Positions 1-64,000 of a stretch of 64,000 nt of DNA are shown here, piece after piece. Origin of the DNA: Mortierella sp. BCC40632 (lineage: Eukaryota; Mortierellomycota; Mortierellomycetes; Mortierellales; Mortierellaceae); NCBI GenBank assembly GCA_011634665.1, contig WAEK01000012.1:434001-498000 (forward strand), read 5' to 3'. The notes below the pieces were generated by a model that had not been told where the DNA came from, ran no database searches, and saw nothing but the letters and a program-made list of their open reading frames with translations. Position numbers and translations under genes: made by a program. The stretch's first letter is position 1. The number at the start of each line of letters is the position of its first letter.

Positions 1-55
1 ACAAGCGTTTTTTTTTTTTTTTTTTTTTTTTCTTTCTTCGTGTTGGCTCCCTCAG

Positions 56-823
56 CAACCGACTAGAAGGTCCCCAACTGCTTTGGCTTGCAGCGTGAAT
101 CTGAAAAAGAGCACCCTTCGACTTGTCAAAAACTTTACTGTATCAAACGACCCTTCAATTCCACCACCCTCTCATCTTCGACCCAACTATCGACTCGACT
201 TTACATTCGATAGTTTGACACCTTGTGATGTCAAGTTGTTTTGGGTGGTCAAGGAAGTGGAAGAAGATGGTGAATTGGGTCTTCGACTACGAAGATTGCA
301 TCATCTTCCTCAACCAACCACCTATCATTTTCCTGCAGGCATGAACCAACGGTTTATTTCTCCGATTCTACCTCTTTATACCATGTCGCTTCCAGAACTG
401 ACCATGCAAGGATTGCCCTCAAACTCGATGAAGATGTTTCAAAAAAAGCAACAGCAACAACGAATGTGGCAACAACAGCAACAACAACAGCAACAGATGA
501 TTCTTCAGCAGATGCAACAGGATATCAAGGATGGTGTTCCGATGACGGCAGAAGAGATGGAAGAAGGACTTGGTTACAGTGGAAGTGATCGAAAGGGCCG
601 ATTCGGCAAGAAGGGTAAAAAGAACAGAAAGTCGGATGCAGGATTTGCCAACTCTGTTTACAACATGAAGCATTCTTCGAGTATGTCGGGAGCCAACGGG
701 GGAATGATGAATCTTTCCTGGAAGGAAGAGGATGAAGATGGATACAAGGCCATCATGGAGGATCAGTATTACCCGCTCGTGATCCTGATTGAGGCCACCA
801 AAGAGTTTAATCCGAATGGTAGG

Positions 824-867
<44 letters not shown>

Positions 868-2138
868 ACTCTGCGCAAAGTTTACTTTTTGAGAAAAAAA
901 CAAATACGATTGAACGGTTCCACTTACCGACAAGTCAATTTTGGGATACCTCTCTTTTTTAGCCCCTGTTCGAAGTCTTCCAGCACAGGCTCCAGATTCA
1001 CCTGGTCTTTACTTGGTCGAAAACCAAGCAATCTCGACCTTTGCTTGCTTCAACATTAGCTCCGAGGGTGGGTTTGAAATCAAGGTCATGAAACAAAAAG
1101 TATGGGTCAACTCGACCAACTATTTGATCCAAGAAATCTTTGGGTTCACCGACTCTGTGTCTTCACCCAAGAAACAACAATCGACCAAAAAATCAACCAA
1201 GGGACCAGGACTGAATCATCAGGGCAAGCAACCTATTTCGAGAAGCATGTCCCGACTAAGTCGCGCTGAATCAATTGCAAGCCGTGTCACGGAGCTTACA
1301 ATGAATCGAGGACCCAAGAGACAAAAGAGTAAACGCAAGAGTAAAGACAGTACCAAAGCTGGCACCAACGTTGCTGGTTCATCGGCTATACTGCCTAAAC
1401 AGGAACCAGATCAGGACAGCGATACTGTGGAGAACAAGAGAAAGTCAAGAGCTAGTTTGGTAGCTGAACTCGATATTGCTGAACAGGGTAGGCCATCAGT
1501 GTCGGTTGATGGAAAACGAATGTCAGCCACTTCGGTCTCGACTGTCGGAACGTCTATCTCTGCCAGGCCTGCAAACGAGGATTCGAAGGATCAAGGTCAA
1601 ATCGCGGACAGACAAGGAGGAGAAGAGCAAGGGGCTGCTCAAGCACAAGCGGAGGGAGGAGATACGATTGAAGACGAGGAGGAGGAAGACGAGGACGGAG
1701 AAGAGGAGGATGAGGAGGATGAGGCAAACTTGGTTCTATTGGATGCACCCGAGTGTGTTATTTGCCTTTCGGATGTGAAGGATACGATTGTACTTCCTTG
1801 CCGACATTTCTGTATCTGCAGTGAATGTGGAGATGTGTTGAGGAGACGTGCCCCTCAGCGTTGTCCTATTTGTCGTCAAGGTAAAAAAAAAAAAAAAAAA
1901 AAAAAAAATCGTCAGAATCTTTGGCTGCATGTAATTTTTTATTTTTATTTTTATTTTACTAACCCCTCTCATCTTTGATCTACTCTGGTCTCGTAAATAT
2001 CTAGTCTTCCAAGCTCTGTTGCATATTGCCTCGACACCAACCCGAAAGCGAGAGTTTACAATGGTGCCTGCACCAACTACATCTATTGCAGTTCCAGAAC
2101 CTGTGGCGGTGGGCGGATCTCGACACGCACGAGCATAA
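56..2138 (+). CDS. MGRN1/RNF157-type RING E3 ubiquitin ligase, 5' partial
   Basis: Exons 56-818, 963-1880 and 2005-2138 join in frame; introns are GT-AG. Position 56 follows a CAG acceptor, so the true start lies upstream of the window. The first residues ([12 protein letters not shown]) and the segment [11 protein letters not shown] match the conserved N-terminal substrate-binding region of mahogunin-type ligases. A C3HC4 RING follows ([19 protein letters not shown], then CPICRQ), and the third exon supplies the usual short tail [10 protein letters not shown]. Family members are cytosolic E3 ligases acting on endosomal trafficking and receptor turnover. The middle is low complexity: a Gln run at about 440-500, a basic Ser/Lys stretch, then an acidic stretch just before the RING. 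Intron 1 holds about 36 consecutive T and intron 2 about 23 A right after GTA. Domain assignment is firm; the exact orthologue is not. Confidence 0.86.
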
Positions 2139-2716
2139 ACAAAACTTAAAAAGTTGTCACTCTTTCCTCCTCTTCTTCTTCCTCTCTTATTCTATCGCAT
2201 CATACCCAGAGAGAGATTGAGAGACAGAGAGAGAAAGGGAGAAAGAGAGATCTAGTAGATTGCAGATCTCTCGACTTTTTTAATGGATCTTTTTTTATTT
2301 ATTTATTTATTTACTTATTTTTTTTTAGCATGCATGCATTTTATTTCAGTGGTCGTCATCTATCATGTTTTATTGCCTTTTTACCACCATCATTTTGTCT
2401 GGAACTACTTGACATAGTTCTTTGGTCTACTCTCTTTTTCATCGCAGATACCTGTTGGTTAAAAAACTTGCAATAATTGGACCTTATTGGATCAATGCCC
2501 GTTGGCACACCCACACATCCTCTCTCTCTTTCATCCTATCCATGGGACCCAATCCTGGGGCCAGCTGGGGGGAAGGGGTGGTTTGTTTTACACCACCACC
2601 GCTTGAAGTCGTGTTTCCGACCTTTTGATATGTTTTTTTTTTTTTTTTTTTTTTTTTATTAGAAAAAAAAAAAATATGCTATCATTTCATGTCATGGTGC
2701 CCATGATTTATTTTGC
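2139..2716. other. Convergent intergenic region
   Basis: 3' flanks of two convergent genes. It contains short GA runs near 2210-2250, TTTA repeats near 2290-2325 and a T run followed by an A run at 2633-2673. I see no conserved coding signal. Confidence 0.5.
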
Positions 2717-3462
2717 CTAGGCATACAATTTCCGACGATTGCGCTTGATGACAGCATTGAGTTGGTTCTCCAACATCTGAGTCTCCATCTTGGCGTTGAT
2801 CACTTGTTGCTCCAGATCCTCCACACTTGATCCAGCTATCGTTGTTCCTGCTCCCGAAGAGTTGATAAAAGTCGTAGAAGGGGACGCAGGGATGCCAGGA
2901 GACGATGAAGACGACGGATTCGATTGAGTCACTCGATCGGATGAGAGGGACACAGAGGGGGACGATGATGTGGAAGAAGTGGTCGAAGAAGACAGGATTT
3001 GAAGTGCAGACGCAACATCCAACGCAGACACTCTTTCACTCATACCTAGACTTTGTTGATTCTGTTGAAATGTAAACCCGGAAGAAGCAAGCAAAGTCGT
3101 TGGTGTGGTCGGAGTCCTGGCACCGTTCATGGAACCTCCTCGACCAGGGGTCAGACCATTCACGGTAGAGGCATTCAAATAAGGCTGAAGACGTTGATCT
3201 ACTGAAGGGGATTCGGGCCTCGAAGGGGGTCGAGATCGAGGGGTTCCTTGACTGATCCCGATCCCACCCAAGGGAGCATTGATTCCAGAATTCAAAACCC
3301 CTTTGACCGACTTGATTTCTTTGCGTCGAGAGCCAAGAGGAAACTGTTGGAGTGATGGAGAGCTAGGAGTAGAAGGGGTTGTTTGCTGTGGTTGAGGGGA
3401 TGGTTGTCTTGACTGTTGTAGATTAAAGTTGGTCATTAGAGTTGGCAACGCAGTAGCTTGGC
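2717..3462 (-). CDS. Uncharacterised Ser/Gln/Pro-rich protein with C-terminal coiled coil
   Basis: Open frame ending in a clear stop. I do not recognise the product. Most of it is Ser/Thr/Pro/Gln-rich and probably disordered; the last about 35 residues form a heptad-like helix (VEDLEQQVINAKMETQMLEN, then a basic KRNRRKLYA tail). The left limit is the stop. The right limit is a possible acceptor (TTCTAG) at 3463-3464; if there is no upstream exon, the first ATG is at 3436. It could instead be an alternative 3' exon of NOT4: the acceptor phase would fit the last NOT4 donor at 4505, but that would need an intron of about 1 kb, long for this genome. Treated here as a separate gene. Confidence 0.4.
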
Positions 3463-3952
3463 CTAGAACATCCAAAAATCCGTACAAAAGGAAGCAGAAT
3501 GAGACGGAGAGAGGGAGAGAGAGAGAAAGTTAGCAGTCAGTTGGAAAGGTATTAATGGCAAGGCCAAGGCGGGTAAGGACGTATTTCTTCCAAACTAACG
3601 AGTTTAGCGACATGGATGCCCTTGAAAGGCGAGTCGCGAAAATTCCTGAACGATTCCTTTGTCCTGAAGGTTTACTTTGTTGACTAGTCCAGTGCTTCTA
3701 TCATTTCCCACACCTTCTACTCTCCATCCAATGTTCACACTTTCTCTCTCTCTCTCTTGTACAACACTCTCACTTTAGCAAAAGCTCTGATCTTTTCTCT
3801 AGTACACTTTTTTTTTTTTTTTTTACACTTTTTTTTTTTTTTTTTCAACTGCTTTCTTCACCCTTGTACAAATTTGCTCTCATTCACTCATTCACTTGCT
3901 ATAGCTCTCTTCCCATGCTCATAAACTCCTTTTTTTTCAAAAAGCGATCGAA
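3463..3952. other. Short region with competing open frames
   Basis: Between the coiled-coil gene and the NOT4 stop. Around 3554-3690 both strands have open stretches of 20-43 codons, including an ATG-started frame on the plus strand. T runs of 16-18 lie at about 3809-3845. No frame could be tied to a gene. Confidence 0.35.
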
Positions 3953-5519
3953 TTACAACAGTCGGTCTTTGATGGATCTCATAAAGTCGGTAGCAATATC
4001 GTCTGAATAGCCAAAGCCATCTATAGGTTGCCATTATCCTGAGACTATACATTGATGAAATATCCTCGTTCTTCACGTTTTGGGTGTTAAGAAAAAAAAT
4101 AATAAAGAGAGAGAGAGAAAGAGTGAAAAGGGGAAGCTACTCATGTCTCTTCATGCTCCATCAAATGATAATCGTACTCCACTGGCTGTATCTCGTTCTT
4201 TTTGTTCTTTCTCCCCCCTTCCTCTCCTTCTCTCCCCCATTATCCTGCACCGCAATGTGTCGAGCGTAAAAGAATAAAAATAAAATAAAATAAAATAAAA
4301 AGATAAAATAAAAATAAAATAATAAAACGAGAGGGATAGGAGTGGGAGAATGATCGAGAATGAGAGCGAGAGAAAAAGAAAGAGAGAGCACCATAGTGTT
4401 TTCGTTCGTGTTTTGTTCAAGTCATTCTCACTTAGATGATCCTACTAATCGAATTCCGTTGTGTGGGTGTAGCGTGTGGTGTGGATCTGTTGTTGTAGAA
4501 CGCACCTGCTCCAAGATTCGCTTCGTTGTGATGGTGAAGCGAAGTTCCTTGTCCTTGTCCTTGACCGAGTCTCAATCCCATCTCGTCAAGAGCAAGAGCA
4601 CCCGTGCGATATCCACCGATACCAGTACCACCATTGCTGCCATTGCCGCTACCTCCAACACCTACACCCCCAAGGAGCGAGGGAGACGAGTTGGACGAAG
4701 GGGACTGAAGAGCTTCAATAAGCGAAGGGTAAGCGGAGGCTGCTCCTGCTCCTGCTCCTGCCGACATGCGCACAGACATAATAGCGGGATCTTGGAAAGA
4801 TAACGAGTGTCTCGTGCCTAGTTAAGAGTTGTTGGTAAATACAGAGGCGAAGCATAATCGTTAAGCGAGTAAAAAAAAAAAAAAAAAAAACAGACAAAGT
4901 AGATCAAACTTACTCTGTGGGCCAGGGAAGTTAGGCTGTGGAGTAGGGTTCGTCGGCGAGGCTGCAGCTGCTTTCAGAAAGGCTCCAAAGAAATCATGTG
5001 CATTCTCTTGGTTGGCGCCAGTTCCATTGTTACTCATGTAGCCTTGAGCACCACCTCCAATATCGCCTCCCATTCCTCCCATTCCCCAACCACTTGATTT
5101 CATCGATTGTTGCAATTGATCTTGTTGCTGTTGCTGTTGATGTGAGCCTGACCATGATCTGGAATCCGAACGGGCGACCGATTCCAGACCTGGAGGGGGC
5201 GACTTGACAAGGGACGGGTTGATCACACTGCGTGTAATGCCAGGAGGTCCGCCGCTCCTTTGAGAATGTTGCTGAACTTGTTGTTGTTGTTGTTGCTGTT
5301 GTTGTTGTTGTTGTTGGATCATCAATTGCTGCTGATGATGCTCGGTCATTCTTGAGTTCGGTGCGTTAAACATCGAATCCATATTCATTTGGCCCATATT
5401 CCGTAAAAGCATCTGAGAGTCCTGTTGTTGTTTGTTCAGGCCATCCCACATACTTGAATTGGCATTCGTTAAAAGGTCATGACGGTTATGCATTGAAGCT
5501 GATTGGTATTGTTGTTGAC

Positions 5520-5580
<61 letters not shown>

Positions 5581-8500
5581 CTGCTGCTGTTGTTGTTGTT
5601 GTTGTAAATGCTGAAGTTGTTGCTGCTGCTGCAAGCTCAGTGAGCCATTGGCAAGACCGAAATTGGAGTTGGCATTAGGAAAGAGAGTTCTCATGTCATC
5701 TTGCATGCTTTGCATGTTAAAGTTATCCTGATACACCTCTCGACTACCAGACAAATCAGAATACTGGTTGTCCACTGCAAATCCGAATCGGGACGTCTGT
5801 CTTGGCTTGCCCGGGATAGGGGGCCCGACAGGTCGGTCTCGGTCACGACCAGTTCTCGACCCATAATCAAGATCATCCATGAACGGTCGGCTAGGCGGTG
5901 CAACTGATCGTCGCATTAATGGCTCATCCTCCATAGAGAATGGATTAAACGAACCCGTGTAATGTCCTGGACTAATTGGCATGTTAGAAAATGAAGCGAA
6001 ACTGTCCAGTCCAAAAGCTCCGGGTGTCTCTGATCCTAACAATGGCCCACCGCCCAAAGATTGTGGCAGATCGGTCAGCGAGGCATCGGGATTAAATGCA
6101 AACGAGCCCAGCGACAATAGGGGCTCGAATCCAAAGAGACTTTCTGCAAGGCGTTCCTGACGCTCCTCTAGTTCGCGCTGATGCTGTGCCTTCTTAATCT
6201 GCCTCTCGCGCTCTTCTTCGTTTATCCTATCGATCTGATGCTGTTGCTGTTGCTGCTTTTGCTGTTGTTGTTGGTGGTGGTTAAGTGATGGAGGAGGTGA
6301 TGGTTGTTGTTGTGGTTGCTGGTAAAGTGGCTGCGGTGGCTGTGGTGGTTGCAGTTGTTGGCTTTGAATCTGAGGTGAATCTTTATCATTACGATCCACC
6401 TGTTCTTGAGACTCTTTGACATTTTGAGGGACTAGCTCCTTGTTACTTTGTGGCCTTTGCTTTAGTCTTGGCTCCTCATCCGGCGTCTTTTGTCTTTTAT
6501 GTTCGGACTCCTCTTGCTGCTGTTGCAGTTGTTGTTTCTGGAGTTGTTGTTGTTTCCGCAACAGTTCCTGCTGCTGCCGTTGTTCTTGGAGAAGTTGCTG
6601 TCTTGCCGCTGCTTCCAGCGCAAGCGCCTCCGCTGGGGTCGGAGAATCTAAAAAGGCGTATGTAGGACAAGGCACTACTATTAGTAAAGCACTAAAAAGG
6701 GGGAGGGAGGAGTGTTCAACCGTTTAGAATTCTAGCGGACGACACATGGGGATGACTTACAGTCGACAGCTGTGCCTTCCTTGGAATGACTGGACTCTCG
6801 CTTCTTGGCACTATTTACAACAATTCCTGTAATAATGGAAGTTGTCGATCCCTTTGGTCGAAGTGGAGGTGGACCATCGGTTGCCCTGCGAGTGAGGGTG
6901 GAGCTCATCAAGATTGGTGTTGATGGGTTGCTTCCAACCTTGGCCCATGATGCAGTCGCAGGTAATGCAGAGCCCTCATCATCTCTATCCTCAGCATTCG
7001 CTAAAGACAAGCCTGGCTTCTCTCCTGGCGTAGGCCATTCTGATAGGGATGACGATGCTGAGTGGAAAGAGGCTGCTGAGACCGGTTTTGGTCGCTGGGG
7101 GACCGCAGAACTAGACGACTGAGACTGCAGCGGGGGACGGATAGCTGGCGTTGGCTTATGCGAGTACGAGTCGTAGAGTGGATCATGCAGTTGATGTTTC
7201 CTAAGTCCAAAGAACAGAAAATAAGGTTTTGAAATAAGCATCTCCCATCTATTTACCAATTACGATCCCACAATGGACGGGCGATCAAGAGCATTGGTAT
7301 CAGAATAGTCGACTTGTCCTTACCCTACTGCGAGATCCTCTTTAGTAAAGCTGTCGGCCTCTTCGCCTGGTTCGTGTAGATACATGCATCCAGGGTTCTG
7401 ACAGTTCATTCCTCGGAGATAATAGGTGCAGTACTTTGTTGTTCCATAGGAAGCCCTGTTGCAATATGAGACAGTACTCTTAGCGATACTGAAGCCTCTG
7501 TGTTGACCACGATTCCAACATGTAATGTTGATACCATTTGGCTGTAAAAAAAAAAGTGTTTCTTACCTCAAAGTTTTGCCATCCCAAGTACTTCCATCTA
7601 CCGCAGTGATTGCTTTTGCAGCATCTTCCTTACGAGCATAGGTAATGTACACGCCAAAGCTTGGCTGAGACGGCCCTGATCCTGAGGATGGGACAGGCGC
7701 ATTCCGGCGATTAATGACGACTTTGGCAATTTTGCCATACTGCCCGAAATACTCGTGCTGCCTTAGTGTCTGGTCACCAGTAATGGTAAGAAAAGGGGAA
7801 AACGGGGGGAGGGGGGGCAACGAGTCCAGAAAGAGGAAGTCAGGTTGACCAAGTCAGCATCTAGTGCCAGGCAAACAACAACAGCAACAATAACAAAAAG
7901 AAAAGAAAAACAACAACAACAACCTCCCCAGCAAGTATGGGTAGGACAGATTTTTTGAGCAGGCATTGCGTTTTTTTACCTCCTCGGATGCTAGCTTTGC
8001 AGGGAGCCCAATAACGTAAACAAGACTCTTCTGAACAACTCTCATGTTGGCGAGATGTTTCCTGTTCATTGCTTCCATCTCCTTCTTTTCGCGCTCCTTG
8101 GCCTTTTTCTCATTCTTTATCATTGCCAGTCTACCCATCGAGAGATGTGCAGAAAAAAAAATATATTTGTTAGGGATGGACGCCATCATTAGGTTCTCAG
8201 GAGAATCCTAGGAGGTTTCATCGAAGGAAAAAAAAAAAAAAAAAAAAAAAGACTTACTCATCAGCAGAAATAGGCGTAAACTCCACTGTCTCTTCAGAAT
8301 AGATACGACGACATGCAGGACAACGGCCATTTAGATCTTCTTTGATGTGATGCCAGCAGAAGCGGCAAATCTATCGCGACCAAGGGGTGCAATAATAATA
8401 ATAAAAAAAAACATATCAATCAGAAAAGGTATCGAGCCAAGAACGAATCTCTGGGAGAAAAGAGACATCGGAGGACATGCCACATGATGAACAGAATCAT

Positions 8501-8641
8501 CGCACAAAGAAAAGCCAGCAGAGCATCATTCGCTACCTGATAACCACATGGACATGGCCGGAAGTTTCGATCAGAAAGGTCGAGCTCCTCCATGCAGAGG
8601 GGGCAATCGAAATCATCATCATCGGACATCATTGTCGTCAT
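3953..8641 (-). CDS. NOT4: CCR4-NOT complex subunit 4 (NOT4), RING E3 ligase
   Basis: Nine exons in transcript order: 8641-8537, 8370-8258, 8130-7980, 7769-7567, 7455-7324, 7200-6761, 6647-4914, 4817-4506, 4020-3953; phases close to 1085 residues. The N-terminus holds the NOT4 C4C4 RING: CPLCMEELDLSDRNF, PCPCGYQ, then ICRFCWHHIKEDLNGRCPAC. A Lys/Glu-rich linker helix (RKHLANMRVVQKSLVYVIGL) and an RRM with a C3H1-type zinc motif (TTKYCTYYLRGMNCQNPGC) follow in the usual order. NOT4 ubiquitinates ribosomal proteins and nascent chains and acts with the CCR4-NOT deadenylase. The long C-terminal half is Gln-rich, with a run of about 30 Gln at 5521-5605. The first seven exons are secure. The last exon (DGFGYSDDIATDFM, stop) is inferred from the CAG|GTGCGT donor at 4506 and from phase. 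Confidence 0.9.
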
Positions 8642-10763
8642 TAGGGAAGTAATGCGCTAGAGTGAAAAGATTAAAAGTGCAGGAAGTGTGGCAGCGATGG
8701 CGCAGAGGCGTCGATTACTGTTTGAGGAGTGTGAGCGAGAGAGTGAGTAGGGGGAGAGGGGGATGAAGACGATTGGTAAGTGGATACCCTGCTGATGCGA
8801 GATGGGGAAGGGGAAGAGAGTGTAAGAGGCGGAGAGTGGAGAGGAATACAGAGAAGCTTGGGCTGGAAAGATGTGCCTGGAATGTGAACCTTTGGAAAAA
8901 ACAGCAGACCACCACTCTCAAAACTCACACAGCCACGTCACGGAAATGCTCGTGGGGAGCATGCTTCATATATAGTTTTCTTTTTTCTTTTTTCTTTTTG
9001 CTTTGCTCAAACAACCCAGCCAACAAGAGACCATTGCCAAAAGGTGTCCTCAACAAAGAGTAGCAGCAAGAAAGAAAAGAAAAAGAAGAATAAAAAAAAA
9101 AAAAAAAAAAAAACGGCCATCGACAGTTACAGTCGTAGTATCGGTCCGTTAGCAAGAGACCATCTCACTGGCAACCTCACCCGCCACCGGATTCGTTTTG
9201 GCTCTATTTTGAACACCAGTAGTACTACAAGAGCCAATGACTGTCTGAACGAATCGAAGCTCTTTTAGACAAATACAAGCGTCTCGAGAAGACCACAAGA
9301 AGAAATCTGGGCTCTTGATGGATTGCGTATCGGAGGTACAGACAACAGCACCCGGTTTTTTAGATCCATTTGTGTTTACACTCGTCCATACTTCTGAAGT
9401 AGAACTTTGCGCCCATCGACGGATCTTCCATTAGTTGAGGCGTGAATACAGATGTCGATGCCTTGAGCGAGGTGCTGCAAGAATATCACTCTGCGAAATG
9501 ACTTGTGCTTTACAGAAATGACCCTTCCTTCTACTCAAGCTTTTTATGCCTCTAGTCCAAAGGGACACGTGGGATGATGTGTAATAATTGCACAACCATG
9601 CTTTCTTGTTGAAGTAAAGACGCACTGTTCTCGTTAGGACTCTTGGGCGGTCAATCTTCTTTTGTGTGTGTGTGTATTTTGCTCTGTCTGCAGAATAGGG
9701 TAAGGTCTAGTTGGAATGAACGGCAAGATACAGTGGCTGCAGGCGAAGATAATGTTATTGCTGTCGATGTTGTTGATTTTGTTGTTTTTGTTGTTGTTGT
9801 CCTGGCCGGGAAAAAGACCAAGATCTTTATTAAAAAAAAAATATATATCGCACGGTAGATGCTCACTCCTTGCCCTACATTGTCCCTCTATGCTCTTTTG
9901 TTAAAGATGAATAGAGAGCCGGCGCGAACGGCGATCAACCTCTCCTTATCCCGAGCAGAGGCAAAGAGAGGGACGGCGTTGAACGGGTGTTTCCAGCTCC
10001 AATGGAACAAGCACGGACAACTGCAACCCTGATTGTTGCGTCCTCTCTCTCTCTGCTTCTCTCTTTTTCTCTTTCTTTCTTTCACTCTCTTTCTCTTCTA
10101 TTTATTGCTCATATCGAAAGACGAGACACTCTGTTCGAGGTACGCTTTGATAAAGAGGTGCCAAACAACATACGATCCGATGGGCTAGGCACCATGGCCA
10201 GTGATCATGAAGGTAATTCCAGGCACCTTTCTCCTTGGATACATCTTTCAAGACCGCTCGTCCAGGCTCTGAACGATTTTCACTTTTAGCTACAACCACA
10301 ACAGCAGCCCCACGAGTGAAAGACTGACTAGTCTGTTTTGTGTTGATATTCTCCCGTGGACAAGGGTGCTGAGGACAGGGTGATTGCGAGCTCCCTGCTG
10401 CTAGCCAATTTCCGCGAATATCCTGTCCGAGGCATGCAGTGTTCATCCGGCTGTCTGTAGTGACAATCCTCGGCCCTACTTCTTGCAGCGATGGCAAGCA
10501 CCACCACCCCTTCCCCCTGGAGACCTGGTCTCTCTTATCCTTTTCAGTCATGATGTCATATGAGCTTCGAATTGAAATTGAAAATACAACTCTCCTCTTT
10601 AAAATGTTTCGAGTGGGAATGGAGCAAACAGTGTCCGCTCTGTGCGAGCAAAAAGATCAAGAGTATGTCGGTCCATGCTTTGTGCAGAAAAGAGAGATGG
10701 GGGGGAGAAGGAAGAGAAGAAAGAGAGAGAGGAAGAAAGAGAGGAAGAAAGAGAAAGAAAAAA

Positions 10764-10772
<9 letters not shown>

Positions 10773-10854
<82 letters not shown>
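10773..10854. repeat. (GA)n microsatellite
   Basis: About 41 uninterrupted GA units, preceded by a 14-base A run and GAAA/GGAAGAAA repeats from about 10710. It lies in the divergent intergenic region, about 2.9 kb upstream of the OGT start. Confidence 0.95.
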
Positions 10855-10857
<3 letters not shown>

Positions 10858-11645
10858 GAGTGAACAAGAGAAAGGGAGAGGAGAAAGATAGAAAAGAAGA
10901 AAAGATCACTACTAGTGGAGAGCGGAGAGTACGGCGGTGATGGCGATGGCGATGCAGTTTGGGTTGTCGCTCGAATCAATTGAATCGAGACCCATATTCA
11001 ATAGGTCTTGTATATGCCGAAAAATAAAAAAAGACGAAAAGAAAAACAAATCCAGACCTTTGGGTCCCATGTCATTGCCAGCTCACCCCATTGTTCACTC
11101 TTCACTCCTTCACAGCTACGACTACCACGACCATCTTCTCCACCGATTGCGCCTTTGCTGACTGGCACTTGCAATGAGGAGAGGGGTGGGAGAGAGAGAG
11201 AAAGAGAGAGAAAGAGAGAAGGGGAGATGGCGTGTGTACCAGGAGCACTGTTGGCTCCGCGGTGACAGGTCCCCCGGGCTAGTCGGTCTTAGGCGTTGCC
11301 TGTGCCGCCTAGTGCGGCATTAGGACCTCGGCTAGTCTCTCTATCTCTCGATGCGGGTTACCATGCTCTCAGACGCTTGCTCCGCTCTCTCTCCCCTCTC
11401 CATTCTCTTTCTCTCTTTGCTCTCCTTTGTCTGTGGGTCTCTTGCGATGCCATCTGCCCCTCGCGGGACTAGTCTAGTCAATTCAAAAGGGGGACAGACC
11501 CGGCCAGAAGACTGGCCTTGCCTTGGGAACCTTGGGGGAGGGAACTCGATGTGTCTGTCTGTCGGGCGGATTCAGCGGATTCCGCAACGATCGTCGGTTT
11601 CTCTCACTTTGCTCATCACACCCGCGCCGCTTCATTGCTTCTTTG

Positions 11646-11647
<2 letters not shown>

Positions 11648-11686
<39 letters not shown>

Positions 11687-11692
11687 TTTTTT
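11648..11692. repeat. (CT)n microsatellite plus T run
   Basis: About 15 CT units directly followed by a 14-base T run, in the OGT upstream region. Confidence 0.9.
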
Positions 11693-13354
11693 CTTTTTCT
11701 TCCTTCTCTCGCACTCACTTCTCACTCACCGCCCCATTCTTTTTTTTTCCTTCTCTTTCTCTCTTTCGCTCTCGCTCTCTACCCCCCCATTCCCATCCTC
11801 CCATCCGCCAGACCATCTTCGCCTTCTCCCTTTCCCTCCACGCACTCCCTTCCCTTCCTCTCGCGCCTCTACCACCATTCCAAGGGGCCAGGCTACGATA
11901 ACTCGCCCTGTCTACCTTCTCCAGGAAGACAATCTGTCATTCCTCCTGCATCACCTTCACCCAAACCCACCATTGCTTGATCTCTGTTTGTTCTTTTTTT
12001 TTTTTTTTTTTTTTTTTGTTGCTACCTGATCCCAAAAAGGTAATCGCACCTAGCATCTATTGCACATTCGGAGGACCTCCTTCTCTTGCATCCACTGTCG
12101 CATGCTGGGTTGTGAGAGAGCAGTGGTTAATGGGGAGATAGAGCAGGGAGAGAATGATGAAGGTTTACATATATTTATATTTCAATATACATCTATATGA
12201 CCTGCATCATTCTTTCACAAGGCGGGACACATGGTGCATGGAACAGAGTCGAATGGGAACAGGGAGCAGTCTGTTGCCTGTTGACAGGACCCAATGTGTG
12301 ATCAATCAAATCGCACGCATGGCTGAAATATTATTCTGAGAGCCCGGTCTGTTCTGAATGTCCGTCTCTCTCTCTCTCTCTTCTCTCTTTCTTCTCTCTC
12401 ACTCTCACTCCCTCTGTCTATCGGTCGGTCTGTCAGTGTTGTCAGTGTTGTCTGTGTTGTCTGTGTTGTCGGTTGTTTGTGTGTGCGTGTGTGTCCCCCT
12501 CTGTTGGCTCTGCAGTGCCCTGTCCTCTGTCTATCTTTTTTTTTTTTTTTTTTTTTTCCTCTGTCGTTCTCTCGATCATTCATGCACCGATCCATGCCCC
12601 CTCTTCGCTCCATTGTTCTCCCCTGTGCCGAGCCCACCTCTCGAATGTCTGGCCATCGGGGATCGACTCGCCTCGCAGAACTCTTGCTTCGCAGTCGCAG
12701 TCATTCTCACTCTTCCTATTGAATGGAACTGGAACCTACTCTATATAATTTTTTCTCTCTCCACGTCTCGCTCATTCTTCGGTGGCGGTGGGATATCGGT
12801 GCCAAAAGCCGACGGGAAGGCAGAGAGGGCTCTGTCAAAAAGAAAAGAAAAAAGAAAAAAAGAAAAAAAAGAAATCCCCCCCACCAACCATCAATGGGTC
12901 TGGGCAGGAATGAAGAAAGGAATGACATTCCGAGGAATGACTTCACCCTCGGGCCAGGTCCCAGCACTGATTTATTTTTGGGATCAACCCTAGTCCTTGT
13001 TCGCCCGAATATTGAACTCGAGCTAAATATCCAATTCTGTTGGATACAATGACAACAAACGTGGACAGGTGCTAGACCAGGCACAACTGGCCTGGGGTGT
13101 GCCCAAGCAGAACACAGGAGATATGCATGGCCCCGGCGATAGGTCTGCGGCCCTCCCCTTTGACCTAGCCCGCTGTCTAGTCGGGTCCAGACAAACACCA
13201 TTCTCCGCAAAAGACTCGTCGGGTGAGGCGGGATGTAGATACCGCTCTGCCCGGGCATTCAAATGCAAACAGACTACTGCGAGTAACAGCAGTAGTAGTT
13301 GTGACCTTCAATGCTTCTGTCCCAATGTGATGTGCAGAGATAGAGATAGAGATT

Positions 13355-13392
<38 letters not shown>

Positions 13393-13690
13393 AGGAAAGA
13401 AAGAAGAGAAGCACCGCGATCACGAGATGAATGACAAGTGCCCGTGCTGACAGGCTGTCCGTTGTCCTCAATTGCCCTTGTTGGGCCTATCTTTCCCACA
13501 GCCAACCAACCAAGTCGCAGCTCCATCCAACTGATATCACGACCCCATTCACACTCACCAAGAAGAAAAGGTAAGCGTGGCTTTTCTGGACTCTTCTTCT
13601 GTGGAGTCTGTGGTGACACTTTCGCCACCAAGAAAGACTTTTTTTCTTTTTCTTTTTTAATACCACCCACCCGCAACGAACACCCTCACT

Positions 13691-13742
13691 CAATTCACCT
13701 CACTCCCACCTTCACTCAATTCACCTCACTCCCACCTTCACT
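13691..13742 (+). repeat. 26-bp tandem duplication just upstream of the OGT start
   Basis: Two adjacent perfect 26-base copies beginning CAATTCACCTCA. They end 13 bases before the OGT ATG, so they are probably in the 5' leader or core promoter. Confidence 0.9.
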
Positions 13743-13755
13743 CTACACTCGATAG

Positions 13756-16700
13756 ATGTCATCCTCCCAAGCAAGACACGCAGCAGGGGCTGTCAGTGGC
13801 TATGATCTGCAGAACACAGCGGCTACATTTGTACGGGAATACACCTCGGCTATCCAGCGCCAACAACAGCAAGATCAGCAGCAGCAACAGCAGATGCAAC
13901 TCCATACTCAAGCCCATTCGCAGCAGCAGGCTAGGGGGATGCAGTCCTATCAGGCTCACATCCAACAGCAGTTACCACCAATGATGTTGCCACCTCCTTC
14001 TCCCAACACCCTCTCATACTACTATCTCCCGGACCGCGGCTGGCTCCGGCTTGAGCGTTCAGGAAGCGTCGATGCCTATCACCACAGAGAGCTTCAGCGA
14101 GCACGGCTAGCACGCGGAAGTTTTTCAGACCATCAGTATTTGGACAGTATCCTTCAGTATCCACCGACTGGGAGCACGTACGATGAGTCGCTTTCGCTAA
14201 TGCATCAAGCTCACCAGGGCCCTCACTCAACCTACGCACAAACTCCGGATAGGGTCGCCTACCAAACACAATCACTCCCACAACAATTACACCGACAGCA
14301 CCCAGGGCCTTCAGCTGTGTATGATTACACACAACAGTTAAGCCATGCCCCAAGTCAGCTCCATTACCACGCGCAGCTCCCTCAACAGCACCCTCGTCCA
14401 TCTGCTTCGAGTTATCCTCAACATGTACAACAGACCCGACACCAGCAATATACTGCTGCCCCAGCGCTCCAACATAGCCAACAGCTTCAACTCCTGCCAC
14501 AACCTTCTCATCCTTCGCAAATCCGCCCCTCCCAACAACAGCTACAACACATCCAGCAGCAGCAACAACAACAACAACAACAACAGCAGCAGCAGCTTCA
14601 ACAGCTCTACTCTACTATCGGTTTGCAGCAACCGGTCCATTACCAGGTACCGGTCTCACTAAAACAACCACACACATATGACCATGTCACTGCCAATGGT
14701 CTTGTTCACGGAGCCTCGGCTGCATCTCAACTACAGTTCTCTGCACAGGGCGTAAGCCAGCAGCTCCAGCAGCTCCACCACCAACATCAACATCAACAGC
14801 AGGCACAACAGCAGCTGCTCCATTTCCAACAACTTATGATTGACCAGCAGCGACAGGGTCAAGAACAACAGCAACAACAACAGCAACAGCAATTTTTGAT
14901 CGCAGCTGCAGCTGCAGCCCAACAACTCCAGCAACAACATGCCCATGCTCAAATACAGGCGGTTACGAGTGTTCCAAGTGGCCCATTGACGATCACAAAG
15001 GTGCAACTGCCACAGACACCCCAATCCCAATTGGTGGTCCAGGTCCAACTCGCTGATGGAAAGGCTCAGCAGTTGGTGATTAATGCAAGAGACGAAGAGT
15101 GGCGAGGTAGGGATTATTATAAACGACACGCCAGGTCTGTGTGTAGAACGGTACTCAATCAAAAGTGCAAAAATAACTCACATAACCTTCTGTTCATGGA
15201 CGTTTAGACCATTTGCTCTCGTATGCTCATTTGCTCTATGCGAGTGAGGCCACAAACCCGTCCCCCACCTCCCAACTGATCCCCATCCTGCAGACAATTA
15301 CAACATTTCACAAAAACCACTTGCCAACACTCCTTTTGCTAGCCTGTGTTTACTACACGCAGCGGAACTACAAGCTCTCGCTTCACTATAACCACTTGAT
15401 TCTAACAAAGGATCCCCATTATGTCGAGGCAATGAGCAACATTGGTACCACTTTGCGGAGTATGGGGCGTCAGCCAGAGGCAGAGTCTTGGTGGTGGAAG
15501 GCTGTCAGACTACGACCTGGATATTGGGATGCTGTTGAGAACCTTATCGGTGTTCTCTGTTCAGGATATGGGGCCTCAGACTCCCAACAGACTCAGTCTT
15601 CGGCGGCAGCGGCATCATCTTCCACAGCAACGTCCGAGGGAGCGATAGGCACCTCTGGTGCCGATAGTGCTCAACACAAGACAGAGAAGTCAGCACCACA
15701 ACCCCCACGCTATAAGGAAGCGCTCAAAATTTGCGAGTTTGTAGAAGCAAACGTCCTGCCAGATCCGACAGATCCTGCAGGCGACCAGCCACCCCCATTG
15801 CCCATTCAACACACTCCACGCCTCCAAAATCTACTCTACGCAAAGGGAAACCTAAAGTATGCGCTTGGTGACATTGCAGGAGCGCGTCGAGAGTACGAAC
15901 GCAGTCTTGAAATTGTGTTTGGACCTGGCGTTGGAGCCATCCAGGCCGTAAACGAGATCATCGCAATGACCTATATGGCAGTGGGCTATCCAAGACCATC
16001 CGGAAGAGAGCTTGAGGGTGCCATGCTCCTCCTTCGACCCGAAGAAGCACTTCAAGTAACCCAGGTTGTGTTTAGAGAGACGAATGGTGTTCTCCCAGGC
16101 TTGGCCGCTCTAGTCACAGCTTGTTCGGAAGGTGGAACCAATAACGCACAGAACGGAATCAGTGTCACGCTCTGGCAACAGGCAAACCAAACAACAAGTA
16201 CTATCCTACTGACGCTTGCCAAGCTTTACCAGGATGTCATGGACCAGCCAGCCAAAGCCAAGGAACTTGCAGGGCCTGATAACTTTGTTCCTACCATGTC
16301 CATGCTTTTGCCGCTCTACTATCTCAGTTTGGCCTTGAATCCCTCTCCATCCACATGCAATAATTTGGGTATTCTTCTTAGTTCAATCCCTCCCACCGCC
16401 AGGACAATCTCCTATCCTCAGCCGGCGCAGGCCGTTCAATTGCAGGTTCAAGCGAATGGACTCGTTGTCCCGGCACCAGCGCAACCGGCATTTCCTCTTA
16501 CAGGACAAGCGCTTGCACTTCAATTTTACAACTATGGCCTCCAGTTGGATCCTCGTCATCCACATCTTTACACTAACTTGGGATCTCTCCTCAAGGACAT
16601 GGGGCAACTCAACGAGGCCGTGGCAATGTATGAGAAGGCTGTTGAATGCAATCCTCGGTTCGACGTAGCATTGGCCAACTTGGGTAATGCTGTCAAGGAT

Positions 16701-19700
16701 CTCGGCAAGGTCCAAGACAGTATCCAGTGGTATCTCCGTGCTGTCGAGATTAACCCCAACTTTTCAGAGGCGGTCTGTGGGCTGGTGAACGCCCTTGGAG
16801 GTGTTTGCGACTGGCGTGGTCGTGGAGGAGTTGGACCAACTAGTGTTACGGTGGATGGTCAGCTGATAATGTTGCCCATGACAGATCCCGCCAAACCCCC
16901 TATCTCGGGCTGGATGGGTCGAGTCTCCGAAATTGTTGAGAAACAACTTAATGAGGGTGCCGTTTGGGGTGCCGGTCTCGTGAGGGCCTTCCGACATGAT
17001 CTTTGGCAGCTCATTCTCCGCGCCTTCCTGGACTCTAACCCGAAACATCCGGATGTGGGTCTTTGGCAAGCAAGATTAGATGCATGGTGCAGTCGAACGG
17101 ACTACAAAGACCGTCGCAATGAAGGTGGTTGGATCATTCGATTGCAAGAAAGAGCTGCCAGACGTCTTCAACGAAAATGGTATCTTGAAAACTGTCAGGC
17201 AACCACCAGTGCCTCTTCAGCACCAGGATCCATGGTACCAAGAAGGTCTAGTGCTGAACTTGCAAAGAGCTATCAGCGCCCCATGTTGCCCCCAGGCATG
17301 GCGGCTCCTCCTGTGCCGACTGTATTGCCCTTCCATACCTTCACGTACCCGCTGACTGCTCGGCAGATCCGACTTATCTCGCACCGAAATGCGCTCCGGA
17401 TTTCTCATGGAACGTTGATGTCACATTGGTTGCCTAGTACAGTGTACCCACCTCCAGCACCACCGACGACCCGTCTCAAGATTGGCTACGTAAGCAGTGA
17501 CTTCAACAATCACCCCTTGTCTCATCTGATGCAAAGTGTATTTGGAATGCATGACAAGACTCGGTTTGAGGTTTTCTGCTATGCAACCACCCCCGCAGAT
17601 CAGACCCCTTACCGTGCCAAGATCCAGAGCGAGGTTGAGCACTTTTTGGATGTCTCGACCTGGGGCACTCAAGCAATTGTGGACCGCATTGTGAAGGATG
17701 GTATCCATGTTCTCGTGAATCTTAACGGATACACCAAAGGAGCACGAAACGAGGTCTTTGCTGCCCGTCCCTCCCCGGTCCAAGTATCGTTCATGGGCTT
17801 TGCTGGTACATTGGGTGCTGGTTGGTGTGACTACATTGTCGCCGACCCAGTCGTCTGCCCACCAGAGATGGTGAGTGGTGTTGCCTGGAAGCGTAAGCAA
17901 CGGTCCCTGATTCTCGAGCGGTCCTTATCCAAGACCCAAAATGGACGAAAGCATGACGAGTCCTCTCCCTTGGACAGTACGGGATCTTCGACCTCGACAA
18001 CCTCTACCACTTCCGGAAAGAGACGGTCACGCTCTGGTTCTGAACAGGACATGGTTACTACCCCTAGTCAGTCGACCAATGGCGTCCTGACAGCACTAGC
18101 GTCGATCCAAAACGAATTTTCGGACTTTGAAGGAGAGGTGGACCCAGAAGACCCGAGCGATGACTGGGTGTATACCGAAAAGTTTATCTATATGCCCCAC
18201 AGTTACTTTGTCAATGATCACCGCCAAGGTTTCCGCGAGGAAGAAAAAGAAAAAGAAAAACGTCTCTTGCTCGCGACGGAGCCTCATCTTGCGATGAGCA
18301 CCGAATGGTCATGGATCCTGGAACAAGACCGCCGGTGGCAAATGCGCAAGGAGCTATTCCCTGGACTTGCAGAGAATACTGTCATCTTTGCCAACTTTAA
18401 CCAGCTTTACAAGGTGAGTATCCAATGTTTGGTGTGGGCGAACTACAGAGGCATGAGCAAAATGTGAATGACGAGAGCTGACAATTCAATTTTATTGTTT
18501 CTAGATTGATCCCCAAATCTTCAAGACATGGTTGCAGATCCTGGCTCGAGTGCCAAACTCGATCTTATGGCTACTTCGCTTCCCCGCTGCAGGAGAACCT
18601 CACCTTTTGAGAACCGCGCGCGAATGGGCCGGACCTGCGGTTGCTTCCAGAGTGATCTTTACGGATGTGGCCCCCAAACATGTTCACATTCATCGTGGAA
18701 GAATCGCCGATCTGTTCCTGGATACACCCGAATGTAACGCTCATACGACAGCAGCTGATATTCTCTGGAGTGGTACACCAATCCTGACCTTCCCCAAGTA
18801 CGGCCACAAGATGTGTTCGAGGGTGGGTGCAAGTATCGCCTATGCTACGGGACGTGGAAATGATATGATTGTTAACTCGGAACAAGAGTACGAAGACAAG
18901 GCTGTCGCTTTTGCACAAGGTTGCAGATGGGAGTATGTTGAGGACAGTGCGCTGAGGCGTCAGCTCGGCTTGGCACCTAATGCTACAGCGGCTCCTCAGA
19001 GTATTGGGGCTGCCATGACTCCTGGGGGCAATGCCAATGTTGCTCATGCTGTTCCTGGGGCTGCCATGAATCCCGGACATTTGCAGAACTACTCTATGGC
19101 CACTCAGGCCCAGCTTGCTGTGTCACAGCTACAGCAACCACATTTGGCTCAGTCAGTCTCTCAGTTGCATCATGCCTTCCAAGGTCAACAAGCTCTTGGT
19201 ATTCCTGTGCCAGGAATGCTGCCCCAATCTCAATCTCTGCAGCCTTCGGCCCAACCCCAGTCTGTCGTCCACTGGATCGGATTCGGCCCCTTGGTCGAGT
19301 TGCGTCGTGAGCTGTGGGAGAACCGGGACCAAAGCCTCCTCTTTGATACTCTCCGCTGGACTAGAAATCTTGAAAAGGGATACTGTGAGGCCTGGAGACG
19401 ATGGGAGACGGGACAAGAATTTGACGAGCTATTGGAACACTCTGAACATTCGCTCTCAGGTCGACGTGCTAGTGCCTTTTATCCCCCTGGTATGGGCTCC
19501 AGCACCAAGCATCATTCGCACCGTTCATCGACGGGTCCACATCATCATGGCAATATTGTTGTGACAAACGATGGCGAGGTCGATGGCATCCGGGTCTCGG
19601 GTGGCCATCCCTATTCGGTCGTATCATCGTCAGTGTTGTCCACGCATACTCCATTGAGCAACGGGCATCTCCCGAATGGTTGCAACAGCAATGACCATCT

Positions 19701-20505
19701 GAGCAGCAGTATTGGCGAGCCAAGTTCACACCTTGGCAACAGCAGTAGTACTGGGACTAGCGGCCTCGGTGGCAGTGGATACAGGATCATTGGAGCGAAT
19801 GAAGGTTCAGTGCATTCCGCAGGACCTCTTGGATCAGGACCTGCAGCTGGATCCTTTCAGGACACGCCGGCCTCAATGACGATCAAAGCTCAGAGTGGTC
19901 ACAAGCCAGGCATCACAAGCAGCAGCACTACTTTGGTGGCGAGCATTAGTAACGGCCCTGCTTCTTCAGGATCACAACCCTTAGAAGGAACCCCAATGAT
20001 GTCTTCTAGTTCGGTTCCAATGGCGGGAACAGCGTCCACCTTGGCCTCCACCCTCGCCGGCGTCTCTTCTGGGTCGACTTCGGGATCTTTACCAGAGATG
20101 ACCCAGAGGGTCAATGGCGATAGTGCGTTTTATTTTGCGGGATCGTCGACCACCGAAAGTGTCTTTGGAGGGCTCAAGGCCCAGATGACACCTTTGGGGT
20201 CTCATGTCCATGGCCATGGACAGGGACAAGATCATGGTCACATGGGGCATGGCCAGGGCCGGTATCACCATGGAGGGGCGAATCGTAGCCCGAATGAGGA
20301 TGAAGGGTATGGCATACCTGAAGGGCAGATCGATCCTGGTCAGCATGGCGAGCCACGACGAGCTAGTTCTAGTAGCAGCAATAGTCATAGCGGGGGCGGT
20401 CACGGGGGACTTGGAGGACCTGGTGTGGAGTTGAAAGCCAAGTTTGAACGGTTGGAACAGCAGATCCGCCGGCCTGACTTGGGCTGTATCTTTGTTTGCG
20501 ACTGA
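13756..20505 (+). CDS. UDP-GlcNAc:protein O-GlcNAc transferase (GT41), very long form
   Basis: Exons 13756-15106, 15208-18413 and 18505-20505 give 2185 residues in frame, about twice the animal enzyme. The first 450 residues are Gln/His-rich. TPR motifs follow (for example HLYTNLGSLLKDMGQLNEAV and FDVALANLGNAVKDLGKVQD). The catalytic region begins near residue 1207 with IGYVSSDFNNHPLSHLMQSV, then VNLNGYTKGARNE, NFNQLYK and the UDP-binding NAHTTAADILWSGTP. These match the conserved His, Lys and HTT residues of GT41. The enzyme transfers GlcNAc to Ser/Thr of nuclear and cytosolic proteins. Departures from the family: a Ser/Arg-rich insertion of about 95 residues (about 1340-1435) after the first catalytic lobe, no room for the animal intervening domain, an insertion of about 100 residues before the last helix, and a low-complexity tail of about 360 residues. 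Confidence 0.93.
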
Positions 20506-21232
20506 ACATTGATGGGAAAAAAAAAAAAAAACTGGGAGCAACAACAAAAAAAAAAGACAAAAAGGATCACAAAAAAAAAAGGAAAATACATTCACCAATG
20601 CATGGAGTCCATGGGGGTGAGAAAGGACGAGGAAAGAGTGAACTCTCTGGGCGTGAAAGCACAAATATGTTGCTATTGTGTGCAGGTCTGTGTGTATGGG
20701 AGAGAAAGAGGGCTCAATCTTAGTGAGAAATCCAGAGACTCTTCCCTCGTTCTTTCTTTCTCCTTTCCATCATTCGCTGCATTATGAAACGACCTTCAAC
20801 AACAGAGATTTTTATGTCGCAACAACTGGCCGAGTTGAGGGGCATCCAAGGACAGAAAAATTTCCCTCCTCTCCCATGGCTTTTTTTTTTTTTTTTTTTT
20901 TCTTCTTCTCCTCATTTACCACGCCCCGAACATACTCTGAAGTCTAACTGTTGCTTAATGCTCTTTACTCGTAAAAGGAGGGGGGAGAAGAAGGACACCT
21001 CTAGTGTGGAGGTCAACACACAACACGGATCACACTAGCGACTTTTCTTTCTCTCTTTCTCTATACATTTTTTTTTTTTTACTCAGGTCCAAGGAGAGAT
21101 ACAAGCGGAGAGATCCTATTTTGATACGGGTCTATTGCTGATATACAGGGGAAAGCCATAACGTGTTCTCCATCCGACTCACCCTCCAAGACGTAAAAGA
21201 AGTCTATTGAGACTTTCACAACCTTTGTCCCA

Positions 21233-21280
<48 letters not shown>

Positions 21281-21609
21281 CTTCTTGCTCACGCTCCAGT
21301 TGCGCTTACTTCTTCTCCCATCATATCGCACTCTTCTGGGAATCGTCCCTCTATTTCTCCCCCTTCAAAAGCATCATCTTTAAAGTGAATCCTTTAAGAT
21401 GCGGAGGAAATTGAGAGAGAGACGAGATATTCATGTGAGAGAAAGTGGTGTTTTTGTGGCAAGGAAAACAAACAGCGGTTAGCATAAGAGGGGAGGGAAA
21501 TTGATCTGCATGCCACTAGTGAAAGGAGGAAGGGTGAGAGTGAGAGAAGAGGCTGAGATGGTAAAAATGAGAGGAGGGGAGAGATGCATACTTTGCTCTG
21601 TGTTGAGAT

Positions 21610-21610
<1 letters not shown>
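20506..21610. other. OGT downstream intergenic region
   Basis: OGT 3' flank with A runs (20517-20580), a T run at 20880-20901, and a (CT)n microsatellite at 21236-21278. No supported gene. Confidence 0.55.
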
Positions 21611-21643
<33 letters not shown>

Positions 21644-21755
21644 GAGAGAGAGAGTGATGGGGTTTCGGCATCTTTGGGCCATCATGTCGGGGTTAGTGGA
21701 CGCATTGACAGAGCTGGTTTAAAAAAAGAGAGAGGGGAGAAGAGGCCGTTTTCTT

Positions 21756-21789
<34 letters not shown>

Positions 21790-22597
21790 GCTCAAGTAAA
21801 CTCTTCTCATCTTCCTTCCTCATCTACTCCTTTCTCCTCCCACTTTAATGCCCCTCTCTTTCTCTATTTCCTTCTATCAATCTATCTATCTCTACATATT
21901 CCTCTCCTTCTCTCTCCCCTCTCTCTTTCTCCTTTGCGCTTGTTAGGGAGGTTGTCTTTGTAAATGAGGTATGTACAAAACATGATTGAGTACTGTCGTG
22001 GAGAAGATCGCTGTGCTCTACGTCAATCATGCCGAGATCAGGTCAAGAGGCTACTGAGATTCTCAAGAGTACACAAGATGAGCATTCCAATTGAGTGAAC
22101 AACAGCAAATATAGTAAGGGTAGAAACAAAAGCATCAGAAAGGCGGAGGGAAAATTAAAATGAGAAAAAAAAAAAAAAACTATTTGGCTAGTCAAAAGAA
22201 CCAAAGAACTATAGAAAAGATCATGCTTGCGATGACCACCCTAGCCCGTAATCGAGTTTCAAACTATGGTACCACAGGGGTCAAGAGTCCCTGTTGAGAT
22301 AGTCACCGCAGTAAAAGAGATGCTTGGTGAAAGAGTTTTCACTCTGCGTATTCCAATCGATCTATGATGAACTACAGTCAAAGCTGGCCGCTGCATTGGC
22401 TGACTTAACCAACCTTATTCTTTGATCGTTAGCAAAAGTGTCAGCCTTTATTTGGCTCTAACCAACTGGAAAACTGGCCAACTGTGATAAAAAGGGGGCA
22501 ATCTAGTTAACCGAAATTGACTGATTAACTGACCTGGTCGGTCAAAATAACAACTATACTTTTCGTCAGCCAAATCTCCGCCGATCATTGTATTTTG

Positions 22598-22846
22598 ATT
22601 GGTTGAAACCTTTTTTCACTCCTCTATCCAACTACTATATCCAAGTGGGTGCAGGCTGTCCACCCAACTGCCTCCAACCCGGAGTGGATGCTGTTACTAA
22701 AGAGCTCCTATCAGAGAATCAACATCCAAAGCATCTGTATCACCTCTGTTTTATCAGTCCCTCTTGGACTAACCCCTAGACACCCATTCCTCCTCCATCT
22801 CCCCCTTTCCAACCGTCACACCAAGGTGGCTGAGGTTGCATAAAAG
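22598..22846 (+). promoter_or_regulatory. Promoter of paralog A (CCAAT and TATA-like boxes)
   Basis: An inverted CCAAT box (ATTGG at 22598-22602) and a TATA-like ATAAAAG at about 22840 lie about 295 and 50 bases before the start codon. Both positions are conserved in unit C. In unit B the CCAAT box is kept but the TATA-like site is altered. Confidence 0.5.
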
Positions 22847-22894
22847 GGCTCTTCGAGTCATTTTTGTTCCTTCCCACACTTTCTTATCTCCACC

Positions 22895-25080
22895 ATGCTG
22901 CAACCGAACCCCGAGTAAGTAAGAGTTTCGACAAGTGGGTCTTCTAGTCAAAACCAGACGATGTCAGCTTCTTTTGGTACTGAATAAAGGACCTCTGTCT
23001 TCGACCATCAACAACAGCGAAGACTCCTCCGCCAACATATCAGATACTGAAGAATTAGTAGACAAGAAAGTGGTCGAAGAGCATTTCGGTGAGCAGGGAA
23101 CTAAGAATCAAGAACTTGAAGGCCACCCACCCGTATTACCACTTGGGTATGTAGCAAAATCGTTTTGACAGCAGTGGATATTCTTTCCTCAAATCAACCA
23201 AAGTTTTGAGAGGTGCCTTGAGATCCAGGATTGTTAACATATTGTATTTCACATGGGGCTATATTTCGATAATCTCGATTTTATCAGTGCTGGCGCTGAC
23301 GATATCACTCCTTTGTGCTCTATGTCAGGACTGGATCAAATGAGCGAGACTAACGAGTCTTCTCGTAGAGACCATGGAGCTTCTTCGAGGTAAACTACCT
23401 TGTGACTACGAATCCGTGCATCATGTATTTTAATAGTGTAAACTAACTATGGGTGTTCACCTGGTATGTTTAAACACACACAGTACAGGAGATAGTCAAG
23501 CTAGCTCCGATCCAGCTAAGGCTTGTAGCGAGAGAAAGGATATCAACATCCTTGTTATTGGACCACTCCGATCTGGAAACTCTGCGCTGATTGAAAATTT
23601 TCACAAGATCCTCAAGCCAGTTAGAGGACCCGACCAAAGCAAAACCGAACTTGATCATCTGAACACCAACGATGTCATCATCCATGAGTTCCAATCTCAT
23701 ATTCCAGACAATCAGGATCAAGAAGGGATGGGGCCTGACTCTGGTGAATATTGTTCAAATGAAGGCGTAGTTGACCTCAAGCATTCTCGGCTTTTCACAG
23801 AGCCAAATGAAAACCAGAACCTTGACAGCGGAGAAGCCACAGGGACTCTTCTTCGTGAGCCGGACCCTCGGGTCGAGTACAACTTCCGTATCTTTGACGC
23901 TCTAGCAACAACCGACGGCGCAAAGGGCTTTGGAGGCAATGCTGTGAGGAACGCTGGCAAGATACTGGAATCCCTATCCACGGTTCAAGAAATTCACTTG
24001 GTCCTTATTACTCTGGTATCGGGTGCACTGCTAACACAAGGTGTACTACAAGTCCTGGCAGACTATTGTACCATCCTTTCCGATATGAGTGGTATTACTG
24101 CATTTGTACACACGAACATGAGCTATCAGAATCAGAAAAACAGAGCAGAGCAAATTGAGGAAATCGTTAAAGTGGAGAACAGGCTGGACAAATACCTTGA
24201 TCGAAAAAACAGTTACTTTACCATCAACAGTCAGGCATCAATCTGGGAACTCCTTTCTCTTGCGGAAACGAATGCTCCAGTGTCAATCAGTCAAATGCGA
24301 CTTTACAAGACCCAGTGGATGCGTCATGTAGATGATATTATTATTAGATTCTGTACGATATCCCAGAATTTGATCCAGCAGCAGATCCTCAACGCAGCCA
24401 TGACAGGGAGCAACTCTACTAGACAGGCAACGGTGAGTATCCGGCTCAGACTCAACGAAACTCTAATCAACTACCGCGAGAAGCTATCCGAGCTCAAAAA
24501 CTACGACTCTGATTACCTCGAGCTACTTGCCGAGAGATGGAGTAATGAAAGACGAAGAGCTTTCGATTTTCTAAAGCTCGCGAGAGCCACAATTACACTT
24601 GAGGCCCCGAGGTTGGAATGCGCGATTGATGTGATTCGCGAGAAGAAATCTGGCTACCAAGTTCTAGATTTAGAAGGAGGAATTGGCTTTAATCATTGGA
24701 GGGTTGAGCTTAAGAGGAAAGCTTACAGGAAGGGAGCCTACTGTGCCAAGTTGTATGCTATGCGCCGCAATAAGTTCAGGATGCGTATTGCCGATCTTAG
24801 GCAGGATTTGAGACAAAGGGAATCAGACATTCGCGATCTCCGCAGACAATTAGCAGCTTGTGATGCACCGCCTAGTAGTGACGAGAGAACTGAAGAAGAG
24901 GTGAAACTACAAAAGATTCTCGAGGCCAAGGCGCGCGCTACACGAGAGAGAATTCACCCCAATCTCTTCATATCCGCTACAAGGGCTGGCGTGTACGATT
25001 GGATTTCAAACGGGCATGCGAAAAAGGCAGCCGAATTTTATGCAGACTATGTCCCTGAGGAGGATGAAGAGATTCCTTAG
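22895..25080 (+). CDS. AIG1/GIMAP-like degenerate GTPase paralog A
   Basis: Exons 22895-22914, 22958-23146, 23288-23389 and 23484-25080 give 635 residues in frame. Introns carry GTAAGT, GTATGT or GTAAAC donors, and intron 3 has an ACTAAC branch point. After an acidic N-terminus of about 100 residues comes a GTPase-like fold. G1 is GPLRSGNSAL, with Asn in place of the P-loop Lys; the G3-like motif is IFDALATTDG; the G4 region is FVHTNMSY; the G5-like motif is YFTINSQA. A long helical or coiled-coil region follows (CAKLYAMRRNKFRMRIADLR onwards). The TAG stop after EEIP precedes an intact reading of 14 more codons that copy C translates. Nucleotide binding is doubtful. The family assignment rests on motif order and is moderate; function is unknown. 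Confidence 0.75.
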
Positions 25081-25690
25081 TACTTTCTTGGAGCCGAGTT
25101 GAAAGAGACTGAAGAAGAAGAATAGTGTACCGATTAAAAGTATTGATTGTACTTCATATTATTTCTGAAGGGCACACTTGTTCAACTCTGTCGGTAAAAA
25201 GAACTCTCTTTAAGTAAATCCTTTCTTGGCAGAGTCAGTAAGACTACTGCCATTTGACCCTTTCCTCGAATATACGAGGGGTGATTTGAATCTCACGCAG
25301 AGACTGTCTATCCAATTTACAAATTGTTAATCCGGCAAGACATCATTGAGTAATGTTGGAATCTTGAGAAGATCGAGGAGGTTTGGGACCTCTAACAGTG
25401 AAAAGTAGAATGGCTCCATCAGGATTGCTGTCTACGACTGAATCATGAGAGTCGAACCACCATGTTGTCGTAGATAATTCGAGGTGTCAAAGCGGGATAT
25501 CTATTGTCGGTCAACCTGGAGAGTCCTCTCGCCAGATACCTTCAATTGAATCCTCTACTGAGATGACTGTGAAATCACAATATTCTTGTGAGATGGTTTA
25601 AGAAACACTAGGCTGTAGCAGCTCTTTCATCGTCCGATGTTTTTGAGTGGACTCACGGCCAGGAACTATTCCGATGAAAAAAAAAAAAAA

Positions 25691-27384
25691 AAAAAAAGAT
25701 ATCCAATAGGCGGTACAAACCTCCGTTCAGGTACGCCGAAACCCCACCTCTCTCTATTTTTTTTTGGGGGGGGGCGTGGCAATCGAGCTTACAACTCCAT
25801 CGATCGACGAAAGCTTTTGATATGAACAGTTTCTTTGTCGTATCTCCGCAATGTTCACAATAGTTTCGAGTAATAGTGCTGTCAAAATACAAGTTGGATT
25901 CAACATGAATTTTCTGGACATACGCCACTCTACACCATATTCCCACGTCGTTTTTGTGCCTCGATCTTTGATTCGTCTACAGTTGTCCAGTAGAGTAATT
26001 GGTTAGATGTCTCTTATTCGATAGATCTCACAAAAATGAGATGATGACCCTGACATGCTCTATCGTGCCTTTCAGTCTTTGGTCAGTCACCTGGATCTCA
26101 CAAGCTCTGCTACATGAAAAAAAAAAAAAAAAAAAAAGACACATCTACTAGGTTGACTGATGCGTTCAAAAGAAAGTACTGGCCAAGAAGGCAGGTCTAC
26201 TCTTGGGGACAGCTCAAACTTGACACTGGAGAGATGAAGAGGATCTCCGTTGCTGGTTGAGCACAACCGTTTGTGTTTTCTGTCTATTTGCCCAAAAATA
26301 AATAAAATAAAATAAAATAAAAGGGTGTTTGAGTAAGGTTTGGCACACGGACCAGCCTGCATCATGTCGTTGTTGTGTAGTTCTCAATATTTTTCTGTTG
26401 CATCCCCGTCGGTCTGTTTGCTACTCTCTGCTCTCTAAATAGACCTCAGAACAGAATCCCCTTGAAAAGGAGAAAAGCAACCTCTCGCCCTTTTTCAGCT
26501 GTGCAGGAAAAAAAATTGGTGGCAACAATTACGAAAAAAAAAATTTTTTTGACCAGAGTAGTGAGTCGAGAGGATAGATGCAATGAGGATACTGAGGACT
26601 TATTCCATGCACCGCTGGCTGCCATGGCAACCAGGAAAACCAGGTCAGCTGAATGGAGAGGCAATCAGGGTAATGCAGGAACACTCATTGCTGTCTCCAT
26701 CCTCCATCTTCGTCCTCATTACTCCTGCAATCAACTTGTCTTTCTCGCTTCTTGGAAGAACCCAAGCCCAAGACTCCAAGGGCGTAGGAGGCTTGACATC
26801 CTTCCCTTTTAGCTCAAGAACACCCACTTTTCTCTCTTTTCTCTCCTTGTCACTATCCCTCCCTCCTTACTGACCGCCAGCCACGGTCTTGCTCTCCCCT
26901 CTCAGGCTACTTCCAGACCCCTTTCCTCTGCCATCCACTCACCCTCTACTGGTCTCGCTTGGATGGGTGAGGCATCCTTGTGTAGATGCCACTGGAGCTT
27001 GAGCCTCTAGAGGGCAACGGCACGGCGGGTGACTCTGGTATGAAAGGCGTGAGAAGTCTGGGGGTCAGCCTAATGGATGTTCGAGGTAAGTCCAGTGGTT
27101 GTAAGTCCAGTCGAAGGGGTACGTCAGGAGAGCGGGTCTTCTCTACGCACCGTTTCTTTCTCCTCTCCCCTGCACGCGCGCAGGGGTCTGTGGTTTCTTC
27201 GGGGTCTCGCTCAGGAGGTAAATCTAGAGCAGAACAGAACACACATGAAATGGAGTGCTTGGTTTGCAACCTGCTCGTTGGCGCACTCTGCATATATCTC
27301 TCGGACTATCGAGGGTGAACTGATAGCAAACCACCTGATAGAGGTCTCTAGGATACCCCACCAGTCGAACAATAAAAAAAGTCT

Positions 27385-27419
<35 letters not shown>

Positions 27420-27714
27420 TCTTTTTGTTTTCTCTTTCTTCAAAGACTCAACAGCGATTCATCACCACAAGCTCAAGAACTCATCATGAATCTCACAAGG
27501 TCTACTTTTCTTTTCCTCTTTTCAACTCTAGGCAACTCTGGCTTGTGGATTGACCACTTCTCAGCACCCAGGAATGCCTCATGCTTAATGGACAACAACT
27601 CTTATACTTTTCTCACAGAAGGACACATAACAGACACGGAGTTAAGCCATTCATTCACAACAACATCCCTGTCAACATTACCAGGAGAAGAAAGAGATGA
27701 ACAGGCGTTAATTT
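25691..27714. other. Spacer between inverted units A and B
   Basis: About 2 kb without a confident gene. It holds a 30-base echo of the unit's outer edge (25733-25768), a T/G run at 25758-25777, A runs at 26116-26137, AATAA repeats near 26298, and a CT microsatellite at 27385-27420. One exon-like stretch at 26986-27085 starts with ATG and ends at a good GTAAGT donor. Confidence 0.5.
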
Positions 27715-28321
27715 TTTTTTTTCTTCATCGGAACAGTGCCTGGCTGTGAAACCATTCAAAAACATCGGACGATGAAAGAGCTGCTACAGCCTAGTGTTTC
27801 TTAAACCATCTCACAAGAATATTGTGATTTCACAGTCATCTCAGTAGAGGATTCAATTGAAGGTATCTGGCGAGAGGACTCTCCAGGTTGACCGACAATA
27901 GATATCCCGCTTTGACACCTCGAATTATCTACGACAACATGGTGGTTCGACTCTCATGATTCAGTCGTAGACAGCAATCCTGATGGAGCCATTCTACTTT
28001 TCACTGTTAGAGGTCCCAAACCTCCTCGATCTTCTCAAGATTCCAACATTACTCAATGATGTCTTGCCGGATTAACAATTTGTAAATTGGATAGACAGTC
28101 TCTGCGTGAGATTCAAATCACCCCTCGTATATTCGAGGAAAGGGTCAAATGGCAGTAGTCTTACTGACTCTGCCAAGAAAGGATTTACTTAAAGAGAGTT
28201 CTTTTTACCGACAGAGTTGAACAAGTGTGCCCTTCAGAAATAATATGAAGTACAATCAATACTTTTAATCGGTACACTATTCTTCTTCTTCAGTCTCTTT
28301 CAACTCGGCTCCAAGAAAGTA

Positions 28322-30524
28322 CTAAGGAATCTTCTTCATCCTCCTCAGGGACATAGTCTGCATAAAATTCGGCTGCCTTTTCGCATGCCCGTTTGAAATC
28401 CAATCGTACACGCCAGCCCTTGTAGCGGATATGAAGAGATTGGGGTGAATTCTCTCTCGTGTAGCGCGCGCCTTGGCCTCGAGAATCTTTTGTAGTTTCA
28501 CCTCTTCTTCAGTTCTCTCGTCACTACTAGGCGGTGCATCACAAGCTGCTAATTGTCTGCGGAGATCGCGAATGTCTGATTCCCTTTGTCTCAAATCCTG
28601 CCTAAGATCGGCAATACGCATCCTGAACTTATTGCGGCGCATAGCATACAACTTGGCACAGTAGGCTCCCTTCCTGTAAGCTTTCCTCTTAAGCTCAACC
28701 CTCCAATGATTAAAGCCAATTCCTCCTTCTAAATCTAGAACTTGGTAGCCAGATTTCTTCTCGCGAATCACATCAATCGCGCATTCCAACCTCGGGGCCT
28801 CAAGTGTAATTGTGGCTCTCGCGAGCTTTAGAAAATCGAAAGCTCTTCGTCTTTCATTACTCCATCTCTCGGCAAGTAGCTCGAGGTAATCAGAGTCGTA
28901 GTTTTTGAGCTCGGATAGCTTCTCGCGGTAGTTGATTAGAGTTTCGTTGAGTCTAAGCCGGATACTCACCGTTGCCTGTCTAGTAGAGTTGCTCCCTGTC
29001 ATGGCTGCTTCGAGGATCTCCTGTTGGATCGAATTCTGGGACATCGTGCAGAATTCAACAATAATATCATCGTAACGACGCATCCACTGGGTCTTGTAAA
29101 GTCGTATTTGATTAACTGACATTGGAACATTCGTATCCGCAAGAGAAAGGAGCTCCCAGATTGATGCTTGACTGTCGATGGTAAAGTAACTGTTTTTTCG
29201 ATCAAGGTATTTGTCCAGCCTGTTCTCCACTTTAACGATTTCCTCAATTTGCTCTGCTCTGTTTTTCTGATTCTGATAGCTCATGTTCGTGTGTACAAAT
29301 GCAGTAATACCACTCATATCGGAAAGGATGGTACAATAGTCTTCCAGGACGTGTAGTGCATATTGTGTTAGCAGTGCACCCGATACCAGAGTAATAAGGA
29401 CCAAGTGAATTTCTTGAACCATGGATAAAGATTTCATTATATTGCCAACGTTGCTCACTGAACTGTTTCCAATGATCCATACGCCATCGGTTGTTGCTGG
29501 GGCGTCAAAGATACGGAAATTGTACTCGACCCGAGGGTCCGGCTCACGAACGAGATCCCTTGTGGTTTCTCCGCTGTCGAGGTTCTGGTTTTCATTTGAA
29601 TCTGTGTAAAACGGAGAATATTCATGGTCGGCTACGTCCTTGTCCGAATGATATGAACCATGGTCGCTCCCTATCTTTTCTTGATTCCGATTGATGACAT
29701 CAACCAGCTCGTATTCTGGAATATGAGATTGGAACTCACTGACGGTGACATCATTGGTGGGCGGTTGGTCTAGTCCGATTTCGCTAGAGTCAAACCTTCT
29801 ATTTGGGTCGAGGCACCTGTGGATTTCTTCAATCAGCGAGGACTTCTTAGACTGAGATGATCCAATAACAAGAATATTGATATCTTTTCTCCCGCCACGA
29901 CCCTCAACTGGGCCAGCGCCAGGTTGGTTGTCCCTAGTACTGTTTATTTTAAGCATGCCAGGAGAATACTCATAGTTAGTTTATACGATTAAAATAAAGG
30001 ATGTACAGACTCGCAGTCACAAGGTAGTTTACCTCGAAGAAGCTCCATGGTCTCTACGAGAAGCCTCGTGAGTCTCGCTCGTTTGACCCAGTCCTGACAT
30101 AGAGCACAAAGAAGTGGTCTCATCTTCTCTAGAGCTAATACAATAAGTAATATCGAAAGTTAGCCCCATGTGAAATACAACGAGCTAATAACCTTGGATC
30201 GCCAAGGTATCTCTCAGACTCTTATTGATTTGAAATAAAAATACACTGCCATCAAATGGCATTGCTACATACTCAAGTGGGAACACGTGTGGATCACCTT
30301 CAAGTTCTTGATCCTTAGTACCCTGCTCACCGAAATGCTCTTCGACCACTTTCTTGTCGACTAATTCTTCAGTTTCTGATATGTTAGCGGAAGAGTCTTC
30401 GCTGCTGTTGATGGTCGAAGACAGAGGTCCTTTATTCAGTACTAAAAGAAGCTGACATCGTCTGGGTTTGACTAAAAGGCTCACTTGTCGAAACTCTTAC
30501 TTACTCGGGGTTCGGTTGCAGCAT
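28322..30524 (-). CDS. AIG1/GIMAP-like degenerate GTPase paralog B
   Basis: Exons 30524-30505, 30461-30273, 30134-30033 and 29939-28322 give 642 residues in frame; splice sites and exon lengths 1-3 (20, 189 and 102 nt) equal those of copy A. The G1 motif differs: GSSQSKKSSL keeps the Lys-Ser pair but replaces the preceding Gly with Lys. G3-like motif IFDAPATTDG; G4 region FVHTNMSY; coiled-coil region nearly identical to A. Near the end a one-base loss in an A run shifts the frame for about 15 codons. A one-base gain then restores it just before the same TAG stop used by A, so the local acidic segment reads as a basic one. Whether B is functional is unclear. Confidence 0.72.
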
Positions 30525-30572
30525 GGTGGAGATAAGAAAGTGTGGGAAGAAACAAAAATGACTTGAAGAGCC

Positions 30573-30822
30573 CTTTCATGCAACCCCAGCCACCTTGGTG
30601 TGACGCTTGGAGAAGGGGAGATGGAGGAGGGATGGAAGTTGAGGGCCTTGGTCCAAGAGGGACTGATAAAACAGAGGTGATACAGATGCTATGCATGTTG
30701 ATTCTCTGATAGGAGCTCTGTAGTAACAGCATCCACTCCGGGTTGGAGGCAGTTGGGTGGACAGCCTGCACCCACTTGGATATAGTAGTTGGATAGAGGA
30801 GTGAAAAAAGGTTTCAACCAAT
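30573..30822 (-). promoter_or_regulatory. Promoter of paralog B
   Basis: CCAAT box at 30818-30822 at the same distance from the start as in A. The TATA-like site aligned with A reads ATGAAAG here (30573-30580), a possible weakening. Confidence 0.45.
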
Positions 30823-31443
30823 CAAGATACAATGATCGGCGGAGATTTGGTTGACGAAGAGACCGACCAGTTCCGTTAATCGGTCGATTTCGGTTAACTA
30901 GATTGCCCCCTTTTTATCACAGTTGGCCAGTTTTCCAGTTGGTTAGAGCCAAACAAATGCTGACACTTTAGCTAGCGACCAGAGAATAGTGTTGATTATG
31001 TCAGCCAATGCAGCGGTCAACTTTGAGTGTAGTTCATCATAGACCGATTAGAATACGCAGAGTGAAGACTCTTTCACCAAACATCACTTTTACTGCGGTG
31101 ACTATCTCAACAGGGACTCTTGACCCCTGTGGCACCATAGTTTGAAACTCGAGTACGATCTAGGGTGGCCATCGCAATCATGATCTTTTCCCAGGTTCTT
31201 TGATTCTTTTGACTAGTCAAATAGTTTTTTTTTTTTTTTTTTTTTTTATAATCTCATTTTACTTTTCCCTCCACCTTTCTGATCCTTTCGCTTCTACCCT
31301 TACTAGATTTGCTGTTGTTCACTCAATTGGAATGCTCATCTTGTGTACTCTTGAGTACCTCAGTAGCCTCTTGACCTGATCTCGGCATGTTTGGTGTAGA
31401 GCACAGCGATCTTCTCCACGACAGTACTCAATCATGTTTTGTA

Positions 31444-31586
31444 TTCTCCATTTCAGATGTTTTTGACCTCATTTAGCGTTGCTTATTTGTAGAATAACAT
31501 GCCCCTTCGCAGTAGCCCCGTGCAACGGACTGTGCATAATCCTCGAAAATAAGAATGGAAAAAACAAAAATATCTGAAATGGAGAA
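31444..31586. mobile_element. MITE-like element, 143 bp, TA target duplication
   Basis: Terminal inverted repeats of 22 bases with one mismatch, starting TTCTCCATTTCA, flanked on both sides by TA. The matching place in unit A (about 21993) is an uninterrupted empty site with a single TA, so this is a true insertion. There is no coding capacity. The TA duplication fits the Tc1/mariner superfamily; the mobilising transposase is not in the window. Confidence 0.85.
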
Positions 31587-32440
31587 TACATACCTCATTT
31601 ACAAGGACCACCTCCCTAACAAGCGCAAAGGAGAAAGAGAGACAGGGGAGAGAGAAGGAGAGGAAGATGTAAAGATAGATAGATTGATAGAAGGAAATAG
31701 AGAAAGAGAGGGGCATTAAAGTGGGAGGAGAAAGGAGTAGATGAGGAAGGAAGATGAGAAGAGTTTACTTGAGCGTATTTTTTTTTTTTTTTTTTTTTTT
31801 TTTTGAAGAAAACGGCCTCTTCTCCCCTCTCTCTCTTTTAAACAGCAGCTCTGTCAATGCGTCCACTAACCCCGACATGATGGCCCAAAGATGCCGAAAC
31901 CCCATCACTCTCTCTATTTTTTTTTCATCGTTGTAGTTCACTGGTTGTGAAACCCATTCAAAAACATTGGACAACGAAGGAGCAAAGAATCATGAAATTT
32001 CAAAGTCATCTCAGCGGAAAATTTAGTAGAAGCTAGCTGGCGAGGGGACTCTCCAGGTTGGCCTGACAATAAATACCTTGCTGTGACATCTCGAATAATC
32101 TAGGACAACGTGATGGCCCAATTATCACGATGCAATCGTAGTCAATGATCCAGATGGTGCCATTCTATTTCTCATTGTTTGTTGGCGGTTCTAAAAAGTT
32201 CTTGGTATTCTTAAGAGTCCAACAATGATTAATGATGTCTTGTCGAATTAACATGTTAGACAATCTTAGAACGAGACCCAAATCAACCCTCATAGAATGG
32301 AATAAAGGGTTACGCGGCAGCTGTCCCATGAACTCTTTCTAGAGAGAATTTATTTGCAAAGAGCTCTTTCGCCGACAGATTTGGACAGGAGTGCCCTTCA
32401 GAAATAATATGAAGTGCGAGCAAAAATTTCAATTAGTACA

Positions 32441-34624
32441 CTATTCTTCTTCTTCAGTATCGCTCAACTCGGCTCCAAGAAAGTACCATGGAATCTCTTC
32501 ATCCTCCTCAGGGACATAGTCTGCATAAAATTCGGCTGCCTTTTTCGCATGCTCGTTTGAAATCCAATCGTACACGCCAGCCCTTGCAGCGGATATAAAG
32601 AGATTAAGGTGAATTCTCTCTCGTGTAGCGCGCGCCTTGGCCTCGAGAACCTTTTGTAGCTTCACTTTTTCTTCAGACATCTCGTTGCTATTGGGTGATA
32701 CATCACAAGCTACTAATTGTCTGCGGAGACGGCGGATTGTAGACTCTTCTTGTCCCATATCTTGCTTAAGATTGGCAATACGCATCCTGAACTTATTGCG
32801 GCGCATAGCATACAACTTGGCACAGTAGGCTCTCTTCCTGTAATCATTTTTCTTAAGCCCAACCTTCCAATGATTAAATCCAATTCCTCCTTCTGAATCT
32901 ACAACCTGGTAGCCACCCTTCTTTTCGCGAATCGCGTCAATCGCACACTCCAACTCGGAGGCCTCAAGCGTAACCGTGTTTCTCATGAACATTACAGACT
33001 CGAAACCACCTCTTCTAATACTCCATTCCTCTGCTAGTAGCTCGAGGATATCGGAGTCGTAGTTCTTGAGCTCGGATAGCTTCTCGCGGTAGTCGATTAG
33101 GGTTTTGTTGAATTCGAGTCGGAAACTCTCCGCCGCTTGTCTAGTAGGGCTACTCCTTGTCATAACTGCGTCAAGGATCTGCTGCTGGATCAAATTCTGG
33201 GATATCGTACAGAATCTAATAACGGTATCATCTACATGACGCATCCACTGGGTCTTGTAAAGTCTCATTTGACTGGTTGATACTGGGACATTCGTTTGCG
33301 CAATAGTGATGAGTTCTTGAGCTACGGTCTCTATGTTGGAGAAACGGGATGGTAGCTTCACACGTTCAACCGAGCTGATGGAAAAGTAATTATTTTTTCG
33401 GCCAATGATTCGGTCTAGATTGTCCATGATTTCGTTGTTCTGCCCTTTCCCCTTATTCTGGTTCTGGTAGCTCATGTCTGTGTGTACAAATGCAGTAACA
33501 TCACTCATATCGGAAAGGAGGACACAATGGTCTGCCAGGACTTGTAGTATGCCTTGTGTTAGCTGTGCGCCCGATGCCAAGGTAATCAAGACCAAGTGAA
33601 TATCTTGAACCGTGGATAGGGATTCCAGTATCTTGCCAGCGTTCCTCACAGCATTGCCTCCAAAGCCCTTTGCGCCGTCGGTTGTTGCTAGAGCGTCAAA
33701 GATACGGAAATTGTACTCTACCCGAGGATCCAGCTCACGAAGAAGAGTCCCTGTGGCTTCTCCGCTGTCAAGGTTCTGGTTTTCATTTGGCTCTGTGAAA
33801 AGCCGAGAATGCTTGAGGTCAACTACGCCTTCATTTGAACAATATTCACCAGAGTCAGGCCCCATCCCTTCTTGATCCTGATTGTCTGGAATATGAGATT
33901 GGAACTCATGGATGATGACATCGTTGGTGTTCAGATGATCAAGTTCGGTTTTGCTTTGGTCGGGTCCTCTAACTGGCTTGAGGATCTTGTGAAAATTTTC
34001 AATCAGCGCAGAGTTTCCAGATCGGAGTGGTCCAATAACAAGGATGTTGATATCCTTTCTCTCGCTACAAGCCTTAGCTGGATCGGAGCTATCTTGACTA
34101 TCTCTTGTACTGTGTGTGTTTAAACATACCAGGTGAACACCCATAGTTAGTTTACACTATTAAAATACATGATGCACGGATTCGTAGTCACAAGGTAGTT
34201 TACCTCGAAGAAGCTACATGGTGTCTACGAGAAGCCTCGTGAGTCTCGCTCATTTGGCCCAGTCCTGACATAGAGCGCAAATGAGTAGTTTCATCGTCAC
34301 CAGTGCTGATAAATTAAGAAATATTGAAAGATAGCCCCATGCGAAATACAATGTATGTAGCCAAGGTTAATGATCCTAGACCTCTAAGTATCTCTCAAAG
34401 CTATAGTTGATTTGCAAAAAGTTTACGGTCGTCAAATTAATTGCTAAATACCCAAGTGGTAATATATGTGGATCATCTCCAAGTTCTTGATCCTCAGTTC
34501 CCTGCTCGCCGAAATGCTCTTCATTTGCTTTCTTGTCGACTAGTTCTTCAATCTCCTCTATGTTAACCGAAGAACCTTCGTCGCTGTTGATGGTCAAAGA
34601 CAAGGGTTCTTCATTCAGTATCAT
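32441..34624 (-). CDS. AIG1/GIMAP-like degenerate GTPase paralog C
   Basis: Exon 2 from ATG 34624 to 34452, then 34305-34204 and 34109-32441, gives 647 residues in frame. C has the full tail (EEIPWYFLGAELSDTEEEE) that A and B lose at TAG. The G1 motif is the same as in A (GPLRSGNSAL). The segment after the G4 region is longer than in A and B (an extra stretch around SSVERVKLPSRFSN). The short first exon seen in A and B has a counterpart (ATG near 34698), but joining it through any visible splice site breaks the frame, so I use the ATG inside exon 2. This is the best preserved member of the three. Confidence 0.72.
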
Positions 34625-34741
34625 GGAAATGGCATTATCTGGCTTTGACTAAAACGTTCACTCGTCGAAACTCTTACTTACTCAAGGTTCGGTTGCATCG
34701 CGGTGGATAGGAAAGTGTGGGAACAAAAATAACTCGGAGAG

Positions 34742-34964
34742 CCTTTTATGCACCCTCAGCCACCCTGGTGTGACGCTTGGGGAAGGGGTGAATGAGGGAA
34801 GGGGGTTTGGGGGTCCTAGTCCAAGAGAGACTCTGATAAAGCAGATGTGATGCCAATGCTTAGGATGTTGATCCACTGAAAGAAACTCTGTAGTAATAAC
34901 ATCCACGTGGGATCTGAAGCAGCTGGGTAGTTGAATGGAGGGGCGAAATAGGGTTTTAACCAAT
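34742..34964 (-). promoter_or_regulatory. Promoter of paralog C
   Basis: CCAAT box at 34960-34964 and TATA-like ATAAAAG read on the minus strand at about 34742-34749, in the same arrangement as in copy A. Confidence 0.45.
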
Positions 34965-35066
34965 CAAAATAAATTTGTTGGCGGAGTTTTGGTTGACAAA
35001 AAGTATAGTCGGTTTAGTTGATCGACCAGCCCTGTTAGCCAGTCGATTTCAGTTAACTAGACCACT

Positions 35067-36071
35067 TTTTTTTTTTTTTTTTCAGGCCCCGTTAGGGGTT
35101 TTTTTTCATCGACGCGCACTCGTCCCACAATCTGCGGACGTGGCTAGCTAGTTCTCAAAACTACACTACCCTACAACAGAAGAGTAGAGAGAAGAAGGAA
35201 AAGGTGGAGGGTGACCCAGAAACGACAGAGCTACTAAAAATACAGATGCAGAGAAAGGAGAAAAAGACCAGATACAAAGAGCACCCGCAGAGGAAGGTTG
35301 CACACTCTTGTCTCAGCAGATAGAGGTAGCTGATCCATCCGGATTTCCAATATCTCAGGAGGTGACGCCCCAGCATCGTGGTACAGGGTGCAGTAGAGCC
35401 CGTGGCTGTGAAAAGGTGCGAAGAGAGTACGAGAGAAGGGGGGAAATACCAGTCCACAGCAACTAGGCTTGAAACAAGTGCTGTGTTGTGTTATATGTTG
35501 CATGTAACGCATCTCGACCCGGAACCTCATCTCCTTCATATACTTTCTCCCTCCTCTCGTGTGTCGAAAATAACTGTCTTGACTAGTTACCATTTTTGCA
35601 AAGAAACTCAAAGGTTAGTTCCTTGTCAAGGCAGTTGATCCCACTTTTCGTTTCATGCATTTTTTTTTGTCAATACTTGTTAGCAATGAGGCTGAATAGA
35701 AAAGAGCAACCTTTTTGCCTTCTCGGAATCTCTCTAGGGTTTGCCATGACCTGAATATCAAATCCTTAAGGCAGTCATGTTCAATAAGGAGAATTCGTCT
35801 CTTTGGACTGTTCATCTCGGATATCAACTCTATCGATCGCAGTTCTAACCTGCAGTTTGTTAATTGGCCACTTGTATTCCGGATGAGAGATTATAAATGA
35901 AGTGGTTGCTTAAAGATAATTTGTAACTTTCATATTCACCAGGGTCAAAAATGTGGATGCATAGCCGAGAACATTATGCAGACGTTCTACATTAACATGA
36001 ACTATATAAACCATGGTTTTGAATGAGTTCAGTACATATATTTGATTCGCTTTAATTCGCTTCAGCCTGCT
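35067..36071. other. Intergenic region between unit C and the Sel1 gene
   Basis: Begins with a T run and a short GC palindrome (CCCCGTTAGGGG at 35088-35099) followed by T8. No supported gene in the rest. Confidence 0.5.
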
Positions 36072-37774
36072 TTAAAAAATCGAGAAAAAGTTGGATAAAT
36101 AATCAAAACGGTTCTTGGCCCCGATATGACCTTGGTTGGCTGCCTTCAAATACCATTCCTTAGCTTTGTCCTTATCCTTTTGAAGACCCAGGCCAAGGTG
36201 GTACATGGCGCCCAAGCAATACTGGGCGCCGACATATCCTTGATTGGCAGCCTTAAGGTACCACTCTGCTGCTTTAGATTCATCCTTTGGAACGCCCTTG
36301 CCATCCCGGTAGAGATTACCCAATTCATACTGGGCGCAGACAAATCCTTGGTTGGCAGCCTTCAGGTACCACTCCGCTGCTTTAGATTCGTCCTTTGGAA
36401 CGCCCTTGCCATCTCGGTACAGGTTGCCCATTTCATACTGGGCGTCAGTAAATCCTTGATTGACAGCCTTCAGGTACCACTCTGCTGCTTTAGATTCGTT
36501 CTTTGGAAGGCCCTTGCCATCTCGGTACAGATTGCCCACGTAATACTGGGCTCTGGCATATCCTTGGTTTGCGGCCTTCAGGTACCACTCTGCTGCTTTA
36601 GATTCGTCCTTTGGAACGCCCTTGCCATCCCGGTACAGATTGCCCATTTCATACTGGGCGTCAGTTAATCCTTGATTGGCAGCCTTCAGGCACCACTCCA
36701 CTGCTTTAGATTCGTCCTTTGGAAGGCCCTTGCCATTTCGGTGCATTTCACCCACGTAATACTGGGCTCTGGCATATCCTTGATTTGCAGCCTTCAGGAA
36801 CCACTCTGCTGCTTTGGAAAAGTCTCTTTGGACACCACTGCCAGTAAGAAATAAACTACCTATCCCGAACTGACTCTTGGCATTATCTTGATCGACAGCC
36901 TTCAAGTACATCTCCATTGCTTTGAAATAGTCCCGTGGAACACCAAAGCCAAATTGGTACATGAGACCCAACTTAGACTGGGCTTTGGCGTGTCCTTGGT
37001 TGGCAGCCTTCAAAAACCACTTCATAGCTTTAGAATAGTTCTGCGGAACACCATCCCCCTTAAAGTAAGATTCGCCTTGATCATAAAGAGTTTCCAAATC
37101 CAATCTTTGAGTGTTCAGAGATACATTTAGAGAGGGCTTGTTAGCGCTGCTTTCGAAGGCCGACAGTGCATGACCGTAAAATCCCACATTTGCAATTTCC
37201 TCTTCAGGTATGGCTTGTGGTGCTTTCTTTGTCATTCCATCCCAAGAGGATGGCCAGCTAACGTTTGGTTCAGTACAAGACTGTGGCGATCTTACAGCTG
37301 GATAGTCAGCTTCTGCTAAATTTTGAGAGAGATGATATGGCAGTAAATATCCACAGCATGATCTAAATTATTATCTATACTCGTTCATTACTTACTTGGC
37401 ATTCCCAGAACAACGTCCAACACCACACCTGGGTAAACACGAATTCGATGTGGCTCAATGCTATGAGCAGGTTCATGTACAAAGCGAGCATTAGATGGCG
37501 GTGTTTTGTAGATAAGCCATCAACAGACTGGCCTCAGGATGACTTACTACTCGAAGTCCTCGTTCATTAAGAAGGGAACCACAGTGCCTTCATTTTGTAT
37601 GTACAAAGGATCTTTAAAAACCATTTGTATATCCTTCCAAAGAATAATCCGTTCCCGTGTGATCTTATCAAGACGGGTCTCAATAACAACTACATGAGAC
37701 TGTGGATGGGTTGGATATCCTTTGTGGAGAGAACGAAACGCCTGGGTGTGTAGCTGGGGTCCTCCAACTTGCAT
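36072..37774 (-). CDS. Sel1-repeat protein with N-terminal domain
   Basis: Exons 37774-37548, 37460-37396 and 37315-36072 join to 511 residues in frame; start is the ATG at 37774. The N-terminal about 95 residues (ending IEPHRIRVYPGVVLDVVLG) form a compact domain that, from memory, also precedes Sel1 arrays in other Mortierella proteins. A Ser-rich linker follows, then nine Sel1 repeats of 36 residues and a partial tenth. The repeat consensus is AQYEMGNLYRDGKGVPKDES followed by KAAEWYLKAANQG. Sel1/TPR-like solenoids scaffold protein complexes. Repeats 4-5 and 6-7 are nearly the same pair, showing recent two-unit duplication. No catalytic domain is seen. It lies about 1 kb from the GTPase-like cluster, on the same strand as copies B and C. 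Confidence 0.85.
36108..37094 (-). repeat. Nine 108-bp Sel1-coding tandem repeats
   Basis: DNA repeat period 108 bp, matching the 36-residue protein repeat. The central copies (about 36240-36780) are so alike at DNA level that they must be recently amplified; the outer copies are more diverged. Confidence 0.85.
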
Positions 37775-37789
37775 GCTTTTTACTTCGAT

Positions 37790-37820
<31 letters not shown>

Positions 37821-38128
37821 GGGAAGAGTGTCGGGGGGAAGTGAGAGAAAGAAAAGTCTGCAATCAATTTTGAACAATGTGGGAAATTTTTGTCATTTGA
37901 GCATGGCTTTATTTTTTAAAGTTCTAACTCAGGATAGGGCGAAGCCAAGATGTCATTATGAACTTTCAGACGAAAATATTCCAAAATATGGGTCCATTAG
38001 ATTATCATTCTGCTTCAGAACTAATCCGACTATAGCTCTCATACTAATCACAAGCATTCTCTCACTAGTGCTGAGATCAACTGGCTTGTGGCAGCCAAGC
38101 GTTCATGAAAATGCCGCTTTTCGATTTC

Positions 38129-38164
<36 letters not shown>

Positions 38165-39627
38165 CGTCTATGACAGAGTTGGGTCAGCTCTCCATTAGCC
38201 TAAACTTCACCCTGAGCCATGTAATCAGACCAAGAAGCTTGGGAATCATGTCAGGGTCTTGGCGGCCCCTGGGAAGGTAAGCTGTTGCAAATTTTATCCA
38301 AAACATAGAGACCAGTGACCAACTCCATTTTGAACAGCTTAACCTTGTAACCTGAAAAAGAAAAAAAAAAGTTTTATATATGCGGTCTTGCTGTCTTGGA
38401 TCTCCGACATCGCCAGACATTGTCCATGCCCTCAATGAAAATTCGCCATCTCTCGTGGTATTGAGGTACTTGGTCTGCGAAAGGCTCATCGCAGAGTTCA
38501 ATACTTTTGCCATAGTTGAACCCTCAGTTGTTGATAAGGCTGGCCTTTGACTATGTGATATTCCATGCATCTTGAAGGCCTCTGCAGGAGAGGAAGCAAG
38601 TGGCTCAGTTTTTTTTTGCCTCTCCGTGACGAAGAACGCATTCACATAAATCTATGCGAATGACACGGACTCAAGCGCGCATGGTCAGCCCCCAGGGCAG
38701 ACCGCCGACGGAAGGGTCTGCTCTCACGAGTGGACATGATTAGCTACGCTCCGTGGGTTGGAACACAGTGAAGCATATTGCTCACCAGCCTGATCTACTC
38801 GTCAGCACTGTTTCTGTTCTGCCAAGTAGCTATGTATCTCTCGTTAACGACAAGAGAACTATAGTGAGGACCCTGTTCTCTGATAATTGTGAGCTTTTTT
38901 TTTTTTTTTTTTTTTTATTTCACTTCTTTTGGGTTAAATAGTCATCCTTTCCTCTTTTCGCGTGTCGCTGGCATGGTTTGACACATCTACTTGCCAACAT
39001 TACTTGAAAATTTTTTACTCTCCCTAACATATTATTTTCTCCTTTTCTTTTCTTTTCTTTTCTTTTCAGTAGGAACCATTAGAAGAAAGATCTCTTTGAA
39101 AGATCTCCGAACCTTTAGCGCAGTTAGACTAGATACGATCATCTTTTCGTCGTCGCGACAAGTGGGATGAGTGACCCCCGATAACTCTCCGCGAGCCACT
39201 CTCTCTCTCTCTCTATCACTCTCTGCCCTACCCTGCTCTTCTCCGTATGAATTTCCTCCGCAGATGTGTGTCGATTGCCGGCGCAACGAAAATGAGCATA
39301 TTTTGGGGGGTTCGATCAAAAACACACATTAAACAATTAAAAAAGACAAAAAATATCCACTGTCTAAGCTTGTGGTCGAGGAAGATGTGGCATCCATACA
39401 TTAGTTATATTCACACCGTGTAGTTGCTGTTTGCTGTTTAAAAAAAAAAAAGCATGGGTTGACAGTTCTGCTTTAGGTCTTTGTTGGTATTGCTGCTGAA
39501 AGTGAGCTGCTTTGATAGCGTAACAAGAAATTATGCTGCTTGGAGCTCCCATTTTTTTTTCCTTCTATCTCATTCATACGTAACAACAAAATAGGGAAAA
39601 AAAAAGAGATACTCTCCTCTCTATTGT
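37775..39627. other. Gene-poor region with one decayed ORF
   Basis: Contains long A/T runs (37792-37819, 38131-38164, 38896-38916), a TTTTC repeat near 39045-39066 and a CT microsatellite at 39201-39215. Apart from the entry at 38184-38645 no coding signal was found. Confidence 0.5.
38184..38645 (-). pseudogene. Possible decayed ORF or gene remnant
   Basis: An ATG-started frame runs through a pyrimidine-rich TTTTTCAG acceptor. Downstream of it, a different frame reads better (KLFKMELVTGLYVLDKICNS) before a stop; a one-base shift then gives IPKLLGLITWLRVKFRL. This resembles, in spacing only, the C-terminal part of a repetitive hypothetical family common in Mucoromycota. The broken frame suggests a remnant. 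The identification is weak. Confidence 0.3.
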
Positions 39628-42600
39628 TTAGGATTGGAATCGACCTGGAGGTCCATTCGCATAACCAAAGATCTGCTCCATAAACTGTTGGAACGTCCAT
39701 TTTTCCACCTTGTGTCGTCGTGTAATCTGTTCAATCGTCGACGCCCTCTGTTTAAACGGATGCAAACTAAACTTGGCTGGTGGTAACGACGTCGCATAGG
39801 CCCCCGCTCCTGAAGAGGCTACTACACCTCCCGAGTTATTAGTCGTCGTCGTCGTCGTCGCTGCCATCGATGTCATCACCCCTCCTGCATTGTTAGAGCC
39901 TCCACCCGCATTCATAGAGACCGAGTGGTTCGTCACCATGACCGAGTTTGTGGACGTACCAAGGGCTGTGCCTGCTGCATTTAATCCCGCATTTAAAAGA
40001 GTAGTGGATATATTCGCGGGGAAAGCTGCAGCAATATTGGCCGCCAGATTCGACGTCGAGCCTCCAGGGCCAATCAATCCTCCATGTCCCTGATGTTGCT
40101 GTTGTTGTTGTTGTTGTTGTTGTTGTTGCTGATAGTGCTGTTGCTGTTGCTGTTGTTGTTGCGACGGATATGAATGGGTTGATGGGTTCGGAGAGTGACC
40201 GTGTGATTGGGATGCAAACTGGCCTGAACTCGATCCGTTGGTGATCGGCGTTAATCCTGGCGACGTGCTAGAGCTCCAGACCAAGTTACTTGACGAGTTG
40301 TTATGGCCTCCGCTCGTGAGCTGCTGGTGAATTGAGCTACCACTGCCTCCTCCGCTGGCATTGTTCGCCAGTCCAGAGTGGGATCCCCCTGTCGAACCAT
40401 GGAGGGACTGCATTGAGGTCGCGTTGGGACCACTACCCATGTTTCCAGCTCCTAGGCTGTTAGCACTGCCTCCCATCGATGTCGCCGAGTTCATACCGGA
40501 GACAGAAACAGATGAGGTTGTTACATTCAGACTCGACCCTGTTGCGCCGCCGCCAAGAGAAGTTGAAGTCGCAGAGGCTGCTGTTGGGGTGGTTGTTATA
40601 ATCGCAGGGTTCGCTTGGTGGTACTGAATAGTTTGCATGGCGGAACTGATGACCGATCCTGGAATAGTGTGATAAACCGATCCGCGATTTGGCCCTCCTG
40701 TACCTCCACCACCACTAGCATTGTGATGAAAATTATTTGCTGGGACTGGAGTAGGAGGTAAAGGAGGAGGAGCAGAAGCGAGTCTGGCAGCATGAATGGC
40801 TGTCTGTCGAACCAGTCGACCTAGTTGTGACATGGGAACTACCATTCCATCGACCAAGGGCCCAAAGACGGGCAGGTTGCTGTCCCGGATTACTTCAACA
40901 GCCACCAGAGGTCCACTGGAGGAAGGGCCGAACCGACGTCTTTGGAACCGTCGACCGTTGATACTCCGTGCAACCACTTGTCCATCAACGATTCGTAGCT
41001 CCGGAATAGGCGAAAGGACAATAATGACATTTCCGAAATCACCTCCGATCGTATTACGGTCGTATGGTCGCGAGTGCTCCGACCAGACAATGTGGACATG
41101 ATCATTTCCGACATGACGTTTCTATATTGAGTCATTCCGTAGGCAAAAAGAATCAGGACAAGGCATTAGCTGGGTCCGATACAACGTAAAACCAAGAGCA
41201 TCTTGATTGCAGATTTGGAGCAAACAGTTTTACCTTCTTGACTTGTCGATTATCATCAGGATCCGTTGGCATCCTAACCACCTCATGGAAAATGATCTCC
41301 AGCGTAGATGAGCAAAAATACATGGCCGTTGAGCCGTTCGAGCCGTTCTTTTCCAGACCTCCCATGTATCCTGTATGATTTGCCAGATCAACTTCCCATC
41401 CAAGATCTTGCACAAATCGACAATAAGCACCGCTTCCTTTTTCGTTCTTCAGAATCGTTTGTTCGCCCTCCTGACCGGTTCCTACATAAAGAACTGCGAT
41501 CTTGAATGTTTCTCGACTATGATTTTTTAAATAAATAGGGCACAGAGCAGAGCTGTTAGTATAGGAAGACAAACAAAAACGAGGCGGCATTCCAATAAAA
41601 AGAGTGTAACCAAACTTACCCTGATTTCTTGTCAAGGCTTTTGATATCACGTTCCAACGAGGCAGAGTGATTCAAGAGCACAAAATTATGCTCCTGGAAT
41701 CGTTCAAAACATAACAACCCAAGATGACTCAACAACAGTCGGCTATGCTGATAAGAATCCAAAGGTTGTTCTGGTTCCGGAGGCAATGCCAACTGGAAGG
41801 CTTTGGCCATCGAGGACTCGTCCCTCAACAACACATCCATATCTACAGTACCATTCTTGCTTTCAGCACAACCCTCATCCTCGCCTTCCGTTCGACTTGA
41901 TTGATCTCCGCCAGAATCATTATCGCCCACATAGGTTTCTTCGACAATATGCTCATCTACCAGAGTGGCCGGATCATGTCGAATCCTGAGTCCAGAGTAT
42001 CGCCTCATACGGCGTCCATTCTCGGATCCAGATCCTGCAGCGGTGCCACTACCATTTGCTTCCCGTTCTTCCCGGTCCCTTAGCTCACCCTCAAGACTCG
42101 CGGGCGGCGTCGTACTCGGCGAGTCTCCACCCCAATTCGAACTCACGATCGACATCAGGGTATTACTACCATAGAATTCGTCCGTGTCATCATCCGATTG
42201 AACCAAACTAGATCGAATCTCGACCAGTTTGTCATACCAAGCCCGAGCTTGAGGATCCGAGATCCGGGTATAGTAGTGCTCCTCCTGCACATGTCGATCC
42301 AGTTCTGCCTCAATTGCAAAAGAGTGTTTCTGAGCCACTGACGAAATTGCCATGCCATTATCGAGTTGATTCAGAGGGGTCTTGCCATCAAACAAACAAT
42401 CCGGATGACGTTCTCCAATGTATTGAAGAAGCTGGTCCAACATGTCTCCGTCCCCGACAAATCGAGAGCCATCCCAAATCGGCGGCTCTACCTCATAAAA
42501 TTCACCGCCACCACCTGGGTGAGATTCCGCATGGTCTGCATTGTGGTTGCCCACATGATGAATCGAAGGTCGACCTCTCGACGAAGCTGGACGAAGATCG

Positions 42601-45600
42601 TCTTGGCGGATCTTGACCCCTTCTCGCCAGACCAGTTGGCTCGCCATCTCCTTTTTCCGTCTCCGGGGGCTTGCCCCAAACCGCTCGCTCAAACGAGACG
42701 AGGCACGTTGAACAGATCGTGGCCTGGAAGTAGATGGAGCCTCATACTGGAGAGTTTCTCTGTAAAAGATTTCAGAATCCCAGGCATACCGTCCAGTCTC
42801 ATCTCTGATCGTCACTCGAGTTCGGTGAATTCCTGTCTGGGCACAAGGAATTTCTTCAAGCGCAATCAAGATCGAGTCATTCAATGCAAACACCTTCCGG
42901 ACCTCAAAAGGTGGGCCTTCCGAACTGGGCTTGTTGGTTGCACGGCAATGATGACCATCAGGTCCCGCCTCCAGTCCGAGAGTCAAGAGCGACTTGTCTC
43001 CAGACCCAAAGAAGGAAGGTCCACTGTTGAGGAAGTGTACCAAATGGGTCAAGGTCGCTTCTGCAGCATCCTTGACGAATTGTTGTTCCTGTGCTACATC
43101 GACTGCAGGTCCTGTGCTGATCATGACACGGTGGTGTTGATGAATAGGTTTACCAGTGTTCCTGAAGCTAGGTCCTCGCTTCTTGTTGGGTCGGGGTAAA
43201 GGTTTGTTCTGAAGGGTCATGTTTTGATTTTGTAATTGTTGGAGTGGTTGTTTCGCCTGCAATGCCGCCGCAACTCGCTTTCGCTCTGATTCTGCAACTT
43301 CTGGGGAGGACAGCAATCCGACTTCGATAAGTTCAAAGACCCACTTGGCGAGTTCGGTTTCGGAAAAGATATTGGTAGGAATGACCATCAACCATTCGGT
43401 CAAGCAGCGGAAGAAGGATCCTAGCATTGCTCCTCGTCGGGTGTCACTCTGGAATAGTCTCAGATGCTCCTGCAAGGCACTCAGCAGATGCGACAAGACC
43501 ATCTCCAGTATAAACTAGTCAACAGAATTCAGGAGGAGGAAAAAATGTTAGAGCTAGTGACAAATGTATTTGCAACAAGTTTTTCTTTCTTTCTTTCTTT
43601 CTTCTCCGAGAAATCAAATAGTCAACCTTCGAGCTTACCCAGCAGTTATCCTCATAGTCTTGATACATTCCCGCCAATGTGGTGATGACTTCTAACGCAC
43701 TCTGGACAATACTCGCCTCGGTCCAGTAAAGGTGATCCAGTACAAGTCCCAAAAGTTCGTTCTCTGTCTCAATATCACTCGAAACCAGTGTCGAGTTCCA
43801 TTCATTGACCACCAACATTCCACAAAGTTGAATCAACATGCTATGTGTATCCCAGAATTTGCCCAAGGGTTTGACATTGGCTTCGGCCGCCGTGAGATCC
43901 AGAACCAGTCGCGTAAAGGTCTTTTTATGCGTCAAAAGATCCATGTCCTTTGGATACCGATATCCTGAGCGACTGTTCCGGTGCCATGCATTGTCGAAGT
44001 CGTCTGGATCCTGAAAGTCATAGAACCGCATGCTGATCGAGCTCAAGATGGCGATCGCCTGTTTACGGATGTAGTGACTAATACCATCCCGCAAAGTGTC
44101 GTCTTTTAGAAGCTAAGAAAGAAAAGTTCATTTGATGTCAACATGTTATTAGAGCCTTATCTCAGGTAGATCAGTCAACAAAAGAAAAAATCAAAACAGA
44201 GTAAAACGTACCATTTGTCGGATCGCTGTCAAGAAAGGTGCTGCGAGAACGTGGCTTCCAGGGAGGGAGAGAGTAAAGATGCGACTACTATTGGCCAAGA
44301 TCGACTGCCCAATCAGTGCGTCGTCAAATTGAAGACCCTATTTTATATGGATAACACGATCAAGAAAGAATCAGGTTAAAAATCTTAGGTTCTCTCATTC
44401 GATTCACATTTTGATCCAAGCATAAAAAAAAAAAAAAAAAAAAAAATACCTGGATGATACTCGAATAGAACAGCTCGTAATTCTCGGGATTGAAATCTTG
44501 GTCATATCGACGACTCATCATTCGACAGAGTCCACCATAGATGGCAGGAAGCCCCAGCCCTCCGTCGCTGCTACTCCTGGCTGCCTCAAAGAACCAAGGC
44601 GCAAAGTCATAGAGTGGAGGAATGAGGGTTGCATCCAGAGGCTGAGAGGATCTTGTCTGATTCAATAGATCCCAGACATCGATCAGGCACAGCATCACCT
44701 CTGTCTTTACAAGAGGAATCTAAACACATTCAAACAGTCAAGACGTGATGTTAATAGAGCGAATAGAAATTAGAAAGAAAAAAAAAAAAAAAGGGGGGGC
44801 TTTCACGCTATTCGTTTTTCATACCTGGATCTTGTTGGGGTTTCCGATCGAACAAACAATATTTTTCCATGTCGACATGATGTTTTGTGGGGACCGTCCT
44901 TTCATGGACACATTAAGATATTCCGGCGAAGCAAAGATACCATACAACGATGACAAACGCTCCACAATTGGATCCAAATGGAGACTATCTGGTCCATGGA
45001 ACGACAACGAAGAAGCTCTAGACAACTTTAAACGATAGAAACGTTAGTAATCTCGAGTCTCTCGAGTTGGACACCTGTCTCCTCTCAACGTCAACCTTTG
45101 GCCATTACCTTTTCGTCGTTCACCTCCATCATGTCAATAAATGTCGAGATATGCGATCCAATGGGGTCACTCGGATCGTCATCATCACCGTCACCCATAT
45201 CCACCTTAAGACTTGTATGGTAATCTCGTGTTGCATCACGATTCGGCAAGAAACCCATATGGCCAAGCAAAGTAGGTGCATATACCGAAGATCCGTTCGA
45301 ATTCGTACCACCGCCACCGCCACCGCCACCACCACCACCATGTGAGCCTTGCTTCGCAGGATCATAATGAACACTATTCGCTCGACGTGTCGAACGGTCC
45401 TGAGAAATCACATTGTGGACTGGATAGGTATGATGCGAGTAGGCAACTCCTTGCGAAGACAACAGTTCGCCTCCGATCGAGTGTCGCATCGAATTCTCAG
45501 CCTTGGAGGCATGGAACCGAGAATGACGGAATTTGTCCGACATCTTTCTCGAATGACGAGCGGCGGCGGCTTGTGCTGGGCGGGCGGGTACAGCCTCCAG

Positions 45601-45978
45601 ATCGACTTGGAACACCTCATGGGCAAGGATATGGGTTAACCGGAGTGACATCATAAAAAAAAAAAAAAAAAAGGCAGTTTTCAAGGAGTGTAAAGCAACT
45701 AGACCAAAGAACGATAGAAAATGCAGGTTTAAAAAAAAAAAAAAAAAAAAACAAGCAATGAAAACTGCTTTACTTTTACTGCTGCCATTGATTGAGCAAC
45801 CACCTGCGGCCAGCGAAGGCTCTCGATCATGGATGTTCGCAACTCGACCCAAAGAGCATCGGGCACATTTGGGCAACGAGAGTACGCGCAAAGGACCGTC
45901 TAATTTGGATAAAATCATTATTGTAGAGTCATCCTCTTCTGTCAGTACGATAACTTTAGGTGCTCACATGGGTAGCCT

Positions 45979-46025
<47 letters not shown>

Positions 46026-49000
46026 TCAACAATCAACGCCGCAAGTTCGTCTGTAGCTGAAGACGACATTGGGGTCGAGTTCTTTTCTTGCATGGTCATG
46101 ATTCGGCTTTGAATCTCCAACAAAGACCTCAAAAGACTTTCCCAGCTCTTACTATCCATTTCAATCTGACCTCGGGCCATGATGGCTCTAAACAGCCCAA
46201 TAATATCCTTGTATAGATTAAAGAGTGCATCAGGATCGACTTTGGTATGATAAGCCGTCGATCCCAATGCCTCGGACGAGGAATTGGACCCGAAATCGTT
46301 GGTTGAGGCTGCGTTGGTCGAGAACACTTTTGTAAGAAGTTGAAAGTAACGTTGAAGGAACGAGTTGGCTGTCGCATAGGGCTCCTGAGGAGTGGGCGTC
46401 AGAGGTCCCTGTTGAGGCCCAGTCTGCTCTTGTCCAGGAGGGATGATTCCGACGGTTGTGGACGATGCGCTGAAAGGTAATTGAGTCCTGGTGGAGACTG
46501 AACTTCGGAGAAAGACGGGCCGTTCTTCTTCTCCACTTAGACACCACACTCCCACGATATGAATCGCTCCTCGAACAATATCCTTGTATTGAGGGTGAGC
46601 TGGGGGAAGACTAAGACCCTGTCGCACAATTTCGTGCATAATCTCTCGGTTGCTCTCGGACGAATACACAATCGATTTGAGAATAGGAGTTGCCGGCGAG
46701 GTGTGAGTCAGAGGAGAGTTGAACTCATTACTGTCCAGACAATATTGAATGACAAAGCTGATGACCGTCCTGAGAATAGTGGGCGGGCAAGTCTTGAATC
46801 CAAATTCTTTTGTGGGAGATTTTTTCAATTCGTGTGGAGAAAGCGCGGATCAAATTAGGGAAGCGATCAAACATGTGAATATGTACTGTCACCTATGAGC
46901 CTTCCAGATAAACATACCTTTTCCTTCATCGGTCAAGAGATGAAGCCTTCGTGCACATTCCGGAAAGACTTTGACCAAATAATACTTTTTGATAATGTCA
47001 AACATAAACCGAGCCGCAGCCATGCCTGCATCGATACCAAATCCAACAGCAATCCCGTCACCCACTTCGCCATCGGCTTCCAGAGGGTGATGAGAGTTGA
47101 TAGACTCTAGTTCTCCAGCAGGTGGAGAAGATCCTGCGGCTACATAAGCCATACGGACGATGTTGGCCAAAAAGATTTGGAAGAGCTGAATGCTGTCCTG
47201 GAAGGTGGGTGGCGATGGATTAGGGCATATTGGAGGGCCATCCGCTGTAGAAAGTAGAAAATAGAAAAAAAAACCCCAAAACAGGTTAACAATCGCGCTC
47301 CTCAAAGTTATATATTCTCCTGAGCTAGGATAGACAGACAATCAAGGATCTGAACTTGCATTGTAAAAGCTCTTGGTTCAAGCGAACAAACGCAAACTCA
47401 AAATACTGAGACACCTGCTTGGCCGTTTTACGTCCAGAACTTCCACTGCTCATACTGGGCAGTTTTGTTTGAGAAGAGCTTGCATAGTCCATGGACAAGT
47501 CCTCGCCGTCGTACATGAATAGATCGAGCGAAATGGCATTAGAGAATAAATAGATCGCTTCGGGGTATTCGACGGTCTGGTCATTGATCCAGAGTAGCAG
47601 CAGGCGGAACCCAAAGATACGAATCCGAGGGTGGTTCTTGTGGCACAATACCTGTGCCAGCATGTTGGCTAGATAGAGATTTCATCATAATAGACAGAAA
47701 TGTCCACGTGCGACATCAACAATGTGTTAGATTCCTATTTTTTTTTTTTTTTTTTTTTTGAGCGTGGTAACACTGGTTCAAGGACGTTACCAATCTCTTG
47801 CTTGTGCCACCCATTCTTCATTCGGTCAGGAAGGTACAGAAAAATGAGTCGCAGTAACAGAAGGGTTTTTTGCACTGCTACAACATCCTTGCTCTGAAGC
47901 GAATTGTTCCTGTCTGGCTTTTGCTTGAACTTGTCGACTTGATGCCAAAAGAACTCGCGTGTAACAGTAAAGACCTGCTCGGCATAATCCTGGAAGAACT
48001 TGGCTTGGTCAAATTCAAACGTCGCATCTACGTACATCCCATTTTTTTTTTTTTTTTTTGTTAAACCACAAAAGTCGGTTAGCGGTCAGAAGGATGCACC
48101 AATCTTCAGAAGGAGAGCCTTTTTTTTTTTTTCCTATTCTCTCTTGGCCAAGTCATACCAAGAAACGTCCAGAGCGATGCAGCGCGTGCCTTGGGCTTGG
48201 CTCTGTCATCCAGAAAGGTCTTTGCCTTCCGGAATGCCTTTTCAATCGAAGAAGAGGTGCCGACAATGCTTCCTTTAGATGTGTTTTCCTTATGTGCAAT
48301 GTCGTGTGGGTCCCTCGTGTGGAGACTACCAGGTCCCGATCCATAATGAGGAGCTAGCCCAGTGTGGAACGCTGTCGCTGTGTGGGGTGGTGTCGAGTAG
48401 GAACTGTAACTGCTATCTTCCGAGGCATGGTTGATCCCTGCGGGGGTCGACTTTCTCGACCTGGCAGAGGACCTTGGGGAACTAAAAGAAGCAATCTTGC
48501 TAAAGTTGGCTTCAAAGTGCGATTGAAGCACACTGCTGGAATACGCCAAGGAGGTTGTACTGGACGATGGCGCTGCTGTGGTTGTTGTTGTTGTTGCTAG
48601 ATGCTCCTGACTGCTCGAGTGTGGTCCGTCTCCAACGGTATGTTGCGATCCAGGACTGGCATGGATAGAACTCGACATGGGAAAGTGAAAGCTTTTCACC
48701 GTGTCTGGGGTAGCGGGTGCGTCAACAACAGCTGACTTGCGTCTCGAAGAGAGTAAAGGTGAAAAGGCCTGGCTAAAGCGAGAGACGGCGCTAGAGGCCA
48801 GATTCGAGGCTGGGGTCTGGAGAGGAGCGAGTGGTGGAGCGAGTGGCGAGTGAGCGCCGCTGCTATTGCTGCTGTTTCCTGATTGACTGAAGTAAAAGCT
48901 GTCCCGCTGGCTCTGATGGCCCTGGGCTGATCCGCTCTGCGAGTCCGCGTGCGAATGAAGCTGGGTCTGAGCTAGGAGACGAGGCGAGGGTGAGGGCCGG

Positions 49001-49179
49001 ATGGGAGGGCTCTTGGGGCGTAGGTTGAACTGGATAGTGGATGCAGAAGAGGCAGTGGATGAAGAAGAAGCAGAGGCACCATGGCCATAAGAGTCTGTCT
49101 GCCGAGTAAGTGGATGTGGCGGCTTGCCCCGATCAAAGTCGTCGAATGGGTGCGGGTTCGGCGGGCCCTGAGGGTCCAT
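39628..49179 (-). CDS. RalGAP-alpha-like Rap/Ran-GAP domain protein
   Basis: About 14 exons in transcript order: 49179-48159, 48027-47791, 47668-47360, 47244-46918, 46806-46025, 45899-45774, about 45615-45109, 45025-44825, 44719-44450, 44337-44212, 44112-43639, 43514-41620, 41516-41234, 41121-39628; about 2680 residues. The GAP domain spans the last two exons. It starts RETFKIAVLYVGTGQEGEQ, has LGWEVDLANHTGYMGGL, then the catalytic Asn helix RHVGNDHVHIVWSEHSR and NLPVFGPLVDGMVV, all close to RALGAPA1/2 and related to tuberin. It would activate GTP hydrolysis on Ral/Rheb-type small GTPases, usually with a beta subunit. About 270 Ser/Gly/Asn/Gln residues split the GAP core from its C-terminal helix (FQQFMEQIFGYAN). 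Intron 3 appears to use a GC donor. The acceptor of exon 7 is unresolved. Exon 1 encodes a disordered Ser-rich N-terminus. Confidence 0.9.
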
Positions 49180-50839
49180 GGCGGGCCGAGACAGGGAGCA
49201 GCAGCACTAGGAGGGTGCCGATGTCAATGAGAGGGGGCAACAGGGCAGACGCAGGCGCGGATGTGCACAGAGAGAGTGTGTGTATGTGCGTGTGTGTGAG
49301 AGAGAGAGAGAGAGTGTGTGTGTGTGTGAGTGAGAGAGAGATGCAGGGTGACAGAGACAAATGATGGCTGGACAAATGGGGAGTGGGCCGGGAATGGGTC
49401 GAGGCACGGGATGAAAGACAAGGGAAAGGGAACAGAAAAAAAAAAAAAAAAAAAAGGATGCGCTGGTAATGCAGCGCCAACAGTTCAGGCGGGACTGCTC
49501 GCCTGCAGATGGACGCGGCCACTTTGCATCAGACTCCCCAGACCACAAGAAGAAGAAGAGAGAGAGGAAAAAAAAAAAAAAGAACTCAAAGTTCACTTTT
49601 CACTTTTCTCCACGCGAGCAATCAACACTTGACTACCCTCTACTGCTCCTACATTCTCGTCAAAAACAAAGATACAACTGTAAAGACGAGGCACCAGCAG
49701 GGGTAGTGTAGCCCAGAACATTGAGCTATGCATGAACGCTCTCTGGCACGCATGTACCCATTAGAGATTGGTACGACATGTCCAGGACCTGCGAGACAAT
49801 GTCATCATGCTCTCTCTCATCTTTCTGCATGTTAGCTAGGTCTTGTCTGCCGCCATGCCGTTGGTCCTATTAATTGCTGCTCTGAGCGAGTGAGAGCTGA
49901 AGTTGCAGCCATGGGGGCAGGCGATGACAGTCGCGCTCTCTCCCAGAGCAACGTAGGTCTTTCTGTTCTGTTGTCTGGGGGGAGTGGGGAAGGAAGGGAG
50001 AGGAAGGGGGCCTCGGATGGAGACCTTGGTTGCATACACGTGATATCGGCCTACTTCTCTCTGTTTCTGACTGTTTCTGACTGTGCAGCACATCCATCTC
50101 TGTTGCTCCATTGCAGCAGCACACGCATCCCACCATCACTTCTCTTGAACCTCCCTCACTCTCCTTCTTCTTTTCTCGCACGCACACACACACACACACA
50201 CACACTCACACAGTTTTCACTTTTGACTATTTCACAGACCATCTGACTCTCTCTCTCTCTCTGCCTTGGGACGAGGTTCTTTCACATCTCACTGCACTGC
50301 TCTTTTTTCGGCGGTTTTTATGTTTTTTTTTAATCATTCATTCATCCGCGCCACGCATGCACTCCTCCGCTATTCATGTTTCAAAATCTTCCCTATTTGA
50401 TTTTCTCTCTCTCTCCGCCACACACTCGCTCTTTCGCTCTCTTCCCGTTTTTTTAAAATTCTCCTTGCCTTTTCCTTCCTCCCCATCCAGTCACTTTTTC
50501 CTAATGGTTTTGCTTTCTTGGTGATCGCCCTCTCGCCGCCACCTTTTTCTTTTTTTTTCCCACCCCAACTTGTTTTCTTGCCACCTTGGATTCGGATAGC
50601 TGGCATCTTTCTCTCTACCAACTCTGTGGAAGATGGAACCGTCTATCTCTGATAACGGGTCAACTGCCTCCGGTCGCCAGCATCTTTCTCTCTTTCTCTT
50701 TCTCTATACATTCTCTCTCACTGCACTTCAATCCCACTCCTCTCCCCTCCCCCCTTTTTCCAGACCTGACAGAAACGATCTAACATTGCTTTGACGGACC
50801 CTCTTTTTTTTTTTGTCCCATCCAATTCTCCGATGCTAG
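49180..50839. other. Divergent intergenic region (RalGAP / SYP1)
   Basis: Shared upstream region of two divergent genes, probably including the short first coding exon of SYP1, which I could not place. Holds GT/GA repeats at 49268-49340, A runs at 49437-49455, a CA microsatellite at 50182-50205 and many pyrimidine tracts. Confidence 0.5.
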
Positions 50840-53800
50840 ACGGAGCGGCCACAGGATGGCCTTGATGCAGTCCAGGCACGTCTCCGAAAGGGCAAGCTGC
50901 TTCATGAGCAAATCGCAAACTATTTTAAGGAAAGGTAAAAAAAAAAAGTGCAGCAATAGACAGAAGCAACAGGAGCAGACAGAGGCAGCAACAGCAACAG
51001 CAGCAGCATGGAAAAAAAAGACCCGATCGGAACTCTTTCTCCTTGGGAACCATCTTTGAGCTAGACCGGTGCTTTTTACCCATGCAGCTCATGACTCAAC
51101 TCAACAATGACAGACTTATTTTTTTTTTTTTGGACGATTCGGACAATCGGCACGGAAAGCACTTCTGCATACAGGATGGAAGCTTTGAAGCAGAACAAAA
51201 AAAAAGACGTAGGCTGTTTTTTTTTTTTATTTTTTTTTTTTTATTATTATTACATCTTTGTGCCTCACACACCTTGTTGAACACCCAAAAGTTCTATTTG
51301 AACGTCATCATCGTTCTGTCTACACACTGCAACAACCAACCAGGAGATACCCTCAACCGCTCGATTAGACAGAGCCAAAGGCACCAAACTGGATAACCAA
51401 AGCAACTTTTCTCACATCTGGACGTGTCGATGGACTCGATTTGACCTTTTTTCGACGACCCATCGACTGAGATATCTAAATAAATAAATAAAAAAAAAAA
51501 ATAGCAATTCAAATGGTACTGATCCACTACCTACTTCTTCTTCTTTTTCCATAGAGCACATATCGAGGATATGTACGCAAAAAGTATCACCAAAGCGTTC
51601 CAAAAGCACCTTGTCACAGACACTCAGACACTTGGGTAAGTCAAGGATACATTCGTGGAGGATGGTCCTACCTTCTTGAACGTTTTGCATGTATGTTTTG
51701 TGCATGGCCCAAGTCCGCAATTCATACTCGCCACGCGTTGATAGGCTATTCTTAACTGACCCATCTGAAAACGGTGAGGAGGAGGGGAGAGAGGGCGTCT
51801 CCTCTCATCACCATGATTCATTATTGTTATCATAGTACGTTTAACGGTGCCTGGGAAAGGCTCTCTACAGAGACGGTCGAGATAGCGACCCTCCATGGAC
51901 AGTTCTCGCTCCGGATCACGAACGAGATTGAAAAGCCTCTGCGTGACTTTGTTAGGACTCATTCCGAATGGCAGAACCTCACCCTTGTAAGTCGTCAGCC
52001 AACCAGACCGCTTGTTGGTTCGGTCGTTCGTTTGTTGGTTCGTTCGCTCGATCGATCGTTCGTTCGTTCGTTCGATGGAAAAAAAAGGTCGTCAGACCAG
52101 GTCGTTGGCTCTTTTTTTTCCCTGTCTATTGTGGCTTCAGCCTTTCCCCTGTTCCGTTCGATATGCGCCCTCGGCCCTCCAAAATTTGATATCATTAACC
52201 TTATTCTTGGGTCAAAAAAATCCGCCGGAAAACAAACGTCTGGCTCTTTTGTAGGCAGAGACCAATTGTAACAGGATTGCAAAGGAGTTTGACGAAAAGA
52301 CGACCAAGGTCACCAAGTACACAAAGGCTGTCGAACGAACTACAGGAAAGAAATCCGGTGCAGCAGGTAATAGAAGGAGTGGAAGAACAAAAAAAAAAAT
52401 GTTATTATTATTATTTTCATCCGTTTCTCTCCCCACGAGCCCCACGAGGGTGAAAAGGAGCTAGGATCGCTCAAATGAGAGGTGCTCTCCAATATTTTCT
52501 CTTGTGCTCCTCTCCGTTGTATCTCCTATTACACACATGGCCACAATCAGAAAGACCTGTGCTTGCACGATGCAACGGCTCACTTTTTTTCCTCTCTCTG
52601 TCTGTTGTCGTTGTGGATGGGTCTGTTGATGAGCAAATGGCCTCTGTCAAACGTTGACATGGATGCGCCATCTGTTGTCTTTGACTCTCTCTCTCTTTTT
52701 TTCTTCTGGGGGGAGCAACTGCTTGAGTTAGAGACGTTTCATTCTAATATCCTTGCCACACCCCATTTTTCTTGTCTTTCCCTTTTTTTTTTATTTTTTT
52801 TTTTTTTTATAGAACAAAAGCTGATGGACTATACCAAGCAACTTGAGGGTCTGAGGACTGCATGGCGTCTAGAAGGTCCTGTTGTTCTCCAGGTACAATG
52901 AATTTTTTGACAAAAAAAAAAAAAAAGATATTTTTGTTTGACCAGTGACAAGGGAGATACGTGGACCCTGAACTTTACCTAGGCTGACAAATATTTATAT
53001 ACATTTTTCTTTTTTTATGTAATATAGAAATACCAAGATGTTGACCAAAGTCGACTGGAGCATCTAAAGCAAATTGTCCTAGCATTCGAAGCAATCCAGA
53101 GTGAAGTTGCTCTCCAAATTGACCAGGTACTCTATTTATTTTTTTTTTTTTTTTTTTTGTTTATTTACTTATTTATTTTACTGACCTGCAGCCCGACCGG
53201 ACTTTTCTCGTACTGACCCATTTAACCAACTTTTTTTCTATATGTATTTGAAACACAGCTGTCAGCTCGATGCACTAGCGTTGCTAATGAGTTCGACCCC
53301 TTGACAGACATAGAAGTGTTTGCTGCAGAAACATCTACCGACTTTCATTGTGAGTTCTTCCTGCATCCAACTTTTTTTTTTTTGTACAACCCACATCAAC
53401 AGGGAGGGGAAAAGAAGGTTTATGCTTTTGCTTATGCTTATGCTTTTACTAATCATTATTCTTTCTGGTCTCGGTGTCAACATAGCTCTCCAACCATATG
53501 ATGGAGCATCGATCATCTCGACAGCATCTCACCCAAACAATGGCGATAGTAATAAGAGAAACATTTGCGGATTAGGCTCATACATCGATCTCAGTTGATT
53601 GTCCTGGATATGAAAAAAGACAGGAAGGAAAAAAAAATTAATTTCCGGAAAAAAAAATCTGTTTGTCACTATCTGTTCTTTTTAGCGATAGGAAGTCTAG
53701 ATGGTCGCCAATCCAATGGTGTCCATAAACGCGGCCCTACAGGAAGCAGTCAAATCAGGTATGAGATACCGACAGCAGCATGGCATTTGGGCCATTCCTG

Positions 53801-55998
53801 GAGATCATGAACAATTTTTTTTATTATTGACCAGGAAACTCACCCCTCCACCCTTTTGTTGATAGCGCTGTCTCCTACTCGACGGACCGATCTTTCTCAC
53901 AATCCAAGACTGGAAGCTTGGACCAGACCAGGACAGTGGATACCCAGGAACATGTCCGTTCCGGATCGAGCGTACCAGGAAGCTTGCTGGATACTGTATG
54001 TCCAAACTGTGAAATTATTATTTTTTGGACTGGAGAAAGTGAAGAAAATTGACAACTTACCATGACTGGATATCCAACTGCGATCTTTTCTCTCATCTCA
54101 CATAGGTCAACACTCCGACAAATGTAGATTCTGAAGGATACTCGATCCCCCCAGCCGATAATGGTCAATGGACAGATGGAGCTGGCAGCATGACTTTTGA
54201 AGACGAACGATCAGAAACCAGCAGGTATTGAAAGATTATTTTATTTTATTCTCCTTGCCACATGACAAGAAGCAAAGGATATGGAATACTAATGGTATTA
54301 TTTTGCTCGTCCATGGGAATGATGAAATCGTACTAGCTTTTCTCAACAACCACGGATGCACATGGAGATTCGCGAGGATTCGGTCGTAGAAAGCACAGAC
54401 GATGCGCGTGCTGCATTGGAAAGAGTGTCCTCGACCCTTAAACTTAGCAAAACGATCGTCCGTCGTCATCCTGGAAGGAGAGAGTAAGTTGAGCAAGACT
54501 TCCCCTTTTTTAAAAAAAAATTCATTTGACAAACAGGATAACTACTGACCCTTTTATTCAATTTATGTTTTGTTTCTTGTACAGAGTGAGGAGTGTTTAC
54601 CAATCTGAAGACTCTTCCTCCAACCATAATTCGTACCACAATTCACCACTCTCGTCAACTGTTGCGCCTGATTCACCTCGAGAGGGCTCAAGGATCCTTC
54701 TCAACACTTCCTCCTCTCATCTTGTCCCCACCAACGCATTCAGTCCCGGTCTCACTCGTGCCACTACCATCAGTGCCTCATCTGGATCGAGTCCTGTTCA
54801 GCCCCAGTTTAGTTACTCTTTGCCCGTGCCAGCATCTGCACCTGTTCCAGGATCGCCTTCCAACGCTTCAAGTGAAGCCATTCTCGGACAGGGAATTGTC
54901 TTTGCAGCAGAACCCGATTCGATCGACGCAGCACCCACCTCTCCCGTTGAACAAGCTCCACCTATTTCCCCAACCACTGAAGGAGTCATAGCGCCTCCTC
55001 TTCCTCTCCCTGTTGCAACAACAACCGCAGAAACCATGGTCATCAATGGCAGCAATGGAGTTGCGCCAATTCCACAAGGAGATCGGAAACAACAGTGGGT
55101 TGTGTCCGTGATTGAAAAGGTGCATGCATTGACTCAATCGGGAGAGATTGGCAAGTTGATGGTGACGGGAGAAGTCGTTTTCACACGTGAGGAAAGGACG
55201 GAGGCGACTCTTGAAGGAGAGGGAGAAGGAGAAGAAGAAGAGTCTACTAGCAAGAAGGCGATCCTTCGGTTGACTCAAATTCAATCTCTTGAGAAACACC
55301 TTCCCAACCCTGTCTATTTGACACAGTTTGTTGAAAAGGATGGAGGGGTTGGAATGTATTGGGTGGATCTAGAGGCGATCACTCGAGATTTGGCACAACT
55401 TTCTTCTTCTCCACAACAAGAGTCTAGTCATCCAAATGGTGTGACTGTGCTCAAGTATCAAGTCAAGACCACAGAAGAAGGAGCAAGACAGATGTTGCCC
55501 TTGTTGATCCAACCTGCCTGGAAATGTGAAGCCCATCAGACATCGCTCTTGATCAATTACAAGGCCAATGCACAATGTCGATTGTCGTTGTCACCCTCGG
55601 GAGTGGAGGAAGGTACTTTGCCTCAATTCCAGGAACTCTCGTTCTTGGTCCCAATTTCGGGAGAGGTAACAGGAGTACAATCCAAGCCGACGGGTATCTG
55701 GAGTGGAGAATCTGGCAAGATGTTTTGGGATGTAGAGAACATTGCAGTGAATTCGACGGAACCTCGCAAGTTGTTGGCAAGGTTTGAATTGAATCCCACG
55801 AGAGGCCCCAGTCAACCCAGTGCGACGGCAGTCAAGTTCCGGGTACAAGGAAGATTGTTGTCGGATTTGATGGTGGTGATGGAAAAGAGTAGTGTAGAAG
55901 GAAAAGCCAAGATGGATAGTGAGGAGGAGGATGAACGAGTTGCGTTGGGAGCCGTCCGACTGCAGGTTCAGTCAGGCCGATACCTTGCTACTGTATGA
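50840..55998 (+). CDS. SYP1: Syp1/FCHO-type muniscin (F-BAR plus mu-homology domain), 5' exon missing
   Basis: Exons 50840-50934, 51555-51635, 51836-51986, 52255-52366, 52813-52892, 53028-53126, 53259-53349, 53486-53548, 53686-53758, 53866-53995, 54106-54224, 54337-54483 and 54585-55998 are continuous in frame, 884 residues. They begin within the F-BAR domain (TERPQDGLDAVQARLRKGKL, then AHIEDMYAKSITKAFQKHLV). The middle is Ser-rich with the conserved VNTPTNVDSEGYSIPPAD. The C-terminal about 270 residues form the mu-homology domain (LKYQVKTTEEGARQMLPLL and KCEAHQTSLLINYKAN). Muniscins bind membrane early in clathrin endocytosis, bend it through the F-BAR dimer and select cargo through the mu domain. 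Upstream of 50840 there is an in-frame TAG within the acceptor itself, so a short first exon with the start lies further left and was not identified. Confidence 0.9.
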
Positions 55999-56022
55999 CG
56001 GACGTAACCTGCGAAGAAAAAG

Positions 56023-56063
<41 letters not shown>

Positions 56064-56702
56064 CCCACCAAAACAACAACAACAACAAACAACAACAACA
56101 ACAACAACAAACAACAACAAAAAAAAGAATCAAAAGAAAGCTAATGGTTAATGCTAATGCTAATGAAGCCTCGACATACTTGCCGTAGCAACAATGAAAG
56201 AAGTGAGAGAAGAGGAAAGTAGCAGTTGTTAGAAAAAAAAAAAAAAAAAAAGACAAAAAAGCTCGCGTGCGTGAGAATATTTGCCACCAACCACGGACAA
56301 ATTGTGTGACTTGCAGCAGATTGCGGGGGGAAAGGATAGGATATGAGTCAAAGTGTGGAGAGGGTGTCGGTTTCTTTTTGCTCAACCGTTTAGTTTCCTT
56401 CCTTTCCCGCAGCATTCTCCATTTCATCATCAGGAACAAGCTCCATTTCTTTTTCTTTTTTTTCTTAAAAAACCAGCATTGTAATCTCTTTCATCTCTAA
56501 ACACTTTGTCCCTATACTCTTTTCAACACACCACTCGAGGCTCAAAACGGAACACCTGGAACCTCTCCCTTCCTTCTTCCTGTTTGGCTGTCCTTTCATA
56601 CCATCACCCTACCAACCAACCCAAAAAAAACCCTTTTGACACCAGAAAATAACAACCCCTCTGTCCCTGTCTCCTCCTCCCCCCCCCCACTTTGCTCTAA
56701 GG
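55999..56702. other. SYP1 3' flank and PRO2 promoter
   Basis: Tandem genes. After the SYP1 stop comes a long A run (56021-56060) and CAA repeats (56070-56120), and further A runs at 56232-56250. A pyrimidine-rich stretch precedes the PRO2 ATG. No gene seen. Confidence 0.55.
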
Positions 56703-58309
56703 ATGGATCCCATTACTCAAATCGCCTACAATGCTCGTCAAGCAGCTATTGTCCTTCAATCCGCCACCACCAGTCAAAAATCCATTGCCTTGAACCTGAT
56801 TGTGGAAAAACTCTTGTCGGCCAAGGTCGAGATCTTGGCTGCGAATCAAAAGGATAAGGAATTGGCTCTTGTTCAGGTGGAGGCCGGAAAATTATCTCGA
56901 TCACTTTACAAACGATTGGATCTTGAAGGTCCAGGCAAGTTTGAGACGATGGTTCAAGGGATTCGAGATGTAGATGGTCTAGAGGATCCCGTGGGCAAGG
57001 TTCAAAAGGCCACTCGATTGGATCATGGATTGGAATTGTATCAGGTCTCTTGTCCCGTCGGTGTGTTGTTGGTCATTTTTGAAGCTCGTCCAGAGGTGGT
57101 GGCCAATATTGCGGCCTTGGCTATTAAATCTGGAAATGCTGCCATCTTGAAGGGTGGAAAGGAGAGTCTTCATACCTGTAATGCCATCTCGAAAGCGATT
57201 CAACAGGCTTTGGATGAGGCCTTGGAGGTCAAGGATGGTGAAGGCAAAGAAAAGGGTGTGATTCCGGGTAATGCGATCCAAGTAGTCGAGTCGAGAGAGG
57301 ACATTGATGGATTGTTGAAACAGGACAAGTACATTGACATGGTCGTCCCCCGTGGCAGCAATGCTCTTGTCAAGTATATCCAATGGAACACCAGGTAACG
57401 GTTTATTTTGTGTGTTGTTTGGAGAGGAGGGGACCTCGGAGAGATTTTTGTCACTTTCATTCTCTCTTTTTTAGAAAGGAGACACTCCACTCATATATAC
57501 CCCTTTCTACCTATCTCTCTATTTACTCTTTTCTCTCTTATAGAATCCCAGTCCTCGGACATGCGGATGGATTGTGCTCGACCTACATTGCCGAGTCTGC
57601 GAGCTATAACATTGCGAAACGCGTTGTGGCCGATGCCAAGACCTCTTATACAGCCGCGTGTAACTCGACCGAGACGTTGATCCTTCATTCAGCTCATCTT
57701 CAATCCGACTCCACCTTCTGGATCGACTTGGCTCATCATCTTGTGGTTGATCATAATGTGACCCTGAAATGTGATCCTCGATCTTTGGAACGACTTTCTC
57801 AAGGAGAGGATGATAAAGCATTGACCAAGACTCATTCGGACAAGGTGGTAGCAAGTGAAGAAGAGGATTATGATACCGAGTTTTTGGATTTGACCTTAGC
57901 CGTCAAGACTGTGGATTCAACCTCTGAGGCGATTCAACATATCAATGATCATGGATCCAAACATACAGATGCAATCTTGACCGAGGATGAAGTTGAGGCC
58001 AAGATCTTTATGGGAGCTGTCGATGCAGCAGGAGTGTATTGGAATGCATCGACCCGATTTGCGGATGGATTCCGGTATGGACTGGGTACCGAGGTGGGTG
58101 TGAGTACCAACAAGACACATGCACGAGGACCGGTTGGGTTGGAAGGATTGGTGATTTACAAGTATCAATTGCATGGCAATGGTCAGATCACGACGGAATA
58201 TGGAGCGGATGAGGATAAGGGCAAGAGACCTTATTTGCATGAGAGGATACCCTTGGATAAAGACGAGAGTCTTGAGCACTTGGCTCGAAAGCGACAGCGT
58301 CGGGATTAG
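56703..58309 (+). CDS. PRO2: Gamma-glutamyl phosphate reductase
   Basis: Exons 56703-57394 and 57544-58309 give 485 residues, close to the family size. It reduces gamma-glutamyl phosphate to glutamate semialdehyde with NADPH, the second step of proline synthesis from glutamate, in the cytosol. The aldehyde dehydrogenase-like fold is clear: CPVGVLLVIFEARPEVVANI, AALAIKSGNAAILKGGKES, MVVPRGSNALVKYIQWNT, and GHADGLCSTYIAE with the presumed catalytic Cys. The C-terminal part has FADGFRYGLGTEVGVSTNK and ARGPVGLEGLVIYKYQLHGNG. The substrate-binding middle part has a Glu/Asp-rich insertion (GEDDKALTK to EEEDYDTEF). The start is the first ATG, and the N-terminus aligns with the family without extension. 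Confidence 0.95.
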
Positions 58310-58975
58310 TTGTTATGAGATGGAGAAAGAAAGAAAGAGAGGAGCGGCTCTTTTTTTTTCTTTCTTTCTTTCTTTCTCTGAAAAGGACTTTAACAATCTA
58401 TTAAAGATCTTGTTCTTTTTGCTCGATTCTGGAAAGTAAAAAATGATCGTGTAGCTTTTATGGCTTGGTCCTCTTCCTTTACAGGAAAAAAAAAAAAAAA
58501 AGAAAAAAAATAAAAAAAAAAATCAAGAATCGACAAATGAGAGACGAAACAATGAATAATGCACACATAAGAAGTATGTTATATATTTCTAAAATTACGG
58601 TCGAAGGGATAAGGGGGGTAAATGGGGAAGAAAAAAAAATAGTATACAAGGCGGAAGGCAAAAAAAGGGGAATAAAGTAAACATGGGTGCATGCAAAGGT
58701 AGTGAGAAACAAAATGGAGCAGCAAAAAAAAAAAAAAAAAAGGATAGAAAAAAAAGCGAAATAAAAAAAAAAACAATATGCCGCACTTGATAGAACACAA
58801 ACTAAAGGAACAAGGGGGAAAAAAACCAAATACTAGATAACAGGGGTAATAGGGTTGCTAATAGAACAAATGGTACTGGTGGTGGTAACTCTCCTACTCT
58901 CTCTCACACGTTTTGTTTGTTTGTTTGTTTGTTTGTTTGATTCCTTCTTGGCTTGACCTAGGAGATGAGGTCCCA
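58310..58975. other. Convergent intergenic region (PRO2 / formin)
   Basis: 3' flanks rich in A runs (58484-58522, 58725-58740), a TTTC repeat at 58360-58378 and a GTTT repeat at 58911-58938. No gene seen. Confidence 0.55.
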
Positions 58976-61900
58976 TTACTTTCCAAGACCTCCGCTTCGT
59001 CTCAGACCCATCGAGAACCCGGGTCCAGGAGAAGCCGCACCGCTGCTGGCCGTCTTGACCTTGGCCGAGGCAGGAACCGGTCGCAATCGTGTCGCACTGA
59101 TCGCTGACAACAACGATTCCTCCGTCATGTCACCAAAATTCAACATCAATCCTCCTGCAGACATCGGACCCGTTGTCACTTCCTTCAAGCTCGACTTGGA
59201 CTTGACAGGCGCAGATTGAGGAGCGGGCGAAGGGAGTCGCTCAACTTCTGAATGTAACAATTGAGGAGGTGGTCGTGAAAGTCGCTTCTCCTTGGACAAG
59301 GAAGGTGTCGGCGTTCCAGATCGCTTCAACTTTGAGGCCGCCAATCTTCGCTCGCGGCTCGAATTTTCCTCGTTCTGAAGATGAGCCTCTCTAAAGTGCT
59401 GCAAGAAATCATAGATCACCTCAAAGATCTCCTCTGGGGGCTTGCGAGGTCCTGTCAACATCCTCGTCACCATGGGCAAAGGTGGCGGTGACATATGCTT
59501 GGGCTGTTCACCGTCCGAAGAGGATCCTCCTGAAGAGATGCGGGATCGAGTGTTGTTTTCTTTTTGAGCAGCCAACACGTCCTCGGCAGTCTTTTCGCCA
59601 AAGTAAATAGCCGTCGACTTCCAGCTCTTGTCAAGCACTTCGACCATGTCCACCAACCCTTCAAACCGATTTTGGGCCTCTTCCAGGAACGACTCGAGCT
59701 TCTCAATCACAATCTTGGCATTCTGAATCTCTTCGTTCGAAGCAATCATCTCGGCGTCAGCTTCTGAGTCACCTCCATTGTCTTCGCCGGTCTTATTTTC
59801 CTCCTCATCTTCATCCATATCCTCATCTTCATCCATCTCGTCTTCATCTCCCAACTCTTCGTCACTATGAACGATGCCGGCAATCTCCTCTCGCTGTTGT
59901 TCCTCCTGGAATTCAGATGAAGCTACCGACTCTTGAGCAGTCAAGTGGCCCTCCACGGTTGACAAGATCGACGTCCTGGAGGCACTCTTTCGCTTCATCA
60001 TCCTACGCTCCATCATCTCGATCTTGGCCCGTCTTCGGAGTCGTCTAGCCTCCTCTCGCTCATGCTTTCTCTCCTCCTTGACAGCACTGATAAGAGCTTC
60101 CACGTTCCGCTCGAGCTTCTCCTTGAATCGTCGCATGCGTCGCATAGCCCGCTGATGCTCCATGATCTGGTCCAGCACATCCTTGGTCTTGATCTGCTTC
60201 AGGCTGGTCAAATTGGCAAAATTCGTGGGCAAGGTCAACAACTCGGGGTTTGTCTTGGCAACCATGTTGGCAAGGTAGTTCATCAAGTTCGATTTGTTGT
60301 CCAAGCTTCGCACATCTCGAAGCTTGAGCAGACTGGCCAACCGGAATCCTGCGGCACCCTGGGGCTGTTGGGGTTGGTAGTAGACTGGAGGCATGTGGAC
60401 TGGAGTGGCGGCAGCAGCGGCCTGATTCAAAAGCAAAGAGTTGGGATGTTGTCCACTGATTGAGAGGCGTCCAGTGCTCCTTGGAGTAGGAGCCATTGGT
60501 GGTGGTGGTGGTGGTGGTGGAGGTGGAGGCGGTGGGGGTGGGGCACCTCCTGATCCACCATCAGTTGCACCAAGAACTGGCGCTGCTGGGAAAATCATGG
60601 GTTGAGTACCATCCGTATTAGTTGGGACTCGGACCTTGATCATAGGTGGAGGTGGAGGTGGAGGTGGAGGAGTCGAGGACACTGGAGAGGACGCCTGGAT
60701 CGATGCCAGAGCTGCTAGGAGACTCTGCTGCTGTTGCTGTTGTTGAGCCGCAGCTGCCTTGAGATTAGGCATCGACTTGGCCGCGTAGAGCGAAGACCTC
60801 AATGGAGGTCGTACTGCAGGCGCAATTGCTGGCGTAGAGGATGAAACAGGCATAGTCGATTGTCTTTGCTGTTGCTGCTTCTGTGCTTCGCGTTGCTTCT
60901 GTGCTTCTTCCTGCTGTTGAGCTTCCTGCTGTTGCTTTTGCTGTTGTTGTTGCTGTTGCTGTTGCTGGATCTGTTGCTGATACTGGTAGTGGTGCATGGG
61001 CTGTGGATGCTGCCATGCAGGCTTCTTGCGTCCATAGGTTGTGTTCAGCATGTTGCCGACCTTAAGCACTCCCAAGAACAGAACTTTGAGGTGCTCGTTT
61101 TCCTTCAAGGACTCGCATCCATTCACAATCTCTTGGATCTGCTGCACGGTCGCGGAAATATCCGACTCGAATCGCAGCATGCAAATAGCGGCAAAGAGAT
61201 AGTCATCCAAAGTGACAGAGTCAGCTCCACCTGGCAAGAACTGTGAGACCGAGCCTGTAGTGGAGCTAGACTTGAGAACAGGCATGCTCCTCGTCTGTGT
61301 CTTGGAAAAACCCAATGAAGAGGCCACAGCAGCAGCTCCTCCATTCATGCGCAGCCTCATCAATGCGTTTGTGTTCGCGTCAGGAGCACCCTCCAATGCA
61401 GCAACCGCAGCACTAATACCCATCTTGCCCTTGTTCTTGACATTACCCTTCTCTTTCATGGCCTTTCGGTTCTTGGTCTCACGGATGTGAGTGAAGATTG
61501 GCTTGGTCATCAGGTACACGAATCGATCCGACAGGTTCAAGGATCGAGTCGTTCCTAGTTCGTTCGTCTTGAGTTCATCCTCATGTTCACGTCGATAGTC
61601 CTCAAAGGGCTTACGGTCATCATCTCTTGGAAGGAGTGGCTCCAAGGTCAGAAGATCATCGAGACAAAGATGCTGTTGACGCACAACGGGTGTCTCGGAT
61701 CGCGAACCGACTGAGGACAAGCAGAAGGAATTCCTTCCTCCAAAGAGTGTTGAGCCTGCGGAATCCAAACCTGCAAAGGTTGGAGAGGTCACTCTTGACG
61801 AGGCAAAGAGCGGATGGACTGCGAACGATGTGGCCTCAGCCGAAGGTGATGTCAAGGCCGACGAGTTGAAAGAGAGGCTGGAAAGCGATTTGACTAGGCT

Positions 61901-64000
61901 TGACACCATGTCTCCTCCAGATTTAGCAGAAGAAGGAGCTGAGGGTGACATTTCAGAAAAGGGCGACATCAGAGCTTTGTGCTGGTCCCGCATACAGGCT
62001 GGGGACAAGGGCATAGGCGAGAAGATACGACCAACACTTCCAGAGCTGCTACCGCTGCCTCGACGAGATGGCCTGGTTGGGTTGCTAGTCACGTCGAGCG
62101 TCAGGAGCAAGGACCGAAGTGTTTCCAGAGAATCGTATCGCTTCAAAAGTCGTGACAATCCAATCGAAATGTTGGTTGCCCGTTGACCGTTGATGAGTGT
62201 CACATCCTTTGACTTGGCCCTAATGATTATCCATTCATAAAAATGACATTAGCAATAGAAAAAAATTTTTTTTGAGTCGACGTGAATGATATTGAATCAA
62301 AAGATAGAGAACGTACCTTGCAGCCATACTGGCTTCCTTAGACTTTAGACGCTGCTGTTCCTCGACAGGGTCGATACAAAACATTTCTATTGATGATGAA
62401 GGGTTGGTATGAAAATAATAATAATAAATAAATAAAAAAAGTCAAGCGGTTAGTTATTTGCTTCTTTCTTGGGAACGATACTGACACATTCGCATTCGAT
62501 ACACTTCTTCTCTGTACCTTCAAACTTTTGAAAGTCCATCTCGATGGCCTGCGGTGCAGCAACGGGACCATGGCTCTTCTCGGCTTCACTGTCCGAGACC
62601 TCGGGAGAACCCTCGGTCAAGGATGGTCCATTTTCTCCTTCACGTGGTCCGGGCACGCCATCCAATTCCTGGGGTCCTTCCAAAAGCGTTTCCATGATCT
62701 CTTCCTCCATCTCCTGCTCTTGTTCTTCCTCTTCGTCTTCATAATCATCTTCATAGTCGTCCGTGATCACATCGTCCGAGTAGTCGAACGAGTCACGCCC
62801 TGCACGACGAGATTCCACCATTGTCTCAAACACAATTGTCACGAGTGCATTTGGTCCCTCGACACTTGACTGCTCCCGCTCGCTCTGAAGAGCTGGAGAC
62901 ACTGTTGCTGAGCGATCAGGCGGAATCAACTCCACGGGGCGCAGCGAGGTGCGCTTCCTAGGCGATCTCGGAGAGTCCTCCGACTTGAGAGTCTCCTTGA
63001 CTTCCACGACCTCCTTGATCTCATTGGCCTCCTTAATCTCCTTAATCTCCTCATGCTCTTGGGTCTCCTTGACAGGAGAGCCCTGCGAATGACCAAGTGA
63101 GTTGGATGGACGGCGGTGGCGCAAGTGAGGGAGACGCTGACGGCGGTGGCGATGGTTGGTGTCAAAAACTGTGTGGGTAATATCGCCGTGAGAGAGAGCA
63201 TCCCACCGAAGGACATGGCGAGCAACAATGCTCTTACCAGGCGTTCCAGTGGTCGTTGAACCCGGGGTGGCGACTGACAAGGTCACAGGGGCTGGTGTGA
63301 CGATCGGGAACCCGGTCGAGATCTGAAGAGGCGAACGCGAGCTGTTGGTGCCTCTCCTAGACCGCAGTGGTGGAGGAGGTGGTGGTGGTGGTGGTGGTGG
63401 TGGTGGCGGCGGACATGCTGAGGAGGAGGGTGGAGGTGGTGGTGGAGGGGTGGAGGTGGAGGTGGTGGCGGTGGCGGGAGGTGGAGGGGTGGTGGAGGAG
63501 AGAAAGTAAACAGGGAGCAATGGAGACCAATTGGGAAAAGAAATTTGTTTTCGGAATAAAAAAGCGAGGCTGTGATACTGGTGGAGGTGGAGGTGGAGGT
63601 GGAGGTGGCGAGGCGGCAGGCTTGAGTGGGAGCCAGCGGGGCGAGGACAGGTTCCTGGGTGGAGGTGGTGGCGGCGGAGGAGGAGGAGGAGTCGCGGGAG
63701 GAAGAGGCGCAAGGAAGGCGATCGGGGATGGAGGAGCCTGTGGCTTGGGCTGCAAGGGCACCACGGGTCGCTCATTCTCTCCCATGGGCTCTTCTTCCTC
63801 ATCGTTGAGCCGCAGGAGAGGAGATCCAATAGGCGTCAGGGCACTGATGAGACTCGATCGACGGCTGGTCGATCCCGCTGCCTCGGCAGAGGCCTGTGGA
63901 GTTTGCTCCATCTGGCTCAACAGATACCCCAACGAAGTGAATGTTGGTGTGCCTGGAGCATCGGCATCCTCCACAGTAGGGCTAGCTGGAATGTCAACAT
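58976..64000 (-). CDS. Formin (FH1-FH2 actin nucleator), 5' partial
   Basis: The window edge cuts the 5' part. The secure exons in transcript order end at 62518, then 62386-62317 and 62219-58976, joining in frame. Polyproline FH1 runs precede KSIVARHVLRWDALSHGDI, the start of FH2. FH2 continues with MDFQKFEEMFCIDPVEEQQR, VTLINGQRATNISIGLSRLL, ENEHLKVLFLGVLKVGNMLN and FRLASLLKLRDVRSLDNKSN. Formin FH2 dimers nucleate and elongate actin filaments; FH1 recruits profilin-actin. The FH2 is split by several long low-complexity insertions, one of which contains its own polyproline runs. The C-terminus has a short WH2/DAD-like helix (EESLLSAISATRLRPV). Between 63575 and 63420 the frame changes; a GTATCA donor and CTCCTCAG acceptor are visible but their phases do not match, so the FH1 join is unresolved. 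Confidence 0.88.

What the first reader, a model, noticed from the sequence alone, without database searches (positions are those of the whole stretch)
22895..34624. Copy A of the GTPase-like trio is a mosaic of copies B and C
Read codon by codon, A switches partner repeatedly. Exons 1-2 are like B. Intron 3 and the start of exon 4 up to about 23985 are like C, including an intron 3 that I could not distinguish from C. About 23986-24035 is B-like, 24036-24062 C-like, 24063-24265 B-like, 24270-24390 C-like, and from about 24395 through the 3' flank to about 25640 nearly identical to B. Past 25640 identity with B falls abruptly. This pattern is expected from repeated ectopic gene conversion between inverted and tandem copies, which shuffles variant segments between paralogs.
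Basis: seen in the sequence. Interest (0 to 1): 0.75.

Follow-up and report, generated by a model that had tools for sequence, protein, structure and literature searches.

The report
Mosaic gene copy from gene conversion
In a soil fungus, one of three neighbouring copies of a degenerate GTPase gene is a patchwork of the other two, best explained by repeated copying of sequence between the copies, a well-known process.

Summary
Copy A (22895-25080, +) changes partner: 141 A=C against 4 A=B sites at 23403-23984, then 0 against 8, 0 against 37 and 1 against 227 in three B-like stretches. B-C synonymous divergence is fairly even (dS 0.25-0.59), so rate variation is not the cause. Trees with 10 paralogs give A+C in the first tract, A+B in the last, alternatives rejected.

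Corrections: the small "C-like" patches are not clean C copies and the larger is unresolved by tree; A's 23134-23310 resembles neither copy, and a genome search found no better match; the trio lack the G1, G3 and G4 motifs, which 14 of 21 other long members match. The 7 of 9 protein hits that carry names are Mortierellaceae; a relative's predicted G domain is Toc34/GIMAP-like.

Best explanation: serial ectopic gene conversion after an inverted duplication. Known kind, moderate interest.

The parts
22895..25080 (+). Copy A gene; modelled exons 22895-22914, 23018-23146, 23288-23389, 23484-25080 (stop TAG 25078-25080)
   Evidence: Splice enumeration keeping frame into the long exon-4 ORF, choosing among several models the one that agrees with C and B; not confirmed by transcripts
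28322..30524 (-). Copy B gene, inverted to A; exon 4 carries compensating -1/+1 indels in its last codons
   Evidence: Three-way alignment, ORF, gap list
32441..34698 (-). Copy C gene, tandem with B
   Evidence: Three-way alignment, ORF
21642..25678 (+). Whole A unit: inverted copy of B plus the B-C spacer, ending in poly-A runs on both sides
   Evidence: Self-BLAST and A-B upstream alignment, 51/856 mismatches; junctions
27712..31925 (-). B unit homologous to the A unit
23403..23984 (+). C-like tract in A (most of intron 3 and 5' part of exon 4, P-loop included): AC 6/582
   Evidence: tree of 23485-23984 A+C 100/99, A+B rejected p 0.0025
23985..24266 (+). B-like tract in A, interrupted at 24037-24061; AB 8/282 in all, 0/216 in 23985-24036 plus 24062-24225
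24037..24061 (+). Island, 5 A=C and 2 A=B sites; AB 5/25 against 0/216 in its flanks
   Evidence: p 8e-6 for the discontinuity; origin from C not shown
24267..24395 (+). Island of unresolved origin: 19 A=C, 8 A=B sites; tree undecided; the three-state HMM calls 24313-24333 and 24342-24385 C-like
24396..25641 (+). Near-identical A-B tract (1/1245 plus two 1-nt indels) through the stop codon and 3' flank
   Evidence: tree of 24396-25020 A+B 100/98, A+C rejected p 0.009
23134..23310 (+). Orphan block of A (end of exon 2, intron 2, start of exon 3): 25-32% from both B and C
   Evidence: genome search with 23110-23400 found, besides A itself, only B (80%) and C (75%)
25672..25697 (+). Unit-end junction CGATGA(A)n of A; same motif at 27719 and 31919 (ends of B and C) and at 35100 upstream of C
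   Evidence: Four matches in the 64-kb window, none in seven paralog stretches of 66 kb

Best explanation
Copy A is a gene-conversion mosaic. B and C are old tandem copies (exon-4 dS about 0.3-0.5). A is an inverted copy of one array unit (B plus its upstream spacer); its upstream flank now differs from B by 6%. Later, during repair of a break in A, about 0.6 kb was copied from C (intron 3 and the first third of exon 4, with the degenerate P-loop). A and B also exchanged sequence in 23985-24266 and, most recently, over 1.2 kb from 24396 into the 3' flank. Shown: the tracts, their different divergence, and the conflicting trees. Inferred: break repair as the mechanism, the order of events, and direction C to A (A is B-like to the right of the tract and, beyond the orphan block, to its left); direction between A and B is unknown. 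Protein consequence: A joins C's 5' part of the degenerate G domain to B's remainder and C-terminal part.
For: Non-random partner switching (83 runs against 282 expected; permutation p<=0.0005; HMM). B-C windowed dS 0.25-0.59, while A-C is 0, 0, 0.07 in the first three 60-codon windows and 0.11-0.48 after, and A-B is 0.56, 0.46, 0.22 and then 0-0.14 (its last window includes B's frameshifted tail). Of 127 A=C sites in 23484-23984, 29 are shared-derived by outgroup majority, 37 B-derived, 61 undecided, so B divergence alone does not explain them. Trees of two segments conflict with 98-100 support. Divergence differs by tract: A-C 6/582 against A-B upstream 51/856, p 6e-7; A-B 3' tract 1/1245 against upstream, p 1.7e-19.
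Against: The small patches do not fit clean copying from C. The orphan block 23134-23310 needs a lost donor, or A as an older third lineage overwritten by conversion, which would also weaken the argument for direction C to A. No reads or second strain were available.
Confidence: 0.85

Rival explanations
1. A was born chimeric in one event (template switching between B and C during the inverted duplication) and has only diverged since.
For: Unit borders at poly-A runs and a short shared junction motif suit replication-based rearrangement. One event is simpler.
Against: Divergence differs between tracts: 6.0% (A-B upstream), 1.0% (A-C), 0.08% (A-B 3'); p 6e-7 (A-C against upstream), 0.005 (A-C against A-B 3'), 1.7e-19 (A-B 3' against upstream). 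The 3' A-B tract must be later than the 5' flank.
Confidence: 0.05
2. Assembly artefact: reads of different copies were merged or mispolished, so A is only apparently mosaic.
For: The A-B 3' tract is nearly identical, and B's two 1-nt indels (A homopolymer and GAA repeat) could be residual long-read errors where polishing is ambiguous (the sequencing method is not known to me).
Against: The A-C tract holds 6 differences in 582 bases and C stays at its usual distance from B, so there is no reciprocal swap and no exact collapse. The A-B tract ends about 37 bases before the end of the homologous unit. C12 is a 1.6-Mb contig of a 62-contig assembly.
Confidence: 0.07
3. No exchange: uneven selection or mutation rate, with B evolving fast in the 5' part of exon 4 and C in the 3' part.
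For: In 24267-24395 the pattern does look like B-private change (of 19 A=C sites 0 shared-derived, 6 B-derived, 13 undecided).
Against: B-C synonymous distance is fairly even along exon 4; 29 A=C shared-derived sites lie in the main tract; intron 3 is identical in A and C (0/94).
Confidence: 0.03
4. Variant of the best explanation, not exclusive of it: A is an old third lineage, not a young copy of B; all its B-like and C-like parts, 5' flank included, are conversion tracts, and 23134-23310 and the islands are its native remains.
For: Explains the orphan block without a lost donor; the islands are less C-like than the main tract.
Against: The A-B similarity reaches the unit border through about 0.9 kb of spacer outside the gene, more simply a duplication.
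Confidence: 0.3

Closest known systems
Interlocus (ectopic) gene conversion between inverted paralogs, e.g. the Saccharomyces chromosome XIV flip/flop repeats (PMC9731477; abstract and section list seen)
   Same: Inverted repeat carrying members of a fast-evolving gene family, kept nearly identical over kilobases by homogenisation.
   Different: Here only parts of the arms are homogenised and a third, divergent copy has also donated; no inversion polymorphism was tested.
Podospora anserina het-d/het-e (NWD) family with concerted evolution (PMC1805685; abstract and section list seen)
   Same: Fungal multigene family in which sequence is exchanged between members; that these genes carry an NTPase domain is recalled.
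   Different: There WD repeats are exchanged and selected for allorecognition; here the exchanged parts are the degenerate G domain and C-terminal region, with no function tested.
Toc34/GIMAP (AIG1-like) GTPases

Membership tests
Ectopic gene conversion | Non-reciprocal tract: recipient resembles the donor only inside sharp borders while the donor keeps its usual distance to the third copy | tested here: met
   A switches partner; B-C dS fairly even, 0.25-0.59
Ectopic gene conversion | Tracts longer than expected from shuffled polymorphic sites | tested here: met
   p<=0.0005 for A-B and A-C
Ectopic gene conversion | Conflicting phylogenies of segments of one gene | tested here: met
   A+C in 23485-23984, A+B in 23985-24395 and 24396-25020; other pairings rejected, p 0.0025-0.009
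Ectopic gene conversion | Small patches 24037-24061 and 24267-24395 derive from C | tested here: inconclusive
   Tree of the second patch does not decide (A+C p 0.29, B+C p 0.155, best tree A+B at 69/68); together less C-like than the main tract
Ectopic gene conversion | Tract borders vary between strains | not testable with these tools
   No second strain at hand; the protein search with copy B gave no hit among 7993 scored candidates
TRAFAC GTPases, Toc34/GIMAP-like | G-domain fold in the family (relative P0002) | tested here: met
   pLDDT 84 with a 12-row alignment that includes A, B and C; Foldseek and VIA-align 2
TRAFAC GTPases, Toc34/GIMAP-like | G-domain fold in A itself | tested here: inconclusive
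   Model of A from a 3-row alignment failed (pLDDT 33)
TRAFAC GTPases, Toc34/GIMAP-like | Intact G1, G3 and G4 motifs in A, B, C | tested here: not met
   0 of 3 match GxxxxGK[ST], DTPG or HTK; 14 of 21 other long members match all three patterns, one of them (L029) with an HTK outside the G4 site
TRAFAC GTPases, Toc34/GIMAP-like | Curated Pfam cut-offs | tested here: not met
   No GTPase hit in A, B, C. Of 7 paralogs, 6 list AIG1 at 13.5-22.3 bits, all under the cut-off 27; but 6 of 7 pass the general GTPase family MMR_HSR1 (cut-off 21.9) and 2 of 7 Dynamin_N
Fungal non-self recognition repertoire (HNWD-like) | Polymorphism between strains and a cell-death phenotype | not testable with these tools
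   No strain data

The most novel reading that the evidence does not exclude
A Mortierellaceae-specific cluster of Toc34/GIMAP-like GTPases and pseudo-GTPases is a recognition repertoire whose G-domain and C-terminal modules are reshuffled by ectopic gene conversion, comparable in logic to the NWD genes of Podospora but built on a different protein fold.
Probability: 0.08. Interest if true: 0.7.

Novelty: new member of a known kind. Interest (0 to 1): 0.33.

Why it matters
It is a clear case of serial gene conversion between inverted and tandem paralogs in an early-diverging fungus, with tracts of measurably different divergence. It shows that paralog trees for this Mortierellaceae GTPase family must be made segment by segment, and that a degenerate nucleotide-binding motif can be passed between copies by conversion.

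Tried and rejected
Rate variation in B or C was tested with windowed dS and outgroup polarity and rejected for the large tracts. A fourth donor for 23110-23400 was sought in the genome; besides A itself only B and C matched. B's 29000-29990 has no closer source than A and C among 6 matches. Both searches score only the best candidates and skip very common words.

Conversion elsewhere in the family was tested by permutation in five further sets (four other groups, one of them run twice). Two groups gave significant pairs: the 398-414 kb array (L021/L025, L024/L025, L021/L024 and L024/L026) and the 356-372 kb group (L013/L014); the 347-354 kb and 517-526 kb groups gave none. Because G domains are conserved, I checked dS for those two groups. 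L021/L025 falls to 0.10-0.30 in three windows against 0.31-1.43 in the other seven, which suggests exchange; L024/L025 has 0.29-0.36 there against 0.32-0.83, no clear contrast. L013/L014 has 0.44 in one window against 0.56-2.4, weak.

The AlphaFold model of A with three rows failed (pLDDT 33) and was not used for fold searches. Pfam found no GTPase family in A, B or C at E<=1; the solved-structure sequence search with B gave 4 rows at E 0.39-0.97, none a GTPase by name; the protein search with B gave no hits. That the CGATGA(A)n site at 35100 marks the relic of a fourth unit was checked by BLAST of 35062-35700 and not supported (one 13-base match, E 0.30). Literature searches showed no paper on conversion in this family in the rows listed (8-20 per search, of 37 to 2,217 papers); only open-licence PMC texts are held. 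Two papers were opened, abstract and section list only; all others were seen in search listings.

Full report
Setting. The window is C12:434001-498000 of a 49.9-Mb, 62-contig genome. A protein search with an intact paralog gave 9 hits among 7996 scored candidates; 7 carry names: Lunasporangiospora selenospora (5), Entomortierella lignicola and Modicella reniformis (1 each) (that these genera belong to Mortierellaceae is recalled). A protein search of the genome finds 27 places: 19 longer and 3 short ones on C12 between 347 and 530 kb, and 5 on C4. A, B and C are the only close trio; the next paralogs are at most 48% identical in protein to A.

Anatomy. A (22895-25080, +) faces B and C (both -). 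The A unit, 21642-25678, is an inverted copy of the B unit 27712-31925, including the spacer up to the 3' end of C. Units end at CGATGA(A)n, found four times in the window: at the ends of A, B and C and once upstream of C. Modelled exons of A are 22895-22914, 23018-23146, 23288-23389 and 23484-25080; other splice choices also keep the frame.

The mosaic. Of 3018 ungapped columns in 22502-25640, 419 are A=B only, 211 A=C only, 43 B=C only and 15 all different. A=B and A=C sites fall in 83 runs against 282 expected. Shuffling the 688 polymorphic columns 2000 times never reached the longest A-B fragment (24448-25636) or the best A-C fragments (23503-23851 without mismatch, 23408-23981 with penalised mismatches).

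Control. B against C is the internal control: its windowed dS is 0.25-0.59 along exon 4, while A-C goes from 0-0.07 to 0.28-0.48 (0.11 in the last window) and A-B from 0.22-0.56 to 0-0.14 (the last window of B pairs includes B's frameshifted tail). In trees with 10 paralogs, 23485-23984 gives A+C (100/99; A+B rejected, p 0.0025), 23985-24395 as a whole gives A+B (100/98; A+C rejected, p 0.0076), and 24396-25020 gives A+B (100/98; A+C rejected, p 0.009). 24267-24395 alone is undecided: A+B 69/68, A+C p 0.29, B+C p 0.155.

In 24267-24395, 19 sites are A=C and 8 A=B (binomial p 0.052); by outgroup majority none of the 19 is shared-derived, 6 are B-derived and 13 undecided; synonymous sites put A nearer B (24268-24393, 42 codons, dS 0.15 against 0.23) while nonsynonymous sites put it nearer C. 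In 24037-24061 A agrees with C at 5 sites and with B at 2 adjacent ones; of the 5, 1 is shared-derived, 3 B-derived, 1 undecided. Together these islands differ from C at 12 of 154 sites against 6 of 582 in the main tract, p 2.8e-5, so they are not simply leftovers of the same C-derived copy.

A's 23134-23310 differs from B at 55/174 and from C at 42/171 sites, about as much as B from C (52/170), although the A-B flank differs by 6.0% (51/856). A genome search found no better match. Either a donor was lost, or A is an older third lineage and this is its native remnant.

Order and direction. A-B 3' tract 1/1245, A-C tract 6/582 and A-B flank 51/856 differ in pairs (A-C against A-B 3', p 0.005; A-C against flank, p 6e-7; A-B 3' against flank, p 1.7e-19), suggesting several exchanges of different age. 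C to A is favoured because A is B-like to the right of the tract and, beyond the orphan block, to its left; it is an inference, and A to C is possible if A is an old lineage. Direction between A and B is open.

Beyond the trio. The 398-414 kb array shows three windows where L021 and L025 have dS 0.10-0.30 against 0.31-1.43 in the other seven (permutation p 0.003, the floor). Two L. selenospora proteins with nearby locus tags (P0002/P0003) are 80-100% identical in 7 of 15 windows of 40 residues and 35-68% in the other 8; part of this follows general conservation, since L018 against P0002 is also higher in several of the same windows, and no DNA was at hand to test dS. Two of the four other groups tested showed no significant pair. 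Exchange may thus recur in the family, but this is suggestive only.

Verdict. A real, strongly supported gene-conversion mosaic; a new instance of a well-known process, with the small patches and the orphan block left unresolved.

Noticed in passing
24396-25641 and its inverted partner in B, about 27.76-29.01 kb: Nearly identical inverted arms of 1.2 kb around a roughly 2-kb unique spacer (25690-27712) could support inversion of the spacer between strains; not tested.
   Followed up: no
25078-25080 (A) and the same codon in B: A and B share a TAG that cuts off a C-terminal tail still open downstream in A; C and relatives L012 and L015 have tryptophan there.
   Followed up: partly
B exon 4 end, about 28322-28385: A -1 and a +1 indel in B scramble about 17 residues and return to the same stop; they may be real or residual sequencing errors.
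   Followed up: partly
31443-31585: About 142 bases in the B-C spacer are absent from the corresponding place in the A unit (21973).
   Followed up: no
C12:398-414 kb (L021, L024-L027): A second array of the family with low-dS windows between L021 and L025, suggesting conversion there too.
   Followed up: partly
36022-37077 (gene 36072-37235, -): Sel1-repeat protein gene with repeats of a 108-nt period; copies in register are 61-82% identical to the reference copy (Sel1 by Pfam).
   Followed up: no
35100: The unit-end motif CGATGA(A)n also lies just upstream of C, without similarity around it to the ends of A, B or C.
   Followed up: partly
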